64,000 nt of DNA from an uncultured Desulfobulbaceae bacterium (GTDB lineage: Bacteria; Desulfobacterota; Desulfobulbia; Desulfobulbales; Desulfocapsaceae). Each line of letters begins with the position of its first letter. Position 1 is the first letter of the stretch. The notes below the pieces were generated by a model, which did no database searches, was not told the DNA's origin, and was given only the letters and a program-made list of their open reading frames with translations. The position numbers and the translations under genes are program-made. Where the stretch lies: NCBI GenBank assembly GCA_937910875.1, contig CALENA010000037.1, forward strand, positions 1-64,000, read 5' to 3'. Shown piece after piece: positions 1 to 64,000 of this stretch.

Positions 1-1398
1 GCTCGCCAATGCCACCGTCGGGGCCGCTGCTGTGGTATCGAGGGTGAAGCTGAAGCTGGCCGCGACGCTCTGGTTGCCAGCCGCATCGGTCTGCCGCACA
101 TGGATGTCGTTCACTCCTTCCTCAGCGGTGAAGGTGCTGGTCCAGGTCGCGCCCCCGTCGGTTGAATATTCAACAGTCGCCTCGGTCTCTCCGGTGACAC
201 TCAGGGTGTCGTCGCTGGTAATCTTATCCGCATTGTCGGCGCCGGTGTCGCTCGCCAATGCCAACGTCGGGGCCGCTGCCGTGGTGTCGAGGGTGAAGCT
301 GAGGCTGGCCGCATCGCTCTGGTTGCCAGCCGCATCGGTCTGCCGCACCTGGACGTCGTTCATGCCCTCCGCAGCAGCGAAAGTGCTTGTCCAAGTAGTG
401 CCGCCATCGATTGAATATTCTATCGTCGCTCCCGTCTCTGTCCCGGTGACGTTCATTGTCCCGGCGCTGGTGACCTTGTCCGAGCCGCTGCTGCCGGTGT
501 CGCTCGCCAATGCCACCGTCGGGGCCGCTGCTGTGGTATCGAGGGTGAAGCTGAAGTTGGCCGCGACGCTCTGGTTGCCAGCCGCATCGGTCTGCCGCAC
601 CTGGACATTATTCACTCCTTCATCAGCGGTGAAGGTGCTGGTCCAGGTCGCGCCCCCGTCGGTTGAATATTCAACTGTCGCGCCATCTTCAATGCCAGCA
701 AGACTCAAGGTGCCGATATGGGTGACCTTGTCCGAGGCATCTGCGCCGGTGTCGTCAACCAGGGTAACAGTTGGGGCCTCCGGGGGGGTTGTGTCGGGGC
801 TGTCTTTGGATTTGTTGTAGGCGATGACCACCCCAGCAGCTATGGCGCTGACCGTAACCGCGCCCAGCGCGAGCATGCCGGCGGAAACGCCAGCTCCCTC
901 CGCCGCGCCGGCCGTCCCGGCTGCTTCGGCGGTACCTGGTGCAGTGGCTTCTACCGCTTCCGCCGCCGTGCCGGCTGCCCCGGCGGTACCTGCTGCAGCG
1001 GTTTCTGCCGCTTCCGCCGTGGTGGCAGCGGCAGAAACCCCAACTCCGGCGCCCCCGATATCCGCTTGCGCGATCATCACGTTGCTGTCAGAGGGATCAG
1101 CCCCCTCGGCAGCCGGTTGCGAAAAGGAAGAATCGGCTTCTTCTTTTTCTTCTTTTTCGCGTTTGAAGTTGAACTTGGTGCCTTTGTCGCTCAAAGCAGC
1201 GAGATCGGCTTGGGCCTCGGGGATGTTGTATTCAAGTCCCGTTGCCTTCGGCTGCTCTGCACTCTGCTGCCCCTTGACGTTGGCAACGGGCTGAACAGGT
1301 TGGCGGGCTTCCGCACTGGTGGCGGGCTCTTTCGGCTCAGACTGGGAAGCGGTTGACTTGTTGCTCGCGGGGCCTGTGGACTTCGAAGTTGCGGCCAT
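1..1398 (-). CDS. Ig-like repeat surface/adhesin protein, 5' part only
   Basis: The frame opens at an ATG preceded by AGGGAGAG and stays open for 466 codons to the left window edge, so the C-terminus is missing. About 85 hydrophilic residues are followed by an Ala/Thr/Gly-rich low-complexity stretch, a hydrophobic segment at about residues 175-194, then tandem domains of about 84 residues from about residue 200. Each domain starts DTTxxAPTVxLxxDTG and ends DAAGNQSVAAxFSFTL. Three full domains and the start of a fourth are visible. The DNA units are 249-252 bp and nearly identical. This architecture fits bacterial Ig-like (BapA-type) repeats of large secreted or cell-surface adhesins; secretion by a type I system is inference. 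The seen part has no catalytic motif. Confidence 0.8.
   Translation of the reverse strand, partial: MAATSKSTGPASNKSTASQSEPKEPATSAEARQPVQPVANVKGQQSAEQPKATGLEYNIPEAQADLAALSDKGTKFNFKREKEEKEEADSSFSQPAAEGADPSDSNVMIAQADIGGAGVGVSAAATTAEAAETAAAGTAGAAGTAAEAVEATAPGTAEAAGTAGAAEGAGVSAGMLALGAVTVSAIAAGVVIAYNKSKDSPDTTPPEAPTVTLVDDTGADASDKVTHIGTLSLAGIEDGATVEYSTDGGATWTSTFTADEGVNNVQVRQTDAAGNQSVAANFSFTLDTTAAAPTVALASDTGSSGSDKVTSAGTMNVTGTETGATIEYSIDGGTTWTSTFAAAEGMNDVQVRQTDAAGNQSDAASLSFTLDTTAAAPTLALASDTGADNADKITSDDTLSVTGETEATVEYSTDGGATWTSTFTAEEGVNDIHVRQTDAAGNQSVAASFSFTLDTTAAAPTVALAS
40..540 (-). repeat. Tandem 249-252 bp Ig-domain coding repeats
   Basis: The motif GCTCGCCAATGCCA recurs at 1, 250 and 502, giving unit lengths of 249 and 252 bp. 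The 3-bp difference is one codon lost inside a unit (GETEAT against GTETGAT). The high nucleotide identity points to recent duplication or gene conversion and may cause assembly collapse. Confidence 0.85.
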
Positions 1399-1468
1399 GG
1401 AATCTCTCCCTTTGGTGTCTAAAAAGTTTTTCGTGCTACCAGCGGCTTAGCCACCGATCCTTATGGAA

Positions 1469-1497
1469 ATAATACCTTCGGTTTGCAATGGTTTCAA
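1469..1497 (-). promoter_or_regulatory. sigma70-type promoter for the Ig-repeat gene
   Basis: On the minus strand TTGAAA (1497-1492) and TATTAT (1474-1469) are separated by 17 nt, about 70 nt upstream of the ATG at 1398. The surrounding DNA is AT-rich compared with the rest of the window. Confidence 0.5.
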
Positions 1498-1823
1498 GGG
1501 TTTCTTGAAAAATAACTTTTCTCGTTATGTACATATTCTCGTAATTTTATCAATAAATTTAGAATATTGGTCTGTTGTGGTCGGCGGTTTGTTAAGTAGA
1601 GCGTCCTTGAAAAAACATCCATTTGTACATGGCATCATGTGTTTGAGCATGGGATGAAATATACAATAGGCAAATCGATTAACGAAGGATGACCTGAGAG
1701 GGCGTCTCCAGGTTAGTGTTAGAGGTGGCCTGATATTTTAACTCAGCTTACCTTCTTAATGCCAACAAAAGTTGCACTTACAAATTGAATCCAGGCCAGG
1801 TTAAAGACCGGTGATAGGGCAAT

Positions 1824-1862
1824 AAAAAACCCCTGTTTCCGAAGAGATTCGGGCCCAGGGGT
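1824..1862 (-). terminator. Intrinsic terminator after yajC
   Basis: On the minus strand a stem built from ACCCCTG/CAGGGGT with an inner CCGAA/TTCGG pairing is followed by TTTTTT. It lies 50 nt beyond the yajC stop. Confidence 0.85.
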
Positions 1863-1913
1863 AAAGGGGGGGGCTCTGCAACCTGCAGAGAGGGGTCAGC
1901 AACCGCCGATGCC

Positions 1914-2252
1914 TCAGCCTGCGGCTTTTTTGACCGGGGGCTTGTCGCTGTCAACCGGTCCGGCGATGGCGCTGCGGCTGAGTTTGATCCGGACGTTATC
2001 GGCGATCTCAACAGTGATGACCGAGTCGGTCATACCGGTGATGGTCCCGTGGATACCGCCCTTGGTGACGACCTTGTTGCCGTTCTTCAGATCGCTCAGA
2101 AACTGCTGGTGCTGCTTGGCCTGCTTCTGCTGTGGGCGGATCAGCAGGAAGTAGAAGACTACAAAGATTAAAATCAGTGGGATGAACGAGGCGATTCCTG
2201 CCCCGCCACCAGTGCCTGCGGCCGGTCCTGCAGCGTATGCGATTCCTGTCAT
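1914..2252 (-). CDS. yajC: Preprotein translocase subunit YajC
   Basis: A 112-residue inner-membrane accessory subunit of the SecDF-YajC complex. A short Gly/Ala-rich N-terminus precedes one transmembrane helix (about residues 23-42), directly followed by the family motif RPQQKQAKQHQQF. The cytoplasmic part contains GDKVVT-like (GNKVVTKGGIHGTI) and a small beta domain, ending in a Lys/Ala-rich tail. A good GGAGGAAATACC ribosome site precedes the ATG. It follows tgt by about 100 nt on the same strand, the usual tgt-yajC-secD order, but secD does not follow; a terminator does. Length is typical. Confidence 0.95.
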   Translation of the reverse strand: MTGIAYAAGPAAGTGGGAGIASFIPLILIFVVFYFLLIRPQQKQAKQHQQFLSDLKNGNKVVTKGGIHGTITGMTDSVITVEIADNVRIKLSRSAIAGPVDSDKPPVKKAAG

Positions 2253-2352
2253 GGTATTTCCTCCAGAAAAATGGTTTCCGACCCGGGGGCCGATCGTACT
2301 GTTGTTGTTACATTTTAGCCCTGTTCAGGGAAACTTCAATGGATAACATTAA

Positions 2353-3809
<1,457 letters not shown>

Positions 3810-4712
3810 ATGGAAAATATTTATCTTAACTATCCAGTACATACCTTGGAGGGGGAGTGTGTTCTGCCGGCTGGTCAGTCCTTGAGTCATGAGGTGATTG
3901 GCCAACTGATTGCAGGAGGGAGCAGGCCAGCGTCCAGGAAACTGCTCTCTTTCGGGACAGTGCTGAGGGATCTCGACAGTTTTCTCAGGAGTCCGCCTTA
4001 TAGCACAATTTTTGATGATCCTCAGCAGCTCGACGCCCTGCTTGGCCGTTTGTCGACTGTGGAGATTATCGATCCTGTCCTGGAATCACTCGAATATTTC
4101 AAGGAACAGGATTTTCATACCTATCGTCATATTCTGATGGTCTTTCTCCTGTCCTCTTTTCTGGCCGGTTTGCTCGTTGTTGAGCAGGATGCCTGGACCC
4201 AGGAGACAGTGGTCGGCCCGGCCCATGACTTTGGCAAGATTTGTATTCCCCTGGGGGTCTTGACCAAACGGACCGCATTGACTCAGGACGAGCGGCAGAG
4301 GTTGAAACATCACCCCCTTGCCGGGTATGTGCTCCTGGCCTATTATTACGGGGATGCCAATCACCTTGCCCCTCGGGTGGCCAGAGATCACCATGAAAAA
4401 CGGGATGGAAGCGGCTATCCGAGAGGCATCACTGATATCGACCCCATGGTTGAGATCGTTGCGGTCAGTGATGTGTATGACGCCCTGATCTCACCTCGGC
4501 CCTATCGCCTGGAATCCTATGATAATCGGACCGCCCTGGAGTATTTGACCCAGATGGCCGAGGATGGCAAATTCAGCTGGGAACCGGTGCGGGGACTGGT
4601 GGCCCAGAACCGCATTGATAAACCTGATTTCAGGACCTTTCCGCTTTCGCTTGAAAAACGAGGGGTGGAACCGGCCGGGAACCTTTATGGGGTAACGGCA
4701 AAGAGCTCCTGA
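3810..4712 (+). CDS. HD-GYP domain phosphodiesterase
   Basis: A 300-residue protein whose C-terminal two thirds is an HD-GYP domain: HDFGKICIP supplies the metal-binding His-Asp pair, then HHPLAGYVLL, the signature HHEKRDGSGYPRG and SDVYDALISPRPYR. HD-GYP proteins usually hydrolyse cyclic di-GMP, which fits the two GGDEF proteins in the window, although the substrate is inferred. The N-terminal 90 residues match nothing I recognise; there is no receiver domain. I chose the ATG at 3810 (ATTGGGGGCAAT before it) over an in-frame upstream ATG at 3756, whose extra 18 residues look non-coding. The 3' end overlaps the convergent rhodanese gene by 28 nt. Confidence 0.85.
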   Translation: MENIYLNYPVHTLEGECVLPAGQSLSHEVIGQLIAGGSRPASRKLLSFGTVLRDLDSFLRSPPYSTIFDDPQQLDALLGRLSTVEIIDPVLESLEYFKEQDFHTYRHILMVFLLSSFLAGLLVVEQDAWTQETVVGPAHDFGKICIPLGVLTKRTALTQDERQRLKHHPLAGYVLLAYYYGDANHLAPRVARDHHEKRDGSGYPRGITDIDPMVEIVAVSDVYDALISPRPYRLESYDNRTALEYLTQMAEDGKFSWEPVRGLVAQNRIDKPDFRTFPLSLEKRGVEPAGNLYGVTAKSS

Positions 4713-5119
4713 TAGGGCCATTTCTTGATGCCACCCGTGAGGATGAAGAGCTTGGAGTGGGGGATGCCTTTTTTGTTGAGGGCGGTGAAGGCCCGCTCTG
4801 CCCCGCCACCTCCGGCCGGACAGATCACCACCACCTCATGATCGCTGGCCTGGTAGGCCTCCAGGGCCGGGATCAACAACTCCTGCTCGGCCTTGCTCTT
4901 GACCGGGAAGGCGTTGGTTTCAATCGATCCTGCAAAGTGATGTTTGCTGAACTTTCTGGCTGGCTGGATGTCGACCAGGATCAGTTCGCGGCCGTTTTGC
5001 AGCCATTCCTTGAAATCACTGGCCGAGACATGGTTGAATTTCTGGTCATCACTGCGACCGGCCCCGGGATTCCCGAGGGCCAGCAATATAACAACAGCAA
5101 GAAGGGCAAGTCTTTTCAT
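4685..5119 (-). CDS. Exported single-domain rhodanese-like protein
   Basis: 144 residues: an N-terminal signal peptide (MKRLALLAVVILLALGNPGAG) then one rhodanese fold. The putative active-site Cys is in the loop CPAGGGGAER, a longer and more Gly-rich version of the CRSGxR loop, so sulfurtransferase activity is uncertain. A role in periplasmic sulfur handling would suit a sulfur-metabolising anaerobe (inference). Start choice: GGAG at 5131-5128 sits 8 nt before the ATG at 5119 but only 2 nt before the in-frame ATG at 5125, so 5119 is preferred. It converges with the HD-GYP gene. Confidence 0.85.
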   Translation of the reverse strand: MKRLALLAVVILLALGNPGAGRSDDQKFNHVSASDFKEWLQNGRELILVDIQPARKFSKHHFAGSIETNAFPVKSKAEQELLIPALEAYQASDHEVVVICPAGGGGAERAFTALNKKGIPHSKLFILTGGIKKWPYQELFAVTP

Positions 5120-5209
5120 GGTCATTTCTCCAATTGAGTGAACGGATGAGAGTTGACCAGAGAAAATACATTGTTCTTGTTGATGACGCGAATAGGAAAT
5201 GACGATACT

Positions 5210-5250
5210 TGCCCGGGCCTTTATTGGTGCTGCTGATAAGGGCCCGGGCA
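5210..5250 (-). terminator. GC-rich hairpin after the APH-like kinase gene
   Basis: A 10-bp arm pair TGCCCGGGCC/GGCCCGGGCA with an AT-richer loop lies 10 nt past the stop codon at 5260. There is no U-tract, so it may act as a 3' stabiliser or a Rho-assisted stop. Confidence 0.45.
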
Positions 5251-5259
5251 GGGGCTGGG

Positions 5260-6369
5260 TTACTGCGGGCAGGCAATCAGGGTCCTGATTGCCTGTTCCA
5301 GACTCTCGATGTCTGTCAGCAACTGAAATTGGGACCGGGCCCGGATCAGATTATCACCCCTGTGTTTGACCTTGAAGTAGCAGTCATCACTCAAGTGATC
5401 ACTGAAAAAGCGCAGTCCCAGTTCAAAGGTGACCAGGCGCAGGGCGTCAAAGAGGGCCTCTCGTTCCACGCTGGTCAGAAGGAAGGGGGCCTCCTGGAAG
5501 TATCCATTGAGCAGGGCCCGGCAGGAATCGAGATCGAATTCAGGGGCTTGGCTGGAGTCTTCATGGATGCGGGAGCAGCAGGAACGGAGGCAGTCACCGA
5601 GATCAATGATGGTCAGGCCAGGGCCTATGGTGTCCAGGTCGATCAGCCCCACAGCCAGGCCACTGTCCTGGTCGAAAAGGACATTGCTCGCCTTGGGGTC
5701 GCCGTGTACACAGCGGACCAGGTAGCGACCCGCTTTCCGTCCCTGTTCGAGGAGGTTGGCCTCGGAGCGATGCGCTTCCACGACGGTGTGGCAAAAGTCA
5801 ATGACAGCTCTGTTTCGGTCGTGCTTCATGCGCGGGAGGAGGTCGTAATGCTCCAGGTATTGAGGCAGGACATGGAAGCCTGGAAGGGTGACATGGAGGC
5901 GCCGGGCATCCAGAGAGGCGGTCAGGCGATGGAACAGGCCCAGGGCCCGACCCACCTCCCGGGCCTGATCTGCGTGCGTGACCTGTTCGTGGCAGATGGT
6001 GCGGTTGATATATTGCAGGGCCCGCCAGAAGCCCCCCTGGTCGTCGCAAAAAAAGTCCTGTCCGTCCCGGGTTTGCACCAGGCGGCAATGTTCCCAGCGT
6101 GGCCCGGGTGGGAGAGAGCTTGTGGCAAAATGGCGGCTGAGCAGGGCCAGATTGTCAATGATTCGTTCAGGTTCTGGGAAGATCTGGCTGTTGATTTTCT
6201 GGAGGACCAGGGTCTGTTCCGGCTCCTCAATCAGATAGGTATCGTTGATCAGCCCCTGGCCTAAAGGGGTGACACGGGCCTGGCCCGGCTGGCGGCAATA
6301 ACGGGTCAGGGCCGTGGCCAGCCCGGTCTTTCCTGTATTGTCTGCCTCAGGTGTTTGATCAGGGACCAT
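5260..6369 (-). CDS. APH-fold small-molecule kinase (NahK-like)
   Basis: 369 residues with the aminoglycoside-phosphotransferase fold: N-lobe GLINDTYLIE...LVLQKIN, catalytic loop VHGDPKASNVLFD (about residues 225-237) and the metal-binding LIDLDTIGPGLTIIDLGD. Such proteins phosphorylate sugars, choline or homoserine; the phrase order resembles N-acetylhexosamine 1-kinases, which I infer is the likeliest class. It is the last gene of a four-gene minus-strand operon that starts with glucokinase and begins 6 nt after the stop of the oxidoreductase, supporting a sugar substrate. The ribosome site is weak, so translational coupling is likely. Confidence 0.8.
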   Translation of the reverse strand: MVPDQTPEADNTGKTGLATALTRYCRQPGQARVTPLGQGLINDTYLIEEPEQTLVLQKINSQIFPEPERIIDNLALLSRHFATSSLPPGPRWEHCRLVQTRDGQDFFCDDQGGFWRALQYINRTICHEQVTHADQAREVGRALGLFHRLTASLDARRLHVTLPGFHVLPQYLEHYDLLPRMKHDRNRAVIDFCHTVVEAHRSEANLLEQGRKAGRYLVRCVHGDPKASNVLFDQDSGLAVGLIDLDTIGPGLTIIDLGDCLRSCCSRIHEDSSQAPEFDLDSCRALLNGYFQEAPFLLTSVEREALFDALRLVTFELGLRFFSDHLSDDCYFKVKHRGDNLIRARSQFQLLTDIESLEQAIRTLIACPQ

Positions 6370-6375
6370 GCCTGA

Positions 6376-7836
6376 TCAGATCGGTGAACTGGGCGGACAG
6401 GCCGAACCCTTGAGCTGGAAAATCAGGCGGAGCCCCTTGCGTATCCGATCGGAGAAGATCTTGGGTGAGATGTAGCTGCCGGCTACCCGTTTGTTGATCT
6501 CGGCCAGGGTCGGGTAGGGCTGGATGATGCCGGCCAGGGTCGAGAGTTTGACCCCGCCGCCCAGGACGGTGGTCCACTGGGCCAGGAGGTCACCGGCCCC
6601 GGGTCCCAGAATCTGGACACCGATGGGTTTTTCGTGTTCGTCCAGGAGCATCTTCAGTTGTCCTGTTTCTCTCCCCTCGCAGATAGCCCGGTCGTTGGCC
6701 GAGAATTCCTCGCGCCAGACCTGGTAATCGATTCCGGCCGCCCTGGCCGCTTTCTCATTGAGGCCGATGGAGGCCAGTTCCGGTTCGCAGTAGGTGCACC
6801 AGGGCATCCAGCGATGATTGACCTTGCGTGGCAGGTGGAAGATGGCGTTGCTGACCACCACACCGCCCTCATGGCCCGCGGCATGAGTGAATTGCAGCCG
6901 GCCGTTGACATCTCCCGGGGCAAAGATATGTCTCTGACTGGTCCGCATCCGCGCATCCACCGTGATGCCTTTGGGACTGTGGTCCACGCCGATGGCGGTC
7001 AGATTGAGGTCAGCCAGATTTGGGCTCCGGCCCTGGGCCAGGAGGACGCTTTCTGCACGGATCGTCTGCTGGGAGCCATCTGTCTCGATCACCAGTTCAC
7101 TGCCTGTGGCTGTCTGGCGTGCCTCAATGACCGTGGTGTTGAGGAGAAATCTTACCCCTTCCCCGGCCATGACCTGCATGACCTGATCGGCCAGGTCATG
7201 GTCCTCCTTGCTCAGGATCTGGCCTGAGCGCTGAACCACTGTAACCTGGCTGCCCAGGCGGCAGAAGGCCTGGGCCATTTCAATGGCGATGGGGCCACCA
7301 CCCAGGATGATCAGTGAGGCCGGTAAATGATCCAGAGAAAAGATCTCCCGGTTGGTGAGCAGGGGGATCTGGCGCAGGCAATCAAGGTGTGGGGCGGCCG
7401 CTGATGAGCCGGTGGCAATGACCCAGGATCTGGCCGAGTAACGGCTGTGGCCGATGTCCACCTGGTGCTCGTCTGTGAAGCGGGCCTGACCAAACTCGGT
7501 CTGCACCCCCAGTCTGCAGAAACGCTCCACCGAGTCGTGTTCCTGGATTCTGGCGATCACCTCTCTGATCCGTTTCCGGACCGCCAGAAAGTCAACGGGC
7601 GCGACGTCGATCCGGGGGAGGCCGAAGCGGGGCCAATCCTTGAGTTGCCGGTACAGCCTTGCCGTGTGGATCAGGGTCTTGGAGGGGACACAGCCGAAGT
7701 GGAGGCAGTCGCCACCCAGGGTTGGCTCGCGCTCGATGAGCAGGGTCCTGGCCCCGAGCTGGGCGGCCCCTGAGGCCACGGTCAGACCGGCGGCACCACC
7801 GCCGATTATGCCGATATCATAGTCGTAGCTGGCCAT
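6376..7836 (-). CDS. FAD-dependent pyridine nucleotide-disulfide oxidoreductase (mercuric reductase-like)
   Basis: 486 residues, class I disulfide oxidoreductase: FAD Rossmann motif GIIGGGAAGL at the N-terminus, redox-active GGDCLHFGCVPSKTL, NAD(P) motif ILGGGPIAIEMAQAF and the C-terminal dimerisation domain. It lacks the merA-type N-terminal HMA domain and the C-terminal Cys pair, so mercury reduction is not implied; a metal or dithiol substrate is unknown. The start is the ATG at 7836, one nucleotide after the TVP38 stop; an in-frame extension upstream overlaps that gene and reads as non-coding. TVP38 proteins adjacent or fused to such enzymes are common. Confidence 0.88.
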   Translation of the reverse strand: MASYDYDIGIIGGGAAGLTVASGAAQLGARTLLIEREPTLGGDCLHFGCVPSKTLIHTARLYRQLKDWPRFGLPRIDVAPVDFLAVRKRIREVIARIQEHDSVERFCRLGVQTEFGQARFTDEHQVDIGHSRYSARSWVIATGSSAAAPHLDCLRQIPLLTNREIFSLDHLPASLIILGGGPIAIEMAQAFCRLGSQVTVVQRSGQILSKEDHDLADQVMQVMAGEGVRFLLNTTVIEARQTATGSELVIETDGSQQTIRAESVLLAQGRSPNLADLNLTAIGVDHSPKGITVDARMRTSQRHIFAPGDVNGRLQFTHAAGHEGGVVVSNAIFHLPRKVNHRWMPWCTYCEPELASIGLNEKAARAAGIDYQVWREEFSANDRAICEGRETGQLKMLLDEHEKPIGVQILGPGAGDLLAQWTTVLGGGVKLSTLAGIIQPYPTLAEINKRVAGSYISPKIFSDRIRKGLRLIFQLKGSACPPSSPI

Positions 7837-7837
7837 A

Positions 7838-8542
7838 TCAGTTCCTTGGGGAGGTGTGGCGGCGCTGGCGAAAGAAGGCGAGCACCTTTTTGACAGTGAG
7901 TGGAAACAGGCCGAGGATGACAAAGGAGAGGAGAAGCGAGGGCGAGAGAATTCCGGCCAGGGAGTCGAGGCGCCCCAGTTCGCGACCGGCATTGGTGTAG
8001 ACCACGGTTGCCGGGAGCATTCCCAGCTGTGAGACCCAGTAATAGGTGGTCAGGCGGATTCTGGTCAGGCCCATGGCCAGGTTGATGATAAAGAAGGGAA
8101 AGATCGGCACCAGACGCAGGCTGAAGAGGTAGAAACCGCCCTCGTCCTCCATGCCCCGGTTGATGGGGGTCAGCCGGTCGCCAAATTTTTGCTGCACCCA
8201 GTCGCGGAGGAGGAAGCGGGAGACTGCACAGGCCAGAGTGGCGCCGATGGTTGAGGCAAAGGAGATGAGCAGGGTGCCCAGGGCCAGGCCGAAGAGGGCG
8301 CCACCGGTCAGGGTCAGAATCACGGCCCCGGGCAGACTCAGGGCCGTGGCCGTGATGTAGATGGCCATGTATGCCCCGATCATGGTCAGAGGCTGTTCCA
8401 TATAGAACTGGGCCAGCTGTTCCCTGCTCTGCTTGAGCTGCTCCAGGGTCAGGAACCGGTCAAGTTCCAGGAGCTTGATGGCAACGGCCGCGGCAATCAG
8501 GAGCAGCAGGACAATGATTTTTCTGTTGAGCAGGATTTTCAT
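7838..8542 (-). CDS. TVP38/TMEM64 (DedA-related) membrane protein
   Basis: 234 residues with about five to six hydrophobic segments. The SNARE-associated/VTT core is visible: LPGAVILTLTGGALFG, the Phe/Arg-rich FSLRLVPIFPFFIINLAMGLTRI and the YYWVSQLGMLPATVVYTNAG re-entrant part. These are inner-membrane proteins thought to act as lipid scramblases or transporters. Its start overlaps the glucokinase stop by 4 nt and its stop is 1 nt from the oxidoreductase ATG, so the genes are translationally coupled. Confidence 0.9.
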   Translation of the reverse strand: MKILLNRKIIVLLLLIAAAVAIKLLELDRFLTLEQLKQSREQLAQFYMEQPLTMIGAYMAIYITATALSLPGAVILTLTGGALFGLALGTLLISFASTIGATLACAVSRFLLRDWVQQKFGDRLTPINRGMEDEGGFYLFSLRLVPIFPFFIINLAMGLTRIRLTTYYWVSQLGMLPATVVYTNAGRELGRLDSLAGILSPSLLLSFVILGLFPLTVKKVLAFFRQRRHTSPRN

Positions 8543-9531
8543 GGTCGGCTCCTGCCCCAGGCCGCAGCCCCCAGCAGGGCCGCATCTTTTCTGGTGATCA
8601 GGTGGACCGGGATGGAACTCAGCAGGTCGGTCATCTTGTCCTTGTTGTGGAAGGCAGCCAGCAGAGGGGCAAAAGAGATTTTGCCATAAAGCCTGGGCAG
8701 GATGCCGCCGCCCAGAAACAACCCGTGGTCGCAGGCCAGTTTGAGGGCCAGGTTTCCGGCTTCTGCCCCCAATATCTCAAGAAAGAGTTTCACGGCCTGT
8801 CGGCAGCAGGGGCAGGCGGCAAGGGCGCCTTGGATGATTAACGGGGTCTGGTCTCTGGCCTGAGCGATCTCCTGCCCCAGACCTGAGTTGCTCGGTGTCC
8901 CCTGAGCCCGGCAGAAGAGATAGAGGTTCGGGAGGCCGCGGCCTGAGCAGACCTGTTCGACGCTGACCGCCTTGTTTTTCCCCTGCAGCCATTGCAGGAG
9001 GCGATGCTGGAATTCGTTGATCGGGGCAAAGCTTGCGTGCCCGCCCTCAGAGCCGCGGGCCAGGGAAAAGGGTGGGGCATCGATGAAAAAGCCCTGGCCC
9101 AGTCCAGTACCCGGGGCGATGACTGCCCGCACCTGTGGCCCGATTTTACCGACCGGCGGGTTGCCCGGCTGGAGGGTGATCAGATCTGCCTGGGAGAGGA
9201 CCGGCAGGGCTGCTGCCAGGGCCGTGAGGTCATTGATCAGCTCAACACGCCTGATCTTGAGGCTTGTTGTTAATGCCTGCCCCTCAAGGTGCCAGGAGCG
9301 GTTGGTCATCATTGCCCGGCCATCACGCACCACAGCGGCAACGGCCAGACAGGCCTGCTCCGGATGATAATTGCTTTTGGAGATAAAGTGGGCCAGCAGT
9401 GCTTCGGGGCTGGAAAAGTCGTTGTTGACCAAATGGCTCTGGAACAGGGGAGTGAGCCCAGGTCCTGCAAGGTTGAAGAGCGCCAGGTCTGTCTTGCTGG
9501 CGCCGATGTCAGCGGCAAGGAAGATGGTCAT
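8539..9531 (-). CDS. glk: Glucokinase, bacterial Glk family
   Basis: 330 residues of the ROK-unrelated Glk family (Pfam Glucokinase): N-terminal phosphate loop LAADIGASKTDLALF, catalytic ELINDLTALAAALP with the base Asp, APGTGLGQGF for ATP binding, SEGGHASFAP for sugar binding and the C-terminal GLFLGGGILPRL. It phosphorylates glucose to glucose 6-phosphate in the cytoplasm. First gene of the operon continuing with TVP38, oxidoreductase and APH-like kinase. Length is normal; the upstream region holds an R1 repeat. Confidence 0.92.
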   Translation of the reverse strand: MTIFLAADIGASKTDLALFNLAGPGLTPLFQSHLVNNDFSSPEALLAHFISKSNYHPEQACLAVAAVVRDGRAMMTNRSWHLEGQALTTSLKIRRVELINDLTALAAALPVLSQADLITLQPGNPPVGKIGPQVRAVIAPGTGLGQGFFIDAPPFSLARGSEGGHASFAPINEFQHRLLQWLQGKNKAVSVEQVCSGRGLPNLYLFCRAQGTPSNSGLGQEIAQARDQTPLIIQGALAACPCCRQAVKLFLEILGAEAGNLALKLACDHGLFLGGGILPRLYGKISFAPLLAAFHNKDKMTDLLSSIPVHLITRKDAALLGAAAWGRSRP

Positions 9532-9629
9532 CGGGGGCTATCCAGCCGATCTGTTTGGCGCGATGTGCCGGGAGCAGGGTGGCCCTGAGGCAAGGCTGTC
9601 TGTTGTCATCTGGTGCGTCCACTTTTTTT

Positions 9630-9711
9630 ATATGAAAGTTCCTCGGAGACCATGGCTGGCCATGCCGAAGTGACGAACTTTCATGGTTGGTTGTGGTTGG
9701 CCATGCTGGTC
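9630..9711 (+). repeat. R1 dispersed repeat, copy a (internally shortened)
   Basis: Matches the family pattern GACCATG-xx-CTGGCCATGCCGAAG ... AACTTTCATGGTTGGTTGTGG ... CCATGCTGG, but lacks about 15 nt of the distal part. Its arms ATGAAAGTTC and GAACTTTCAT are perfectly complementary. It fills most of the gap between glk and mscS and abuts the mscS stop codon. Confidence 0.85.
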
Positions 9712-10513
9712 AGTCGTTGTTGTACAGATGCACATCCTGCTGGGGATAGGGAAAGGAAATGGCCTGTTCATCAAAGGTCAGCTTGATCTGTTCGGTGAGG
9801 TCAAAGGTGACATTCCAGTAATCGGCCGTATTGACCCAGGGGCGGACCACCAGATCCACCGAGGAGTCGCCGAGATTGGATACGGCAATGGTCGGGGCCG
9901 GGTCGGTGAGGATGCGACAGTCGGCCTTGACCAGGGCCAGGAGGGTTTCTTTGGCCTTTTTGATATCGTCATCGTAGCCGATCCCGATGACCAGATCAAT
10001 GCGACGGGTCGGGTTGGCGTTGATGTTGGTGATGGTCGAGTTGCCGATGGCCCCGTTGGGGATGACCTTGCGCTGGTTGTCACCGGTATTCATAATGGTG
10101 TGGAAGATGGTGATCTCCTGAACCTTGCCGGTCGCGCCGCCGGCAATGATCACATCGCCAACCTTAAAGGGTCGAAAGAGGATGAGCATGACCCCGGAGG
10201 CAAAGTTATTGAGCGAGTCCTTGAGGGCCAGGCCGATGGCCAGTGAGGCGGCGCCGACAATGGTCAGAAAAGAGGTGGTGCTGATGCCCAGTTGGCCGGC
10301 TGCCGTCAGGAGGACTGCGACCAGCAGAGTGTAATAGGCGATGTTTTTCAGAAATTTGACCAGGGTGATCTCGACCTTCTGTTTTTCGAGGAGGAGCGCG
10401 AAACCCTTGGCGATTTTGCGGGCCAGCCATTTTCCGATGATGAAAACAAATAAGGCCGAAAGGATGTTGATCCCATAATCAAAGACCAGCAATTGCAGAT
10501 TGTACCAATCCAT
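9710..10513 (-). CDS. mscS: Small-conductance mechanosensitive channel MscS
   Basis: 267 residues. Three N-terminal transmembrane helices include the pore helix pattern LTIVGAASLAIGLALKDSLNNFASGVMLILFRPFKVGD, which is the strongest MscS signature, followed by the beta domain and cytoplasmic alpha/beta cage. It releases solutes during hypo-osmotic shock at the inner membrane. Start: ATG at 10513 with AGGAGA placed 4 nt upstream; an in-frame ATG 33 nt further up lacks a site. A promoter and R3 element precede it. Confidence 0.95.
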   Translation of the reverse strand: MDWYNLQLLVFDYGINILSALFVFIIGKWLARKIAKGFALLLEKQKVEITLVKFLKNIAYYTLLVAVLLTAAGQLGISTTSFLTIVGAASLAIGLALKDSLNNFASGVMLILFRPFKVGDVIIAGGATGKVQEITIFHTIMNTGDNQRKVIPNGAIGNSTITNINANPTRRIDLVIGIGYDDDIKKAKETLLALVKADCRILTDPAPTIAVSNLGDSSVDLVVRPWVNTADYWNVTFDLTEQIKLTFDEQAISFPYPQQDVHLYNND

Positions 10514-10567
10514 ATATTCTCCTGTGTGAGTAACTCTCCAGTTCAAAGGGGAAAGCTTCTGCGTTCT

Positions 10568-10698
10568 ACCCGAGGTTGTAAGTGCCCGGCAGTGGTGCAG
10601 ATGCGTAAAGGGGGCCGGTGAGCCAGAGCCCGCGCTATGAGTCGGCCGATGACAAAGGCAGATGCGGTATTGCTGCCGGGTTACCTGTGTTTATTGTA
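10568..10698 (-). repeat. R3 element, copy a (leader of mscS)
   Basis: About 130 bp matching 16036-16168. Shared blocks include CAGATGCG, GACAAAGGCAGATGCGG-like and TTATTGTA, with many differences being transitions. On the minus strand it starts just after a TACAAT box and ends about 55 nt before mscS. Outer arms CCCGGCAG/CTGCCGGG can close the element. It may be a structured mRNA leader, a small RNA or a mobile repeat; the class is unknown to me. Confidence 0.6.
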
Positions 10699-10720
10699 TG
10701 TGAGGACCGATTCATGTTCA
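10693..10720 (-). promoter_or_regulatory. Putative mscS promoter
   Basis: TGAACA (10720-10715), 16-nt spacer and TACAAT (10698-10693) on the minus strand. The -10 box and spacing are the same as upstream of the second R3 copy. Confidence 0.45.
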
Positions 10721-10787
10721 TCATAGGTTCTGGGTGAGTCGAATTCAAGGAAATTGGTAACGATTCATCGAGATTGTATAATACAGA

Positions 10788-10949
10788 TTTATGGTGGTGA
10801 GCTTGGCCCGGCAGGAAGAGGAAGGTCCCTGTCCAGCTACGCTTCGCCCGAAACATGAACGACTTACCCGTCGCCCATGTTTCAGATACGCCGGTCAGGG
10901 ACCTTCCTCTTCCTGCCTCGTCCCATTCCAGGTCAGATCAATAGAGTTA
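10788..10949 (+). repeat. R2 long-hairpin element, copy a
   Basis: About 162 bp with perfect 22-bp inverted arms at 10810-10831 and 10896-10917 and an inner arm pair GAAACATG/CATGTTTC. The flanks (ATGGTGGTG on one side, TCCCATTCC and AATAGAGTTA on the other) match the copy at 29338-29515. It lies downstream of mobB. Confidence 0.9.
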
Positions 10950-10988
10950 TGGCCAGACCGCCAGTGCACAGTTGGTTTCGGTGAACGG

Positions 10989-11663
10989 TTATGGAAATTG
11001 TTCTTTTTGGTTCACGATCTGGATCATCAGCGTGTGCAGGGGCGGGGAGAGTGGCTGCGAGACGGACAACTGGGAGAGAAAGTGGCTGGCCTGGGCCTGG
11101 AGTTCGGGTGAGAGTTCCTGGTCCTGGCCGTTGAGCGTGACCTTGATCCGAGGAGGAATGGGGGGTGATGGGCAGGCCGGGAGCTGATCCTGGATGAACT
11201 GGGCGACGTCCTGGGGCCTGTTCAGCGGAAACCAGGGCAGACCCGAGACCTCTGTGTCCGAGGCCACACCAATGACCCTGGCTGCCTGCTCACGCAAGGG
11301 GTTCAGGTCGGCCCCCCGAAAGACTTCGATCTTGGGAATGGAGGGTTCATCCTTGAAGCCCTCGGCAATGATGAGATCGACCCGGTCAAAATAGCGGCTG
11401 CAGATCTCCCTGAAAGGGATTTTGTGGTTGTCGCTGAGCAGCACCACCTGGTCCGGGGCGACAAAAACCACAGGATCGGCCCCGGCCCTGCGGTGCTTGC
11501 TGGTATCCGTGTCCGGAGCGCCAAAGGCGATCCCCTGATCCTTGCTGGACTTGATGACGCCCACGTTCAGTCCGTTTGCCCTAAGGTGACGGACCACCTG
11601 GGAGACCAGGGTGGTTTTGCCGGAATCGTGCCAGCCGATAAAGCCGATGATCGGAGGGGTCAT
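10989..11663 (-). CDS. mobB: Molybdopterin-guanine dinucleotide biosynthesis protein MobB
   Basis: 224 residues. P-loop GFIGWHDSGKTTLVSQVV at the N-terminus, then VGVIKSSKDQG, the T/D-rich DTSKHRRAGAD segment, and DLIIAEGFKDEPSIPKIEVFR, all typical of MobB GTP-binding proteins that assist attachment of GMP to molybdopterin. The C-terminal 60 residues after the core are an extension I do not recognise. Start at the ATG 11663, overlapping the stop of the small zinc protein by 4 nt; the same frame continues upstream without a stop but reads as antisense-like noise. Molybdenum or tungsten enzymes such as formate dehydrogenases are expected in this organism. Confidence 0.88.
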   Translation of the reverse strand: MTPPIIGFIGWHDSGKTTLVSQVVRHLRANGLNVGVIKSSKDQGIAFGAPDTDTSKHRRAGADPVVFVAPDQVVLLSDNHKIPFREICSRYFDRVDLIIAEGFKDEPSIPKIEVFRGADLNPLREQAARVIGVASDTEVSGLPWFPLNRPQDVAQFIQDQLPACPSPPIPPRIKVTLNGQDQELSPELQAQASHFLSQLSVSQPLSPPLHTLMIQIVNQKEQFP

Positions 11664-11872
11664 GGGGTGGTTTTGTCCGGCCTGGCTGTTTGGGGGTCTG
11701 TGGCAGTGTCTCTGTCCTGGGCCTCTTCGTTGATCCGACCTAGCCCCAGGCAATGGGGGCAGGGATCGCTGGAGAGGAAAAAGCGGCTTGCTCCCTTGAA
11801 TTGGGAAACCTCGCCGCTGCCCTCGCAGATGGGGCAGGGGATGATGCGTTGCTGTCGGCTGTTTCCGGTCAT
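11660..11872 (-). CDS. Small CxxCxGxG zinc-ribbon protein
   Basis: 70 residues with two DnaJ-type knuckles, CPICEGSGE and CPHCLGLGR, about 22 residues apart, and a polar C-terminal tail. The paired motifs should bind one zinc ion. It is sandwiched between the NYN-domain gene (5 nt upstream) and mobB (4-nt overlap), so it is cotranslated with MobB; a metal-site or chaperone role in molybdenum cofactor maturation is conceivable but unproven. Confidence 0.75.
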   Translation of the reverse strand: MTGNSRQQRIIPCPICEGSGEVSQFKGASRFFLSSDPCPHCLGLGRINEEAQDRDTATDPQTARPDKTTP

Positions 11873-11877
11873 GGCGG

Positions 11878-12681
11878 TCAGGGGCCTTGGGGATCGTCGA
11901 GACAGCGGATATTCCAGGCCTCGGTTCGGTTGTTGTCCGGGTTGGTGACGATCTGGAATTCAAAGATGTTGTCTGGGTTGCGGAACAGGGAATCGCTGCT
12001 GACCTCGGCCTTGGAGTAATGAAAGAAGACCGATTCCGGAACCAGGCCTTCAGGTCCTGACCTGAAATAGCGGATAAAGCCGAAGCCGCGCTCGCTGTTG
12101 TAGTTGATGACAAGGCCGCGCTGCCAATTTTCGGCCGGGTCATGCCCCTGGATGGGCAGCAGGCCGGGCACGAGAAAGCCAGAGAGGTAATTGTCTGCGG
12201 CCTCTTTCAACTCCTGGCTGACATTGTTGAAGGCGATCACCTCGACTCGGCAGCCCATATTCTGCAGGGCCAGGACCAGGCGGATGAAATCACCGTCGCC
12301 GGTCAAGAGGATGATCCGGTCAAGATTGCGGGCCTGGAGCAGGGCGTCGATGGCCAGATCCATGTCGGCGTTGGCCTTGGTGGTGAGGATGCCCTCTTCA
12401 TCAATGAAGTGTTTAACGTACTTCTTGATGACCTTGAACCCGCACTGGCGGACGATATGGTGGTAACGGTAGAGCTTCTGTCTGTACTCCCGGTCTTCGG
12501 CCGTTCGGGCGCTGTCCTCGGCCAGATAGGAGTTGGCCCGCAGCAGGATATGGTGGCTGGAACTGCCCAGTTCGGCCAGCACATCGTAACGCATGCCATA
12601 GCCGCCGCAGAGGCGGATATTTTCGGCATCCACATAAATCCCGGTCTTGAGCATGTCGTCTGTGTTTATATGAACGTTCAT
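11878..12681 (-). CDS. NYN (LabA/DUF88-type) domain protein with cold-shock-like C-terminus
   Basis: About 267 residues. N-terminal PIN-like NYN nuclease fold: GIYVDAENIRL, DMDLAIDALLQ and ILLTGDGDFIRLV supply the conserved Asp cluster for metal binding; the last third, QRGLVINYNSERGFGFIRY...VFFHYSKAE, resembles a cold-shock/OB domain that would bind single-stranded RNA. The likely role is RNA processing or decay (inference). Start is uncertain: ATG 12681 lies inside R1 copy b with no good ribosome site; ATG 12654 (MLKTGIYVDAEN) is the alternative and starts right before the domain. Confidence 0.8.
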   Translation of the reverse strand: MNVHINTDDMLKTGIYVDAENIRLCGGYGMRYDVLAELGSSSHHILLRANSYLAEDSARTAEDREYRQKLYRYHHIVRQCGFKVIKKYVKHFIDEEGILTTKANADMDLAIDALLQARNLDRIILLTGDGDFIRLVLALQNMGCRVEVIAFNNVSQELKEAADNYLSGFLVPGLLPIQGHDPAENWQRGLVINYNSERGFGFIRYFRSGPEGLVPESVFFHYSKAEVSSDSLFRNPDNIFEFQIVTNPDNNRTEAWNIRCLDDPQGP

Positions 12682-12764
12682 TGGCGACCATAACTGGCCA
12701 TGCCGAAGGAACGAACTTTCATGGTTGGTTGTGACTGGCTCATCTGGGCCAGCCATGCTGGTTA
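12667..12764 (+). repeat. R1 dispersed repeat, copy b
   Basis: Full-length copy from ATATGAACGTTCAT to GCCATGCTGGTT. It lies between guaA and the NYN gene and covers the possible ATG at 12681. Confidence 0.9.
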
Positions 12765-12805
12765 GGTGTTCGTTGTGGGCAGATCAGGATTGAGCTATCG
12801 GGTCG

Positions 12806-14353
12806 TTATTCCCATTCAATGGTGGCCGGCGGTTTGGATGAGATGTCATAGACCACCCGGTTGACCCCGCGTACCTCGTTGATGATCCGGTTGGAGATGA
12901 TCCCGAGCAGGTCGTAGGGCAGGTGCGACCAGTCCGCGGTCATGGCGTCGCGCGAGTCCACAGCGCGCAGGGCCACCACATTCTCGTAGGTGCGGCCATC
13001 GCCCATGACCCCGACGGTCTGGATGGGCAGGAGCACGGCAAAGGACTGCCAGACCTTGCGGTACCAGCCATTCTTTTTCATCTCCTCCAGGACAATGACA
13101 TCGGCCTGACGGATGATGTTGAGCCGTTCTTCCGTGACCTCACCCATGATCCGAATACCCAGGCCCGGGCCGGGAAAGGGCTGGCGGAAGATGGCCTCTT
13201 CAGGCAGTCCCAGTTCGAGGCCCAGTTCGCGGACCTCGTCCTTGAACAGTTCGCGCAGGGGTTCGATCAGCTGAAGTTTCATGATCTCGGGCAGACCACC
13301 GACGTTATGGTGCGATTTGATCGGTGCCTCACCGCGGAACGAGACCGATTCGATCACGTCCGGATAAAGGGTGCCTTGAGCCAGGTATGAGACCTCACCC
13401 AGTTTTTGCGCCTCATCTTCGAATATCTTGATAAAGCCCAGGCCGATGCGTTTCCGTTTGATCTCCGGGTCGACCACTCCGGCCAGCTCGCCAAGAAAGA
13501 AGTCACAGGCATCAATATCAACGACCTTAAGGCTGGTTTTTTCCCGGAAATATCTGAGGATGGACCCGGACTCGCCAGTGCGCATGAGGCCGTTGTTGAC
13601 ATAGATACAGGTCAGCTGGTCGCCGATGGCCCGGTGGACCAGAGCGGCGGTGACCGAGGAGTCGACCCCGCCTGACAGGGCGCAGATCACCTGGCCGCTG
13701 CCCACCTTGGCTTTGATGGCCTCTACCGTTGACTCGATAAAAGAATGCATGGTCCAGCTGGGACTGCACTCGCAGAGGCCGAAAATGAAATTCCTGAGGA
13801 CATCGGTGCCGATCAGGGTATGGGCCACCTCGGGATGAAACTGGACCGCGACAAAAGGTTTTTCATGGTGCCGGAGAGCGGCAAAGGGCGAGTGAGAGCT
13901 GATGGCCGTGGCCTCAAAGCCTGGCGCCTCTTCAATTCGGTCACCATGACTCATCCATACCTGGTGCCTGGCCGGGTCGGTTTCAAGCCCTGCGAACAGT
14001 CCCCTGGTGTAGTTGATGGCGAGTTCTGCCTTGCCGAATTCCCGTTTCACGGCCTTTTCCACCCGGCCGCCCAGTTGCTGGATCATGAGCTGGGCCCCAT
14101 AGCAGATGCCGAGGATGGGCAGGCCGAGTTCAAAGATGGCCGGGTCGGAGAGTGGGGCATCCGTGTCGTAGACCGAGGCCGGGCCACCGGAGAGGATGAT
14201 GCCCCTGGGGGCCATTTCCCTGATGCTGCTGAGGTCAATGGAATAGGGATGGATCTCGCAGTAGACCTTCTGCTCCCGAATCCTCCGGGCGATAAGCTGG
14301 GTGGTCTGAGAGCCGAAGTCGAGGATGAGGATTGTTTCGTCGTGGATGCTCAT
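12806..14353 (-). CDS. guaA: GMP synthase (glutamine-hydrolysing)
   Basis: 515 residues, full length. N-terminal class I glutamine amidotransferase: [11 protein letters not shown], nucleophile Cys in GICYGAQLM and HPEVAHT with the catalytic His; central ATP-pyrophosphatase with the P-loop-like [13 protein letters not shown]-terminal dimerisation domain ending [19 protein letters not shown]. It converts XMP to GMP in the cytoplasm. It follows guaB by about 35 nt on the same strand, forming the classical guaBA operon. Confidence 0.98.
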
Positions 14354-14388
14354 GGCTGTGGCCTTGTGGCGTGGTTAAACAGTTCGGT

Positions 14389-15852
14389 TCAGGCGGTCCG
14401 GTAGTTCGGTGCCTCTTTGGTGATGATCACGTCGTGGACATGTGACTCCCGGAGGCCAGCTGCTGAAATTCGGACAAAGGTGGCCTTTTCCTGCAATGCC
14501 AGGATGGTCGGCGCGCCGAGATACCCCATGCCCGAGCGCAGACCGCCCAGGAGCTGGTAGATGACCGTGGAGATGGGGCCCCGGTAGGGGACCTTGCCTT
14601 CAATACCCTCAGGCACCAATTTGGACTGGCTGGAGATCTCGGACTGAAAGTAGCGGTCAGATGAGCCCTGGCGCATGGCGCCAAGTGATCCCATGCCCCG
14701 GTAGCCTTTGTAGGTCCGCCCCTGGTAGAGAAAGGTCTCGCCCGGGGTCTCGTCGGTTCCGGCAAAGAGTGAGCCGATCATGATTGAGCTGGCCCCGGCG
14801 CCGATGGCCTTGGTTATTTCTCCGGAATGTTTGATCCCGCCGTCGGCGATGATGGGGATATTGAGCGGTGCGGCCGCGGCCACGCAGTTTTTGAGGGCGG
14901 TCATCTGCGGGACGCCGACGCCGGCCACGATGCGGGTGGTGCAGATGGAGCCGGGTCCAACGCCGACCTTGACTGCATTGGCTCCGGCCTTGATCAGGGC
15001 CAGGGTTCCGTCGTAGGTGGCCACGTTCCCGGCAATGATCGAAAGTTTGGGAAAGGCGTGTTTGACCCGTTCCACGGCCTTGAGGACACCCTGGGAATGG
15101 CCGTGGGCCGAATCCATGACCACCACATCGACTCCGGCCCGGACCAGTCTTTCGGCATTTTCTTCCACATCCGCCCCGACGCCCAGGGCCGCGCCCACCA
15201 GAAGGCGGCCAAGGGTGTCTTTGGCTGCCAGGGGATATTTCTTGATCTTTTCCAAGTCCTTGATGGTGATCAGGCCGCAGAGTTTGCCGTTATCGTCCAC
15301 CACCAGCAGCTTTTCGATGCGGTGTTCGTGGAGCAGGGCCTTGGAGTGGATCATGTCGATCCCGGGTTTGGCCGTGACCAGATTTTTACTGGTCATGACA
15401 TCGCGGACCCGGAGATTGGGATCTGAGACAAAGCGCAGGTCGCGGTTGGTGACAATCCCCACCAGTTTGCCGTCCCGCAGGACCGGTAGACCCGAGATCT
15501 TGTACTGGGCCATGATCTCTTCAACCTCGGCCACGGACTGGTTTTCCAGGACGGTTACCGGATCGATGATCATCCCCGATTCTGATTTCTTGACCCGTTC
15601 CACCTCTCTGGCCTGGCTGTCAATGGGCATGTTTTTGTGGATGATGCCGATTCCACCCTCACGGGCCATGGCAATGGCGGTCCGGTGCTCGGTGACCGAG
15701 TCCATGGCCGCGGAGACCAGGGGGGCATTGAGGTTGATGGTGTCGGTCAGGCGGGTGGCCAGGGAGACCTCGCTGGGCAGGACGGCTGAGGCGGAAGGGA
15801 CCAGGAGCAGATCATCAAAGGTCAGGGCGAGTTCGATGTCATCGTGTAACAT
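14389..15852 (-). CDS. guaB: IMP dehydrogenase
   Basis: 487 residues, the usual bacterial length. TIM-barrel enzyme with two CBS domains inserted at about residues 95-200 ([19 protein letters not shown] and [29 protein letters not shown]), the active-site loop [15 protein letters not shown] with the catalytic Cys, and the flap [11 protein letters not shown]. It oxidises IMP to XMP with NAD. Start at the ATG 15852, preceded by GAGGAAACAAC; an in-frame ATG further upstream would add 28 non-homologous residues. The mRNA leader is long and contains R3 copy b. Confidence 0.98.
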
Positions 15853-16035
15853 GTTGTTTCCTCGTGCAGGATGCAGGCAGATGGTACGTGTTGTCGGTGG
15901 CAGGATACACATCTCCAGGCAAGAGACTAAGGGCATACAGGAAGACTCAGTTGCCAGGAGATCCGTTCATGGAATGTATCGCTGATATTCTACTGCTAAC
16001 TCTTACACTTCAGGCAAAAGACCATACCTTCTGTC

Positions 16036-16168
16036 CCGAGATGTAGATGTAACTGGCCGCCAGGACCACAGATGCGCAAAAGAGGTCTGCGAGTCAGAGT
16101 CTGCTTTGGTGAGTCCGGGTGATAACAAAGGCAGAAGCGCTCCTGCTGGACAGGTAAATCTATTGTAG
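16036..16168 (-). repeat. R3 element, copy b (leader of guaB)
   Basis: Aligns with 10568-10698 from CCCGAG through CAGATGCG, GATAACAAAGGCAGAAGCG to TATTGTA. On the minus strand it begins immediately after the -10 box, so it would be the first part of the guaB leader or an independent small RNA. Confidence 0.6.
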
Positions 16169-16189
16169 CATTTCACGGTAAAAGCTCAA
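16162..16189 (-). promoter_or_regulatory. Putative guaB promoter
   Basis: TTGAGC (16189-16184), 16-nt spacer and TACAAT (16167-16162) on the minus strand. Transcription would start near 16155, giving a leader of about 300 nt. Confidence 0.5.
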
Positions 16190-16272
16190 CCGTTTTCAAC
16201 GGGCTGAAATATGCCCGAATTTTCAATGAAACCGCTTGTTTTTACCGATTTTTTGTGATTTTATAAGAAAAC

Positions 16273-16360
16273 TCATCAAAGATCATGACTGGCCATGCTA
16301 AAGGCACGGAACGTTCATGGTCGGTTCTGGCTGGCCAATTTGGTCCAGCCATGCTGGTTC
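16273..16360 (+). repeat. R1 dispersed repeat, copy c
   Basis: Contains CATGACTGGCCATGC, GAACGTTCATGG and GGTCCAGCCATGCTGGTT. It ends about 25 nt upstream of the Sua5-like start codon and so lies in its probable 5' leader. Confidence 0.88.
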
Positions 16361-16384
16361 GTTGAAGGAAAGGACAACAAAATT

Positions 16385-16996
16385 ATGCTGCTTGAAATCA
16401 ATCCCCAAAATCCTCAGTTGCGCCTGATTCAGCAGGTGACTGAGGCCTTGCGTTCCGGGGCCGTGATCTGTTATCCAACGGACAGTGGATACGGTATGGG
16501 GTGTGATCTCTTCAATCCCAAGGCGATCCGGCGGATTGCCCAGATAAAAAAAAGGCCGGCCCAGAAGCCCTTTACCTTCCTCTGTTCCAGCCTGAAAAAT
16601 ATCAGTGAGTATGCCCATGTCTCGAACACGGCCTACCGTCTGATGAAAAAATGTCTGCCGGGGCCCTATACCTTTGTCCTGCCCGGCACCAAACTGGTAC
16701 CCAAGGCCATGGCCAGCAAGCAGAAGACCGTGGGTATCCGTGTCCCTGCCGATCCCATTTGTCAGTTACTCCTGACAGCCCTGGACAATCCCCTTGTCAA
16801 TACCAGTATGCCGATCATGGAAGGCGCTGCTCCGCTCTTTGACCCCTATGATGTGGATCTGGCCTTTGGCAAACTGGTGGACCTGGTCATTGACGGCGGT
16901 CCCATGTGGCCCAACCGGTCATCGATGATTGATCTGACCGGCGATGCGCCCGTGATTCTGCGCGAGGGCCAGGGAGATACGACCCTCTTTCGCTGA
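16385..16996 (+). CDS. Sua5/YciO/YrdC family protein (threonylcarbamoyl-AMP synthase-like)
   Basis: 203 residues covering the YrdC fold: the GAVICYPTDSGYGMGCD nucleotide/bicarbonate loop, IKKRPAQKPFTFLC with the Lys/Arg cluster, CLPGPYTFVLPGT, and TVGIRVPADP. The protein lacks the extra Sua5 C-terminal domain. The pattern PTDSGYGMG, rather than PTETVYGLG, is closer to YciO than to TsaC, so a t6A role is likely but not certain. The ATG at 16385 is preceded by AAGGAAAGG; the upstream in-frame ATG belongs to the R1 repeat. Confidence 0.85.
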   Translation: MLLEINPQNPQLRLIQQVTEALRSGAVICYPTDSGYGMGCDLFNPKAIRRIAQIKKRPAQKPFTFLCSSLKNISEYAHVSNTAYRLMKKCLPGPYTFVLPGTKLVPKAMASKQKTVGIRVPADPICQLLLTALDNPLVNTSMPIMEGAAPLFDPYDVDLAFGKLVDLVIDGGPMWPNRSSMIDLTGDAPVILREGQGDTTLFR

Positions 16997-17023
16997 GGGT
17001 CATTCGAATCAGGACGAGATCAA

Positions 17024-17302
17024 TTACTCTTCGATCAATGATTCCTTGACCGACTTGCTCATGGTGAAATGGACGGTCTTGCGTTCTGGGATATGCATGA
17101 CCTTGCCGGTCTTGGGGTTCTTGGTTGATCGGGCCTTGCGTTTGCGGAGGGAGAAACTGCCGAAGCCGCGCAGTTCGATGCGTCGTCCCTCTTCCAGGGC
17201 CTCGCTCATTGTCCCGAGCATAATTTCCAGGGCCGTGCCCACATCTTGTTTGGTCAGAGCCAGGTCTTCAGCGACCTGGTCGATCAGTTGTTTTTTCAGC
17301 AT
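17024..17302 (-). CDS. ihfB: Integration host factor beta / HU-type DNA-bending protein
   Basis: 92 residues, single HU/IHF fold: helical dimer part with LIDQVAEDLALTKQDV, then the beta arm with RGFGSFSLRKRKAR and the DNA-intercalating region NPKTGKVMHIPERKTVHF. Its place directly downstream of rpsA is the enterobacterial ihfB arrangement, which favours IHF-beta over HU. A terminator hairpin separates it from rpsA, so the two genes may be partly uncoupled. Confidence 0.9.
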   Translation of the reverse strand: MLKKQLIDQVAEDLALTKQDVGTALEIMLGTMSEALEEGRRIELRGFGSFSLRKRKARSTKNPKTGKVMHIPERKTVHFTMSKSVKESLIEE

Positions 17303-17343
17303 GTTTGTAAACTCTTGCTCCTGCTGCCGGGGGAATAGTTAAT

Positions 17344-17385
17344 AAAAAAAGGTTGTCCGGGCAGCGGACTGTCCGGACAACCTTT
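17344..17385 (-). terminator. Intrinsic terminator between rpsA and ihfB
   Basis: Arms AAAGGTTGTCCGG and CCGGACAACCTTT on the minus strand with a GC-rich loop, followed by a run of T. It lies about 25 nt beyond the rpsA stop. Confidence 0.9.
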
Positions 17386-17409
17386 GGGCTTTGACCCTGG
17401 AACAGACGA

Positions 17410-19134
17410 TTAATCGTTGTTCTTGTCTTCGTTGGCCGCAGCCTTGAGCAGGTCGCCGAAGGTGGAGGGCGCAGCGCTCTCCTTTTTCTGGACATACTCG
17501 GCGCTGGGCGCTACTCCACCTTCACCGTCATCTTCAAGGGTCTTGATGGACAGCCCGATCTTGCGGTCGGGGGCGGAGACGTTGATGACAATGGCCTTGA
17601 TGGTGTCACCCACCTGGTACATGCCAACCGGAGTTTTGATCTTCTCTTTGCTGATCTCAGAGACATGGACCAGCCCTTCAATGCCTTCTTCAAGCTGAAC
17701 AAAGATGCCGAAGTCGGTGATGTTGGTGATGACGCCTTCGATCACAGTCCCTGACGGGTAGTTGTTGTAGGCGGCCTGCCATGGATCGGGCTCAAGCTGT
17801 TTGATGCCCAGTGAGAAACGCTCGTGTTCCTTGTCGATCTTGAGGACCACGGCCTGGATGGTCTGGCCCTTGGCGTACTTCTCGGAGGGATGCTTGATCC
17901 GCTCGGTCCAGGAGAGGTCAGAGACATGGATCAGGCCGTCGATGCCCTCCTCGATACCGATAAAGATACCGAAGTCAGTGATGTTCTTGACCTTACCTTC
18001 AATGATGGAACCAACCGGATAGGTCTCGGTGACCAGATCCCAGGGGTTGGGCAGGAGTTGTTTCATGCCCAGGGAGATGCGCTTGGTCTCGGGCTCGATG
18101 TTGAGAACCATGACCTCCACCTCATCACCCACGGTGACAATCTTGGAGGGATGACGCGGCTTCTTGGACCAGGTCATCTCAGAGACATGGATCAGGCCTT
18201 CAACGCCTTCCTCCAGTTCCACAAAGACGCCGTAATCGGTGATGGAAACCACCTTGCCGTTGGTCTTCTCACCCACGGGGAACTTCTCGGTAACCGTGGC
18301 CCAGGGGTCGGATTTGAGCTGCTTGACACCCAGGGAGACGCGGTCATTGGTCTTGTCGTATTTGAGGACCTTGACCTCCAGCTCCTGGCCGACCTTGTAG
18401 AGCTTGGCCGGATGGGAGACACGCCCCCAGGAGAGATCGGTGATATGACAGAGACCGTCCATGCCGCCCATGTCGATGAACAGGCCGTAGTCGGTGATAT
18501 TGGTGATGGCGCCGGTGATGATCTGACCCTCTTCGAGCCGATCACGCATCTTCTCGCGCAGTTTGTTGCGCTCCTCTTCGAGGATGGCGCGGCGGGAGAT
18601 GACCACGTTGTTGCGCTTGCGGTTGAACTTGAGGATCTGGAAGTCAAGGGTCTGGCCGATAAGGGCATCGAGATCCTTGACCGGACGCAGATCGATCTGT
18701 GAATAGGGGAGAAAGGCCGGGACGCCAACATTGACGGACATGCCGCCCTTGACCCGGTTGTCGATGGTCCCCTGGATGGTCCCCTCTTCTTCCTGGATTT
18801 TGGCAATCTCTTCCCAGACCTTGATGGCAATAGCTTTTTCCCGTGACAGCAGGAGGCCGCCTTCATCTTTGCGGCGTTCAACAAAGACCTCGAAGGTGTC
18901 GCCCACCTTGAGTTCCTCGCCTTCATTCATCAGGAATTCGGATTTGGCAATATAGCTCTCTGCCTTGTCTCCGACGTCAACGAGTACATAGTCATCAACG
19001 GTGCCGATGATGGTGCCGATGGCCACATCTCCGACGCGCACGACTGCACTGTTTTCTTCCATTTCGAAGAGTTCGGCAAAGCTGAGCTCTTCACTGCTGT
19101 TGTCTTGATTGGTTTTGATAGTTTCCTCTGTCAT
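17410..19134 (-). CDS. rpsA: 30S ribosomal protein S1
   Basis: 574 residues with six S1/OB repeats. The last four repeats share the pattern VxxITDYGxFVELEEGVEGLIHVSEMTW...KRISLGMKQLxPNPW; the first two are more divergent, as usual. The N-terminal acidic segment (SSEELSFAELFE) matches S1 proteins of Proteobacteria. S1 binds mRNA on the 30S platform during initiation. The promoter lies about 90 nt upstream and a terminator follows. Confidence 0.97.
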   Translation of the reverse strand: MTEETIKTNQDNSSEELSFAELFEMEENSAVVRVGDVAIGTIIGTVDDYVLVDVGDKAESYIAKSEFLMNEGEELKVGDTFEVFVERRKDEGGLLLSREKAIAIKVWEEIAKIQEEEGTIQGTIDNRVKGGMSVNVGVPAFLPYSQIDLRPVKDLDALIGQTLDFQILKFNRKRNNVVISRRAILEEERNKLREKMRDRLEEGQIITGAITNITDYGLFIDMGGMDGLCHITDLSWGRVSHPAKLYKVGQELEVKVLKYDKTNDRVSLGVKQLKSDPWATVTEKFPVGEKTNGKVVSITDYGVFVELEEGVEGLIHVSEMTWSKKPRHPSKIVTVGDEVEVMVLNIEPETKRISLGMKQLLPNPWDLVTETYPVGSIIEGKVKNITDFGIFIGIEEGIDGLIHVSDLSWTERIKHPSEKYAKGQTIQAVVLKIDKEHERFSLGIKQLEPDPWQAAYNNYPSGTVIEGVITNITDFGIFVQLEEGIEGLVHVSEISKEKIKTPVGMYQVGDTIKAIVINVSAPDRKIGLSIKTLEDDGEGGVAPSAEYVQKKESAAPSTFGDLLKAAANEDKNND

Positions 19135-19225
19135 GGGCTTCGCTCTTCTGGCAGCCTTGGATAACTGCCTGGTAAAGGTTTGTCTTGACTGACTCCAGGG
19201 TCAGCATCGGGTAGGAAAACTTTAT

Positions 19226-19254
19226 TTTATAGCAAAGGCGGTGGAGAAAGACAA
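19226..19254 (-). promoter_or_regulatory. Putative rpsA promoter
   Basis: TTGTCT (19254-19249), 17-nt spacer and TATAAA (19231-19226) on the minus strand, upstream of the rpsA ATG at 19134. Confidence 0.5.
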
Positions 19255-19341
19255 GAAGTTCCTGCGTGGATACTGGAAAAAAACGCAGGGTCACGGTGCT
19301 GGTGGATTTTCCAGTGTTGCATCGGAGCTCTTGTGGTGGGG

Positions 19342-21429
19342 TCAGCGGGGGAAGGCTTCGGCCACTCCGCCGTCCACGGGCAGGGTGGCGCCGGTGGTTG
19401 GGGTGAGGCCGGAGGCAAAGAAAACCACTGCCTGCCCCACATGATCGGCGGTGATTTCGGCCTTGAGCAGGTTGCGCTCGCGGTAATAGTTGCGCAAGCC
19501 CTCCGGGTCAAGTTTGCGGGAGCGCATCCGGTCCGGTCCGACCACGTCCCAGAGGCCTGATGAAATATCGTGGTCGCTGAAGATGCCATCGGCGTTGATC
19601 ATGTTGACCCTGACTCCGATAGCGGCCAGTTCCAGGGCCGCAATTTTCCCCAGCTGGTGGGCCCCGGCCTTGGAGGCCGAGTAGGCGCCAAAGGCGGCCC
19701 CGGGGGCAAAGACGTTTTTGGAACTGTTGATGATGATCTGGCCCCTGCTCAGGCCGGTTGCATGCTGGCGTCTGAAGACCGGCTCGGCCGCCTTGATGAC
19801 CTGAAAGACTCCGAGAAGGTTGACGTCGATGGCCCGGCGGAAATCGCTCTCTGTCAGTTCGGCAAGTCTTGCCACGTGGGCGATTCCGGCGTTGGGGACC
19901 AGGATGTCCAGTCCGCCGCAGTCATGGATGATCTGCCTGATTCCCTGGCCGATCGAATCCTGGTCCGTGACATCCATGACCAGGGGTGTGATCAGCTCCG
20001 GTTTGAATTCCTGGCCCAGGAGCGCACAGACCCGCTCCAGTCGTTCCGGGTTCAGGTCGGAGAGGTAGAGTCTGGCTCCCGCTGCAAGGAGCTGGCGACC
20101 GATGCCGCAGGCAATGGCCCCACCACCACCGGTGACCAGGGCTGTACGTCCGGCCAGGGGGAGTGGCTGATGCCGCCCCAGCTTGACCTGCTCCAGGCTC
20201 CAATATTCCATGTCAAAGATCGCATCCTCGTCCAGTTCATGGTAGGGACCGACGGCTGCGCCCAGGGTCTTGGCCCTGAGGGTGTGTTCGGCAATGTCGG
20301 CAGCGATTGCGGCTTGAGATCGGCTGGTTCCGGCCGCAACCAGGCCAAGACCCGGAATCAGGATGACCCGGGGCTTGCGGTCGAGCTCGGTGCGATTCAG
20401 CCTGCGGCGGGTCACCTGTTCCTGGAAAGAGTCGTGATAGGTCTGTTCATAGCCGCTCATGCCTTTGGCGATGGTCTGGGCCATGGCCGTCTCGTCCAGT
20501 CCCTGCAATTCCAGCCACAGTGGCCGGTTCTTGGTGCGGATGACATGGTCGGGTGTCAGGACGCCGCTGGTCAGTCGTTGCTGGGCCTTGTCTGTTTCCA
20601 GGGCCGTCTGGATGGCCGTGTTGTTGCGCCATTCCAGGATAAAGGGCGGGGCGTTGTCTCGGGCCAGGGCCCCGCGCAGAAGGGGCAGGGCGATTTCAGG
20701 GGAGACAGGACCCTTTTGGCGGCAAAGGGGTTTTGTGGTTTTCTGGCAGCAGGCCAGATAGTCCTCGGCCAGGCTGACCGTGGCGATCATCTGTTTGTAG
20801 GCGGACTCGGCCGTCTCGCCAAAGGTGAAGATCCCGTGATGGAGGAGAATGATGCAGGGGGCCTCGGGCTGTTGCCTGGAACAGGCGGCCATGGCCTGGG
20901 CCAGCGGGAAACCCGGCATGATCCAGTCCAGGATGGCAATGTCGCCACCCAGGACTTCACGCAGCCTGGCCTCGGGGTCAGAGAGATTGGTCAGGGTGAC
21001 AATGGCATCGGCATGGGTGTGGTCGATGAACGTGTGCGGCAGGAAGGCGTGGACCAGGGTCTCGATGGAGGGATTGGGGCTGGTGCTGTCAAGCAGATGG
21101 GTGCGGAACTGATTGACCATCTCCTCGTCGCTGAGGGTCTTCAAGGTCTGGAGACGGCGCAGATAGTTCAGATCCAGGGCTGGGAAGCCCTGGGGCTCGA
21201 TCGTGGCCAGATCCCAGCCGCTGCCCTTGATGAAGAGGACCTCGAGCGTGTCGCCGAGCAGGGTGGTGACGGTGCTCTTGACCGAGGTGTTTCCGCCGCC
21301 GTGCAGGACCAGTGACGGCTCGCGGCCGATGAGCCGGGATGTATAGGTGCGCAGACAGAGATCTTCGGCAAGATGGGGGGCGCTGACCACAGAGGCCTCG
21401 GCCTCCTGGCGGGAATAGTGATTGATCAT
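19342..21429 (-). CDS. Class II aldolase fused to short-chain dehydrogenase
   Basis: 695 residues. N-terminal class II aldolase/adducin domain (to about 400) with the zinc-site pair HTHADAIVTL and LLHHGIFTFG and the GGGNTSVK phosphate loop; C-terminal SDR domain with TGGGGAIACGIGRQLL, NAGIAHV, and the catalytic YSASKAG. This is the layout of bifunctional rhamnulose-1-phosphate aldolase/lactaldehyde dehydrogenase-like proteins; substrate is not proven here since no rhamnose genes are adjacent. The ATG at 21429 (MINHYSRQEAEAS) is chosen; the in-frame extension to 21489 overlaps the preceding gene's end. Starts 7 nt after that gene. Confidence 0.88.
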   Translation of the reverse strand: MINHYSRQEAEASVVSAPHLAEDLCLRTYTSRLIGREPSLVLHGGGNTSVKSTVTTLLGDTLEVLFIKGSGWDLATIEPQGFPALDLNYLRRLQTLKTLSDEEMVNQFRTHLLDSTSPNPSIETLVHAFLPHTFIDHTHADAIVTLTNLSDPEARLREVLGGDIAILDWIMPGFPLAQAMAACSRQQPEAPCIILLHHGIFTFGETAESAYKQMIATVSLAEDYLACCQKTTKPLCRQKGPVSPEIALPLLRGALARDNAPPFILEWRNNTAIQTALETDKAQQRLTSGVLTPDHVIRTKNRPLWLELQGLDETAMAQTIAKGMSGYEQTYHDSFQEQVTRRRLNRTELDRKPRVILIPGLGLVAAGTSRSQAAIAADIAEHTLRAKTLGAAVGPYHELDEDAIFDMEYWSLEQVKLGRHQPLPLAGRTALVTGGGGAIACGIGRQLLAAGARLYLSDLNPERLERVCALLGQEFKPELITPLVMDVTDQDSIGQGIRQIIHDCGGLDILVPNAGIAHVARLAELTESDFRRAIDVNLLGVFQVIKAAEPVFRRQHATGLSRGQIIINSSKNVFAPGAAFGAYSASKAGAHQLGKIAALELAAIGVRVNMINADGIFSDHDISSGLWDVVGPDRMRSRKLDPEGLRNYYRERNLLKAEITADHVGQAVVFFASGLTPTTGATLPVDGGVAEAFPR

Positions 21430-21436
21430 GGTTGTT

Positions 21437-22132
21437 TCAGTGGTTGGGGTCGGCGGCCAGTTCTTCCAGGAACGGGTCAAAGAGTTCATGATATTGGCTG
21501 AGGGCCAGGCGAAGGATGGTCCTGGCCACCCTGAGCTCCTGTTCGTTGATGGTCAGATTGGCAGAGAGGCTCAGGGCCTCAAGGTCGTAGAGGGTCTTGA
21601 ATTCCGGTCCGACCAGAATGTAAAGGATGGTCCGTCGCCTGTGCATATTCAGAGAACAGATGAAGTCGTGAAAGGTGGAGTCGGAAAGAGTTTCACCTTC
21701 ATGGCGGGAGTGGAGGATGACCACGGCGTAGGTGCCGGACCGCATCCGCTCCAGGGCCTCGTTGATTGAGGCCGGGAAGAAGGGGCGAAAACCCAGTTCT
21801 TCAAGGGTCGCGCCAAGGCTTGTTCGGGCCTCGGAATCCTTCATCAGGATCAGGGCCTGGGCCTCGCTGCTTTCTCTGGCCCCGTGAAGGCTTGTGGCCA
21901 GCCAGTTCAGGTCCGGCGGCTCGGGTGGGCTGACCTGAACTGACCGGCTCTGGTCGCCAGGGTCTTCCGAGGCCTGGTTGCTGATCAGAAAATCCCGATT
22001 CAGGCTGATCACGTGTCCGCAATGGGGGCATTTGAGGCGCAGGGGCTGGTCCGGAGGGAGTTGTTCCAGGCTGGCCCTCAGCTTGTCGTTGCCCTTGAGT
22101 TTTTTGTGACAATGGTTGCAGGTGATGATCAT
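21437..22132 (-). CDS. Zinc-ribbon protein with receiver-like domain
   Basis: 231 residues: N-terminal zinc ribbon CNHCHKKL...CPHCGHVI (a MJ0042-like treble of two CxxC knuckles), a polar linker to about residue 85, then an alpha/beta domain beginning EAQALILMKDSEARTSL that looks like a response-regulator receiver without a clear phospho-acceptor Asp. It overlaps the PilT-like gene by 4 nt. A regulatory or adaptor role for pili is plausible by context only. Confidence 0.65.
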   Translation of the reverse strand: MIITCNHCHKKLKGNDKLRASLEQLPPDQPLRLKCPHCGHVISLNRDFLISNQASEDPGDQSRSVQVSPPEPPDLNWLATSLHGARESSEAQALILMKDSEARTSLGATLEELGFRPFFPASINEALERMRSGTYAVVILHSRHEGETLSDSTFHDFICSLNMHRRRTILYILVGPEFKTLYDLEALSLSANLTINEQELRVARTILRLALSQYHELFDPFLEELAADPNH

Positions 22133-23313
22133 GACCGTTTCCTCGTCCAGGGATCGTCTTCTTCCTCTTCTTCCATACTCAGGCCCGCAAGGGTTGAGGT
22201 GGCCTCGCCTCGTCTGGCCTTGCTCAGATCGATTCCCCGGGCAATCTCGCTACGTTGTGAACCGTAAGAGAGGGCGGTCTCCTCGCTGATCAGCCCCTGG
22301 TCGAAGAGTTCCAGGATGTGCTGGTCAAAGGTGCGCATGTCCTTGGCCGAACCTTCCTTGATGATATTGTAATAGGTCTTGTCCTCATCCTCGCCGTTTA
22401 AGATCAGATCCTGGATGCGCAGGGAGTTGTAAAGGATCTCCATGGCCGCCACCCGGCCGCCGCCGATCCTGGGGAGTAGCCGCTGGGCCACAATCCAGCG
22501 GATGGAGTCCACCAGGCGGTTGCGAATCTGGGGCTGTTCCTCCTGTTCAAAGGCGCCGAGGATGCGGTTGATGGTCTGGCCGGCATCGATGGTGTGCAGG
22601 GTGGAGAGGACCAGGTGGCCGGTTTCGGCCGCGGTCAGGCCAATTTCCAGGGTCTCCCGATCGCGCATTTCGCCCACCAGGATGACCTTGGGAGCCTGAC
22701 GCAGGGCGGCGCGCAGGCCTGAGGAAAAGGCGCTGAAGTCGCTGCCCAGTTCGCGCTGGTTAAAGGTCGCCTGGATATGGGGATGCACATACTCGATGGG
22801 GTCCTCAAGGGTGACCACATGCACTGCCCGTTCCTGGTTGATCTTGTGCAGCAGGGCGGCAAGGGAGGTGGATTTGCCGCTGCCGGTGGCCCCGGTGAAC
22901 AGGATCAGGCCGTTGCGGGCGCCGGCCATCTTGTGGAAGCAGGCCGGGAAGTTCATCCCCTCAATGGAAGGAATCTCGGTCTCAAGCTTGCGCAGGATGG
23001 TGGTCAGGCAACCCTGCTGGCTGAAGATGTTGACCCGGAAGCGGATGCCGTCGTCCAGGGCGTAGGAAAGGTCGCAGGACCCCTCCCGGATCAGGTCTCG
23101 GAGCAGGCGGCGGTTGCCGTTGATCAGATTGAGGGCAAAGACCTCGGTCTGGAAGGGGGTCAGTGCGCTGATGGGGGGGGCGGTGGTCACCGGGAGCAGT
23201 TGGCCGGCCGATTCCACCTGCAGGGTCCGGCCCACAGTGATGTTCAGGTCCGAGACCGAGTCATGGGCCGTCAGCATGGCCCTGATCCAATAGTCGATTT
23301 CCGGTTGTTTCAT
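22129..23313 (-). CDS. PilT/PilU-type retraction ATPase
   Basis: 394 residues, secretion-superfamily ATPase. Walker A GATGSGKSTSLAALL, Asp box VVTLEDPIEYVH, Walker B KVILVGEMRDRETLEIGL and the His box TGHLVLSTLHTIDAGQTINRI are all intact. The AIRNLIRE-like C-terminal motif of PilT is replaced by a different sequence, ending in an acidic EEEEEDD tail, so it is closer to PilU or another PilT paralogue. It powers type IV pilus retraction in the cytoplasm. It heads the operon with the zinc-ribbon and aldolase genes. Confidence 0.9.
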   Translation of the reverse strand: MKQPEIDYWIRAMLTAHDSVSDLNITVGRTLQVESAGQLLPVTTAPPISALTPFQTEVFALNLINGNRRLLRDLIREGSCDLSYALDDGIRFRVNIFSQQGCLTTILRKLETEIPSIEGMNFPACFHKMAGARNGLILFTGATGSGKSTSLAALLHKINQERAVHVVTLEDPIEYVHPHIQATFNQRELGSDFSAFSSGLRAALRQAPKVILVGEMRDRETLEIGLTAAETGHLVLSTLHTIDAGQTINRILGAFEQEEQPQIRNRLVDSIRWIVAQRLLPRIGGGRVAAMEILYNSLRIQDLILNGEDEDKTYYNIIKEGSAKDMRTFDQHILELFDQGLISEETALSYGSQRSEIARGIDLSKARRGEATSTLAGLSMEEEEEDDPWTRKRS

Positions 23314-23354
23314 GGTTGTCCTCTGGAAAAAAGGTGTATCACTCCCTGTTTTCC

Positions 23355-23372
23355 TAGTATATTGCTATACTA
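23355..23372. promoter_or_regulatory. AT-rich palindrome in the pilT/ilvD divergent region
   Basis: TAGTATA-TTGC-TATACTA, a perfect 7-4-7 inverted repeat midway between divergent genes. It could be an operator or overlapping -10 boxes; no matching -35 boxes were assigned. Confidence 0.35.
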
Positions 23373-23471
23373 TAGCTCATAAATCCAATCTTTTTCTGCT
23401 GCCGATGCGATTCGATGGCAGTGATAACCGGCCCTGGCCTGATCCGGGGCGCATGCACAAGGAGTAAACAG

Positions 23472-25310
23472 ATGTCGATTCCACTACGGAGTGCCACGAC
23501 CACTCAAGGCCGGCGTATGGCTGGAGCACGCAGTCTCTGGCGGGCCAATGGCATGACCGAGGAGCAGTTTGGTCGGCCGGTGATTGCCATTGTCAATTCA
23601 TTTACCCAGTTTGTCCCGGGCCATGTCCATCTCCACGAGGTGGGCCAGCGCCTGAAAAAACAGATTGCCGAACTTGGCTGTTTCGCGGCCGAGTTTGACA
23701 CCATCGCCATTGATGATGGCATTGCCATGGGTCATGCCGGGATGCTCTACTCTCTGCCGTCGCGTGAGTTGATTGCCGACAGTGTCGAGTATATGTGTAA
23801 TGCCCATACCGTTGATGCCATGATCTGCATCAGCAACTGCGACAAGATCACCCCGGGCATGCTCATGGCGGCCATGCGTCTCAATATCCCGGCGATCTTT
23901 GTCTCGGGCGGGCCCATGGAGGCCGGGGTTGACGGTGACAAACGTTATGATCTGGTGGATGCCATGGTCATGGCCGGTGATGACGGGGTGAGCGATGCCG
24001 AGATCGAGCGGGTCGAGCGGTGCGCCTGTCCCACCTGCGGCTCCTGTTCCGGCATGTTCACCGCCAATTCCATGAACTGTCTGAATGAGGCCCTGGGCAT
24101 GGCCTTCCCGGCTAACGGCACCCTGGTTGCCACCCACAGCGGCCGGATGTCTCTCTTTGACCGGGCCGCCCGCAGGATCGTCGAGATGGCCGAGGCCTGG
24201 TATACCCATGAGGACGCCTCGGTCCTGCCCCGGAATATTGCCACCCGTTCAGCCTTCATGAACGCCATGACCCTCGATATTGCCATGGGTGGTTCCACCA
24301 ACACGGTCCTTCATCTCCTGGCCATTGCCCATGCGGCAGAGGTTGATTTCAGCATGAATGACATTGATCAGCTGTCGCGAAAGATTCCGAACCTGTGCAA
24401 GGTGGCCCCCTCATCCCATTACCACATGGAGGATGTCCACCGGGCCGGCGGGATCATGGCCATCCTGGGCGAGCTTGACCGGGCCGGTCTGCTGGATACG
24501 GCAGTGAGCCGTATCGACAGCCCGAGTCTGGCAGCGATCCTTGATGGCTGGGATCTTGCCCGGACCACGGCCACAGATGAGGCCAGGACATTGTTCCTCA
24601 GTGCCCCGGCCTCATCTGGTCGTAATCTGGTCATGGGCTCGCAGGACAGCCGGTACCCTGAGGCCGATCTGGACCGGTCTCAGGGCTGCATCCGGGATCT
24701 GGAGCATGCCTATAGCCTGGATGGCGGCCTGGCCGTCCTCTTCGGCAACATTGCTGAAAAGGGCTGTATTGTTAAGACTGCCGGGGTTGACTCTTCCATC
24801 TTCCGCTTTCAGGGAAAGGCCCGGGTCTATTCCTCGCAGGATGCGGCCTGTGAGGCCATCCTGGACGGGGTGGTTCAGGCCGGCGACGTGGTGGTGATCC
24901 GCTATGAGGGGCCCAAGGGGGGGCCGGGCATGCAGGAGATGCTCTATCCCACCTCCTACCTCAAGTCAGTCCATCTGGGTGCGGCCTGCGCCCTGCTCAC
25001 CGACGGTCGTTTTTCCGGTGGGACGTCGGGCCTGTCCATTGGCCATGTCTCGCCCGAGGCCGCGGCCGGCGGGGCCATTGCCCTGGTGGAGGATGGCGAT
25101 CTGATCGAGATCGATATCCCGGCGCGTACCATTGGTGTGCGGGTCAGTGCTGAGGAGCTGGCGGTCCGGCGGCACAAGGAAGAGGCCAAGGGGAGTTTGG
25201 CCTTTCGGCCGGTTGACCGGACACGTGTGGTCTCAACTGCGCTCAGGGCCTATGCCCTGCTGGCGGCCTCGGCCGATCAGGGGGCCGTTCGGATTGTGCC
25301 TGAGGATTGA
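23472..25310 (+). CDS. ilvD: Dihydroxy-acid dehydratase
   Basis: 612 residues, the third common step of valine and isoleucine synthesis. Iron-sulfur and Mg ligands are visible: [12 protein letters not shown] and [21 protein letters not shown], plus the GRMALLFDR-like region, [16 protein letters not shown] and the C-terminal [34 protein letters not shown]. Start: ATG 23472 with AAGGAG 7 nt upstream; the in-frame upstream ATG at 23415 lacks a site and adds unrelated residues. Single gene, divergent from the PilT operon. Confidence 0.98.
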
Positions 25311-25487
25311 TGGTTTTTTTGAGCAAGGCTCTTCTGTACAGTTGGGCGAGCAAAAAAAGAGGCCGTGATGAAGTCAATCGGAGGAGTTATGACGCCAGCA
25401 TCCTTGACAGGGGAAGAGGGCTCCGGTAGATTTCAGATTGCTGTGAAAGAGAATTAATTTTGTGATTATTCTAGGATGAGGCGGGTG

Positions 25488-26102
25488 ATGAGCAAAAATC
25501 AGTTGATGTTCTTTTTGGTAATTCTGACTCTGTTTGGTACGATCTGGGGTTCTGTTCGTGACAAACAGGTGAAGGTTCTGAGCAAGAAGGTGGCTGTTCT
25601 CAATCAGCAGCTGGCCCAGGGTGGCCCTGCAAGTCAGGCCATGGTCGAGCTCCAGGGGCAATTGGCGGCCAGCAGGGCCGAGATTGTTCGGCTGCAGGAA
25701 CAACTGGCCGCGGGTAACCCAGATGGTTCGGCCGCAGATCCAGCAGAGCTTCTTGCCTGCACCAAACGGTCCCAGCAGCTTCAGGATGCTCTGGCCATTG
25801 CCCAGGAAAAGGCTGAGCGGTTGGCTACCGCCGAGGCCAGGCTCGCCTCTCTGGAGGGGATGAAGAGCAAGATGGCCAATACCGTCGACTCCTACAGTGC
25901 CCAGGCCCAGGAGTTTTCCGTGGAGGTGGAAAAGAACACCATCCACATTCAGGCCCTGGAAAAGGCCCTGGAGAACAAGAATCGGGCCCTGGGTGGCTGC
26001 AATGAAGACCTGAAGCGGGCACGTTTGAACATGGATGTCCTGCTCTCTCAGATCGCGGCCCAGCAGGAAAGCCTCAAGATTCTTGAGGAGTCCCGGCCGT
26101 AG
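25488..26102 (+). CDS. Membrane-anchored coiled-coil protein of unknown function
   Basis: About 204 residues. One N-terminal transmembrane helix (LMFFLVILTLFGTIWG) followed by long heptad-rich, Ala/Gln/Glu/Leu-rich coiled coil with a short Gly/Asp break near residue 75 (GNPDGSAADP). Two isolated Cys residues occur. I do not recognise the family. The ATG at 25488 has GAGG 6 nt upstream and is preferred over the in-frame ATG at 25476. It is monocistronic and closed by a strong terminator. Confidence 0.75.
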   Translation: MSKNQLMFFLVILTLFGTIWGSVRDKQVKVLSKKVAVLNQQLAQGGPASQAMVELQGQLAASRAEIVRLQEQLAAGNPDGSAADPAELLACTKRSQQLQDALAIAQEKAERLATAEARLASLEGMKSKMANTVDSYSAQAQEFSVEVEKNTIHIQALEKALENKNRALGGCNEDLKRARLNMDVLLSQIAAQQESLKILEESRP

Positions 26103-26208
26103 GAAGAAAAGTCGACTGAAGGACCCTCAGGGCCTGTAAATAAATAACCTGGCCCAAATCTAAGCGTAATATCAGCCAAGTTATTTTCTTACAGGCTCTC
26201 ATGTCAGT

Positions 26209-26250
26209 GCGCTGCCCGGAATCGTTGAATTCCAGGCAGCGCTTTTTTTT
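26209..26250 (+). terminator. Intrinsic terminator
   Basis: GCGCTGCC(C)GG and its complement CC(A)GGCAGCGC flank a short loop and are followed by eight T. It closes the coiled-coil gene. Confidence 0.85.
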
Positions 26251-26325
26251 GGCCACCTGGCGCCCCGGTTCTGGGCTCCGGGGGCGGGTCAGATTGTGAT
26301 TTGTTGCTGTTGTTCTGTCAGATCA

Positions 26326-27225
26326 TCAGCTCAGAGGGGCATCCTCTTTCAGGGTCCGGACAAAGGATCTGCCTAAGGGGGAAAGGGGCTGGTTTCTGCG
26401 GGTCACCAGGTAGAAGGGGCGGCTCATTTCCACCCCGTTGATGGCAATGATGGCCAGAGTCCCGTGGGCCACATCATCGGCCACGGCCCGGGCCGAAAGG
26501 ATGGAGACCCCGATATTGGCCTTGATGGATTGGCGCACGGCCTCCGTGGTCCCCATCTCGGCCACCACTGGCAGCTGTTCAGGGCTGAGGTGGTGTTTTT
26601 TGAGCAGTTGTTCCAGGACGTGCCGGGTGCCAGAAGATGGATCGCGCTGGATGAATGGCGCTTGCCGGAGTTCCGCAAGCTCGATGGTCGTTCGTCCGGC
26701 CCAGGGGTGGGCCGCGGCCACGGCCAGGACTAACTGGTCCTGGAACAGCTGCTGCCAGAGCAGGCCGGGTTCAGGCCATCTGGCGCCCACAATGCCCATC
26801 TCCAGGTCACCGGTCAGGACCTCTCCGGCAATGGTCTTGGAGCCGGTGATCCGGAGATTGATGGTGATGTCGGGAAATTGCTGTTTAAAACGGGCAATCT
26901 CCTGGGGTAGGATATAGGCCCCGGGGATGGTGCCTGCCCCGATTTGCAGATGTCCGGCCAGTCGTCCGGAGTAATGTTCCAGGGCCTGGATGGCCTCCAG
27001 TTCCAGACGGATAATTTTGCTGCCGTAGGCGGCCAGGATCTGTCCGGCCTCTGTGGGACGGATCTCCCGGCCCAGGCGGTTGAGCAGGGGCTGGCCATGT
27101 TCTTCCTCCAGGGCCCGGACATGTTCGCTGACCGTGGGCTGCGAAAGGAGCAGGGCCTGGGCGGCGCGGGTAAAGCTTTTGAGTTCGATGACCTTGCAGA
27201 GTACCTTGAGTTTGTGGAGATCCAT
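26326..27225 (-). CDS. LysR-family regulator, selenium metabolism-associated type
   Basis: 299 residues. N-terminal winged helix MDLHKLKVLCKVIELKSFTRAAQALLLSQPTVSEHVRALE, then a CysB/CbbR-like effector domain. Its position, divergent from yedF, is the arrangement of LysR regulators annotated as selenium metabolism-associated, which is the basis for the name; the effector is unknown. The 226-nt divergent region contains inverted repeats near 27318-27341 and at 27421-27436 that may be its operators. Confidence 0.85.
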   Translation of the reverse strand: MDLHKLKVLCKVIELKSFTRAAQALLLSQPTVSEHVRALEEEHGQPLLNRLGREIRPTEAGQILAAYGSKIIRLELEAIQALEHYSGRLAGHLQIGAGTIPGAYILPQEIARFKQQFPDITINLRITGSKTIAGEVLTGDLEMGIVGARWPEPGLLWQQLFQDQLVLAVAAAHPWAGRTTIELAELRQAPFIQRDPSSGTRHVLEQLLKKHHLSPEQLPVVAEMGTTEAVRQSIKANIGVSILSARAVADDVAHGTLAIIAINGVEMSRPFYLVTRRNQPLSPLGRSFVRTLKEDAPLS

Positions 27226-27420
27226 GGGAGTCCTGTCCGGGGAAAAGGTGAGGGGGGCTGAAGAGCGATATGAAATATAGCATTTATCTGGACGATGCCG
27301 AAGGATTTTTTATCGGAATTGCCTATTTGACGGATAGGAATGTGGCTGGTATGAATGGCAGGTGGAAAGGCCCGTTGCTGTGGCGGCCAGAGAGAATGAC
27401 CTGAGGGTGGCTTGATTGAT

Positions 27421-27436
27421 TCCTGTCTTGACAGGA
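27421..27436. promoter_or_regulatory. Palindrome just upstream of yedF
   Basis: TCCTGTC-TT-GACAGGA, a perfect 7-2-7 inverted repeat ending 15 nt before the yedF ATG. A second imperfect repeat, CCTAT-N7-ATAGG, is at 27322-27338. Both are candidate LysR sites. Confidence 0.4.
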
Positions 27437-27451
27437 TGCGAGAGGTGAGTG

Positions 27452-28063
27452 ATGGAGACCATTGATTGCCGGGGGATGAATTGTCCTGAGCCGGTCTTGC
27501 AGGCCAAGGCGGCCCTGGAGCAGGGACGGCTTCAATTTGCGATCCTGGTGGACAACCAGGCATCGTGTGAGAATGTCCTGCGTTTTGGCCGCAGCCGTGG
27601 CTGTCGCGTGGTCAGTGTACAGCAGGGAAGCGATTTTGAAATTCGTCTGATCGCCCCTGACCAGGCCGCGGCTGTCGATCCTGAATTCAGGGCGGCAGAT
27701 TACCCGTGCGAGATTCCGGTCAGCAAAAAGATTGTCTATGTGATCGCCTCCGATTGCATGGGCCGGGGCAGTGACGAGTTGGGCTGGGCCCTGCTCCAGA
27801 CCTATGTTAGCACCATTGGCCAGGTCTCCCCCTTGCCCTGGCGTATTCTCTTCTATAACGGCGGAGTCAAACTGGTCGCTACAGCGGGGAAGGCCCTGGA
27901 GGCCCTGCAGAAACTTGAGGGCCAGGGGGTTGAGATCTGGTCCTGCGGCACCTGTCTGGAGTTTTTTCATCTGGAGGAGGATCTCCAGGTGGGCCGGACC
28001 ACCAATATGTATGATATCCTTGAGAGCATGGCAATGGCCGACAAGGTGGTCAGCCCGTTTTGA
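27452..28063 (+). CDS. yedF: Sulfurtransferase-like selenium metabolism protein YedF
   Basis: 203 residues. N-terminal TusA/SirA-like domain with the characteristic DCRGMNCPEPVLQAK, whose Cys is expected to carry sulfur or selenium; C-terminal DsrE-like domain with VIASDCMGRGSDELG, FYNGGVKL and SCGTCLEFF. This two-domain form is the version linked to selenium metabolism. The ATG at 27452 has GAGAGGTG upstream. The following Fe-S protein gene overlaps or abuts its stop. Confidence 0.93.
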   Translation: METIDCRGMNCPEPVLQAKAALEQGRLQFAILVDNQASCENVLRFGRSRGCRVVSVQQGSDFEIRLIAPDQAAAVDPEFRAADYPCEIPVSKKIVYVIASDCMGRGSDELGWALLQTYVSTIGQVSPLPWRILFYNGGVKLVATAGKALEALQKLEGQGVEIWSCGTCLEFFHLEEDLQVGRTTNMYDILESMAMADKVVSPF

Positions 28064-28098
28064 CGGTGGGTATCGGAGTCCAACAACAGGTGGCGAAC

Positions 28099-29184
28099 AT
28101 GCAGGCCGACTGCGTGGAATGCGGCCTCTGTTCTAGAGACTGTGCCTTCCTCCAGGAAAAAGGTTCGCCCAAGATCATTGCGACGGCCTGGCAGGAGCAG
28201 GGGCCAAGCTCGCTACTCCCGTATGAGTGCAGCCTGTGCCGCCTGTGTACCGCTGTCTGTCCCAAGGGTTTGGATCCATCGGCCATGTTTCTGGCCATGC
28301 GGCGGGAACTGGCCCTTGCCGGCCAGGTGCGTTTTCCGGAACACCGGCCCATGAAGCGCTACGAGGCCCTGGGCCGTTCGGCCTGGTTTTCCTGGTACTC
28401 CCTGCCCAAGGGGTGTGAGACAGTCCTTTTCCCCGGGTGTTCCTTCAGCGGCAGTCGGCCCGGAGTCGTGGCGCAGCTGTTTGACTTCCTTGATGAAATT
28501 ATCCCTGGTCTGGGCCTGGTTCTCGACTGCTGCAGTAAACCCTCGCACGATCTTGGTCATCAGGCTGACTTTGATCTGGCCTTTGGCCAATTGCGCCAGA
28601 TTCTTCTGGAACAGGGTGTGCGCCGTGTAATCGTGCTCTGCCCCAATTGCGACCGGATGTGGCGGGAATATGGCCAGGAGATCGAGTGTGTCAATGCATA
28701 CGAGATCCTGGCCGAGCACTGGCCTGCGGCTGGGTCGCACCCGGCCCGGAAACAGGTGGTGGTTCATGATTCCTGTGCCCTGCGTTTTGATAAGCAGACC
28801 CAGGATAATGTCCGTCTGCTGCTGGACAGGTCTGGCTGTACAGTGCAGGAGAGCGCTGCAGAACGCCGGAAGACCTATTGCTGCGGAGAGGGTGGTTCGG
28901 TCCCCTTCCTTCGTCCGGATCTGGCTGAACAGTGGTCCCGGAAGTCAGTGGCCGGAGTCAAGGGGCTTCTGGTGGTCACCTATTGTGCCGGGTGTGTCAA
29001 TTTTATCGGGCGCAAGGTGGAGGCCTGCCATGTCCTGGATCAGCTCTTTGAGCCCGGCGCCGGTGGCCGTCCGGTGAAGGCACCACGGACCTACTGGAAT
29101 CGTTATCGGCTCAAGCGTCTGTTTCGGCGCCGCCCCCAGACGGGCCAGTGTGGCACCCGGCAGCAACTGTCCACTCTGCGCTGA
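28099..29184 (+). CDS. CCG-domain Fe-S oxidoreductase (HdrB/GlpC-like)
   Basis: About 361 residues. N-terminal ferredoxin-like part with two 4Fe-4S motifs, CVECGLCSRDC and CSLCRLCTAVCPKG, then two cysteine-rich CCG domains: LFPGCSFSG...LDCCSKPSHDLG and VHDSCALRF...YCCGEGGSVPF...YCAGCVNF. This is the (Fe-S)-binding subunit type of heterodisulfide reductase, glycerol-3-phosphate and lactate dehydrogenases. The partner and substrate are unknown. The ATG at 28099 has CAGGTGG upstream; TTG 28060, overlapping the yedF stop, would add 13 residues. The gene is in the yedF operon. Confidence 0.85.
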   Translation: MQADCVECGLCSRDCAFLQEKGSPKIIATAWQEQGPSSLLPYECSLCRLCTAVCPKGLDPSAMFLAMRRELALAGQVRFPEHRPMKRYEALGRSAWFSWYSLPKGCETVLFPGCSFSGSRPGVVAQLFDFLDEIIPGLGLVLDCCSKPSHDLGHQADFDLAFGQLRQILLEQGVRRVIVLCPNCDRMWREYGQEIECVNAYEILAEHWPAAGSHPARKQVVVHDSCALRFDKQTQDNVRLLLDRSGCTVQESAAERRKTYCCGEGGSVPFLRPDLAEQWSRKSVAGVKGLLVVTYCAGCVNFIGRKVEACHVLDQLFEPGAGGRPVKAPRTYWNRYRLKRLFRRRPQTGQCGTRQQLSTLR

Positions 29185-29237
29185 TTGCCTGTCTCGTTTC
29201 ATCACTGTTTACCGAAAGCAACTCTTCACAGGCGGTC

Positions 29238-29332
29238 TCACCAGCATGGCTGGACCAAAATGGCCAACCACGACCAACCTGAACGTTCGTTGCGCCGGCA
29301 TGGCCAATGGGTCTCCGATGAACTTTCGGATA
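29238..29332 (-). repeat. R1 dispersed repeat, copy d (inverted)
   Basis: The only minus-oriented R1 copy: read on the minus strand it runs from AAAGTTCATCGGAGACC through GGCCATGCCGG and GGTTGGCCATTTTGG to CCAGCCATGCTGG. Confidence 0.88.
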
Positions 29333-29337
29333 AATCG

Positions 29338-29515
29338 TAACTCTATTGATTTGTCCAGGAATGGGAAGAGGTCAGAAATCAGAAGAGGCAGGAACAGGAA
29401 GGTCCCTGACCGGCGTATCTGAACCATGGGCGACGGAACGTTGTTCATGGTTCGGGCGGAGCGTAGCTGGCCAGGGACCTTCCTGTTCCTGCCGGGCCAA
29501 GACCACCACCATGAA
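29338..29515 (-). repeat. R2 long-hairpin element, copy b
   Basis: Inverted copy of 10788-10949. Perfect 22-bp arms lie at 29387-29408 and 29472-29493; the inner arms are GAACCATG/CATGGTTC. It contains a short insertion beside one arm compared with copy a. Confidence 0.9.
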
Positions 29516-29667
29516 CCTGCCTTTTAAAATCTCGATAAACAGTCCCCTCATTTCTTTCCTTTCCATTTGTCTCTGAAGGGATATACTTCACTGTATGATT
29601 GGTGGAAGCATGATCACTGCCCAGGCAGAATCGTGCCGTTTACTTATTCGAGCATGGAGGGCTGTTG

Positions 29668-30429
29668 ATGAAGACCTGGATGAAATCGTTGCTTGGTACT
29701 GTTCTGCTGACCCTGGTGCTGATGGTGGCAGGGCCTGGAACGATGAATGGTGGTTGGCTGGATCAGGGAAAGTCGATTCTGGGGGCGGTGACCGGCGGCA
29801 GTAAAACAGCGAAACCGGTTGCTGCCCTGAGCAATACCGATCTTGCCCAGGGCTTCCAGGAGGCTCTGCGGATCGGTTCCGCCAGTGTGGTTGGTCAGTT
29901 GGGGGCCAGCGATGGTTTTAATGCCGACCCGGCCATCCACATCCCCCTGCCTGATACCCTGCGTCGGGTTCGTGATCTCCTGTCCCGGGTTGGTCTGGGG
30001 GCCAGTGTCGATGATCTGGAACTGAAGCTCAACCGGGCGGCCGAGGCGGCCCTGCCCAAGGCCAAACCCCTGTTCATGGCTGCCATCTCGGCCATGACCT
30101 TTGAGGATGTTCGGGCTATTTATGAGGGACCAAAGGACAGTGCGACCCGATATTTCCAGGAAAAGATGAGTCCGGCCCTGACCCGGGAGATGGAACCGGT
30201 CATCGATGAGACCTTGGCCCAGGTCGGTGCGGTCCAGGCCTATGATCAGGTCATGGGTCAATACCGTGACCTGCCCTTTGTCCCGGACGTCAAGGCCGAT
30301 CTCACCCGTCACGTGACCGATAAGGGTCTGGATGGACTGTTCTACTATCTGGCCCAGGAAGAGGAAGCCATCCGCACCAATCCGGTGAAACAGACCACGG
30401 CGCTGCTCAAGCGGGTCTTTGGTCAGTGA
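29668..30429 (+). CDS. DUF4197 exported protein
   Basis: 253 residues with a signal peptide or anchor (MKTWMKSLLGTVLLTLVLMVAG) and a long helical domain matching the DUF4197 pattern: ALSNTDLAQGFQEALRIG at the start, IHIPLPDTLRRVRDLLSRVGLGASVDDLELKLNRAAEAALPKAKPLF in the middle and TDKGLDGLFYYLAQEEEAIRTNPVKQTTALLKRVFG at the end. Function unknown. The ATG at 29668 follows GGAGGG. It is convergent with the rubrerythrin-like gene. Confidence 0.88.
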   Translation: MKTWMKSLLGTVLLTLVLMVAGPGTMNGGWLDQGKSILGAVTGGSKTAKPVAALSNTDLAQGFQEALRIGSASVVGQLGASDGFNADPAIHIPLPDTLRRVRDLLSRVGLGASVDDLELKLNRAAEAALPKAKPLFMAAISAMTFEDVRAIYEGPKDSATRYFQEKMSPALTREMEPVIDETLAQVGAVQAYDQVMGQYRDLPFVPDVKADLTRHVTDKGLDGLFYYLAQEEEAIRTNPVKQTTALLKRVFGQ

Positions 30430-30496
30430 GGCGATCCTCTGTTCGTGTGCCGGACTGATGCTCCCTGGTTGATACGTTCTGTTTCGCTCTCTTTTT

Positions 30497-30997
30497 TTAT
30501 GGGCCGACGGCCTGGAAGCGAGAGCTCGGCGCCGTGCAGATGGGACAGTTCTCTGGAGCCTCGTGGCCTTCTCTGATAAAGCCACAAAACCGGCAGACCT
30601 GGTAGTGACCCTGTGAAATCTTGTTCTGTTCCACTTTGCGCAGCAGGCTGAGATAGATTTTCTCCACCCGTGCTGACTGGGAAAAGGCGCCCTGCATGGC
30701 TCGTTCGCCGTGTTCCCGGGCGTGTTCGGTCGCTGTGTTGTAATTCTCGATCAGATCGGGAATTTCCTCGGTCAAACAGGTCTGCCTGTTATCTCCACTG
30801 GTGCCGGTCTGGCCTCTGAGCTGGATGAGCAGGCGTCTGGCCTGGGCGGCCTCTGACTGGCTCATGGCATCATAGAGCGCGGCCAGGGCGCTCTCACCCC
30901 CCTGCCTGGCCCTGAGGGCATAGATGGCCTTGCGGGCGGCTCCGCGCGAGGCCTTGAGGAATAATGTCTCGAGGTGTTGAGTAATGATGGGATGCAT
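30497..30997 (-). CDS. Rubrerythrin-like protein with altered diiron site
   Basis: 166 residues. C-terminal rubredoxin-like knuckle CRFCGFIREGHEAPENCPIC binds one iron. The helical N-terminal domain aligns with rubrerythrin, but the ExxH iron ligands look lost (SQSEAAQARR and SARVEKIYLSL where AEAExxHA and ExxH are expected). The protein may be an electron carrier or metal-binding relic rather than a peroxidase. Canonical rubrerythrins reduce peroxide in anaerobes. Single gene. Confidence 0.7.
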   Translation of the reverse strand: MHPIITQHLETLFLKASRGAARKAIYALRARQGGESALAALYDAMSQSEAAQARRLLIQLRGQTGTSGDNRQTCLTEEIPDLIENYNTATEHAREHGERAMQGAFSQSARVEKIYLSLLRKVEQNKISQGHYQVCRFCGFIREGHEAPENCPICTAPSSRFQAVGP

Positions 30998-31199
30998 GGC
31001 GTTTTGGTTCCTGCTGATGTTTGAGGTGTTGTTCTAAGGGACTCGGCAAATACTGATGTACCAGGATGTCCATCTGGCGAGTATCCAACCGCATTCAGAG
31101 CGATCCCGGGAAGGGCTCTGAACGGATGATCTTGAAGATATGACAAGTGGTTTGAAACTTATCTTTTACACTTTTTCCGGAATTGATTAAGATTGCCGG

Positions 31200-33701
31200 A
31201 TGATATCATTTGCGTCACAAGAGTTCAACCGGGTCTGGTCCGCAGCACCAATGAGGCGTTGTTTTGTCTGGCTGGGCGGCTGTTGTCTGCTGGCCACGGT
31301 TTTATCCCTGGTCTGGTCCGGGAGAGCGGCGGCCAGTGCCCCTGACCCGAGTTTTGTCCAGACCGTTGAGATCATGCGCCAGGTCGAGTGCATGGACGAG
31401 GGTCGGGTGGACTATTACCAGGGGATCGTTCGCGCCCTGAACTACACCAACCTTCGGGCCTTCCGTGTTTTTTGCCGTCTGCCCGGAGTGCAGGCCGCGG
31501 AGGCGATTGACAGTCTGCAGCGCCTGGTCTTTACCCGGATCAACTATGATCATCTCCTGGTTCTTGAGGAGTTTGCCAAGCTTCCGGGCGTCAACAGTGC
31601 CCAGGGCTGGCAACTTCTGGCCCGGCTCGATCGCCTTGATTATGCCTCAAGTCGGACCGTTCTGTCCCTGATTCAGATTGAGACCATTGCTCCGGCAGAG
31701 GTCCTTGATTTTGTGCAACGGATCGAGGTCCTCAATGAGCCTGCCAAATGGGCCATGAAGGCCTTTTTTGAGCTGCCTGACCAGGATGGTCCTTCCCTGC
31801 GTGAGGGTCTGTGGCGTGTTGAACAGATGCGGGACCGGCAGTCCTGGGCCGTGGAGGCCCTGTTAAAGATCAAGGAAATGGAAGTGGGTCAGGCCCTGAT
31901 CGGGATGAACTTTGTGGCCGAGTTTGCAGATACCGATGCCTGGAATGGTCGGGCCCTGTTTCGGCACCAGGTCATGACACCCTTCCTGGCCCTCTACTGG
32001 CTCAAACATTATTTTTCCCTGCCGCTGCCCGGTCAGGAACTCCGTTACTTTAATCTGGAGGCAGGGGAGCGTTCTCTGCTGCTTGATTCATTTGCCGCCG
32101 CCTCTGACTATCTGACCTGGAAGGTCAATAATCTGCACGCCGTGACCGATATCCTCGGCCAGGAGATTTCGGCTGCAAGTCTTGCCCGGCACAGTCCCCA
32201 GGGCTTGGATCTCCTGTTCCGTCGCCTTGACCCCGTGGTCCAGGAGCGATTTTCGGTCGATTTTCAGCAACAGCTGGGCCAGAGAAACATGAATGGCGCT
32301 ATCCAGGTCCTGCATCGGGCCACGACCGCTGCCCGGAGCCAGGTCGCCTATGACAGCACCAGCGCCAATATTTATATCCTCCTGGCCCGGGGCAGTGAAC
32401 TGTATGACTCTTCCTTCCGGGGTATCCTGGCCCCGGTCCTTTTGTCGCGGATCACGGCCGATTTTAATGCCAACCTTCTCAGTTTTCTCCTGGCCGTTGA
32501 TCCGGAGAATCGTTATGTCTCGGATTTCATCACCGGTCTGGCCCAGAAGGGCAAGCTGACCGAGTTTTTTCCGGCCGACCCTGAAGAGCAGCAGCGGGTT
32601 CTCGATCTGGTCCTTGAGTCGGCCTTTCAGGATGAGAACAGCCTGATTCTCTTTTCGGCCACCTTCATGAAGCTGCTGGAGACCATTGAACTGCCGACCC
32701 GGAGCTATCTGGTCGGTCAGATGCTTGAGGCCATCCGTCGTCAGGACACCCTGTTCACCATCCAGCTTCGTGTGATCCTGCAGTATTATCTGGCTGAATA
32801 TCCTGACCTGATCAGCCAGGTGGATCAGATCAGGATCAAGCTGATGATCTATGCCCATGGCGAGATTTCGCTGGAACGGTATAACCGGCCGCCCTTTGGC
32901 CAGTGGAAGGAAGATGGTCGTCTGAGCAGCCTTTCGGTCTTTCACACCGATGACGATGGTCGCAGTTCCTATGCCTCCAATGCCAGGACTCTGCTGGCCA
33001 GCGGCTATCGGCCGCGTCTGTCCACCGAGTATATTCTTCCGGCACGGAGCGTCCCTTTTGATCCGGTCTCTGTTGCCCGGCTTCTTGAGCAGGTGGTGGC
33101 GGCCCCGGGGCAGACCCTGGGCCTGTTGTTTGGCTATCAACTGCGCCAGCCGATTCTGATCGACTGGGTTAAAGAGCTGAATGGAATCGAGATCGTTCAT
33201 TCGGTCTTTGTCTATCAGGGGGCGCAGATGCAGCAGGAGCTCTTTGCCCAGTTCCTCAAGGGCGGGCACGAGATGTTTGCCCAGCGGGGCCACAGCTACT
33301 GGCGTAAGGAGCAGTTGATTGATCCTCTCTTGGAGTTGATCAAGAATGGAACCATCAGCGAAGCCGATCTGACCCGTAAACAGCGTTTCATGAGCATCGG
33401 TTCCTGTGGCGGAATCCTTGCCTATTCGGAACTGGCCAAACTCTTTCGCAACCGGGTCGACATCCTGGCAACCATCGGAACCGGCAAGGCGGTCATTAAT
33501 AATCCGTATAATCAGCTTTTGTTTGAGGTGATTGCCCGGCATGGCGATGAGCTGACCTGGAAGGATATTGAGCAGCAGGCGGCCGGGATCTTCCAGCGCG
33601 GCCTGGGTGAGGATTATCTCCAGCCCGGTTCTCTGCCGGCCATCCTCCACAAGATCATGGACCAGAAACAATTCGAGGCATTCGAGAATGGCCCTCATTA
33701 A
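31200..33701 (+). CDS. Large exported protein of unknown function
   Basis: 833 residues; no family recognised. A hydrophobic segment near the N-terminus (CFVWLGGCCLLATVLSLVWSG, cleavable after AAA-SA) indicates export or anchoring. The first half is made of helical pairs about 30 residues long with VNSAQGWQLLARLDRLD-type repeats resembling tandem alpha-solenoid units; the second half is mixed alpha/beta with few Cys. The initiation site is uncertain: ATG 31200 or ATG 31251, neither with a clear ribosome site. Its 3' end overlaps holA by 14 nt, implying cotranscription. Confidence 0.75.
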   Translation: MISFASQEFNRVWSAAPMRRCFVWLGGCCLLATVLSLVWSGRAAASAPDPSFVQTVEIMRQVECMDEGRVDYYQGIVRALNYTNLRAFRVFCRLPGVQAAEAIDSLQRLVFTRINYDHLLVLEEFAKLPGVNSAQGWQLLARLDRLDYASSRTVLSLIQIETIAPAEVLDFVQRIEVLNEPAKWAMKAFFELPDQDGPSLREGLWRVEQMRDRQSWAVEALLKIKEMEVGQALIGMNFVAEFADTDAWNGRALFRHQVMTPFLALYWLKHYFSLPLPGQELRYFNLEAGERSLLLDSFAAASDYLTWKVNNLHAVTDILGQEISAASLARHSPQGLDLLFRRLDPVVQERFSVDFQQQLGQRNMNGAIQVLHRATTAARSQVAYDSTSANIYILLARGSELYDSSFRGILAPVLLSRITADFNANLLSFLLAVDPENRYVSDFITGLAQKGKLTEFFPADPEEQQRVLDLVLESAFQDENSLILFSATFMKLLETIELPTRSYLVGQMLEAIRRQDTLFTIQLRVILQYYLAEYPDLISQVDQIRIKLMIYAHGEISLERYNRPPFGQWKEDGRLSSLSVFHTDDDGRSSYASNARTLLASGYRPRLSTEYILPARSVPFDPVSVARLLEQVVAAPGQTLGLLFGYQLRQPILIDWVKELNGIEIVHSVFVYQGAQMQQELFAQFLKGGHEMFAQRGHSYWRKEQLIDPLLELIKNGTISEADLTRKQRFMSIGSCGGILAYSELAKLFRNRVDILATIGTGKAVINNPYNQLLFEVIARHGDELTWKDIEQQAAGIFQRGLGEDYLQPGSLPAILHKIMDQKQFEAFENGPH

Positions 33702-35073
33702 ACGGAGTGAACTGACGTCTGGTCTGGTGGAGTTTGCCCGCGAGGGCGGACCGCGGCTTTTTCTTTTTTTCGGTGAACGCTATCTCTGTCGGGAGGCCGC
33801 AGATCAACTCGAGGCAGAACTGATCCGGCAGCAGGGCGGTCTGGTTCATACCATTGATGGCGACCAGGAAGACTCGCTTCGGACTCTGGGGCAGTTGCAG
33901 ACCTTCAGCCTGTTGCCCGGGGCGCAGATCTATCGGGTGACCGACAGTCGTCTTTTTCAGTCCAAGGTGACGGCCAAAGGGCTGTGGGACAAGGCCGAGC
34001 AGGCCCAGATGGCCGGGCGGTCAGGCCCTGCCCAGCGGCAACTCGTCCATCTGGTTGCGGTGGTCGGGCTTGAGCCGCACGAGCAATTGAGCACGCTGGC
34101 CTCTCCGCAGTGGCAGGAGATGTTCGGTTTTGCCAAACCAGGCGGTGATCTGGCCTGGGCCGATGAGCTGCTGGCCGCAGCCGGTCCGCAGCAGGCCGGG
34201 GCGGGTGATTCGGCCGCAGTGAGCGATCGCTATCTTACGGCCTTTGAGAAGGGTTGGCCGGCCTGCAATGTCCTGATTCTGATGGCCGAGCAGGTTGATC
34301 GGCGCCTGCAGCTCTTCAAGGGGCTTCAGAAACATGGTCTGGTCGTGGACTGTTCCGTGGCGGTGGGCAGTGGGGCCGCAGCCCGTCGCGATCAGGATGC
34401 AGTGCTCAAGGAGATGGTGGCCAGGACCTTGAAGTCCTATCAGAAAAAGATGGCCCCAGGTGTCCTGGACCGGCTCCTGGAGCGGGTCGGTTTTCATCCC
34501 GTGGCCGTGGTCATGGAGGTGGAGAAACTGGCCCTTTCGGTGGAGGAGCGGCCGCAGATCACGGCGGCTGATCTGGAAGAGATGGTCGGTCGCACCCGGG
34601 AAGATGCCCTGTATGAGTTGACCGATGCCTTTGGCCGCGGTCAGTTGGACCGGACCCTGGTGATTTGTCATCGCCTGCTGGATAATGGTGTCCATGCCCT
34701 GGCTGTTCTGGCCACTCTGCGCAATTATCTGCGGCGACTCCTGATTATCCGTTCCCTGCAGCTTCAGCCGGTGCCTCTCTACCAGCCGGGGATGTCGGTC
34801 CGGCAGTTTCAGGATCAGTACCTGCCGCAGCTCAAGGAGCTGGGGGAGTGGGCAGACCTGTTGAAGGGGCACCCCTATGCCCTGTACATGAGTTTCAGCA
34901 AGGCCGAGAGTTTCTCCTGTGCCAGGCTCAAGGGCTGGCTGGCCCGGCTTCTGGCCGCTGAATATCGGCTCAAGGGCGGGCCCTTTGCCCAGGAGTTGAT
35001 TCTGGAGGAGCTTTTTGTGACGCTTCTGGCCACGGTCCAGGATAGATCTTGCCAGTCGGAAAATCGTTGTTAA
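33688..35073 (+). CDS. holA: DNA polymerase III subunit delta
   Basis: 461 residues, longer than E. coli HolA (about 340). It shows the delta layout: N-terminal FLFFGERYLCREAADQLE, TFSLLPGAQIYRVTD, the AAA-like middle and the collar domain with QITAADLEEMVGRTREDALYELTDAFGRGQLDRTLVICHRLLDNG...LLAATLRNYLRRLL-like. An insertion around residues 75-230 accounts for the extra length. Delta opens the sliding clamp in the clamp loader. ATG 33688 overlaps the preceding gene, and clpS follows 41 nt later. Confidence 0.88.
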   Translation: MALIKRSELTSGLVEFAREGGPRLFLFFGERYLCREAADQLEAELIRQQGGLVHTIDGDQEDSLRTLGQLQTFSLLPGAQIYRVTDSRLFQSKVTAKGLWDKAEQAQMAGRSGPAQRQLVHLVAVVGLEPHEQLSTLASPQWQEMFGFAKPGGDLAWADELLAAAGPQQAGAGDSAAVSDRYLTAFEKGWPACNVLILMAEQVDRRLQLFKGLQKHGLVVDCSVAVGSGAAARRDQDAVLKEMVARTLKSYQKKMAPGVLDRLLERVGFHPVAVVMEVEKLALSVEERPQITAADLEEMVGRTREDALYELTDAFGRGQLDRTLVICHRLLDNGVHALAVLATLRNYLRRLLIIRSLQLQPVPLYQPGMSVRQFQDQYLPQLKELGEWADLLKGHPYALYMSFSKAESFSCARLKGWLARLLAAEYRLKGGPFAQELILEELFVTLLATVQDRSCQSENRC

Positions 35074-35114
35074 GGTAGAAACAGGGTGCACAAGGGATCA
35101 GCAGGGCAGGAAAG

Positions 35115-35432
35115 ATGAGTGTAACAAAAGGGAAACAGGAACAGGGACTGGGTGTCCGTGATGAGATGGAGGTGCAGGAACCTCCGCTTTATCAGGTTCT
35201 GCTGCATAACGACGATTATACCTCAATGGATTTTGTGATCCTGGTCCTGGAGCATGTCTTTCGAAAGTCCATGCCCGAGGCGACCAGGATCATGTTGAAT
35301 GTCCATCAGCAGGGGATTGGGGTGGCCGGGATCTATCCTCGTGAGATCTGTGAGACCAAGATCGCAATTGTTCGTGAACTGGCGCGTAAAAACGCGTTCC
35401 CCCTGCGCTGTACCATGGAAAGAATCGAGTAG
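35115..35432 (+). CDS. clpS: ATP-dependent Clp protease adaptor ClpS
   Basis: 105 residues. Core sequence YQVLLHNDDYTSMDFVILVLEHVF, QQGIGVAGIYPREICETKI is the complete N-degron-binding fold with the conserved HNDDYT and the Met/Asp of the hydrophobic pocket. It delivers N-end-rule substrates to ClpA, whose gene follows after two R1 repeats. Ribosome site GGCAGGAAAG precedes the ATG. Confidence 0.96.
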   Translation: MSVTKGKQEQGLGVRDEMEVQEPPLYQVLLHNDDYTSMDFVILVLEHVFRKSMPEATRIMLNVHQQGIGVAGIYPREICETKIAIVRELARKNAFPLRCTMERIE

Positions 35433-35536
35433 GCGTTCTGTCGTACTGCCTTTGCCTTGTCAGGGGCCGACATGCAGTTTGGAGTGTTTCATCAATTTTA
35501 TCGCGTAGCTGTGGCGCTGCTGAGCAGTTACGATTA

Positions 35537-35632
35537 TCCGAAAGTTCATTGGAGACCATGACTGGCCATGCCGAAGTGACGCACTTTCATGGTTAGTTGT
35601 GGCTGGCCAATCTGGTCCAGCTCTGCTGGTTT
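35537..35632 (+). repeat. R1 dispersed repeat, copy e1
   Basis: Contains AAGTTCATTGGAGACCATG, GGCCATGCCGAAG, CTTTCATGGTTAGTTGTGG and GGTCCAGCTCTGCTGG. It is immediately followed by e2 in the same orientation. Confidence 0.9.
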
Positions 35633-35730
35633 ATATGAACGTTCATCGGCGACCATGATAGACTATGCCGAAGGAACGAACTTTCATGGTTGGTTGTGGC
35701 AGGCCATTTCGGTCCAGCCATGCTGGTTAC
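35633..35730 (+). repeat. R1 dispersed repeat, copy e2
   Basis: Tandem neighbour of e1, running from ATATGAACGTTCATCGGCG to CCAGCCATGCTGGTTAC. It ends 31 nt before the clpA ATG. Confidence 0.9.
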
Positions 35731-35761
35731 AACTATGAATGAGGTCTGGTAAGGAAAGACT

Positions 35762-38032
35762 ATGTTGACAAAGCCATTAGAAATAGCCCTGATCATGGCC
35801 ATCCGTGAGGCCAAGAATCATCATCATGAGTACGTGACCGTGGAGCACATGCTCTATGGTCTGCTCCATGACGATCTGGCCACCCATATCATCCAGGGCT
35901 GTGGGGGGTCCATTGAGGGGTTGAAGGAGCGGCTGGAGAGTTTTTTTGCCGGAGAACTGCCCGCCTTCCCCAAGAATCAGGCGGCTGAGCCTGCCCAGAC
36001 CGTGGGGTTTAACAGGGTCTTGCAGCGGGCCGTGGCCCATGTCCAGAGTTGTGGTAAAAAGGAAGTGGACAGTGGAGATGTCCTGGTTGCCATCTTTGGC
36101 GAGACCGACTCCCATGCCGTCTATTTCCTGGGGAGTGAGGGGGTCGGGCGCATGATCGTGGTCGAGTATATCTCCCATGAGCTGCCTGCCGGCCAGGAGG
36201 GTGAGTCCTTGCCGAAACCTCCGCCCATGGCCCCGCCCGGGGCCGGTAAAAAGAGCGAAGAGAAGATCCTTGAGGAGTTCACGGTCAACCTGACCGAGAG
36301 TGCGGCCATGGGTGAGCTTGACCCCTTAATTGGCCGTGGCCCTGAACTGGCCCGGATGACCCAGGTCCTCTGTCGTCGTAAAAAGAACAATCCCTTGCTG
36401 GTGGGTGAGCCCGGAGTGGGCAAGACCGCCATTGCCGAAGGGCTGGCCTCCCGGATCTTCGCCGACAGCGTGGCCCGGATTGAGGGAAAAAAACCTCTGG
36501 TTCCGGATCTGTTGCAGGACGCGCCGATCTACCTCCTGGACATGGGGAATCTGGTGGCCGGGACCAAGTACCGGGGTGATTTTGAAAAGCGGCTCAAGGG
36601 TGTGATTGCCGCAGTGGAACGACAGGAAAGGGCCATTCTCTTCATCGATGAGATGCACACCATTGTTGGGGCGGGGGCCACCAGCGGCGGTTCCATGGAT
36701 GCCTCCAATCTGCTCAAGCCGGCCCTGCAGTCCGGGACCCTGCGCTGCATTGGTTCCACCACCTATGAAGAGTACAAGAATCATATTGAAAAGGACCGGG
36801 CCCTGTCCCGTCGTTTTCAGAAGATCGATGTGGAGGAGCCCAGTGTCGATGAAACCTGGCGTATCCTTCAGGGCCTGCAGGGCCGTTATGAGGAGCATCA
36901 CCGGGTCCGTTATTCTCGCCCGGCCTTGAGGGCCATGGCCGAACTGGCCGATCGTTACCTCAATGACCGCTTCCTGCCGGACAAGGCCATTGATATCATG
37001 GATGAGGTCGGCTCCGCCTTCCGTATGCATGGTCGGACCCTGCGTCAGGTGCGGGTTGGTGATGTGGAAGAGGTGGTCTCCCGTATGGCCCGGGTCCCGG
37101 CGCGGAGCGGTTCCAGCGCCGAGCTTGGTTCTCTGCATGAACTGGCCACGTCCATGCAGACGGTGATCTTTGGTCAGGATGAGGCGGTGGAGACCGTGGT
37201 CCGGGCCGTGAAACGTTCCCGGGCCGGACTTGGTCATCCCGATTCGCCCACCGGCTCTTTCCTCTTTGCCGGACCCACCGGGGTGGGGAAGACCGAGGTC
37301 GCCCGGCAGCTGGCCAGAAGTCTGGGGGTCCATTTCGAGCGCTTTGACATGAGCGAGTATATGGAGAAACACGCGGTCGCCCGCCTGATCGGGGCCCCAC
37401 CCGGGTATGTCGGTTTTGATCAGGGCGGTCTGCTCACCGAGGCCATCCGTAAACATCCCTACACCGTTCTCCTCCTTGATGAGATGGAAAAGGCCCATCC
37501 CGATATCTTTTCCATCCTCCTCCAGGTCATGGACCACTCGACTCTTACTGATAATTCGGGTCGTCGGGCCGATTTTCGCAACGTGATCCTGATCATGACC
37601 ACCAATGCCGGGGCCCGGGAGTTGAGTGCCACGCCCATGGGTTTTGTCGGGGATACCAAGGGCCGTGACCGCAAGGCCGTGGATGGGCTGTTCGCGCCCG
37701 AATTCCGCAACCGGCTCGATGCCATGATCTCCTTTGCACCCCTGGACCGGGCGGCGGTGGAACGGGTGGTGGACAAGATGATTGCCGAGCTTTGCCTGCA
37801 ACTGGCCGAGAAAAAGGTCACCATCCATTTGAGTGGTAAGGCCCGGATCTGGCTGGCCGGCAAGGGCTATACGCCCGAATACGGGGCACGGCCGCTCAGG
37901 CGCCTGATCATGAAGGAGATCGGTGATGTGCTCACCGATGAGATTCTCTTCGGTCATCTGGTGAGGGGCGGAGAGGTCCGGATCGGCTTGCGCGGTGATC
38001 ACTTGACTTTCACCTATCCTGAAGCGGTTTAA
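35762..38032 (+). CDS. clpA: ATP-dependent Clp protease ATP-binding subunit ClpA
   Basis: 756 residues. N-domain (residues 1-145) for ClpS binding; AAA1 Walker [14 protein letters not shown] and Walker [18 protein letters not shown]2 Walker [14 protein letters not shown] and Walker [16 protein letters not shown], pore loop [13 protein letters not shown], sensor-2 region [15 protein letters not shown]. The IGL-type ClpP-docking loop appears as TPMGFVGD. It unfolds substrates for ClpP in the cytoplasm. Next to clpS as usual. Confidence 0.98.
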
Positions 38033-38047
38033 GGCCTGGGGGTAAGG

Positions 38048-38374
38048 ATGTTCAGCGAGATGGTTGCGCAACTTGCCCGCGGTGAACGCCCAGATCCTGT
38101 AACCTTGCGTGGCCGGATGCGGGCGGCCGTCACCAAGAAGCTGGCCCTGGTCCAGCAGCCGACCACCTATTGGGAGAGTGATTCCAAACGCAATCCGCGC
38201 TCTGACCATCTCCTCTGGGGCGCCCTGCTTTTGAGTGATCGGGATCTGTACGGTGTGGTGCTGGGGATCATTGCCCTGGAGCAGGCCGCCCGTCCGGATG
38301 GTTCGGCTGAGGAATTTACGGCGCAGGCCCTGGAGAGCTTCCAGATCCTTTGTCCTGAACAGGGTCTGTTGTAA
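38048..38374 (+). CDS. Conserved-looking small protein of unknown function downstream of clpA
   Basis: 108 residues, no signal peptide or membrane segment, mixed helical sequence (VAQLARGERPDPVTLRGRMRAAVTKKLALVQQPTTYWESDSKRN...DHLLWGALLLSDRDLYGVVLGIIALEQAARPDG). Starts 15 nt after clpA with GGGGGTAAGG upstream, so it is cotranscribed. I do not recognise it. Confidence 0.7.
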   Translation: MFSEMVAQLARGERPDPVTLRGRMRAAVTKKLALVQQPTTYWESDSKRNPRSDHLLWGALLLSDRDLYGVVLGIIALEQAARPDGSAEEFTAQALESFQILCPEQGLL

Positions 38375-38506
38375 GCTCATTTTTTCTGGTGCGCAGTGGT
38401 AACAATGCGACCTGTGTATGCGCAGAGATGATCGGTGGAGCAGTTCATCTCTGTGGTTGAGTCGAAAATTGTTTGAATAATAATCCCCATGGGAGAGTGA
38501 TCTGGC

Positions 38507-40990
38507 ATGACATCGAAAAATCCGTTGCAGTATATTGAGAAACTGCAACAAAGGATCACGGGACTTGAACAGGAATTGACTGCTTGTAAGGAGCGGTCCA
38601 CCACACCCTGTGAGGGAGAGCTTCGTTTTCAGGCCATTGCTGATGCCAGTCCGGACATGATTCATCTCAACGATCTTGATGGGCGGATCGTCTATGTCAA
38701 TCCGGCCACAGAGCGCTTGCTGGGCTATGCAGCTGAGGATATGACCGGTCGCTCGGCCCTGGATTTTATCCATCCTGAGGACCATCATCTGGTCCATGAA
38801 TCCATGGTGGCGTTGGTGGGTCCCGGGCGGCAGGTCGGAACGTATGAGATTCGGCTGCTCAAGAAGAATGGTGATGTTCTGGTCGTTGAGGTGAGTGGCT
38901 TTCAATTCCAGCGGGGTGAGGGGCAGGGGCATCGGATCGGGGCCATTCTGCGGGATATCAGTGCGCGTCGGGCAACAGAAGAGGACCTGGCCCGCTATCA
39001 GGGACATCTGGAGGAGTTGGTCAGCGCGCGGACAGCGGACCTGAGCAAGACCCATCAGGCCCTTCAGGAGAGTGAACTTCGCTATGGGGCCCTTTATAAT
39101 GCCATGAATGAAGGGCTGGCCATCCATGAACTGGTCTGCGATGGGGCTGGGAGGCCGGTTGATTACCGAATCCTTGAGGTCAACTCGGCCTATGAGAAGA
39201 TCATTGATCTGAAGCGTGAAGAGGTCTGCGGCCGTCTCTCCCGTGAGGTCTACGGGGCCAAGGCTCCCCCCTATCTTGATGAGTTTTCCCGGGTGGCCCT
39301 GACCGGTGTTCCCCTGACCTTCGAGACCTATTTTGAGCCGCTGGACGCCTATTTTGAAATCTCAGTCTCGGCGTTGCAGCCGGGAATGTTTGCCACTCTG
39401 TTCAGCGATATCAGCGAGACCAAACGATCAGAGCAGGCCCTGCGGCAGCTGCAGCATCTCTCGAGCCAGATTCTGCGTTCGGCGGGTGAGGGGATCTTCG
39501 GTATTGACCGGCAGGGGCTGGCGACCTTTGTCAACCCGGCTGCGGCCCAGATGCTTGGTTGGCAGCCGGAAGAGATGGTCGGGCAAGATCTTCATCAACT
39601 GGTTCATCATTCCCATGATGATGGCTCGTCGTATGATGCCAGGCAGTGTCCCATGCATGTGGCACTCCGTGACGGGAGCATTCACAGCGCCCGGGAGGAG
39701 TTGTTCTGGCGCAAGGACGGCAGCAGTTTTTCCATTGAATTTACCAGTCGCCCGATTATTGAGAATGGCGAGATCGTGGGGATGGTGGTGACCTTTGTCG
39801 ACAGTTCAGAGCGCAAACGGATTGCCCAGGAACAGCAGAACCTTCAGGCCCAGCTGATTCAGTCCCAGAAGATGGAAACAGTGGGGCAGTTGGCTGGAGG
39901 TATCGCCCATGATTTCAACAACCTGCTCTCTGTGATCATGGGGTTCAGCGATCTTGCCCGTCTCAAACTTTCCGAGGGTGATCCGGTTTGTGAAGATCTG
40001 GCCATGGTCCGTGAGGCGAGTACCAAGGCCGCGACTCTGACCCGGCAGTTACTGGCCTTCAGCCGCAAGCAGGTGCTGGATATGCAGGTGGTGACCATGG
40101 AGTCCATTCTGGAGTCCATGGCCAAGATGCTGGGTCGTCTGCTGGGTGAGGATGTGATGGTCGAGATCCAGGCCTCCGGACATCATCCTGTCCTGGCCGA
40201 TGCGGGGCAGTTGGAGCAGGTGCTCTTGAACCTGGCGGTCAATGCTCGTGATGCCATGCGCGAAGGCGGTACGTTCAGGTTGCAGAGCGATGTGGTTGAG
40301 CTGGGCCGTGATATCCAGTTTGATTTTACCCGGGCAGAGCCAGGCACCTATGTCCGTCTGCAGATCAGTGATACCGGCAGCGGTATCGACCCCTCCTTTC
40401 TCAAACATATCTTCGAACCCTTTTTCACCACCAAGGAAAAGGGTAAGGGCACTGGCCTGGGTCTGGCCATGGTCTATGGGATTATTCAACAGCACCAGGG
40501 ATATGTTACGGTCAGCAGTGAAAAAAACAAGGGGACGACCTTTGAGATTTATCTGCCGATGGTCCGGAAAAGTGGTGAGGAGCAGGAAGATTCGTCTGTC
40601 TCACTGCCACCGTCCCGAGGCAATGAGACGATCCTGGTGGTTGAAGATCAGGAACAGGTGCGATCGCTGCTGGCCAGGATTCTGGAGGGGGCAGGGTATA
40701 CCCTGCTGACGGCTGAAGATGGTCTGGATGCTCTGCGCTGTCAGGCTGATTGGTCGGGGAACATTGATCTGCTGGTGACTGATGTGATCATGCCGAGGAT
40801 GAATGGCCCGGAGCTGGTGAAAAATCTGTTGGAGACACGACCAGAGACCCGGGTACTGTTCATCTCAGGCTATCCCGATGCCATGATCTCCCGGCATGGG
40901 GTGCTGGAGGCGGGAATCCATTTCCTCCAGAAACCGGTGTCTGCTGAAAAGCTGCTGAACAAGGTCAGGGAAATTCTGGATGCTCAATAG
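38507..40990 (+). CDS. Hybrid histidine kinase with three PAS domains and a receiver
   Basis: 827 residues, apparently soluble. PAS domains at about 38-155, 190-310 and 325-440; HisKA with the phospho-acceptor His at about 468 in [14 protein letters not shown]; HATPase with [36 protein letters not shown]-terminal receiver with acceptor Asp at about 759 in [13 protein letters not shown]. The GIAHDFNN box marks the HPK4 class. Target and signal are unknown; it is followed within 10 nt by an antiporter gene. Confidence 0.92.
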
Positions 40991-40999
40991 GATCGTTTC

Positions 41000-43111
41000 A
41001 TGGTGACCCTGGGGCTGGCCATTCTCCTGGCCGTGGGATTGCTGGCGGCTAAACTCTGCCAGTTCCTGTGTCTGCCGTCGGTGACCGGTTATATCGTGGC
41101 CGGCCTGCTGCTCGGGCCCAGCGGAGTCGGTCTGATCACCTCGGATACCGTGGGCAGCGGGTTGGATCATTTCACCCATATTGCCCTGATGCTGATCGCC
41201 TTTGGCATCGGTGAACATATCGAGCTCAAGCGTCTGCGCCAGCATGCCCGGAGTGTGGCCTGTACCGGACTGGGCGAGATCATCGGGGCCTTTGTCCTGG
41301 TGTCGACAGTGACCTTTGTGGTGATCCGCCTGCTTGGGTTTGAGGTGGCCGGTGGTGAGCTGCGTGATGTCCTGGTCCTGGTCCTGCTCCTGGGGGCTAT
41401 TGGCGTGGCCACGGCCCCGGCCGCGACCCTGATGGTGGTCCGGGAGATGCGGGCCAGCGGACCCTTTACCTCGACGCTGCTGGCGGTGGTGGCCGTGGAT
41501 AACGGTCTGGCCATCATGATTTTTGGTTTGATGGTCTCCATCAGCCATCAACTGGTCGGCGCCGCTCCCGAGTCCCTGTCTGTGGCCCTGCTCATGGGCG
41601 TTGCTGATATCGGCCAGGCGCTGCTGCTCGGCATCACCACCGGGCTGCTCCTGGATCTGACCCTTCGCCGGTTCAAGCGTCAGGAGGAGATGGTGACCTG
41701 GGGTCTGGCCCTGCTGCTGCTCTGCAGTGAACTGGCCCGTTTCCTGGAGATGTCGCCACTCCTGGCCGGAATGGCCGCCGGCTGCATCCTGGTCAGTCGG
41801 GCCGAACGAGATGTCCGTATTTTCAGGGCCCTGAATAACTTTGAGCCTCCCATCTATGTCCTCTTCTTCACCCTGGCCGGGACCCATCTGGATCTCAAGA
41901 GCCTGGGTGTTGCCGGTCTGATCGGTCTTTTTTATTTTCTGGCCCGCATTGGCGGTAAAAATCTCGGGGTACAGATTGGCGGTCGTCTGGGTCGGGCCCC
42001 TGACCTCTTGCGTCAGAATCTGGGCATGGCCCTGGCCCCCCAGGCCGGGGTAGCCATCGGTCTAATTGTCCTTCTGGCCAGTGATCAGAACCTGACTGCA
42101 TTTTCAGCCATTGTCACCCCGGTGGTCCTGACCGGCGTCTTTCTCTCTGAGCTGCTGGGGCCGCTCTGTGTCCGTCGGGCCCTGGTCCGGGCCGGGGAGA
42201 CAGACAGCGTCGAAGAGGGAAACCATCGTGATTGCAGCGGTCTGTCGTCCAGGCAATGTGACCAGCTGATGCGTTCGGCCGACGGGGTACGGCTGGTGCC
42301 GTGGGTCTGGGAAAAATTGAAGCCGCATCTGGATGCCGAAGGGGTGGTGGTTTTCGGGGCGGCCCATCGGGCTGCGACTCCTGGACTGGCCCGGTTCGCC
42401 ACCATATTTGCCCATCATTATCATTCATATCCCATGGCAGTGCGCGTGTACAGGCGGGGCGAAGGAGTGCCGCCCAAGGTTTTTCTGGCCGAACAGATCG
42501 AGGTGTCCAGTATGGGATACCCCCTGCTCACCGAACTGGTTCCTGATGAGGATGTGTCCTCGGGACTGGTGGCCGCGGTCGAGTACAATAACGCCCGGGC
42601 CGTGGTTCTGGCCGCGCCTTTGCAGGGAGCGGTGAGCAATCTGCCTGAAGTCCTGGAGAATGTGGCCCAGAACGTGAGCTGTCTGGTGGTGGTGGCCCGT
42701 TTTTATGGCGAGCTGCATACCGAACGGATTCTGATGCCGGTGATTTCCATGGATGAGCTGGAGGAGATCTATTCGGTGGTGGTTGCCCTGGACGCCATCG
42801 GTGAGCATCAGGTGGATCTTCTCTATCTCCTGGAATCGACGGAATCGCCCCGCCGCATTGAGGGCAAGGCCGAGGAGATCCGGAAGTGGCTGGCCGCCCG
42901 TGCTCAGCAGGTTGATATCACGGTGCGGGTTATGGCCACGGATGCCCGGGTCGAGACCATTGAGAGCGAGGCCCAGGGATATGATCTGGTGGTGATGGGG
43001 GCGACCCGGACACCGGGGATCAAGAAGTTCTTTTTTGGTTCACTGGCCGATACCGTGGCCAGCCGTCTGCGCAAGACCCTGCTGGTTGTTTATCAGCCAG
43101 AAAACAGTTGA
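41000..43111 (+). CDS. CPA2-type cation:proton antiporter with C-terminal UspA-like part
   Basis: 703 residues. About twelve transmembrane helices over the first 400 residues show the monovalent cation:proton antiporter-2 fold (LPSVTGYIVAGLLLGPSGVGL and LLGAIGVATAPAATLMVVREM). The rest is cytoplasmic and ends in a universal-stress-type domain (YDLVVMGATRTPGIKKFFFGSLADTVASRLRKTLLVV). It likely exchanges Na+ or K+ for H+ at the inner membrane, with nucleotide or stress control by the tail (inference). AGGAT precedes the ATG. Confidence 0.88.
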   Translation: MVTLGLAILLAVGLLAAKLCQFLCLPSVTGYIVAGLLLGPSGVGLITSDTVGSGLDHFTHIALMLIAFGIGEHIELKRLRQHARSVACTGLGEIIGAFVLVSTVTFVVIRLLGFEVAGGELRDVLVLVLLLGAIGVATAPAATLMVVREMRASGPFTSTLLAVVAVDNGLAIMIFGLMVSISHQLVGAAPESLSVALLMGVADIGQALLLGITTGLLLDLTLRRFKRQEEMVTWGLALLLLCSELARFLEMSPLLAGMAAGCILVSRAERDVRIFRALNNFEPPIYVLFFTLAGTHLDLKSLGVAGLIGLFYFLARIGGKNLGVQIGGRLGRAPDLLRQNLGMALAPQAGVAIGLIVLLASDQNLTAFSAIVTPVVLTGVFLSELLGPLCVRRALVRAGETDSVEEGNHRDCSGLSSRQCDQLMRSADGVRLVPWVWEKLKPHLDAEGVVVFGAAHRAATPGLARFATIFAHHYHSYPMAVRVYRRGEGVPPKVFLAEQIEVSSMGYPLLTELVPDEDVSSGLVAAVEYNNARAVVLAAPLQGAVSNLPEVLENVAQNVSCLVVVARFYGELHTERILMPVISMDELEEIYSVVVALDAIGEHQVDLLYLLESTESPRRIEGKAEEIRKWLAARAQQVDITVRVMATDARVETIESEAQGYDLVVMGATRTPGIKKFFFGSLADTVASRLRKTLLVVYQPENS

Positions 43112-43124
43112 AGGAGTTGCTGAC

Positions 43125-44663
43125 ATGACATATCAACTGTTGATAACGGCCCTGGCGGCCGGATTATTCGGAATTGGTGCGGCCGCTCTTCTGCTTCGCC
43201 GTCAGGCCAGACAGGCCCTGGTCGAGCAGGAGCGGCTTCTTGTTGATCGTCATCGTGAGGAGCTGGCTGAGCGCTTGGCTCAACTTGGTGACCGCCATCA
43301 ACTGGAGTTGCGGCCCAAGATCGAGCAGCTTGAGCAGACCCGTGAGGAGCTGGTTCGTCTCCGCCTGCAGGCAGATGAGCTCCGAACAGTCAGCAGTACC
43401 CAGCAGGCTCGGATTGCCCAATTGGGCGCCGATCTTGGCCATGAACGATCCCTGGCCGCTGATTATCTCAGTCGGCTCGAGGCCGAGCTCTCTTTCAAGG
43501 TTGAGATCAGTCGCGAAAATGCCCAGCAGCAGGCCACCCTGGCCAAGCTTGAGGCCGACCTCAGCCATGAGCGGGAGCAGACCGGAGAGAAATTGGCCCT
43601 GCTCGACCAGGCCCGGGAGCAGCTGAGGCTGCAGTTTCAGGAACTGGCCCAGAAGATTATTGAGGAGCGCAGCGTCAAGGGCGTTGAGGAGCAGCGGCAG
43701 AAGCTGGGCGCTATCCTTGATCCCTTCCAGCTGCAGCTGAAATCCTTCAAGGAAAAGGTCGATACCATTCATCTGCAGGAGACTCTGGAGCGGGCCTCAC
43801 TCAAGAAGGAGATCGAATCCCTGCGAGAGCTCAATCAGAAGATCAATGTCGAGGCCGTTAATCTGACCCGGGCCCTCAAGGGGGACAGCAAGATCCGCGG
43901 GAACTGGGGCGAGCTGGTCCTGGAGCGGGTCCTTGAGCAGTCTGGTTTGCGTCGTGGAATCGAGTATGAAACGCAGGGGGCCTTTCGCGATGATGACAAT
44001 CGGCTCCTCCGGCCGGATGTGGTCGTTCATCTGCCCGATGATCGTGATATCGTTGTTGATTCCAAGGTCTCGCTTGTGGCCTGGGAGCGTTATGTCAACA
44101 GTGAGGATGATGCCAGGCGTGAGGTCGCGCTCAAGGCCCATGTCCTGGCGGTACGTGAGCATATCAAACAGCTCAGTGCCAAGGACTATGCCTCTCTCAA
44201 AGGGGTCAGCTCTCTGGACTTTGTCTTGATGTTCATGCCCATTGAGTCGTCATTTATGGCGGCCTTCCAGCATGATGATAACCTGTTCAGTGAGGCCTTT
44301 GCCGCCCGGATCGTGGTGGTGACTCCGACCACCCTGCTGGCCACCCTGCGCACGGTCGAGAATATCTGGCGCTATGAGCGGCAGAGCCAGAATGCCCAGG
44401 AGATTGCCCAGCGGGCCGGGGCCATGTATGACAAGTTCTGTCTGTTTGTCGAGAGCATGGACAGGCTCGGGCGTCAGATGGATACGGCCCGCAACAGTTA
44501 TGATGAGGCCATGAACCGTCTGACTCGGGGGCGCGGGAACCTGATCAGTCAGGCCAACCGGTTTGCCGAACTCGGAATTGAGGGCAAAAAGACGCTGCCC
44601 AAGGGGGTCCTTGAACTGGCGGCGGGTGAGAGTGAGTCAGAGTCGGAATCCGGAGACCAATGA
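43125..44663 (+). CDS. rmuC: DNA recombination protein RmuC
   Basis: 512 residues. A hydrophobic N-terminus (LLITALAAGLFGIGAAALLL) is followed by a long coiled coil to about residue 230, then the RmuC nuclease-like domain: NLTRALKGDSKIRGNWGELVLERVLEQSGLRRGIEYE, RPDVVVHLPDDRDIVVDSKVSL, FMPIESSFMAAFQ and VVTPTTLLATLRTVENIWRYE. RmuC limits DNA inversions at repeats. ATG 43125 has GAAGGAG upstream; the gene follows the antiporter by 13 nt. Confidence 0.96.
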   Translation: MTYQLLITALAAGLFGIGAAALLLRRQARQALVEQERLLVDRHREELAERLAQLGDRHQLELRPKIEQLEQTREELVRLRLQADELRTVSSTQQARIAQLGADLGHERSLAADYLSRLEAELSFKVEISRENAQQQATLAKLEADLSHEREQTGEKLALLDQAREQLRLQFQELAQKIIEERSVKGVEEQRQKLGAILDPFQLQLKSFKEKVDTIHLQETLERASLKKEIESLRELNQKINVEAVNLTRALKGDSKIRGNWGELVLERVLEQSGLRRGIEYETQGAFRDDDNRLLRPDVVVHLPDDRDIVVDSKVSLVAWERYVNSEDDARREVALKAHVLAVREHIKQLSAKDYASLKGVSSLDFVLMFMPIESSFMAAFQHDDNLFSEAFAARIVVVTPTTLLATLRTVENIWRYERQSQNAQEIAQRAGAMYDKFCLFVESMDRLGRQMDTARNSYDEAMNRLTRGRGNLISQANRFAELGIEGKKTLPKGVLELAAGESESESESGDQ

Positions 44664-44738
44664 CCGGAGGCGTTTTTTTCAGGTGGTCCTGACCGTGATC
44701 CCGCCTCGCGTGGAGGTTATTGGCCGGTTCTGATTGAT

Positions 44739-44768
44739 TTGACAGGTGTGGCTCAAAGAAAGTATCCT
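44739..44768 (+). promoter_or_regulatory. Putative promoter of the diguanylate cyclase gene
   Basis: TTGACA (44739-44744), 18-nt spacer and TATCCT (44763-44768), about 50 nt before the ATG at 44818. Confidence 0.5.
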
Positions 44769-44817
44769 GGCAGGAACGAGTCACGGGAGAGACAAGGATT
44801 AGGGGCGCGCTTAAGAG

Positions 44818-46440
44818 GTGGATGCCACCGTTGGGGGACGGATCTTGTTGAAATTGAAATCAATTGTTTTGTTCTGCTGGTCTTCGTCCAAGACCTATTC
44901 CCTTTTTTTTGTCACCATTGTCGTGTCGTCCGTGGCGCTCTCCCTGCTCATTACCGCCCTGCATCACCAGCGGGAGAGAGAGTATCTCAACCAGATCACC
45001 CAGCAGCAGCATATTCAACTGAAGTCGATTCTCTTCACTCTGGAGAATACCGCCGACATCGTCTTTGAGAACGTCATCAACCAACCGGACATCATTGATC
45101 TCATGGCACGGGCGTCCCGGGCCTCAGAGAGTGAGCGCGGTGCATTGCGCACCCGGCTCTTTGAACGGCTGGCCCCGGCCTATCAGCTGATGGAAGCCAG
45201 GGGTGGGCGCCTGCTCCACTTTCATCTGCCCGGGGGGATCAGCTTTCTGCGTTTTCACCGGACCGATGTCTATGGCGATGATCTGACAGAGGTCAGGCCT
45301 TCCATCAATCAGGTCAATGAGAGTGGTGATGTGGTCCGTGGTTTTGAGGAGGGGCGGGTCTTTCAGGGGTTTCGTAATGTCTATCCTCTCAGGCAGGGGG
45401 ATGAACTGGTGGGAACCGTGGATATTTCCTATTCCTTTCTGGCCTTGCGTGATCTGGCAGTCCGTTTGTTTCCGGCCATTTATACCCTGATGTACCATAA
45501 GGAGTCGGTGGCCAGGGTTGCAGGCGAGGAAGACCAGGGACGGTACCGGCAATGTCGTGTTTCACCCTTTTATCTGAAAGAACAGGAGGCTGTGGCCCAT
45601 ATCAAGGCCGAGCTGCCGGGGTTGAATATTGTTTCTCTTGAGACTCTCCAGCAGTTGAACAGTGATTTGCGGGAGCAGGTTGCCGAGCGGATGGAGGCCA
45701 GAGCGGAATTTTCTGTCTCCCGGTTGATTCCTGGAGATCATAAAATCCTGGTGGTGACCTTTCTGCCGATTCGTAACATTCAGGGTGATGCGGTGGCCTA
45801 TTTTGTCAGTTATCGTCCTGACCGGAACGTGGCTGACTACAATCGTCGATACCATCAGATGCGGCGGGTGATTGTGGCGCTGACCCTGATATTTTTTTTT
45901 TCGGGTCTGCTCTATTATCGCCAGACTCTGCATAAGGAAAAGTATCAGGCCCTGGCCACCAGTGATAGGCTGACCCGGCTGGCCAATCGCCTTCACTTTG
46001 ATCTGGTTCTCGACCAGATCCTGCGTCAGGTGAGGCGGGGGGAACAGTCCCTGTCTCTGCTGATGCTGGATATCGATAATTTCAAACAGGTCAACGATGT
46101 CTACGGACATGATGGCGGTGACCGTGTCCTTGTCTCTGTGGCCGGGGTCTTGCGGGGCACGGTTCGGGAGCAGGACCTGGCGGCCCGCTGGGGGGGCGAG
46201 GAATTTGTGGTTCTGCTGCCTGGGGCCTCTGGTGAAGAGGCCGGTCGGGTCGCAGAGAAGATCCGCCAGGCCATTGCCGATCATGAGACCGTCTCAGGTA
46301 GCCAAATGATCCAGGTGACCTGCAGTTTCGGGGTGGCTGAATATGGTAAAGGGATGACGGCCGAAGAGTTGTTGAAACGAGCGGATCAGGGTTTGTATCT
46401 GGCCAAGGAGCGTGGCAAGAACTGTGTGGTCAGGTCCTGA
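44818..46440 (+). CDS. Membrane diguanylate cyclase with periplasmic sensor domain
   Basis: 540 residues. Transmembrane helix about 28-47, a large periplasmic Cache-like sensor (about 50-345), a second helix (VIVALTLIFFFSGLLYY) and a C-terminal GGDEF domain with the intact RWGGEEFVVLLPG and substrate-binding DIDNFKQVNDVYGHDGGD. An RxxD inhibitory site is not obvious. It makes cyclic di-GMP at the inner membrane. The 3' end overlaps sbtM by 11 nt, tail to tail. Confidence 0.92.
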   Translation: MDATVGGRILLKLKSIVLFCWSSSKTYSLFFVTIVVSSVALSLLITALHHQREREYLNQITQQQHIQLKSILFTLENTADIVFENVINQPDIIDLMARASRASESERGALRTRLFERLAPAYQLMEARGGRLLHFHLPGGISFLRFHRTDVYGDDLTEVRPSINQVNESGDVVRGFEEGRVFQGFRNVYPLRQGDELVGTVDISYSFLALRDLAVRLFPAIYTLMYHKESVARVAGEEDQGRYRQCRVSPFYLKEQEAVAHIKAELPGLNIVSLETLQQLNSDLREQVAERMEARAEFSVSRLIPGDHKILVVTFLPIRNIQGDAVAYFVSYRPDRNVADYNRRYHQMRRVIVALTLIFFFSGLLYYRQTLHKEKYQALATSDRLTRLANRLHFDLVLDQILRQVRRGEQSLSLLMLDIDNFKQVNDVYGHDGGDRVLVSVAGVLRGTVREQDLAARWGGEEFVVLLPGASGEEAGRVAEKIRQAIADHETVSGSQMIQVTCSFGVAEYGKGMTAEELLKRADQGLYLAKERGKNCVVRS

Positions 46441-48016
46441 TTGGTTCGGGGCAAATCCCTGTGTCTTTGAAGCAGTATGGGTCTCGTTTTTTGAAGACAT
46501 CAAGGCCAAAGCCGTGGCTCACGGCCAGGCAGCCGCCGCAGAGGGGACGAATGTCGCAGTCGTGGCATTCGTCCGGGCCGCTGCGGTATCTTTCGGCCTG
46601 TGGGCCGTCATAGATTTCGGCCAGATTCTCTCGGAAGATGTTGCCCATGGGTGAGGGAAACTTGCGGCAGGCATGGACCTCGCCATCGGGCAGAAGGGAG
46701 ACGAAGTTGAAGGCGGCCCCGCAGCCGTAACCGGCGCAACCACCGGTCAGTTCCAGGCCCTGCCGGGAGCGGAGGAGGTTGAACAGGTTATCCTTGAGGC
46801 CCATGTGCGGGTTGCTTTGGGCCATCTCCTGGTATTGTTCAAGAAAATCAGAAAAATCATCGGTCGGGGCCGAGGCCAGGGCTGCCCCCTCGCCGACCAT
46901 GGCCAGGCGGTTGAAGGTGAAGCGATCGACCAGCCCGCGCAGGTGTCCTGCCAGTTCCAGGACCATCCCCTGATTGGCCCGGGTCAGGGTCAGCATCACC
47001 ATGGAGTAGATCTGCAGTTCTTTGAGGAGTTCCAGAAAGGCCAGGGTCCGTTTAAAATGGCCTGACCCTCGGATGTAGTTGTTGTGTGTTTCCAGTCCCT
47101 CAAGGCTGACCTGATAAAAAACCGGCTTCTGGATGGCCAGGATCTCCTCGATCTGGGCCCTGGGCATGGGGTTGCCAAGGATTGCGGTCATGAATCCACG
47201 ATCTGCCGCCGCCTGGTAGAGCTCGTTGAAGTGGGGATGCAGCAGTGGGTTGCCGCCGGTAAACGAGACCTGGGTGAAGACGTGGCGGGCACGGCAGAAA
47301 TCATAGAGATCGTCAAGGACCCGCAGGCCCTGGTCCAGGCTGACCTCGGTTCGCTGGCTGCGGTCGTAGCAGTGGCGGCAATGCAGGTCGCAGGTCTGGG
47401 TGAGGTGCCATTGCAGGGTAAAGGTGGGGGCGCTGAATCGTTCCGGTTCGGTGACGGTTCCGTGCGGGAACTCCGGGCCGCGGCAGATTGTTGATGGTGG
47501 GGCCAGGAGCAGGCCTTGCTGGATCCCTCGGTAGACGATGTCATCGATCTGACCAGGAGTGACCTGGTGTTCTGCGGCCAGGATGCGGGAATCAAGGTGT
47601 TCGCTGATGATCTTCAGGGCCAGGAGGTCGTCCTGGCCTGGGGTCCGGATCTGTACGGAATGATCGTGGGGATGTTTATAGACAAGGACCATGCCGGGCT
47701 CTGGCTCAGGGCTGAGGCTCTGGTCGCCTAAAAATTCCGGGAGTCGCCCCCATTGCACCTCGATCAGCTCCAGAGTTGGGTTGATGGTGCAGGTCGTAAC
47801 CGAGGCCGGGATAAGCGATGGTCGCTGGTGGAGTTGAAAACAGACAGACTCGATCCGGGCCAGGTCGGCCAGAAAGGGGGTGCGGCCAATCAGTTCGGGA
47901 TGATCGGCGAGGATCTGCGGCAGAGTCTCTGGATTGTCCAGGCCGGTCAGCGCCACAGGCAGGAGGCGGTGGCAGACGGGGTAGATGGTGCTCAGTGGTC
48001 TCTGGTCCTGGGGCAT
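46430..48016 (-). CDS. sbtM: Radical SAM/SPASM peptide maturase, SbtM type
   Basis: 528 residues. The N-terminal about 200 residues are a peptide-recognition-like region without known motif; then the radical SAM cluster CDLHCRHCY (Cys 209, 213, 216), SFTGGNPLLHP, and a C-terminal SPASM-type Cys set GGCAGYGCGAAFNFV, GEVHACRKFPS, ECHDCDIRPLCGGCL...DPYCF for auxiliary clusters. Such enzymes modify ribosomal peptides using SAM radicals. It lies just downstream of the selenocysteine peptide gene sbtA, separated by a terminator, which identifies it as the selenobiotic/thio(seleno)oxazole maturase family as I recall it. The ATG at 48016 is beyond the terminator and is preferred, though its ribosome site is weak; a TTG at 48127 lies inside a hairpin. 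Confidence 0.85.
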   Translation of the reverse strand: MPQDQRPLSTIYPVCHRLLPVALTGLDNPETLPQILADHPELIGRTPFLADLARIESVCFQLHQRPSLIPASVTTCTINPTLELIEVQWGRLPEFLGDQSLSPEPEPGMVLVYKHPHDHSVQIRTPGQDDLLALKIISEHLDSRILAAEHQVTPGQIDDIVYRGIQQGLLLAPPSTICRGPEFPHGTVTEPERFSAPTFTLQWHLTQTCDLHCRHCYDRSQRTEVSLDQGLRVLDDLYDFCRARHVFTQVSFTGGNPLLHPHFNELYQAAADRGFMTAILGNPMPRAQIEEILAIQKPVFYQVSLEGLETHNNYIRGSGHFKRTLAFLELLKELQIYSMVMLTLTRANQGMVLELAGHLRGLVDRFTFNRLAMVGEGAALASAPTDDFSDFLEQYQEMAQSNPHMGLKDNLFNLLRSRQGLELTGGCAGYGCGAAFNFVSLLPDGEVHACRKFPSPMGNIFRENLAEIYDGPQAERYRSGPDECHDCDIRPLCGGCLAVSHGFGLDVFKKRDPYCFKDTGICPEPIRT

Positions 48017-48051
48017 GGCGTGGAGTGGGCAGAAGATGGCTGGAGTGCGTG

Positions 48052-48089
48052 GAAAAAGAAAGGGCCGGTCCCTGAGTTGAGACCGACCC
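48052..48089 (-). terminator. Intrinsic terminator/attenuator between sbtA and sbtM
   Basis: On the minus strand GGGTCGGTC pairs with GACCGGCCC (one G-U) over a 10-nt loop, then TTTCTTTTT. It would give abundant sbtA message and limited sbtM readthrough. Confidence 0.8.
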
Positions 48090-48107
48090 TGGACTGTCAG
48101 CTGTGGT

Positions 48108-48124
48108 GCGTGCAACCTGCACGC
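48108..48124 (-). promoter_or_regulatory. SECIS-like hairpin 2, for the UGA at codon 100
   Basis: Minus strand GCGTGC-AGGTT-GCACGC: 6-bp stem and a 5-nt loop starting AGG. The loop G lies 22 nt after the UGA, the spacing and G-bearing loop expected of bacterial SECIS elements. It falls beyond the TAA stop. Confidence 0.7.
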
Positions 48125-48130
48125 CAATGA

Positions 48131-48439
48131 TTAACCGCTTCAGCCGCTGGCACTGGCCTTTTTTTTGACCTTTACCTTTTCTTTTTCGACCGCCTCAATC
48201 ATCTTTTCGGAATCGTCTGCTGCCGGTTTGGCCATTTCTGCGGCGTTCTCAGGAATGGGAGATTCGCTTATGGCGGTTTCGGCTGCTGGTTTGACCACCT
48301 TTTCAGTGCTACCTGCACTGGGTTTGTCGCTTCAGCCGCTGCTGGCGGCCTGGAGAGCCGGGATCGTATAACTGCAGGCGCTGATCAGCCCTGCAGCCCC
48401 GATACCGGCCAGAATTTTTTTCAGGTCCTTGTTCTTCAT
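48131..48439 (-). CDS. sbtA: Selenocysteine-containing RiPP precursor SbtA (two UGA codons)
   Basis: 102 residues if both in-frame TGA codons (48334-48332, codon 36; 48142-48140, codon 100) are read as Sec; the stop is TAA at 48133. GGAGG sits 5 nt before the ATG. The N-terminus MKNKDLKKILAGIGAAGLIS ends in the lipobox-like ISAC (Cys 22, the only Cys). The middle is Lys/Glu/Ala/Pro-rich. Both UGAs lie in ASxSGUS contexts coded by the shared AGCGGCTGAAGCG, and each has a SECIS-like hairpin with an AGGU loop downstream. The radical SAM gene sbtM follows. If UGA terminates, only a 35-residue peptide results. Family name is from recall; the product's structure and activity are unknown. Confidence 0.85.
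48304..48320 (-). promoter_or_regulatory. SECIS-like hairpin 1, for the UGA at codon 36
   Basis: Minus strand CAGTGC-AGGTA-GCACTG: perfect 6-bp stem, 5-nt loop starting AGG. The first loop G is 18 nt after the UGA. The hairpin is inside the reading frame. Confidence 0.75.
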
Positions 48440-48475
48440 GTTCCCCTCCGGAAAAAGGTGCCTCGTGGTGTGCCG

Positions 48476-48498
48476 TTGATTGATCCACTATCAATCAA
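48476..48498. promoter_or_regulatory. 9-5-9 inverted repeat in the sbtA leader
   Basis: TTGATTGAT-N5-ATCAATCAA, perfect arms, directly downstream of the predicted start of transcription. It could be a repressor operator or a stabilising 5' hairpin. Confidence 0.6.
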
Positions 48499-48508
48499 CC
48501 CTGACAAA

Positions 48509-48538
48509 AGTATATCGTTCGGAATGCGGTCGTGTCAA
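48509..48538 (-). promoter_or_regulatory. Strong sigma70-type promoter of sbtA
   Basis: Consensus TTGACA (48538-48533), 18-nt spacer and TATACT (48514-48509) on the minus strand, about 65 nt before the ribosome site. Confidence 0.75.
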
Positions 48539-48931
48539 GGAATGATATTTGTTCTCTTTTTGGCCGGGCCATGTGTGCGATTGGCTGGAGAGCTTAGGCC
48601 AGAGGTCGTTGTGGATGAACATTTGAGTTCAGGGCGAGAGATGTTGCTGTCTGCGGCAGCTGAGGGGATGTTATCGGGAAATGAGGCCGTTGGAGGGCTG
48701 CGGTTCTGGTGAATTAAGAGCGATGAGAGGTTGAGCCTTGAACCGATGAGCTCTTTGTGATACTTGTTAGTCCAAGATGGAGTTGTAATCATTTCAAGTT
48801 ACACGTGGGGCGCTGTGTTTTGCCGGCAGATCAAAGCAGATGGGATGCTGAACCGGTGAAACGAGAGTGCGACGATGCAGGTCTGAAGTCAAGTGACGTC
48901 CCTGTTTGACGGGACGCTTGTTGAGGATGCG

Positions 48932-49705
48932 ATGACACAAAAACAGGAAACGCCGGGTTCAGTCATCTGGCCGGGATTCAGGCTTTTTTTTATTGTTTAT
49001 CTGCTGTCCGGGGGGCTGCTTGCCGGCCTGCTGGTTCTTTTCTCTGCCCCGGTGCCTGGGGGCTGGGTATCTGGCCAGGATCTTTCGGTCACAGTGCGCT
49101 TTGGCTTCGGGGCCGGAATCTTTATCCTGATTGGTATCGCGTCCTGGTTTGTCGCGTATGGCATCACCTGGCGCCGGATGCATCAGGCCCAACTCATGGC
49201 CATATCCATGTTCGATTCCCTGACCGGTCTGCCCAACCGCCGTCTCTTTTTTGATCATCTGGACACAGCGATCAAGCATGACCGCCGCAACAAGACCATG
49301 ACCGGTCTGCTCTATCTGAATCTTGACGGTTTCAAAAAGGTCAATGCCGAGCTGGGACATGATGCCGGTGATGAGTTACTCTGTGTGGTGGCCCGGATTC
49401 TTGAAATCGGTGTCCGTCAGTCCGATACCGTGGCCAGGTTGGGGGGTGATGAGTATGCCATGATTCTACCTCTGATCACCGCGGCCGATGGTGCCGAACG
49501 GGTGGCTGAGAAGGTGATGGCCGCCCTGACCAAGCCGGTGCAGTTGATTGTCGGCAGTGTTGCGGTGAGTGTCAGTATCGGTGCGGCCGTGACCCCGAGG
49601 GACAGTGATGATGTGGATGAATTGATGCGGCGTCTGGATCTGGCCGTGTCCATGGCCAAGAAACGTTCCGGGAATGCCTGTGTCGTGGTGGGGCCGGAGG
49701 GATGA
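48932..49705 (+). CDS. Membrane GGDEF-family protein with GGDEY motif
   Basis: 257 residues: two N-terminal transmembrane helices (FRLFFIVYLLSGGLLAGLLVLF and FGAGIFILIGIASWFVAYGI), then a GGDEF domain (MFDSLTGLPNRRLFFDHLD, LDGFKKVNAELGHDAGDELL, RLGGDEYAMILP). The motif is GGDEY, not GGDEF/GGEEF, so cyclase activity is possible but uncertain; it may bind GTP instead. The ATG at 48932 has GAGG 5 nt upstream; a GTG at 48893 in frame would add 13 residues. Confidence 0.85.
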   Translation: MTQKQETPGSVIWPGFRLFFIVYLLSGGLLAGLLVLFSAPVPGGWVSGQDLSVTVRFGFGAGIFILIGIASWFVAYGITWRRMHQAQLMAISMFDSLTGLPNRRLFFDHLDTAIKHDRRNKTMTGLLYLNLDGFKKVNAELGHDAGDELLCVVARILEIGVRQSDTVARLGGDEYAMILPLITAADGAERVAEKVMAALTKPVQLIVGSVAVSVSIGAAVTPRDSDDVDELMRRLDLAVSMAKKRSGNACVVVGPEG

Positions 49706-50041
49706 GCGTGACCGGGGTGCTCTCGCATCCCGGCCCAGTGCCGGATACAGCAAAGGGTTTCAGATGGATGGTCTGAAACCCTTTGCTGTATCCGCTTGTT
49801 TTCTGCGGGTCGTATGACCCTGTCTAGTTTGCGGCTCTGGCTGTCTGCCTGTGGGGCATGGCTCCTGCTGGGCTGGAAAAGAATTATCTGGTAAATGTTC
49901 TCAGGATACATATACTACAATTATGATTAGGAGAAATTCTCATTTTCTATTCTTGTTGATACCCAGAACTGCTGATAGTTCCGGATTGTTTAATCGGGAC
50001 AAGAGGGGTGGAAGGCTGAACCTGTTTTTGGAGAATGTGCG
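49706..50041. other. Region between GGDEF gene and PAS kinase
   Basis: Contains the 23-bp hairpin at 49742-49794. The AT-rich tail 49890-50030 probably holds the kinase promoter, but no box pair was assigned. Confidence 0.55.
49742..49794 (+). terminator. Long perfect hairpin, possible terminator
   Basis: Arms of 23 bp (49742-49764 and 49772-49794), 7-nt loop, no mismatches. Only a weak T-rich stretch (CTTGTTTTCT) follows, so termination is likely but not certain. Confidence 0.6.
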
Positions 50042-52087
50042 ATGAGTGAGTTGACAGGAACTGGAGAGTTGCAGCAACGCATTCGCGACCTGGAAAAACA
50101 GGTGTTTGCCCTGCGTCAGGAAAACCAGGATCTGTATCAGAACGAAGAGCGTTATCGGGCCCTGTTTGAACGGGCAGCCGATTACATTCTTATTCTGTCA
50201 GAGGGAGCAGGTGATATCCCTGTGATTGTTGATCTGAATGAGGCCGCCTGTGTGGTCCACGGATACACGCGGGAGGAACTGCTGGGCCGCCCCATCAGCT
50301 TTCTTGACAGTTCTGAGACCCAAAAAAATATTCCTGAGAGGGTGCGCCGGGTCCTGGGGAGCGGGAAGCCTGAGACATTTGAGGCGGTGCACACCTGTGC
50401 AGACGGACGGTTGATCACGGTTGAGGTGACGGCCACCCCGGTTGTTGTGGCCGGTAAGTCCTATATCTATGCCATTGAGCGTGATATAACGGCCCGCAAG
50501 CGATCTGAAGCGGTTTTGCGCTACTACGAACAGATCATTGCCACCTCCGGTGAGCATATGTCCTTGCTGGACCGCCACTATGTCTATCAGGCCGTGAATG
50601 AGACCTATCTGGCGGCCCATCAAATCAGCCGTGAGAAGATTGTCGGCCACGGCGTGGCCGAGGTGCTTGGCCAGGAGACCTTTGACAAGGTGGTCAGAAA
50701 GAAATTAGACCAGTGTCTGGCTGGAGTTGAAGTCCATTATCGGGACTGGTTTCAGTATGCCGGCTTGGGCCGGAAATTTATGGATGTCTCCTATTATCCG
50801 GTGGTGGAGCCAGATGGCTCGGTGTCTGGAGTTGTGGTGAATGCCTCTGATATTACAGAGCAGCACGAGGCCGAGGCGGCCTTGCGCCAGGCCAAAGAAG
50901 AGCTCGAACAGCGGGTCATGGAGAGGACTGCGGAACTGGGAGCGGCCAATGCTAGGCTGGAGAGAGAGATTGCTGAACACCGTCGGAGTGAGGCCCGTTA
51001 CCGTGCCATTGTTGAGGATCAGACCGAACTGGTCTGTCGCTTCCGGGCCGATGGAGTCTTGACCTTTGTCAATGAGGCCTATTGTCGTTATTTTGACAAA
51101 CGTTGCGAGGAACTCATCGGTCAGAGTTTCATGCCCCTGATTCCGGAGGAGGATCAGCCACTGGTTGAGAAGAATTTCAGATCCCTGTGTTTGGAGAGGC
51201 CGTTTTACACGCATCAGCATCGGGTGCTCCTGCCTTCTGGTGACATCCGCTGGCAGGAATGGAACGATCTGGCCATTTTCGATGACGCTGGGCAACTGGT
51301 CGAGTATCAGGCGGTCGGCCAGGATATTACTGAACGGCGGCAGATGGAAGATGCCCTGCGACAGGCAAGAAAGGCGGCGGAAGCGGGCAGCCTGGCCAAA
51401 TCGGCCTTTCTGGCCAACATGTCCCATGAAGTACGGACTCCGCTGTCGGCCATCATTGGTTTTGCGCAAATTCTTCAGGATGGAACGGTCGGCGCAGTGA
51501 CGACTGACCAACACGAGTGTCTGGGCGAGATTGTGGGGAGCAGTCATCAACTGCTGGGGTTGATTGATGATATCCTTGACCTTTCACTGCTTGAAGTTGA
51601 CGGGAAAGAGGTGGTGTCTGAGGAGTGTGACCTGGCACTGCTGCTGGCGAACTGGTTGGAGTCTTTTGAAGGGAAGGCCGGGGCGAAGAACCTGTCCTTG
51701 TCTCTGGATGCTGGACAGGGTGTCGGGATGATGGTCACTGATTCCAGAATTCTGAGAAAGGTGGTGACCAAACTCCTGGAAAACGCCCTCAAGTACACCC
51801 CGGCCGATGGTCGCGTGGGGATTGACATGGACAGGAAAGGAGATGAGGTGCAGGTTACGGTCTGGGATACCGGGATCGGGATAAACGAGGAGCAGTTGGG
51901 CCTGCTGTTCCAACCCTTCCAGCAGGGCGAAGAATATCTGAACAAAGAGTATCAGGGAGTAGGTCTTGGCCTGGTCCTTTGTAAACGATTTCTGGAACTG
52001 CTGGGCGGTCGAATTGAGGTGGAGAGCACCCCTGGTCAGGGCAGTCGGTTTACCTTTTTTCTGCCGGTCATGGCTGGAGATCGGTGA
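50042..52087 (+). CDS. PAS-domain sensor histidine kinase
   Basis: 681 residues, no transmembrane segment. Three PAS domains (about 35-160, 165-295 and 315-435) with PAC-type tails, a coiled linker, HisKA with acceptor His at about 462 in NMSHEVRTPLSAIIGFAQ, and HATPase with LLENALKYTPADG, VWDTGIGINEEQ and GVGLGLVLCKRFLELLGG. Its cognate receiver is not adjacent. GGAG lies 9 nt before the ATG. Confidence 0.92.
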   Translation: MSELTGTGELQQRIRDLEKQVFALRQENQDLYQNEERYRALFERAADYILILSEGAGDIPVIVDLNEAACVVHGYTREELLGRPISFLDSSETQKNIPERVRRVLGSGKPETFEAVHTCADGRLITVEVTATPVVVAGKSYIYAIERDITARKRSEAVLRYYEQIIATSGEHMSLLDRHYVYQAVNETYLAAHQISREKIVGHGVAEVLGQETFDKVVRKKLDQCLAGVEVHYRDWFQYAGLGRKFMDVSYYPVVEPDGSVSGVVVNASDITEQHEAEAALRQAKEELEQRVMERTAELGAANARLEREIAEHRRSEARYRAIVEDQTELVCRFRADGVLTFVNEAYCRYFDKRCEELIGQSFMPLIPEEDQPLVEKNFRSLCLERPFYTHQHRVLLPSGDIRWQEWNDLAIFDDAGQLVEYQAVGQDITERRQMEDALRQARKAAEAGSLAKSAFLANMSHEVRTPLSAIIGFAQILQDGTVGAVTTDQHECLGEIVGSSHQLLGLIDDILDLSLLEVDGKEVVSEECDLALLLANWLESFEGKAGAKNLSLSLDAGQGVGMMVTDSRILRKVVTKLLENALKYTPADGRVGIDMDRKGDEVQVTVWDTGIGINEEQLGLLFQPFQQGEEYLNKEYQGVGLGLVLCKRFLELLGGRIEVESTPGQGSRFTFFLPVMAGDR

Positions 52088-52130
52088 AACGTCTCTTGGC
52101 CAAGGCACGGGCTCTTTGTCGTAAAAGCAT

Positions 52131-52165
52131 AAAAAAAGGGATTCAGATATAATCTGAATCCCTTT
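52131..52165 (-). terminator. Intrinsic terminator after the initiator tRNA
   Basis: Minus strand AAAGGGATTCAGA and TCTGAATCCCTTT arms, followed by T7. It begins 11 nt after the tRNA 3' end. Confidence 0.85.
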
Positions 52166-52176
52166 GTAATTTCAAG

Positions 52177-52253
<77 letters not shown>

Positions 52254-52265
52254 TTCCGTCTGGTC

Positions 52266-52293
52266 ACTATAGCCGATTTTGGGCACTTGTCAA
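52266..52293 (-). promoter_or_regulatory. Promoter of the tRNA-fMet gene
   Basis: TTGACA (52293-52288), 16-nt spacer and TATAGT (52271-52266) on the minus strand; the tRNA starts 13 nt past the -10 box. Confidence 0.75.
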
Positions 52294-52332
52294 TGGGATT
52301 CGGTTGTTGGAGTGGTTTCTTTCCGGACTCCC

Positions 52333-52773
52333 CTACAGGAGTTTGGCCATTTTGGTCCTGATCGCCTCCGGGAGCCGGCTCAGCTTCCCCTCAGGGTTGA
52401 CAGCCGCATGGGTGGTGGTGCCGCGGGCCAGGAGTCTGGGCCGATCCTGGTCTGCGTCCTGCCGCAGGATGCGGTAGCTGAAGGTGCAGGAGACCTTCTT
52501 GATCTCGCTCAGGCGGGTCTCGATTATCAGCAGATCATCGTAACGGGCCGGGGCCTTGAAGCGGATATAACATTCGCTGACCGGCAGAATCAGTCCCTGG
52601 GCCTCAATCTCGTGGTAGGAACAGACCAGCTCACGCATGAACTCGGTCCGTCCCTGTTCGAAATAACGCAGGTAATTGGCGTTGTAGACCACAGCTGCAG
52701 CATCGGTGTCGCCATAGAGGACGCGCACCTGGCTCAGGTGGATTCGGGTTGAGGGGGGCTGAGACTCATTCAT
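52333..52773 (-). CDS. YbgC/FadM-type acyl-CoA thioesterase
   Basis: 146 residues, hot-dog fold of the 4-hydroxybenzoyl-CoA thioesterase class: RVLYGDTDAAAVVYNANYLRYFEQGRTEFMR carries the catalytic Asp and the YxxYFE helix, then RYDDLLIIETRLSEIKKVSCTFSYRIL. It hydrolyses acyl-CoA or acyl-ACP. Its ATG overlaps the preceding enzyme's stop by 4 nt. The natural substrate is not evident. Confidence 0.88.
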   Translation of the reverse strand: MNESQPPSTRIHLSQVRVLYGDTDAAAVVYNANYLRYFEQGRTEFMRELVCSYHEIEAQGLILPVSECYIRFKAPARYDDLLIIETRLSEIKKVSCTFSYRILRQDADQDRPRLLARGTTTHAAVNPEGKLSRLPEAIRTKMAKLL

Positions 52774-53990
52774 TGGCTGCGCCGCTCAAGCAGGGTGGCG
52801 AGCATTTCAGCGCCGCTGATCGGCTGTTGTTCCGGGTTGGCCACCTTTCCATTTTTCTCGCTGAAACTCAACCCGCATCCCGGGACCATTTCCCGGGAGT
52901 CATAGAGCAGGGCCGGGACAGGGTCGCTGGTATGGGTCCGCAACTCCAGCGGAGTAAAATGATCCATGGTGACGATGACCCGGAACTCTTCCCTCCGCTC
53001 TCGCAGGCCTGCAATGATGGGGGCAACGATGCGACGATCAAAGTCTTCGATGGCCTGGAGCTTGGCCGTTCGCGAACCCTGGTGGCCGGCCTCATCCGGG
53101 GCCTCGACGTGGACAAAGACATAGTCCTGGTCGGTCAGGCAGTGCAGGGCGGCCTCGGCCTTGCCCTCGTAGTTGGTGTCGATCCAGCCCGTGGCGCCGG
53201 GGACATTGATGATCTTGAGGCCGGCACAGATCCCCAATCCCTTGAGGAGATCTACAGCTGAGATCAGGCTGCCCTGCAGGTTGTATTGTTCGGGAATGGG
53301 GGTCATCCGGGGCAGTCTGCCTTCGCCCCAGAGCCAGATCCCGTTGCCTGGATTCTGGCCCCGGCGGATTCGTTCCTGGTTGATGGGGTGGTTGAGCAGG
53401 ACCTGCTCGGCGCCAAGGACCAGTTTTTGCCAGGTCGGGTCGTTCAGATACCGCTGCCAGTGACGGCTGACATCCTGATTGATGAAGTCGTGCGGAGGGA
53501 CCGGGGCCAGATCGGGATAGGCCCCCTTGACCACCAGGATGTGGCGGTAGTTGATCCCGGGGTAGAAGCGAAAGGTTGAATTGGCGCAGATCTGCTGCAG
53601 GGCCGAGATCAGGATGTGGGCCTGGTCGGTGGCGATATGGCCGGCCGAGTAATCAATCATCCGGGTATGGCCCTGGACATCGTGCTCAAGGGTGACCAGG
53701 TTACAGCGGAAGGCGGTTTCGTCCGGAGCCAGCTCGATGCCCATGGCTGCGGCCTCAAGCGGTGCCCGGCCACTGTAGCAGTCCTCGGGGCGGTAGCCCA
53801 GAAGCGAAAGATTGGCCACATCGCTGCCCGGGGGAAACCCACTGGGGACGGTCTGGACCTGGAGCAGGTGGCCCTGTCTGCACAGCTGGTCCATGGCCGG
53901 AGTCCTGGCTGCCTCGAGCACAGTGCGTCCGCCCAGTTCGCTCATGGGGCGATCGCCCATGCCGTCACCCACAAGGATCAGATATTTCAT
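52770..53990 (-). CDS. APGM-family cofactor-independent phosphoglycerate mutase (possible homoserine kinase)
   Basis: 406 residues, alkaline-phosphatase superfamily: metal ligands in LVGDGMGDRP and TMDHFTPLELRTHTSDPVP, the phospho-acceptor Ser in PPGSDVANLSLLGY, and APDEAGHQG. It would interconvert 3- and 2-phosphoglycerate. However, it lies directly downstream of hom with only 39 nt between them, and APGM-like proteins in sulfate reducers have been proposed to phosphorylate homoserine in place of ThrB (recalled, not checked). Its ATG lies in R1 copy f. Confidence 0.8.
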   Translation of the reverse strand: MKYLILVGDGMGDRPMSELGGRTVLEAARTPAMDQLCRQGHLLQVQTVPSGFPPGSDVANLSLLGYRPEDCYSGRAPLEAAAMGIELAPDETAFRCNLVTLEHDVQGHTRMIDYSAGHIATDQAHILISALQQICANSTFRFYPGINYRHILVVKGAYPDLAPVPPHDFINQDVSRHWQRYLNDPTWQKLVLGAEQVLLNHPINQERIRRGQNPGNGIWLWGEGRLPRMTPIPEQYNLQGSLISAVDLLKGLGICAGLKIINVPGATGWIDTNYEGKAEAALHCLTDQDYVFVHVEAPDEAGHQGSRTAKLQAIEDFDRRIVAPIIAGLRERREEFRVIVTMDHFTPLELRTHTSDPVPALLYDSREMVPGCGLSFSEKNGKVANPEQQPISGAEMLATLLERRSQ

Positions 53991-54033
53991 GGCTGGTTGT
54001 GGCTGGCCATCTTGATTCTGCTCTGCTGGTTAG
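53985..54033 (+). repeat. R1 dispersed repeat, truncated copy f
   Basis: Only the distal half is present: TTTCATGGCTGGTTGTGG, CTGGCCATCTTG and CTGCTGGTTAG. It fills the hom-apgM spacer and covers the ATG of the downstream gene and the stop of hom. Confidence 0.75.
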
Positions 54034-55337
54034 TCATCGCTGGTCAGGATGCGGATTTTGACCGTGGGCGCGGCGCAGACCTCGAGTGCGTTGATCTCAC
54101 TGATGGCCAGCTCTACTGAAGCTTCCGAGGCCTTGTGGCTGTGGATGACGATATTGACCGGCTCGTCCTGATGGCGGCTCTTCTGGATCACGGATTTGAT
54201 GGAGATGTTGTGACGGGTAAAGATTCCAGAGATGGCGCACAGGACACCCGGTTTGTCCATGGCGCTGATCCTGAAATAATAGGGGCAGGTCAGTTCGCTC
54301 ATGGGGGTGATCACTGGAGTTCCGATGTGTTCAGGCAGGTAAGAAAGGGCCGGGACCCGGTTGATCGAGTGGTTGAGGATATTGCGCCCGATGTCGACCA
54401 CGTCGGCGACCACGGCACTGCCGGTGGGCATCTTGCCGGCACCCGGCCCATAGAGCAGGACGTTGCCGACGGTATCGCCGGTGAAGTGAATGGCGTTGTA
54501 GGCCCCGTTGATATTGGCCAGCATATGTGAACAGGGGACCATGGTCGGATGGACCCGGGCCTCCACATGGTCGCCATGGTTGCGGCTGATGGCCAGCAGC
54601 TTGATTCGGCAGCCGAACTCCTTGGCAAATTCGATATCAATGGGTTCGATATTGCTGATCCCTTCGCTGTTGATGTCGGAGAGCTGGACGTGCTTGCCGT
54701 AGGCAATGGTCATGAGGATGGCCAGCTTGTGGGCGGTGTCGATGCCCTCGATATCATAGGTGGGATCGGCCTCGGCAAAGCCGAGTGCCTGGGCCTCCTT
54801 GAGGACCTCGGCAAAGGGTGTGGAATGGTCGGTCATCTGGGTGAGGATGTAGTTGGCCGTACCGTTCATGATTCCCATGATCGACAGGATTCGGTTGGCC
54901 ACCAGGCCTTCTTTCAGGGCCTTGATCACCGGAATACCGCCTCCGACACTGGCCTCGAAGCCGACCTCAACCCCGTTGGCCACGGCTGCTTCGAAGATTT
55001 CGCGACCGTGGATGGAGAGCAGGGCCTTGTTGGCCGTGACCACGTGCTTCTTGTGCCGGATGGCCTCCAGGAGGAAGGTCTTGGCCGGTTCAATGCCGCC
55101 GATCAATTCGACCACGATATCGATGTCAGGGTCGTTGAAGATGTCAGCGGCGTCGCGGCTGAGCACGGCGCTGTTCAGGTGCTCGGGTAACTGGTCTATA
55201 TTGATATCAGCCACCCGGGCCAGGGTGATGGTGGCGCCCACCCGTTGGATGAGTCGTTCCTTCTGTTCGTACAGGGTCTGGGCCAGGCCGCTCCCCACGG
55301 TGCCGAAGCCGATGAGGCCAACGCGTATCTCGTTCAT
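54030..55337 (-). CDS. hom: Homoserine dehydrogenase with ACT domain
   Basis: 435 residues. N-terminal Rossmann motif VGLIGFGTVGSGLAQ, catalytic domain with VTANKALLSIHGREIF, FEASVGGGIPVI, GIMNGTANYILTQM and the Lys-containing AKEFGCRIKLLAISR; C-terminal ACT domain (about 350-430) for allosteric threonine feedback. It makes homoserine from aspartate semialdehyde for threonine and methionine. The ATG at 55337 is used; an in-frame ATG at 55424 would add a non-homologous 29-residue tail. Confidence 0.96.
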   Translation of the reverse strand: MNEIRVGLIGFGTVGSGLAQTLYEQKERLIQRVGATITLARVADINIDQLPEHLNSAVLSRDAADIFNDPDIDIVVELIGGIEPAKTFLLEAIRHKKHVVTANKALLSIHGREIFEAAVANGVEVGFEASVGGGIPVIKALKEGLVANRILSIMGIMNGTANYILTQMTDHSTPFAEVLKEAQALGFAEADPTYDIEGIDTAHKLAILMTIAYGKHVQLSDINSEGISNIEPIDIEFAKEFGCRIKLLAISRNHGDHVEARVHPTMVPCSHMLANINGAYNAIHFTGDTVGNVLLYGPGAGKMPTGSAVVADVVDIGRNILNHSINRVPALSYLPEHIGTPVITPMSELTCPYYFRISAMDKPGVLCAISGIFTRHNISIKSVIQKSRHQDEPVNIVIHSHKASEASVELAISEINALEVCAAPTVKIRILTSDD

Positions 55338-55707
55338 GTCATTTTGTCTTGGTGATGGAATGGGTGTGACCGCAAGGGCCGGCCAGTTTAAGGTTACGGC
55401 TACAGGGTATTTGCAGTTGAACATTGTCTGTGGGGTATGGAACAGTACCCCGTTCTGAGTCGTCTTTTTTCTGTCGCCTCAGGTCGATATCAGTGGAGGA
55501 AAGTACCCCTTTTAGTGAGGAAAGTCAAAAAATATGGGGAGATATTTTTCTGGCCTCACTGTTCGTTTTGGTTTATAGTCTGATCTCGGCGTTCTTGAGT
55601 GAATGCTCATTCAGTGATGTTCTGTCAGGAATAGATACCGGCCGCAAGGGTTGGCTGGTTGCAGGTTGTGTTTTTAAGATCAAAAGCTTAGTAAAAGGAG
55701 AACAGCT
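55338..55707. other. Divergent region hom / adk
   Basis: Contains a perfect palindrome TGAATG-CT-CATTCA (55600-55613), the type bound by TetR-family regulators, and the adk ribosome site. No repeat copy or small gene was recognised. Confidence 0.5.
55600..55613. promoter_or_regulatory. TGAATG-N2-CATTCA palindrome
   Basis: Perfect 6-2-6 inverted repeat about 95 nt before the adk ATG; a candidate operator, with no regulator gene nearby. Confidence 0.3.
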
Positions 55708-56388
55708 ATGGCAGTGAATATTCTGGCCTTTGGGCCGAATGGCAGTGGTAAGGGGACCCAGGGTGCGATCGTCAAGGATAAGTACGGGAGTGCTCATATT
55801 GAGTCTGGTGCCATCTTCCGGGAGCATATCAAAGGCGGGACTGAGCTTGGCAAGAAGGCCAAGGAGTTCATCGAGCGCGGAGATCTGGTTCCCGATGATA
55901 TCACCATTCCCATGGTCCTTGAGACCCTGGCCAAATCCAAAGAGCAGGGCTGGCTCCTCGATGGTTTTCCTCGTTCAAAGGCGCAGGCCGAGGCCCTGGA
56001 TGCAGCCCTGAAAGAGGCTGGAATGAAACTTGACTACGTTCTGGAGATCAAGCTTGATCGTCAGATTGCCAAGGAGCGTATCATGGGCCGCCGTCTGTGC
56101 GCCAATGACAATAACCATCCCAACCACATCGCCTTTGATGCCATCAAGCCGGTGGAAAAAGATGGCCGTCTGGTCTGTCGGGTCTGTGGCGGTGAGCTGA
56201 GTGCCCGTGCCGATGATCAGGACGAGGGTGCCATTGGTAAACGTCATGATATCTATTATGACACCGTTACAGGAACCATGGCCGCGGTCAATTATTTCAA
56301 GGCAGCCGGCGGTTGCAAGGTTATTTCTGTTGATGGCTCCATGGGCATCAAAGAGGTGACTGCCGCGATTGTCAAACAACTCGATTGA
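55708..56388 (+). CDS. adk: Adenylate kinase
   Basis: 226 residues. P-loop GPNGSGKGTQ near the N-terminus (Asn-Gly-Ser instead of the common Pro-Gly-Ala), AMP-binding IESGAIFREHI and WLLDGFPRSKAQAEAL, and a long lid with CxNDNNHPNH...CRVCGGEL, a Cys/His set that probably binds zinc. It equilibrates ATP, ADP and AMP in the cytoplasm. AAAAGGAG precedes the ATG and a terminator follows. The lid is larger than in short-lid kinases. Confidence 0.93.
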   Translation: MAVNILAFGPNGSGKGTQGAIVKDKYGSAHIESGAIFREHIKGGTELGKKAKEFIERGDLVPDDITIPMVLETLAKSKEQGWLLDGFPRSKAQAEALDAALKEAGMKLDYVLEIKLDRQIAKERIMGRRLCANDNNHPNHIAFDAIKPVEKDGRLVCRVCGGELSARADDQDEGAIGKRHDIYYDTVTGTMAAVNYFKAAGGCKVISVDGSMGIKEVTAAIVKQLD

Positions 56389-56434
56389 TCAGGCTGACAG
56401 GATTCGAGCCGCCAGGCTTGGATTTCCTGAGGTG

Positions 56435-56474
56435 TGGGGGGTGTCGGTGCTATGGCCGGCAGCCCCTTTTTTTT
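56435..56474 (+). terminator. Intrinsic terminator after adk
   Basis: GGGG and CCCC outer arms with inner GTCGG/CCGGC, followed by eight or more T. Confidence 0.8.
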
Positions 56475-56610
56475 TGCCTTTTTGTCCTGGATATCTTAGA
56501 GTCAACCACGCGGCCATTCTTCCCGGGGACCTTGAGTTTCTTTGGCGCAGTGGATAAGGGAGCCTCAGGAGACCGGGGCATGACGCAAGAGTCAGGCCTG
56601 ATCTGTGTTT

Positions 56611-56708
56611 CGATGAAAGTTTGTCGGGGAACATCATTGGCCATAGCGAGGTAACGAATGTTCATGGTTGGTTGTGGCTGGCCATTTTGGATCAACCATG
56701 CTGGTTTG
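56611..56708 (+). repeat. R1 dispersed repeat, copy g
   Basis: More diverged copy: ATGAAAGTTTGTCGG, TTGGCCATAGCGAGG, GAATGTTCATGGTTGGTTG and ATCAACCATGCTGGTTTG. It ends about 20 nt before the gmhA start. Confidence 0.85.
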
Positions 56709-56731
56709 AATAACGATCGGCAGGAATTGAT

Positions 56732-57331
56732 GTGTCGAGTATGATCATGGAAAAAATTTTACAGCGCACATTACGAGATTCGATTGACGCCAAAGAGGCC
56801 CTTGCCCGGACTCAGTCCGAGCAGATCCTGGAGTTGGCCCGGATGATGATTGCCTGTATCCGTCGTGGCGGCAAGATCCTGATCTTCGGTAATGGCGGCA
56901 GTGCCGCGGATGCCCAGCACATGGCCGCTGAGTTTGTGAACCGCTATCTCATCAACCGGCCCCCCATGGCAGCCCTGGCACTGACCACGGACACCTCGAT
57001 TCTGACTTCGGTGGGGAATGATTTTTCCTATGATGAGATATTCCGCAAGCAGGTTCAGGCCTTGGGGCGGTCTGAGGATCTGGCCTTGGGTATTTCAACC
57101 AGTGGTCGGTCAAAGAACGTTCAGCTGGCCCTGGAGGCAGCTCGGGATATGGGGATGCAGACAGCGGCGCTGACCGGTGGGTTGGCCGGAGACGGTGGCC
57201 CGGTTGGAGCGGTCGTTGATCTGCTGCTCAATGTGCCCAGTGCCGCCACCCCCCATATTCAGGAGGCGCACATCTGGGTCGAGCATCTGTTGTGTGAACT
57301 GGTGGAGCGGGAGATTCATGGCCAGACTTGA
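56732..57331 (+). CDS. gmhA: Sedoheptulose 7-phosphate isomerase
   Basis: 199 residues, SIS domain: ILIFGNGGSAADAQHMAAEFVNRY with the GmhA-type sugar-phosphate loop, TTDTSILTSVGNDFSYDEIFRKQVQALG, GISTSGRSKNVQLAL and HIQEAHIWVEHLLCELVE. It makes D-glycero-D-manno-heptose 7-phosphate for lipopolysaccharide inner core. Start is GTG 56732 behind AGGA, with ATG 56741 and 56747 as alternatives. R1 copy g lies in its leader. Confidence 0.93.
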   Translation: MSSMIMEKILQRTLRDSIDAKEALARTQSEQILELARMMIACIRRGGKILIFGNGGSAADAQHMAAEFVNRYLINRPPMAALALTTDTSILTSVGNDFSYDEIFRKQVQALGRSEDLALGISTSGRSKNVQLALEAARDMGMQTAALTGGLAGDGGPVGAVVDLLLNVPSAATPHIQEAHIWVEHLLCELVEREIHGQT

Positions 57332-57481
57332 TTTGTCTGTTACAGGTGGGTCGGCGTCTTGGCAGATGTCGGGAGCGAGAAATGACCTTTTTTATGTTGT
57401 ATTGTGACCGGTCATTGATCGGTTTTTTAAGATAAAACTTATGAGTTTCAGGGCGATACAGTTCGTCTTGATGATGGAATA

Positions 57482-59038
57482 ATGACAGAACAGATCAAAC
57501 AAACACGGCCTGGCAAGGTCTATCTGGTGGGTGCCGGTCCCGGTGATCCCGGGTTGATTACCCTGCGTGGCAAGTATCTTCTGGAGCGGGCAGAGGTGGT
57601 GGTCTATGACTATCTGGCCACTCCCAAACTCCTCAAGTATGTGCCCAAGGGCGCCGAGCTGATCTATGCCGGCAAAAAAGGTGGCACCAAGCACACCCAT
57701 ACCCAGGAGGAGATCAACCAGATGCTGGTCGACCGGGGTCGGCAGGGCAAGATGGTGGTCCGGCTCAAGGGCGGCGATCCCTTTATTTTCGGCCGCGGCG
57801 GGGAGGAGATCGAGCAGCTGGCAGCGGCCGGGATTGCTTTTGAGGTGGTCCCCGGGGTGACTTCAGCCACGGCGGCTGCCACCTATGCCGGAATTCCCAT
57901 CACTCACCGGGAGTATACGGCCTCGGTGGCCTTTGTGACCGGTCACGAAGATCCGACCAAGAAAGACTCGAATATTGACTGGTCCAAGCTGGCTACGGGT
58001 GCCGGAACCCTGGTGATCTATATGGGGATCAAGAATCTCCCGACCATTGTTGAAAATCTGGTCAAAAATGGCCGCGATGCCCAGACCCCGGTGGCTGTGG
58101 TTCGTTGGGCCTCGACTCCGGAGCAGCATTCAGTGATCGGCACCCTGGAGACCATTGTCGACAAGGTGCGGAGCGAGGGGATCAAACCGCCGGCCCTGAT
58201 CGTGGTCGGCGAGGTCGTCAAGCTGCGCGACACCATTGACTGGTTTGAAAAACGGCCCCTGTTTGGCAAGCGCATCATGGTGACCCGGACCCGTGAACAG
58301 GCCTCGGAACTGGTGGCCGGGCTCGAGGAGGACGGGGCCAATTGCCTGGAATTTTCGACCATCCATCTTGAGCCACTGGACTCGTATGAGATTCTTGATG
58401 GCGAATTGGAGCGCATCAATGAGTATCACTGGATACTCTTTACCTCCATCAACGCGGTCAAGTACTTTTTTCATCGCCTGCATGAGCAGGGCATGGACAG
58501 CCGTGACTTGAAGGGTGTGGCTGTGGGAGCCGTGGGCCGGGCCACAGGGGATCTTCTGCTGAAGTATGGCATCCGGGTTGATCTGATCCCTGAGACCTAT
58601 ACCGCCGAAGGGTTGGCCGAGAGCCTGCTTGATCTTGGGGTTGAGGGGCGGAATATCCTGATTCCCCGTGCCCTCAAGGCTCGTGAAATTCTAACCGAGA
58701 CCCTGCGCGGGGTCGGGGCCCAGGTCATGGTGGCACCGGTTTATCAGAACGTTCCGGCCCAGGGTGACCGGGAGCAGCTGCGCCGGGTCCTGGAGAATGG
58801 AGAGGTGCATATGGTCACCTTTACCAGTTCGTCAACGGTAAATAATTTTCTGAGCTTGCTTGGAGCAAGCGATCAGGATGAACTTAACCGGTTTCTCAAA
58901 GGCGTCAAGATTGCCGCAATCGGCCCAATCACCGCCAAGACAGTCACTGACAACGGCCTGAGGGTCGATGTCCAGCCCAACGAGTATACAATTGGCGCCC
59001 TGAATCAGGCCATCGTTGAGTATTATCGCAAGAAGTGA
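57482..59038 (+). CDS. cobA-hemD: Uroporphyrinogen-III methyltransferase / uroporphyrinogen-III synthase fusion
   Basis: 518 residues. N-terminal SUMT domain (to about 260): GAGPGDPGLITLRG, the GDPFIFGRGGEE and VPGVTSATAAATYAGIPITHR loops and YMGIKNLP. C-terminal HemD domain (about 265-518): RIMVTRTREQASELVAGLEEDGANCLEFSTI, FTSINAVKYFF, and TFTSSSTVNNFL...AAIGPITAKTV. The fusion, usual in Desulfobacterota, closes and methylates uroporphyrinogen III for siroheme and cobalamin, needed for sulfite reductase. Start ATG 57482 lacks a strong ribosome site but is at the expected place. Confidence 0.96.
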   Translation: MTEQIKQTRPGKVYLVGAGPGDPGLITLRGKYLLERAEVVVYDYLATPKLLKYVPKGAELIYAGKKGGTKHTHTQEEINQMLVDRGRQGKMVVRLKGGDPFIFGRGGEEIEQLAAAGIAFEVVPGVTSATAAATYAGIPITHREYTASVAFVTGHEDPTKKDSNIDWSKLATGAGTLVIYMGIKNLPTIVENLVKNGRDAQTPVAVVRWASTPEQHSVIGTLETIVDKVRSEGIKPPALIVVGEVVKLRDTIDWFEKRPLFGKRIMVTRTREQASELVAGLEEDGANCLEFSTIHLEPLDSYEILDGELERINEYHWILFTSINAVKYFFHRLHEQGMDSRDLKGVAVGAVGRATGDLLLKYGIRVDLIPETYTAEGLAESLLDLGVEGRNILIPRALKAREILTETLRGVGAQVMVAPVYQNVPAQGDREQLRRVLENGEVHMVTFTSSSTVNNFLSLLGASDQDELNRFLKGVKIAAIGPITAKTVTDNGLRVDVQPNEYTIGALNQAIVEYYRKK

Positions 59039-59199
59039 TCCTGCGTTGCTTGGCAAGGGTGTTCGGTTATGATATGCTTGATTTGTCAGCTTTCTTTATC
59101 TGATACAAGCGGAGGGTGGTGCTGTTACAGTCGGTTGCCTGCACGGAATTTTGGTCTTGCAGGAAAGAGCTAAGAGACGTTCCATGAGGTGATCTGGAA

Positions 59200-60363
59200 A
59201 TGGTGGTTTTCTTTTTTTTCCTTCTGTTTCTGATCTGCTATCCTGTTCTGCTTTTTCCGGTTTTCCTTTTTGTTGTTGCTCGCTTTTTTAAGTCCCCGCA
59301 TCGTCCTGAGCTTCAGGATCTGCCGCAGATTTCTCTGATTATTGTCGTGCGCAATGGTGAGGAGTTTGTCCTGGAAAAAATTCGTAACAGTCTTGATCTT
59401 GATTATCCACCTGAGTTGCTCGAGATTTTGGTTGGCTCAGATGGTTCCATTGACCGTACTGTCGAGCTGGTTCGCCAGTTGGCTGATCCTCGGCTGCATT
59501 GTGTAGAGTTTACTGGGCATCGTGGCAAGATTGAGGTCTTGAACCAACTGGTATCAAAGAGCCGGGGAGAGATTCTGGTTTTTACCGATATCTCGGCCAT
59601 GCTGAGTAGTGATGTCTTGAAGAAGATGGCCCCCTGGTTCAGGGACGGGCGGGTCGGTGCGGTTGCGGCCCGGAAGATGAGCCGGATGCTACGGATCGGT
59701 AAACTGGATTGTGCAGAGAAGACCTATGGCGGATATGAGCATTTACTGCGGTACTGGGAGACCAGGATTGGTGGAGCCGTTTCCTGTGAGGGTTTTCTCT
59801 ATGGCGTGAGGCGGCAGTTGGTCCGGCCGATTCCTCCCGGGGTCAGTGATGATCTTTTTGTCTCAATGATGGTGGTGGATCAGGGAGGGCTGATTGTCTA
59901 TGATCCTGAGATTGCAGCCACTGTACCGGTGCGCGCCCGGTTGCCCGGACACGAGTTGCAGCGGAGACGACGGATTGTCTGTCAGAGTCTGCGCGGTATC
60001 TGGCGAATGCGTCGGCTCCTGAATCCCCTGCGTCAGAGCTGTTACGCCTGGATTCTGGCCTCGCATAAGCTGTTGCGTCGTTTGATCCCGGTGGCCTGGC
60101 TCGCCTTTTTTATGGTGAATCTTGTCCTGCTCCCGCAGCATCTTTTTTTCGTGATTATCTTTTCTCTGCAGGTCCTGGTGCTCTTGCTCTCTGTTGTGAA
60201 ATATTCAGGCCTCTTGAGTGGACAGCTTAAGGCTGGTTTTTTGCAACGGGCTGTGAACGCGGCCTATTATTTTTCCCTTGGTATCCTTGGCACCCTGCTC
60301 GGTCTACTGGATCTTGTCCGCGGAAGGACCCATGAGAAATGGGACCCCTTGAACAGTCAATGA
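59200..60363 (+). CDS. Membrane glycosyltransferase, family 2
   Basis: 387 residues. An N-terminal transmembrane helix, GT-A domain with ISLIIVVRNGEEFVLEKIRNSLD, EILVGSDGSIDRT, VFTDISAMLSSDVL, a QRRRRIVCQSLRG QxxRW-like motif, then two or three C-terminal helices. This is the processive or polysaccharide-forming type. Ribosome site GAGGTGATC is excellent. Its stop overlaps the deacetylase start, so an exopolysaccharide role for the pair is likely (inference). Confidence 0.85.
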   Translation: MVVFFFFLLFLICYPVLLFPVFLFVVARFFKSPHRPELQDLPQISLIIVVRNGEEFVLEKIRNSLDLDYPPELLEILVGSDGSIDRTVELVRQLADPRLHCVEFTGHRGKIEVLNQLVSKSRGEILVFTDISAMLSSDVLKKMAPWFRDGRVGAVAARKMSRMLRIGKLDCAEKTYGGYEHLLRYWETRIGGAVSCEGFLYGVRRQLVRPIPPGVSDDLFVSMMVVDQGGLIVYDPEIAATVPVRARLPGHELQRRRRIVCQSLRGIWRMRRLLNPLRQSCYAWILASHKLLRRLIPVAWLAFFMVNLVLLPQHLFFVIIFSLQVLVLLLSVVKYSGLLSGQLKAGFLQRAVNAAYYFSLGILGTLLGLLDLVRGRTHEKWDPLNSQ

Positions 60364-61175
60364 ATATCGAGACCATTATCACCAGTATCCCGTCGAACCG
60401 GCTTGAGCGGATCTGGATGAGCGGCAATCTGGTCTGGTTTCTGCGGGCTGTGCTTCTGTTGGGTGTGGTCGCGGGCCTGCTGTCCTTTTTTTTGCTCGCA
60501 CCTTCATGGTGGCTGCTGGGGGTGTTGCTGGCCGCCGTGTTCCTTTTTTATTTTTTTGCCAATCATACAGGGTTGGCTGGAGGGGTGTTTGTCCAGCCCC
60601 AGTGTTGTCTACCTGGTCTGGAGAAACGGATCGCCCTGACCTTTGATGACGGGCCCAATGCGGAGTGGACGGCCAGGATTCTTGATGTCCTGAAGGCGCA
60701 TGGAGTTCCGGGGACGTTTTTTCTCCTGGGGAAACATGCGGAGCAGTATCCGCACCTGGTGAACAGGCTCCGTGCTGAGGGGCATGAACTGGCCAGTCAC
60801 GGCTATTCGCACCGGAAGATGTCTGTCCTGGGGCGTGCTGAAATTGTGTGGGAACTGACGAGAACAGAGGCCTTGATCGGTTGGCAGGGGAGTGGTCCGC
60901 GTCCGCTGTTCAGGCCGCCGCATGGCCGCAAGTCGCCTCTTCTGGAATGGCTGCTCAGACGGTCAGGAATCCGGCTGGTTCATTGGAGTCTGTCGCCTAA
61001 AGACTGGAAGGAGATTCCATCGACAGCAGTGCTTGAGCGGATGTTGCGTTTTGTTGAGGCTGGTTCGATCATTCTGCTCCATGATTCACCCAATGCCCTG
61101 GCCGTGCTGCCCGAATTTATCGGTGCCATGAAGGCCCGTGACTACACCTTTGTCACGGTCAGTTCTGTATCCTGA
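60360..61175 (+). CDS. Membrane-anchored polysaccharide deacetylase
   Basis: About 271 residues. Two hydrophobic segments at the N-terminus, then the CE4 NodB domain: IALTFDDGPNAEWTARILD with the metal/catalytic Asp pair, HELASHGYSHRKMSVL (HxxxH motif), RPLFRPPHGRKSP and ILLHDSPN. It removes acetyl groups from a polysaccharide at the outer face of the membrane. The ATG at 60360 overlaps the transferase stop as ATGA; ATG 60339 is also possible. Confidence 0.87.
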   Translation: MNIETIITSIPSNRLERIWMSGNLVWFLRAVLLLGVVAGLLSFFLLAPSWWLLGVLLAAVFLFYFFANHTGLAGGVFVQPQCCLPGLEKRIALTFDDGPNAEWTARILDVLKAHGVPGTFFLLGKHAEQYPHLVNRLRAEGHELASHGYSHRKMSVLGRAEIVWELTRTEALIGWQGSGPRPLFRPPHGRKSPLLEWLLRRSGIRLVHWSLSPKDWKEIPSTAVLERMLRFVEAGSIILLHDSPNALAVLPEFIGAMKARDYTFVTVSSVS

Positions 61176-61229
61176 GGTTCCCTGCCTGACACTCAAGTGC
61201 GGTCGGACAGGTTGGGAGAAAGGGGCGGG

Positions 61230-64000
61230 TCAGTCGGCTTTCTTGTCCTGGCGGATGAGGTCGAGCAGGTCGTCGGCGCTCATCTTGGCACTCAGGTCAC
61301 TGCCTTCGAGCAGGCTTCCGGCCAGATCTCGTTTTTCCTGGTGCAGTCTGACAATCTTTTCCTCAATCGTATTTTTGGTGACCAGTCGGTAGATGGTGAC
61401 CGGTCGGGTCTGGCCGATGCGATGTGCCCGGTCCGAGGCCTGGTCTTCGATGGCCGGATTCCACCACGGGTCCATGTGGATCACATAGTCGGCTGCGGTC
61501 AGGTTCAGGCCCAGGCCACCGGCCTTGAGGCTGATCAGAAAGAGATCACCTTCTCCTGCCTGGAAGTCATTGACCTGCTGGCGTCGCCGGGTGTTACTGG
61601 TTGAGCCGTCCAGGTACTTGTAGTGAATTCCCCGGGCGTCCAGGTATTCGCGCAGGATATTGAGGTGACCGATGAACTGGCTGAAGACCAGGGCCTTGTG
61701 GCGACTGCCGATCAGTTCTTCCACCAGGGCGGTGAAGACCTTGAGTTTGGAGCTGCTGATGGTGGTGTTCTGGTCGATGAGCCGTGGATTGCAGCAGGCC
61801 TGACGCAGTCGCATGATCTCTGTCAGGATCTGTAAATGGCGTCCTTTTTTCTCCTGATTGTCTTCGAGAATGGCCAGGGCGTTCTGGCGCAGGGCCTCAT
61901 AGAAGTGAACCTCTTCCGGGCTCATCTCCACCTGCAGGGTGACCTCGGTCCGTGGCGGCAGTTCTTCCAGGACCTGGGACTTGATACGCCTCAGGATAAA
62001 GGGCTGGATCAGCGTCTTGAGGCGGAGTCTGGCCTCGCGGTCATGATACCGTTCAATGGGGATGGCAAAGCGTTCGTTGAAGCGGTTCAGGGTACCGAGC
62101 AGGCCGGGGTTGATGAAGTGAAACAGGTTCCAGAGTTCGCCGAGATGGTTCTCGATGGGGGTGCCAGTGGTGAGCAGTTTGAAGCGGGCCTGCAGGGCCA
62201 TGGCCGCCTGTGATCGCTTGGTGGCCGCATTTTTGATGGCCTGGGCCTCGTCAAGGATCACGGTCTGCCACTGGACCGTGGCCAGCAGCTCATTCTCCTG
62301 CTGCAGCAGGGTATAAGTGGTGATCAGCAGGTCAAATGGTCCCAGTTCATGGATGACCTTGTCCCGGTCTTTGCCGGTGAAAAAGATGACATTGATGGTC
62401 GGAGTGAAGCGGTTGGCCTCATTCTCCCAGTTGGGCATGACCGAGGTTGGGGCAATGACCAGGGAGGGGCCGTTGGCCGCGAGATCAAGCATGATGGTCA
62501 GGGCCTGGATGGTCTTTCCCAATCCCATGTCGTCCGCCAGGCAGCCACCTACGCCCCATTGAGCCAGGCGGGCCATCCAGTTGAAACCGTCACGCTGGTA
62601 GTCCCGCAGGTCTGCCTGGAGTGTTGTGGGCAGTTGGGGGACAAAGGATTGGGCGGCCTTGATGCGTTGAATCTGGTTCTGCCAGCCGGCATCGGCCGTG
62701 GTTTTGGCCTTGTCGATCAGGTTCTCCAGGGGGATTGCGGCCAGGGGATGAATGAGGATTTCTCCCTCTTCGCTCTCCGGCCCACTTTCTTCCGCGTAGT
62801 AATTCAACTCTTCGAGGCGCTTGCGAAATTCCTGGGTCAGGACCAGGAAGTGGCCATCGCCAATCTCAACAAAGCGGCTGGGGGCCTTCTTGATCTTGGA
62901 CAGCAGCTCGCGCAGGGTAATGACCGTGTCCTGGTCGAGCTGGAGTTCACCGGACATTGAAAACCAGTTCTGGCGATTGGTACGGATCTTGAGGTTGAGA
63001 TTCTTGAGGGTTGCCTGATGAGAGATGGCGATTTTTTCTCCCTCGGGCCATTCAATGGTCACCTGATCCTTGATGGCCTGAAGCTCCAGCAGGGCCTGAA
63101 GGCAATCGTCCGGGTCCTGGAGATGCCATTCGCGGTCGTTTTCCTGCTCCAGATCAATCGCCAGGTCGAGAATGGGGCATGATTCCTCAATCTCGCGGGC
63201 CTTTTGCTCTTCCAGGGCCAGATTGCGTCGGGTCTGCAGGCGACGGCCTTTGACTTCGGCCATGATGTTTTCAACGCCCTGACCAGGCTTCAGATAATGG
63301 CCGCCATCGGCAAAAGGCTTGACAAACATCTCCAGGCGAAAGCCGGACCCGTAGGGAAGCAGGTGGATATAGATGGAGGAATCGGCCTCCACTCTTTCAA
63401 TGCTGGTTGCACTGCCGGCCGTGGCTTCGGCGGCAATGGCCGAGTGTACGGTCATGAACGACGAGATGTTGCCAATGGCGGTCAAGACCTGTTCACTGGC
63501 CTCAATGGGGACGATCAGTCCCTTTTCTCCGGTGATCTGAGCGATCCGCCGATGATTGTCATTAATGGTGATGATCTTGAATCGGGTCGGGGTCTCCTGA
63601 AAGACCGTGACGTTGTCATCGGTTACGGTCTGGGCAAAGCGGACATGGAGGGTGTCACCTCTCTCTTCCACCAGCAGTTCAGGCTCTCCGGCAATGCATT
63701 CCACCGGGGTGGACGGTGACTGGCTCAAGAAGAGGAGCGGGTGGTTGATCATGGCGATCAGGGCCTTATCCATGTCAAACTGATAGCTGGTGCTCTGGCT
63801 TTCCTGGTTCTGGCTCTTCTGGATGGCGGCGCAGATCTTGCGGTCCTGGACCGTGAGGTACTGGATCTTCTGGCCGGAGTAGAGACGGGCCAGGGAAATG
63901 GGCCTGCCCTTGCTCCACTGGCCATCTCCGGTCATTTTTTGTTCTTTCGGGCTGATGGAAATCGCGTTTTTCTGGTAATTGATGAGCCAGGCCAGGCGCA
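61230..64000 (-). CDS. SNF2/SWI2 helicase-related protein, 5'-truncated by window edge
   Basis: At least 922 residues; the frame is open from 63935 to the right edge, so the N-terminus is missing and the ATG at 63935 is probably internal. C-terminal part is a full SNF2 ATPase: Walker A-like LADDMGLGKTIQALT, DEAQAIKNAATKRSQ, LTTGTPIENHLGELW, SQFIGHLNIL, GSTSNTRRRQQ and SLKAGGLGLNLTAADYVIHMDPWWNPAIEDQASDRAHRIGQ. The N-terminal half lacks a known enzyme motif; the ATP-dependent role is chromatin/DNA or RNA-polymerase remodelling type by family only. Confidence 0.9.
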   Translation of the reverse strand, partial: RLAWLINYQKNAISISPKEQKMTGDGQWSKGRPISLARLYSGQKIQYLTVQDRKICAAIQKSQNQESQSTSYQFDMDKALIAMINHPLLFLSQSPSTPVECIAGEPELLVEERGDTLHVRFAQTVTDDNVTVFQETPTRFKIITINDNHRRIAQITGEKGLIVPIEASEQVLTAIGNISSFMTVHSAIAAEATAGSATSIERVEADSSIYIHLLPYGSGFRLEMFVKPFADGGHYLKPGQGVENIMAEVKGRRLQTRRNLALEEQKAREIEESCPILDLAIDLEQENDREWHLQDPDDCLQALLELQAIKDQVTIEWPEGEKIAISHQATLKNLNLKIRTNRQNWFSMSGELQLDQDTVITLRELLSKIKKAPSRFVEIGDGHFLVLTQEFRKRLEELNYYAEESGPESEEGEILIHPLAAIPLENLIDKAKTTADAGWQNQIQRIKAAQSFVPQLPTTLQADLRDYQRDGFNWMARLAQWGVGGCLADDMGLGKTIQALTIMLDLAANGPSLVIAPTSVMPNWENEANRFTPTINVIFFTGKDRDKVIHELGPFDLLITTYTLLQQENELLATVQWQTVILDEAQAIKNAATKRSQAAMALQARFKLLTTGTPIENHLGELWNLFHFINPGLLGTLNRFNERFAIPIERYHDREARLRLKTLIQPFILRRIKSQVLEELPPRTEVTLQVEMSPEEVHFYEALRQNALAILEDNQEKKGRHLQILTEIMRLRQACCNPRLIDQNTTISSSKLKVFTALVEELIGSRHKALVFSQFIGHLNILREYLDARGIHYKYLDGSTSNTRRRQQVNDFQAGEGDLFLISLKAGGLGLNLTAADYVIHMDPWWNPAIEDQASDRAHRIGQTRPVTIYRLVTKNTIEEKIVRLHQEKRDLAGSLLEGSDLSAKMSADDLLDLIRQDKKAD

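Follow-up and report, generated by a model that had tools for sequence, protein, structure and literature searches.

The locus lies on the minus strand of the window, by which we mean the whole 64-kb stretch of DNA that was analysed, and consists of the short gene sbtA, running from 48439 to 48131, and the gene sbtM for a radical SAM/SPASM maturase, which begins about 115 bases downstream of it (Table 1).

A probable selenocysteine-containing precursor gene and its predicted maturase

With UGA read as selenocysteine (Sec, U), the translation of sbtA is MKNKDLKKILAGIGAAGLISACSYTIPALQAASSGUSDKPSAGSTEKVVKPAAETAISESPIPENAAEMAKPAADDSEKMIEAVEKEKVKVKKKASASGUSG*, which has 102 residues and includes U36 and U100. 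An initial annotation of this DNA had proposed a 102-codon frame in which codons 36 and 100 are UGA, and gave no strand; translation confirms the frame and places it on the minus strand, and the plus-strand reading of the same coordinates, which we rejected, yields no sensible protein. Its further statement that both UGAs stand in the same coded context also holds: the 13-mer AGCGGCTGAAGCG forms the context of both and occurs exactly twice in the 64 kb, at those two sites, where 0.07 occurrences would be expected by chance in the window with one mismatch allowed. The promoter and ribosome binding site (RBS) that it had listed are both real pattern matches, and each is also found in the sister species. 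The terminator that it had listed was located as well, with a stem folding at -22.8 kcal/mol (z -5.9). Because this structure sits between sbtA and sbtM, it is assigned as an inter-gene terminator or attenuator, and it would set precursor output above enzyme output. GGDEF-like signalling genes from the ORF list flank the cassette on both sides on the opposite strand (window positions 48893-49705 and 44818-46440).

Table 1 Features of the sbtA-sbtM locus, in window coordinates.
Feature	Position	Strand	Description
Sigma-70-like promoter	48509..48538	-	TTGACA-18-TATACT; 11/12 matches, 0.6 expected in region
Ribosome binding site	48443..48449	-	GGAGGGG, read from sequence
sbtA	48131..48439	-	102 codons, TGA at codons 36 and 100 predicted to be read as Sec, TAA stop
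Leader	48374..48439	-	Lipoprotein signal peptide features: positive start, hydrophobic stretch, putative lipobox ISA|C at Cys22 (rule-based)
UGA codon 36	48332..48334	-	Predicted Sec, module 1, SSGUSDK
SECIS 1	48304..48320	-	CAGUGC[AGGUA]GCACUG; within coding region (codes PSAGST)
Decayed second module	48269..48271	-	Codon 57 ATA (Ile), UGA in sister; hairpin also lost (alignments)
UGA codon 100	48140..48142	-	Predicted Sec, last module, ASGUSG*
SECIS 2	48108..48124	-	GCGUGCA[GGU]UGCACGC; past TAA stop
Intrinsic terminator/attenuator	48061..48090	-	Between sbtA and sbtM; 12-bp stem then TTCTTTTT
sbtM	46430..48016	-	Radical SAM/SPASM maturase, 528 aa from likely ATG start
RRE-like N-terminal domain of SbtM	47507..47779	-	Residues 80-170 (approximate); three strands followed by three helices
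CxxxCxxC radical SAM motif of SbtM	47369..47392	-	CDLHCRHC; invariant in 42 homologues

The leader of sbtA matches the NCBIfam model TIGR04081 (SbtA) with 37.2 bits at a cut-off of 30.5, the only match above cut-off in the genome, and SSGUSD and ASGUSG both conform to the SbtA module context SG(U/C)(S/G). The next gene, in which the initial annotation had recognised a radical SAM/SPASM protein directly downstream, reaches 669.5 bits against TIGR04082 (cut-off 350) and carries the Pfam domains Radical_SAM and SPASM. The earlier reading of the locus as a precursor of the SbtA type that carries two Sec codons, next to an SbtM gene, is supported. Residues C209, C213 and C216 of SbtM and its SPASM cysteines are invariant in an alignment of 42 sequences. 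The AlphaFold2 model of the enzyme has a mean pLDDT of 92.7, and the PDB structures that match it best, CteB and SuiB, align with it along almost their full length. Both CteB and SuiB have an RRE at the N-terminal end. In the model the N-terminal region of SbtM likewise looks like a RiPP recognition domain, and such a unit fits recognition of the strongly conserved leader. We conclude that sbtA is a real, easily overlooked gene. It would escape ordinary gene callers, but it is an ordinary member, if a somewhat reduced one, of a family that already has a name, a curated HMM and an enzyme that has been characterised.

The genome (2.36 Mb, 92% complete) also encodes the Sec machinery. The initial annotation had named selA, selB, selC and selD as genes to look for, and all were found in this genome above their family cut-offs, selA with 607 bits, selB with 374, selD with 377 and tRNA-Sec with 70.4. 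The selD match (L048, G000:C118:11362-12300) contains one in-frame TGA, and the SelD of the host genome is probably itself a selenoprotein.

SECIS hairpins after the UGA codons

Each of the two UGAs is followed by a small hairpin. The stem of SECIS 1 starts 11 nt after UGA36 and its loop 17 nt after it, with 6 bp in the stem, AGGUA in the loop and a folding energy of -9.2 kcal/mol. In SECIS 2 the stem starts 15 nt after UGA100 and the loop 21-22 nt after it, with a stem of 6-7 bp, the loop (A)GGU(U) and an energy of -11.1 kcal/mol. The published rules for bacterial SECIS elements specify a stem of 4-16 bp, a loop of 3-9 nt with a G in its first two positions and 16-37 nt from the UGA, and a minimum free energy of at most -7.5 kcal/mol (PMC13188914), and both window hairpins agree with them in loop size, G position, distance and energy.

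We then built a covariance model, R1, from 73 hairpins located downstream of UGAs in sbtA of other genera, with the window and its genus excluded. Its alignment contains compensatory changes in 6 of 6 pairs, and has 97.5% of cells paired and a G at every second loop base, although the choice of hairpins was guided in part by the presence of a stem and a G[G/U] loop, which inflates the latter two figures and affects the covariation less. When the 64 kb were scanned with R1, SECIS 1 ranked first (26.5 bits) and SECIS 2 second (17.9 bits, whole-window E 0.15), followed by a match of 13.7 bits. Further matches of this type in the genome reached at most 21.7 bits and had no Sec-like context where inspected, and an Rfam scan over the sbtA region at a relaxed threshold returned chance matches only. 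Across the family, a hairpin of at least 5 bp is in place at 128 of the 137 module UGAs; the corresponding figures are 11% for all TGAs at these loci and 6% for shuffled sequence.

The hairpins also seem to leave a trace in the protein. Downstream of 84 of the 90 internal Sec modules stands the tripeptide [Ala/Thr]-[Gly/Val]-[Ser/Gly]; no such tripeptide accompanies any of the 26 internal Cys modules, and it is also missing at C-terminal modules, where the hairpin usually lies beyond the stop codon. Most simply, what is repeated beyond SGU would be a coding shadow of the SECIS and would not reflect peptide chemistry.

Two other layouts were seen among the homologous loci. A single downstream hairpin is common to two UGAs four or five codons apart in L094 (U36/U40), L106 (U35/U40) and L109 (U35/U40), and the same arrangement occurs in L118 (U35/U40), L077 (U98/U103), L107 (U96/U101) and L130 (U34/U39), with the hairpin about 24-29 nt from the first UGA and 11-15 from the second; one SECIS may serve two Sec codons in these close pairs. 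The genes in L088, L090, L091 and L092 end in SGUSG followed by a UGA that is apparently a true stop, so that UGA would act as Sec and as stop three codons apart, with one hairpin downstream.

Module number in the family and in the sister species

SbtM above the family cut-off is present in 18 of 38 near relatives and in 39 of 395 members of the phylum; a search with the single SbtM recovered only four relatives. We tabulated 46 precursors, leaving out near-duplicates and unclear or all-Cys ones. Three UGAs are the commonest number (23 precursors), followed by two (16) and four (four), with one precursor each at one, five and six; at least two UGAs are thus present in 45 of the 46, and six is the maximum. 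Gaps of 50-66 residues between UGAs recur (66 in L109, 59 in L122, 55 in L106 and 51 in L108), and a 2026 review presents the SbtA family as SGUG with two Sec (PMC13188914). The view in the initial annotation that two Sec sites far apart in one precursor are unusual is therefore not supported; for this family two is a normal number, if anything on the low side. The second UGA/Cys position, which it had proposed to look for in homologues, is borne out, with UGAs kept at the first and the C-terminal module.

Several variants were noted in the survey. The candidate Sec codons of L094 (six UGAs) and L092 (five) exceed the 2-3 Sec given as the upper range for prokaryotic selenoproteins (PMC13188914). 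Tandem sbtA copies occur in L056, L100, L116, L119, L077 and L107. An all-Cys copy without the AGS imprint is the second copy in L077 and L107 and the only one seen in L078, and Cys predominates in the precursors of L121 and L123, whose one Sec is C-terminal; they may represent a Cys/Sec transition state. In five genomes sbtA is unlinked from sbtM (L129-L133, in G124, G036, G023, G007 and G021); the unlinked genes of L130-L133 have two or three UGAs.

In the sister species (G001) sbtA has four modules (U36, U57, U82 and U113). The window gene keeps modules 1 and 4, its second module has decayed, and module 3 of the sister falls in a deletion. The promoter, the RBS (aligned with GGAGGAG), the first and last modules and the terminator region are kept in the sister, and leader codons 1-28 encode an identical peptide in both species. 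These alignments suggest that the window gene derives from a precursor with more modules, of which two middle ones were lost. The ancestral number was probably the four of the sister, and since family members widely keep the second module there, a loss on the branch to the window gene is more probable than a gain on the sister's side. The initial annotation had also proposed a synonymous-site analysis of protein constraint downstream of codon 36, and the outcome is divided: the sequence there is conserved in the sister across both UGAs, but the protein constraint is much weaker than in the leader, with a pN/pS (window versus sister) of 0.11 over codons 1-35 and about 0.5-0.7 downstream, where few codons and the overlapping SECIS constraint weaken the test.

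Proposed maturation, product and related systems

We consider it highly probable that SelB and the SECIS elements direct Sec insertion at both UGAs and that SbtM, guided by its RRE-like domain, oxidises each module. In a first step, SelB would insert Sec at both UGAs, each with its own SECIS and the second of these just past the stop; judged from the sequence comparisons, Sec insertion at both sites is strongly supported. In a second step, SbtM would bind the conserved leader via its RRE-like domain and oxidise each Ser-Gly-Sec to a (seleno)oxazole. This chemistry is predicted for the window SbtA by analogy with a characterised family member, another SbtM that turns Cys/Sec peptides into oxazole with the loss of four hydrogens (PMC11002830). 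In a third step, the lipoprotein-like leader would direct export by the Sec/lipoprotein route, perhaps with membrane anchoring and without a dedicated transporter; by a loose rule, 14 of the 46 precursors have a lipobox, and others have signal-peptidase-I-like ends. No recurrent third gene was found near sbtM in 46 loci besides common ORF families and antisense shadows, and given also the five genomes with an unlinked sbtA, there is no sign of a gene dedicated to export or immunity.

In a last step, the selenooxazoles might bind a soft metal such as copper. We put forward metal binding by the modified peptide tentatively, as the function we favour, on the analogy of captophorins and bufferins, which are copper-binding thiooxazole peptides with a signal peptide and a repeated motif (PMC12452194, PMC12668002). 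Alternatively, the product could be a secreted antimicrobial instead of a metal-binding peptide: a review labels the family selenobacteriocin (PMC13188914), and the SbtA product would be a modified peptide whose leader resembles a signal. We regard this as unlikely, given that no immunity, protease or transporter gene recurs near sbtM in 46 loci, that the precursor lies away from its maturase in five genomes, and that repeated heterocycle modules with a signal peptide are a better fit to the copper-binding captophorins and bufferins (PMC12668002, PMC12452194). Extending the metal-binding reading to the whole family is speculative: SbtA peptides could be modular arrays of up to six Sec that are exported and chelate metals through selenium, as the selenium equivalent of captophorins. 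Each module would have its own SECIS (in some, two UGAs would share one), and the coding repeat (Ala-Gly/Val-Ser after each Sec) would owe its existence solely to the SECIS encoded at that place. Comparison with the thiooxazole copper peptides would give the SbtA family a testable role.

Two further alternatives concern the gene itself. It is very unlikely that the locus is decaying toward a pseudogene without a meaningful product. Two of the four modules seen in the sister have been lost, and about half of the family-level relatives searched have no SbtM above the family cut-off, but SbtM is intact here with all its conserved cysteines, the leader is under the constraint given above (pN/pS 0.11), the promoter, the RBS and both remaining SECIS are conserved, and other genera, too, have precursors with two UGAs (16 of the 46). 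That only UGA36 is read as Sec, and UGA100 mainly as a stop that leaves a product ending in Ala-Ser-Gly without Sec-Ser-Gly, is likewise very unlikely: UGA100 is only three codons ahead of TAA and has the lower-scoring hairpin, but this hairpin is at the expected place, a compensatory change of its outer pair keeps the pairing in the sister species (ACGUGCA..UGCACGU), SGUSG is also the C-terminus of at least eight homologues, the majority of which have a hairpin beyond the stop codon, and nothing else accounts for a loop-G hairpin past UGA100.

With Sec insertion at both UGAs and oxidation by SbtM as the preferred reading, the cassette can be set beside known systems. The SbtA/SbtM family (TIGR04081/TIGR04082), reportedly described by Lewis et al. 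in 2021 (Biochemistry 60:3347) as a thio(seleno)oxazole RiPP family, has in common with it the leader, the adjacent radical SAM/SPASM maturase, the SG-U-S/G modules and a SECIS after each UGA. The window gene differs in its module number, two as against four in the sister and three in most relatives, and one lost module is traceable as a decayed codon. Captophorins and bufferins (5-thiooxazole copper peptides, MNIO-made) have a signal-peptide leader, to which the putative one of SbtA would correspond, and resemble SbtA in a repeated Cys-type motif and in the class of five-membered heterocycle predicted for it, but they depend on an MNIO and a partner protein in place of a radical SAM maturase and use Cys in place of Sec. 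We considered the window cassette as a member of that group and rejected it, as the adjacent maturase is radical SAM/SPASM and there is no recurrent third gene; it would be a functional analogue only. CteB and SuiB, RRE-bearing RiPP maturases of the radical SAM/SPASM type, are the closest solved folds to the SbtM model, including the N-terminal RRE region, although they form thioether or carbon-carbon links and their identity to SbtM is only 17-18%. The SECIS of E. coli formate dehydrogenase follows its UGA as a small hairpin whose apical loop contains GGU. The sbtA hairpins are likewise small with a GGU loop, whereas sbtA has one per module and the last of them lies outside the coding frame. 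Overall, the comparative picture is one of Sec modules gained and lost singly, each together with its SECIS, and this gain and loss is a natural test of the SECIS rules, including those for a SECIS past the stop codon.
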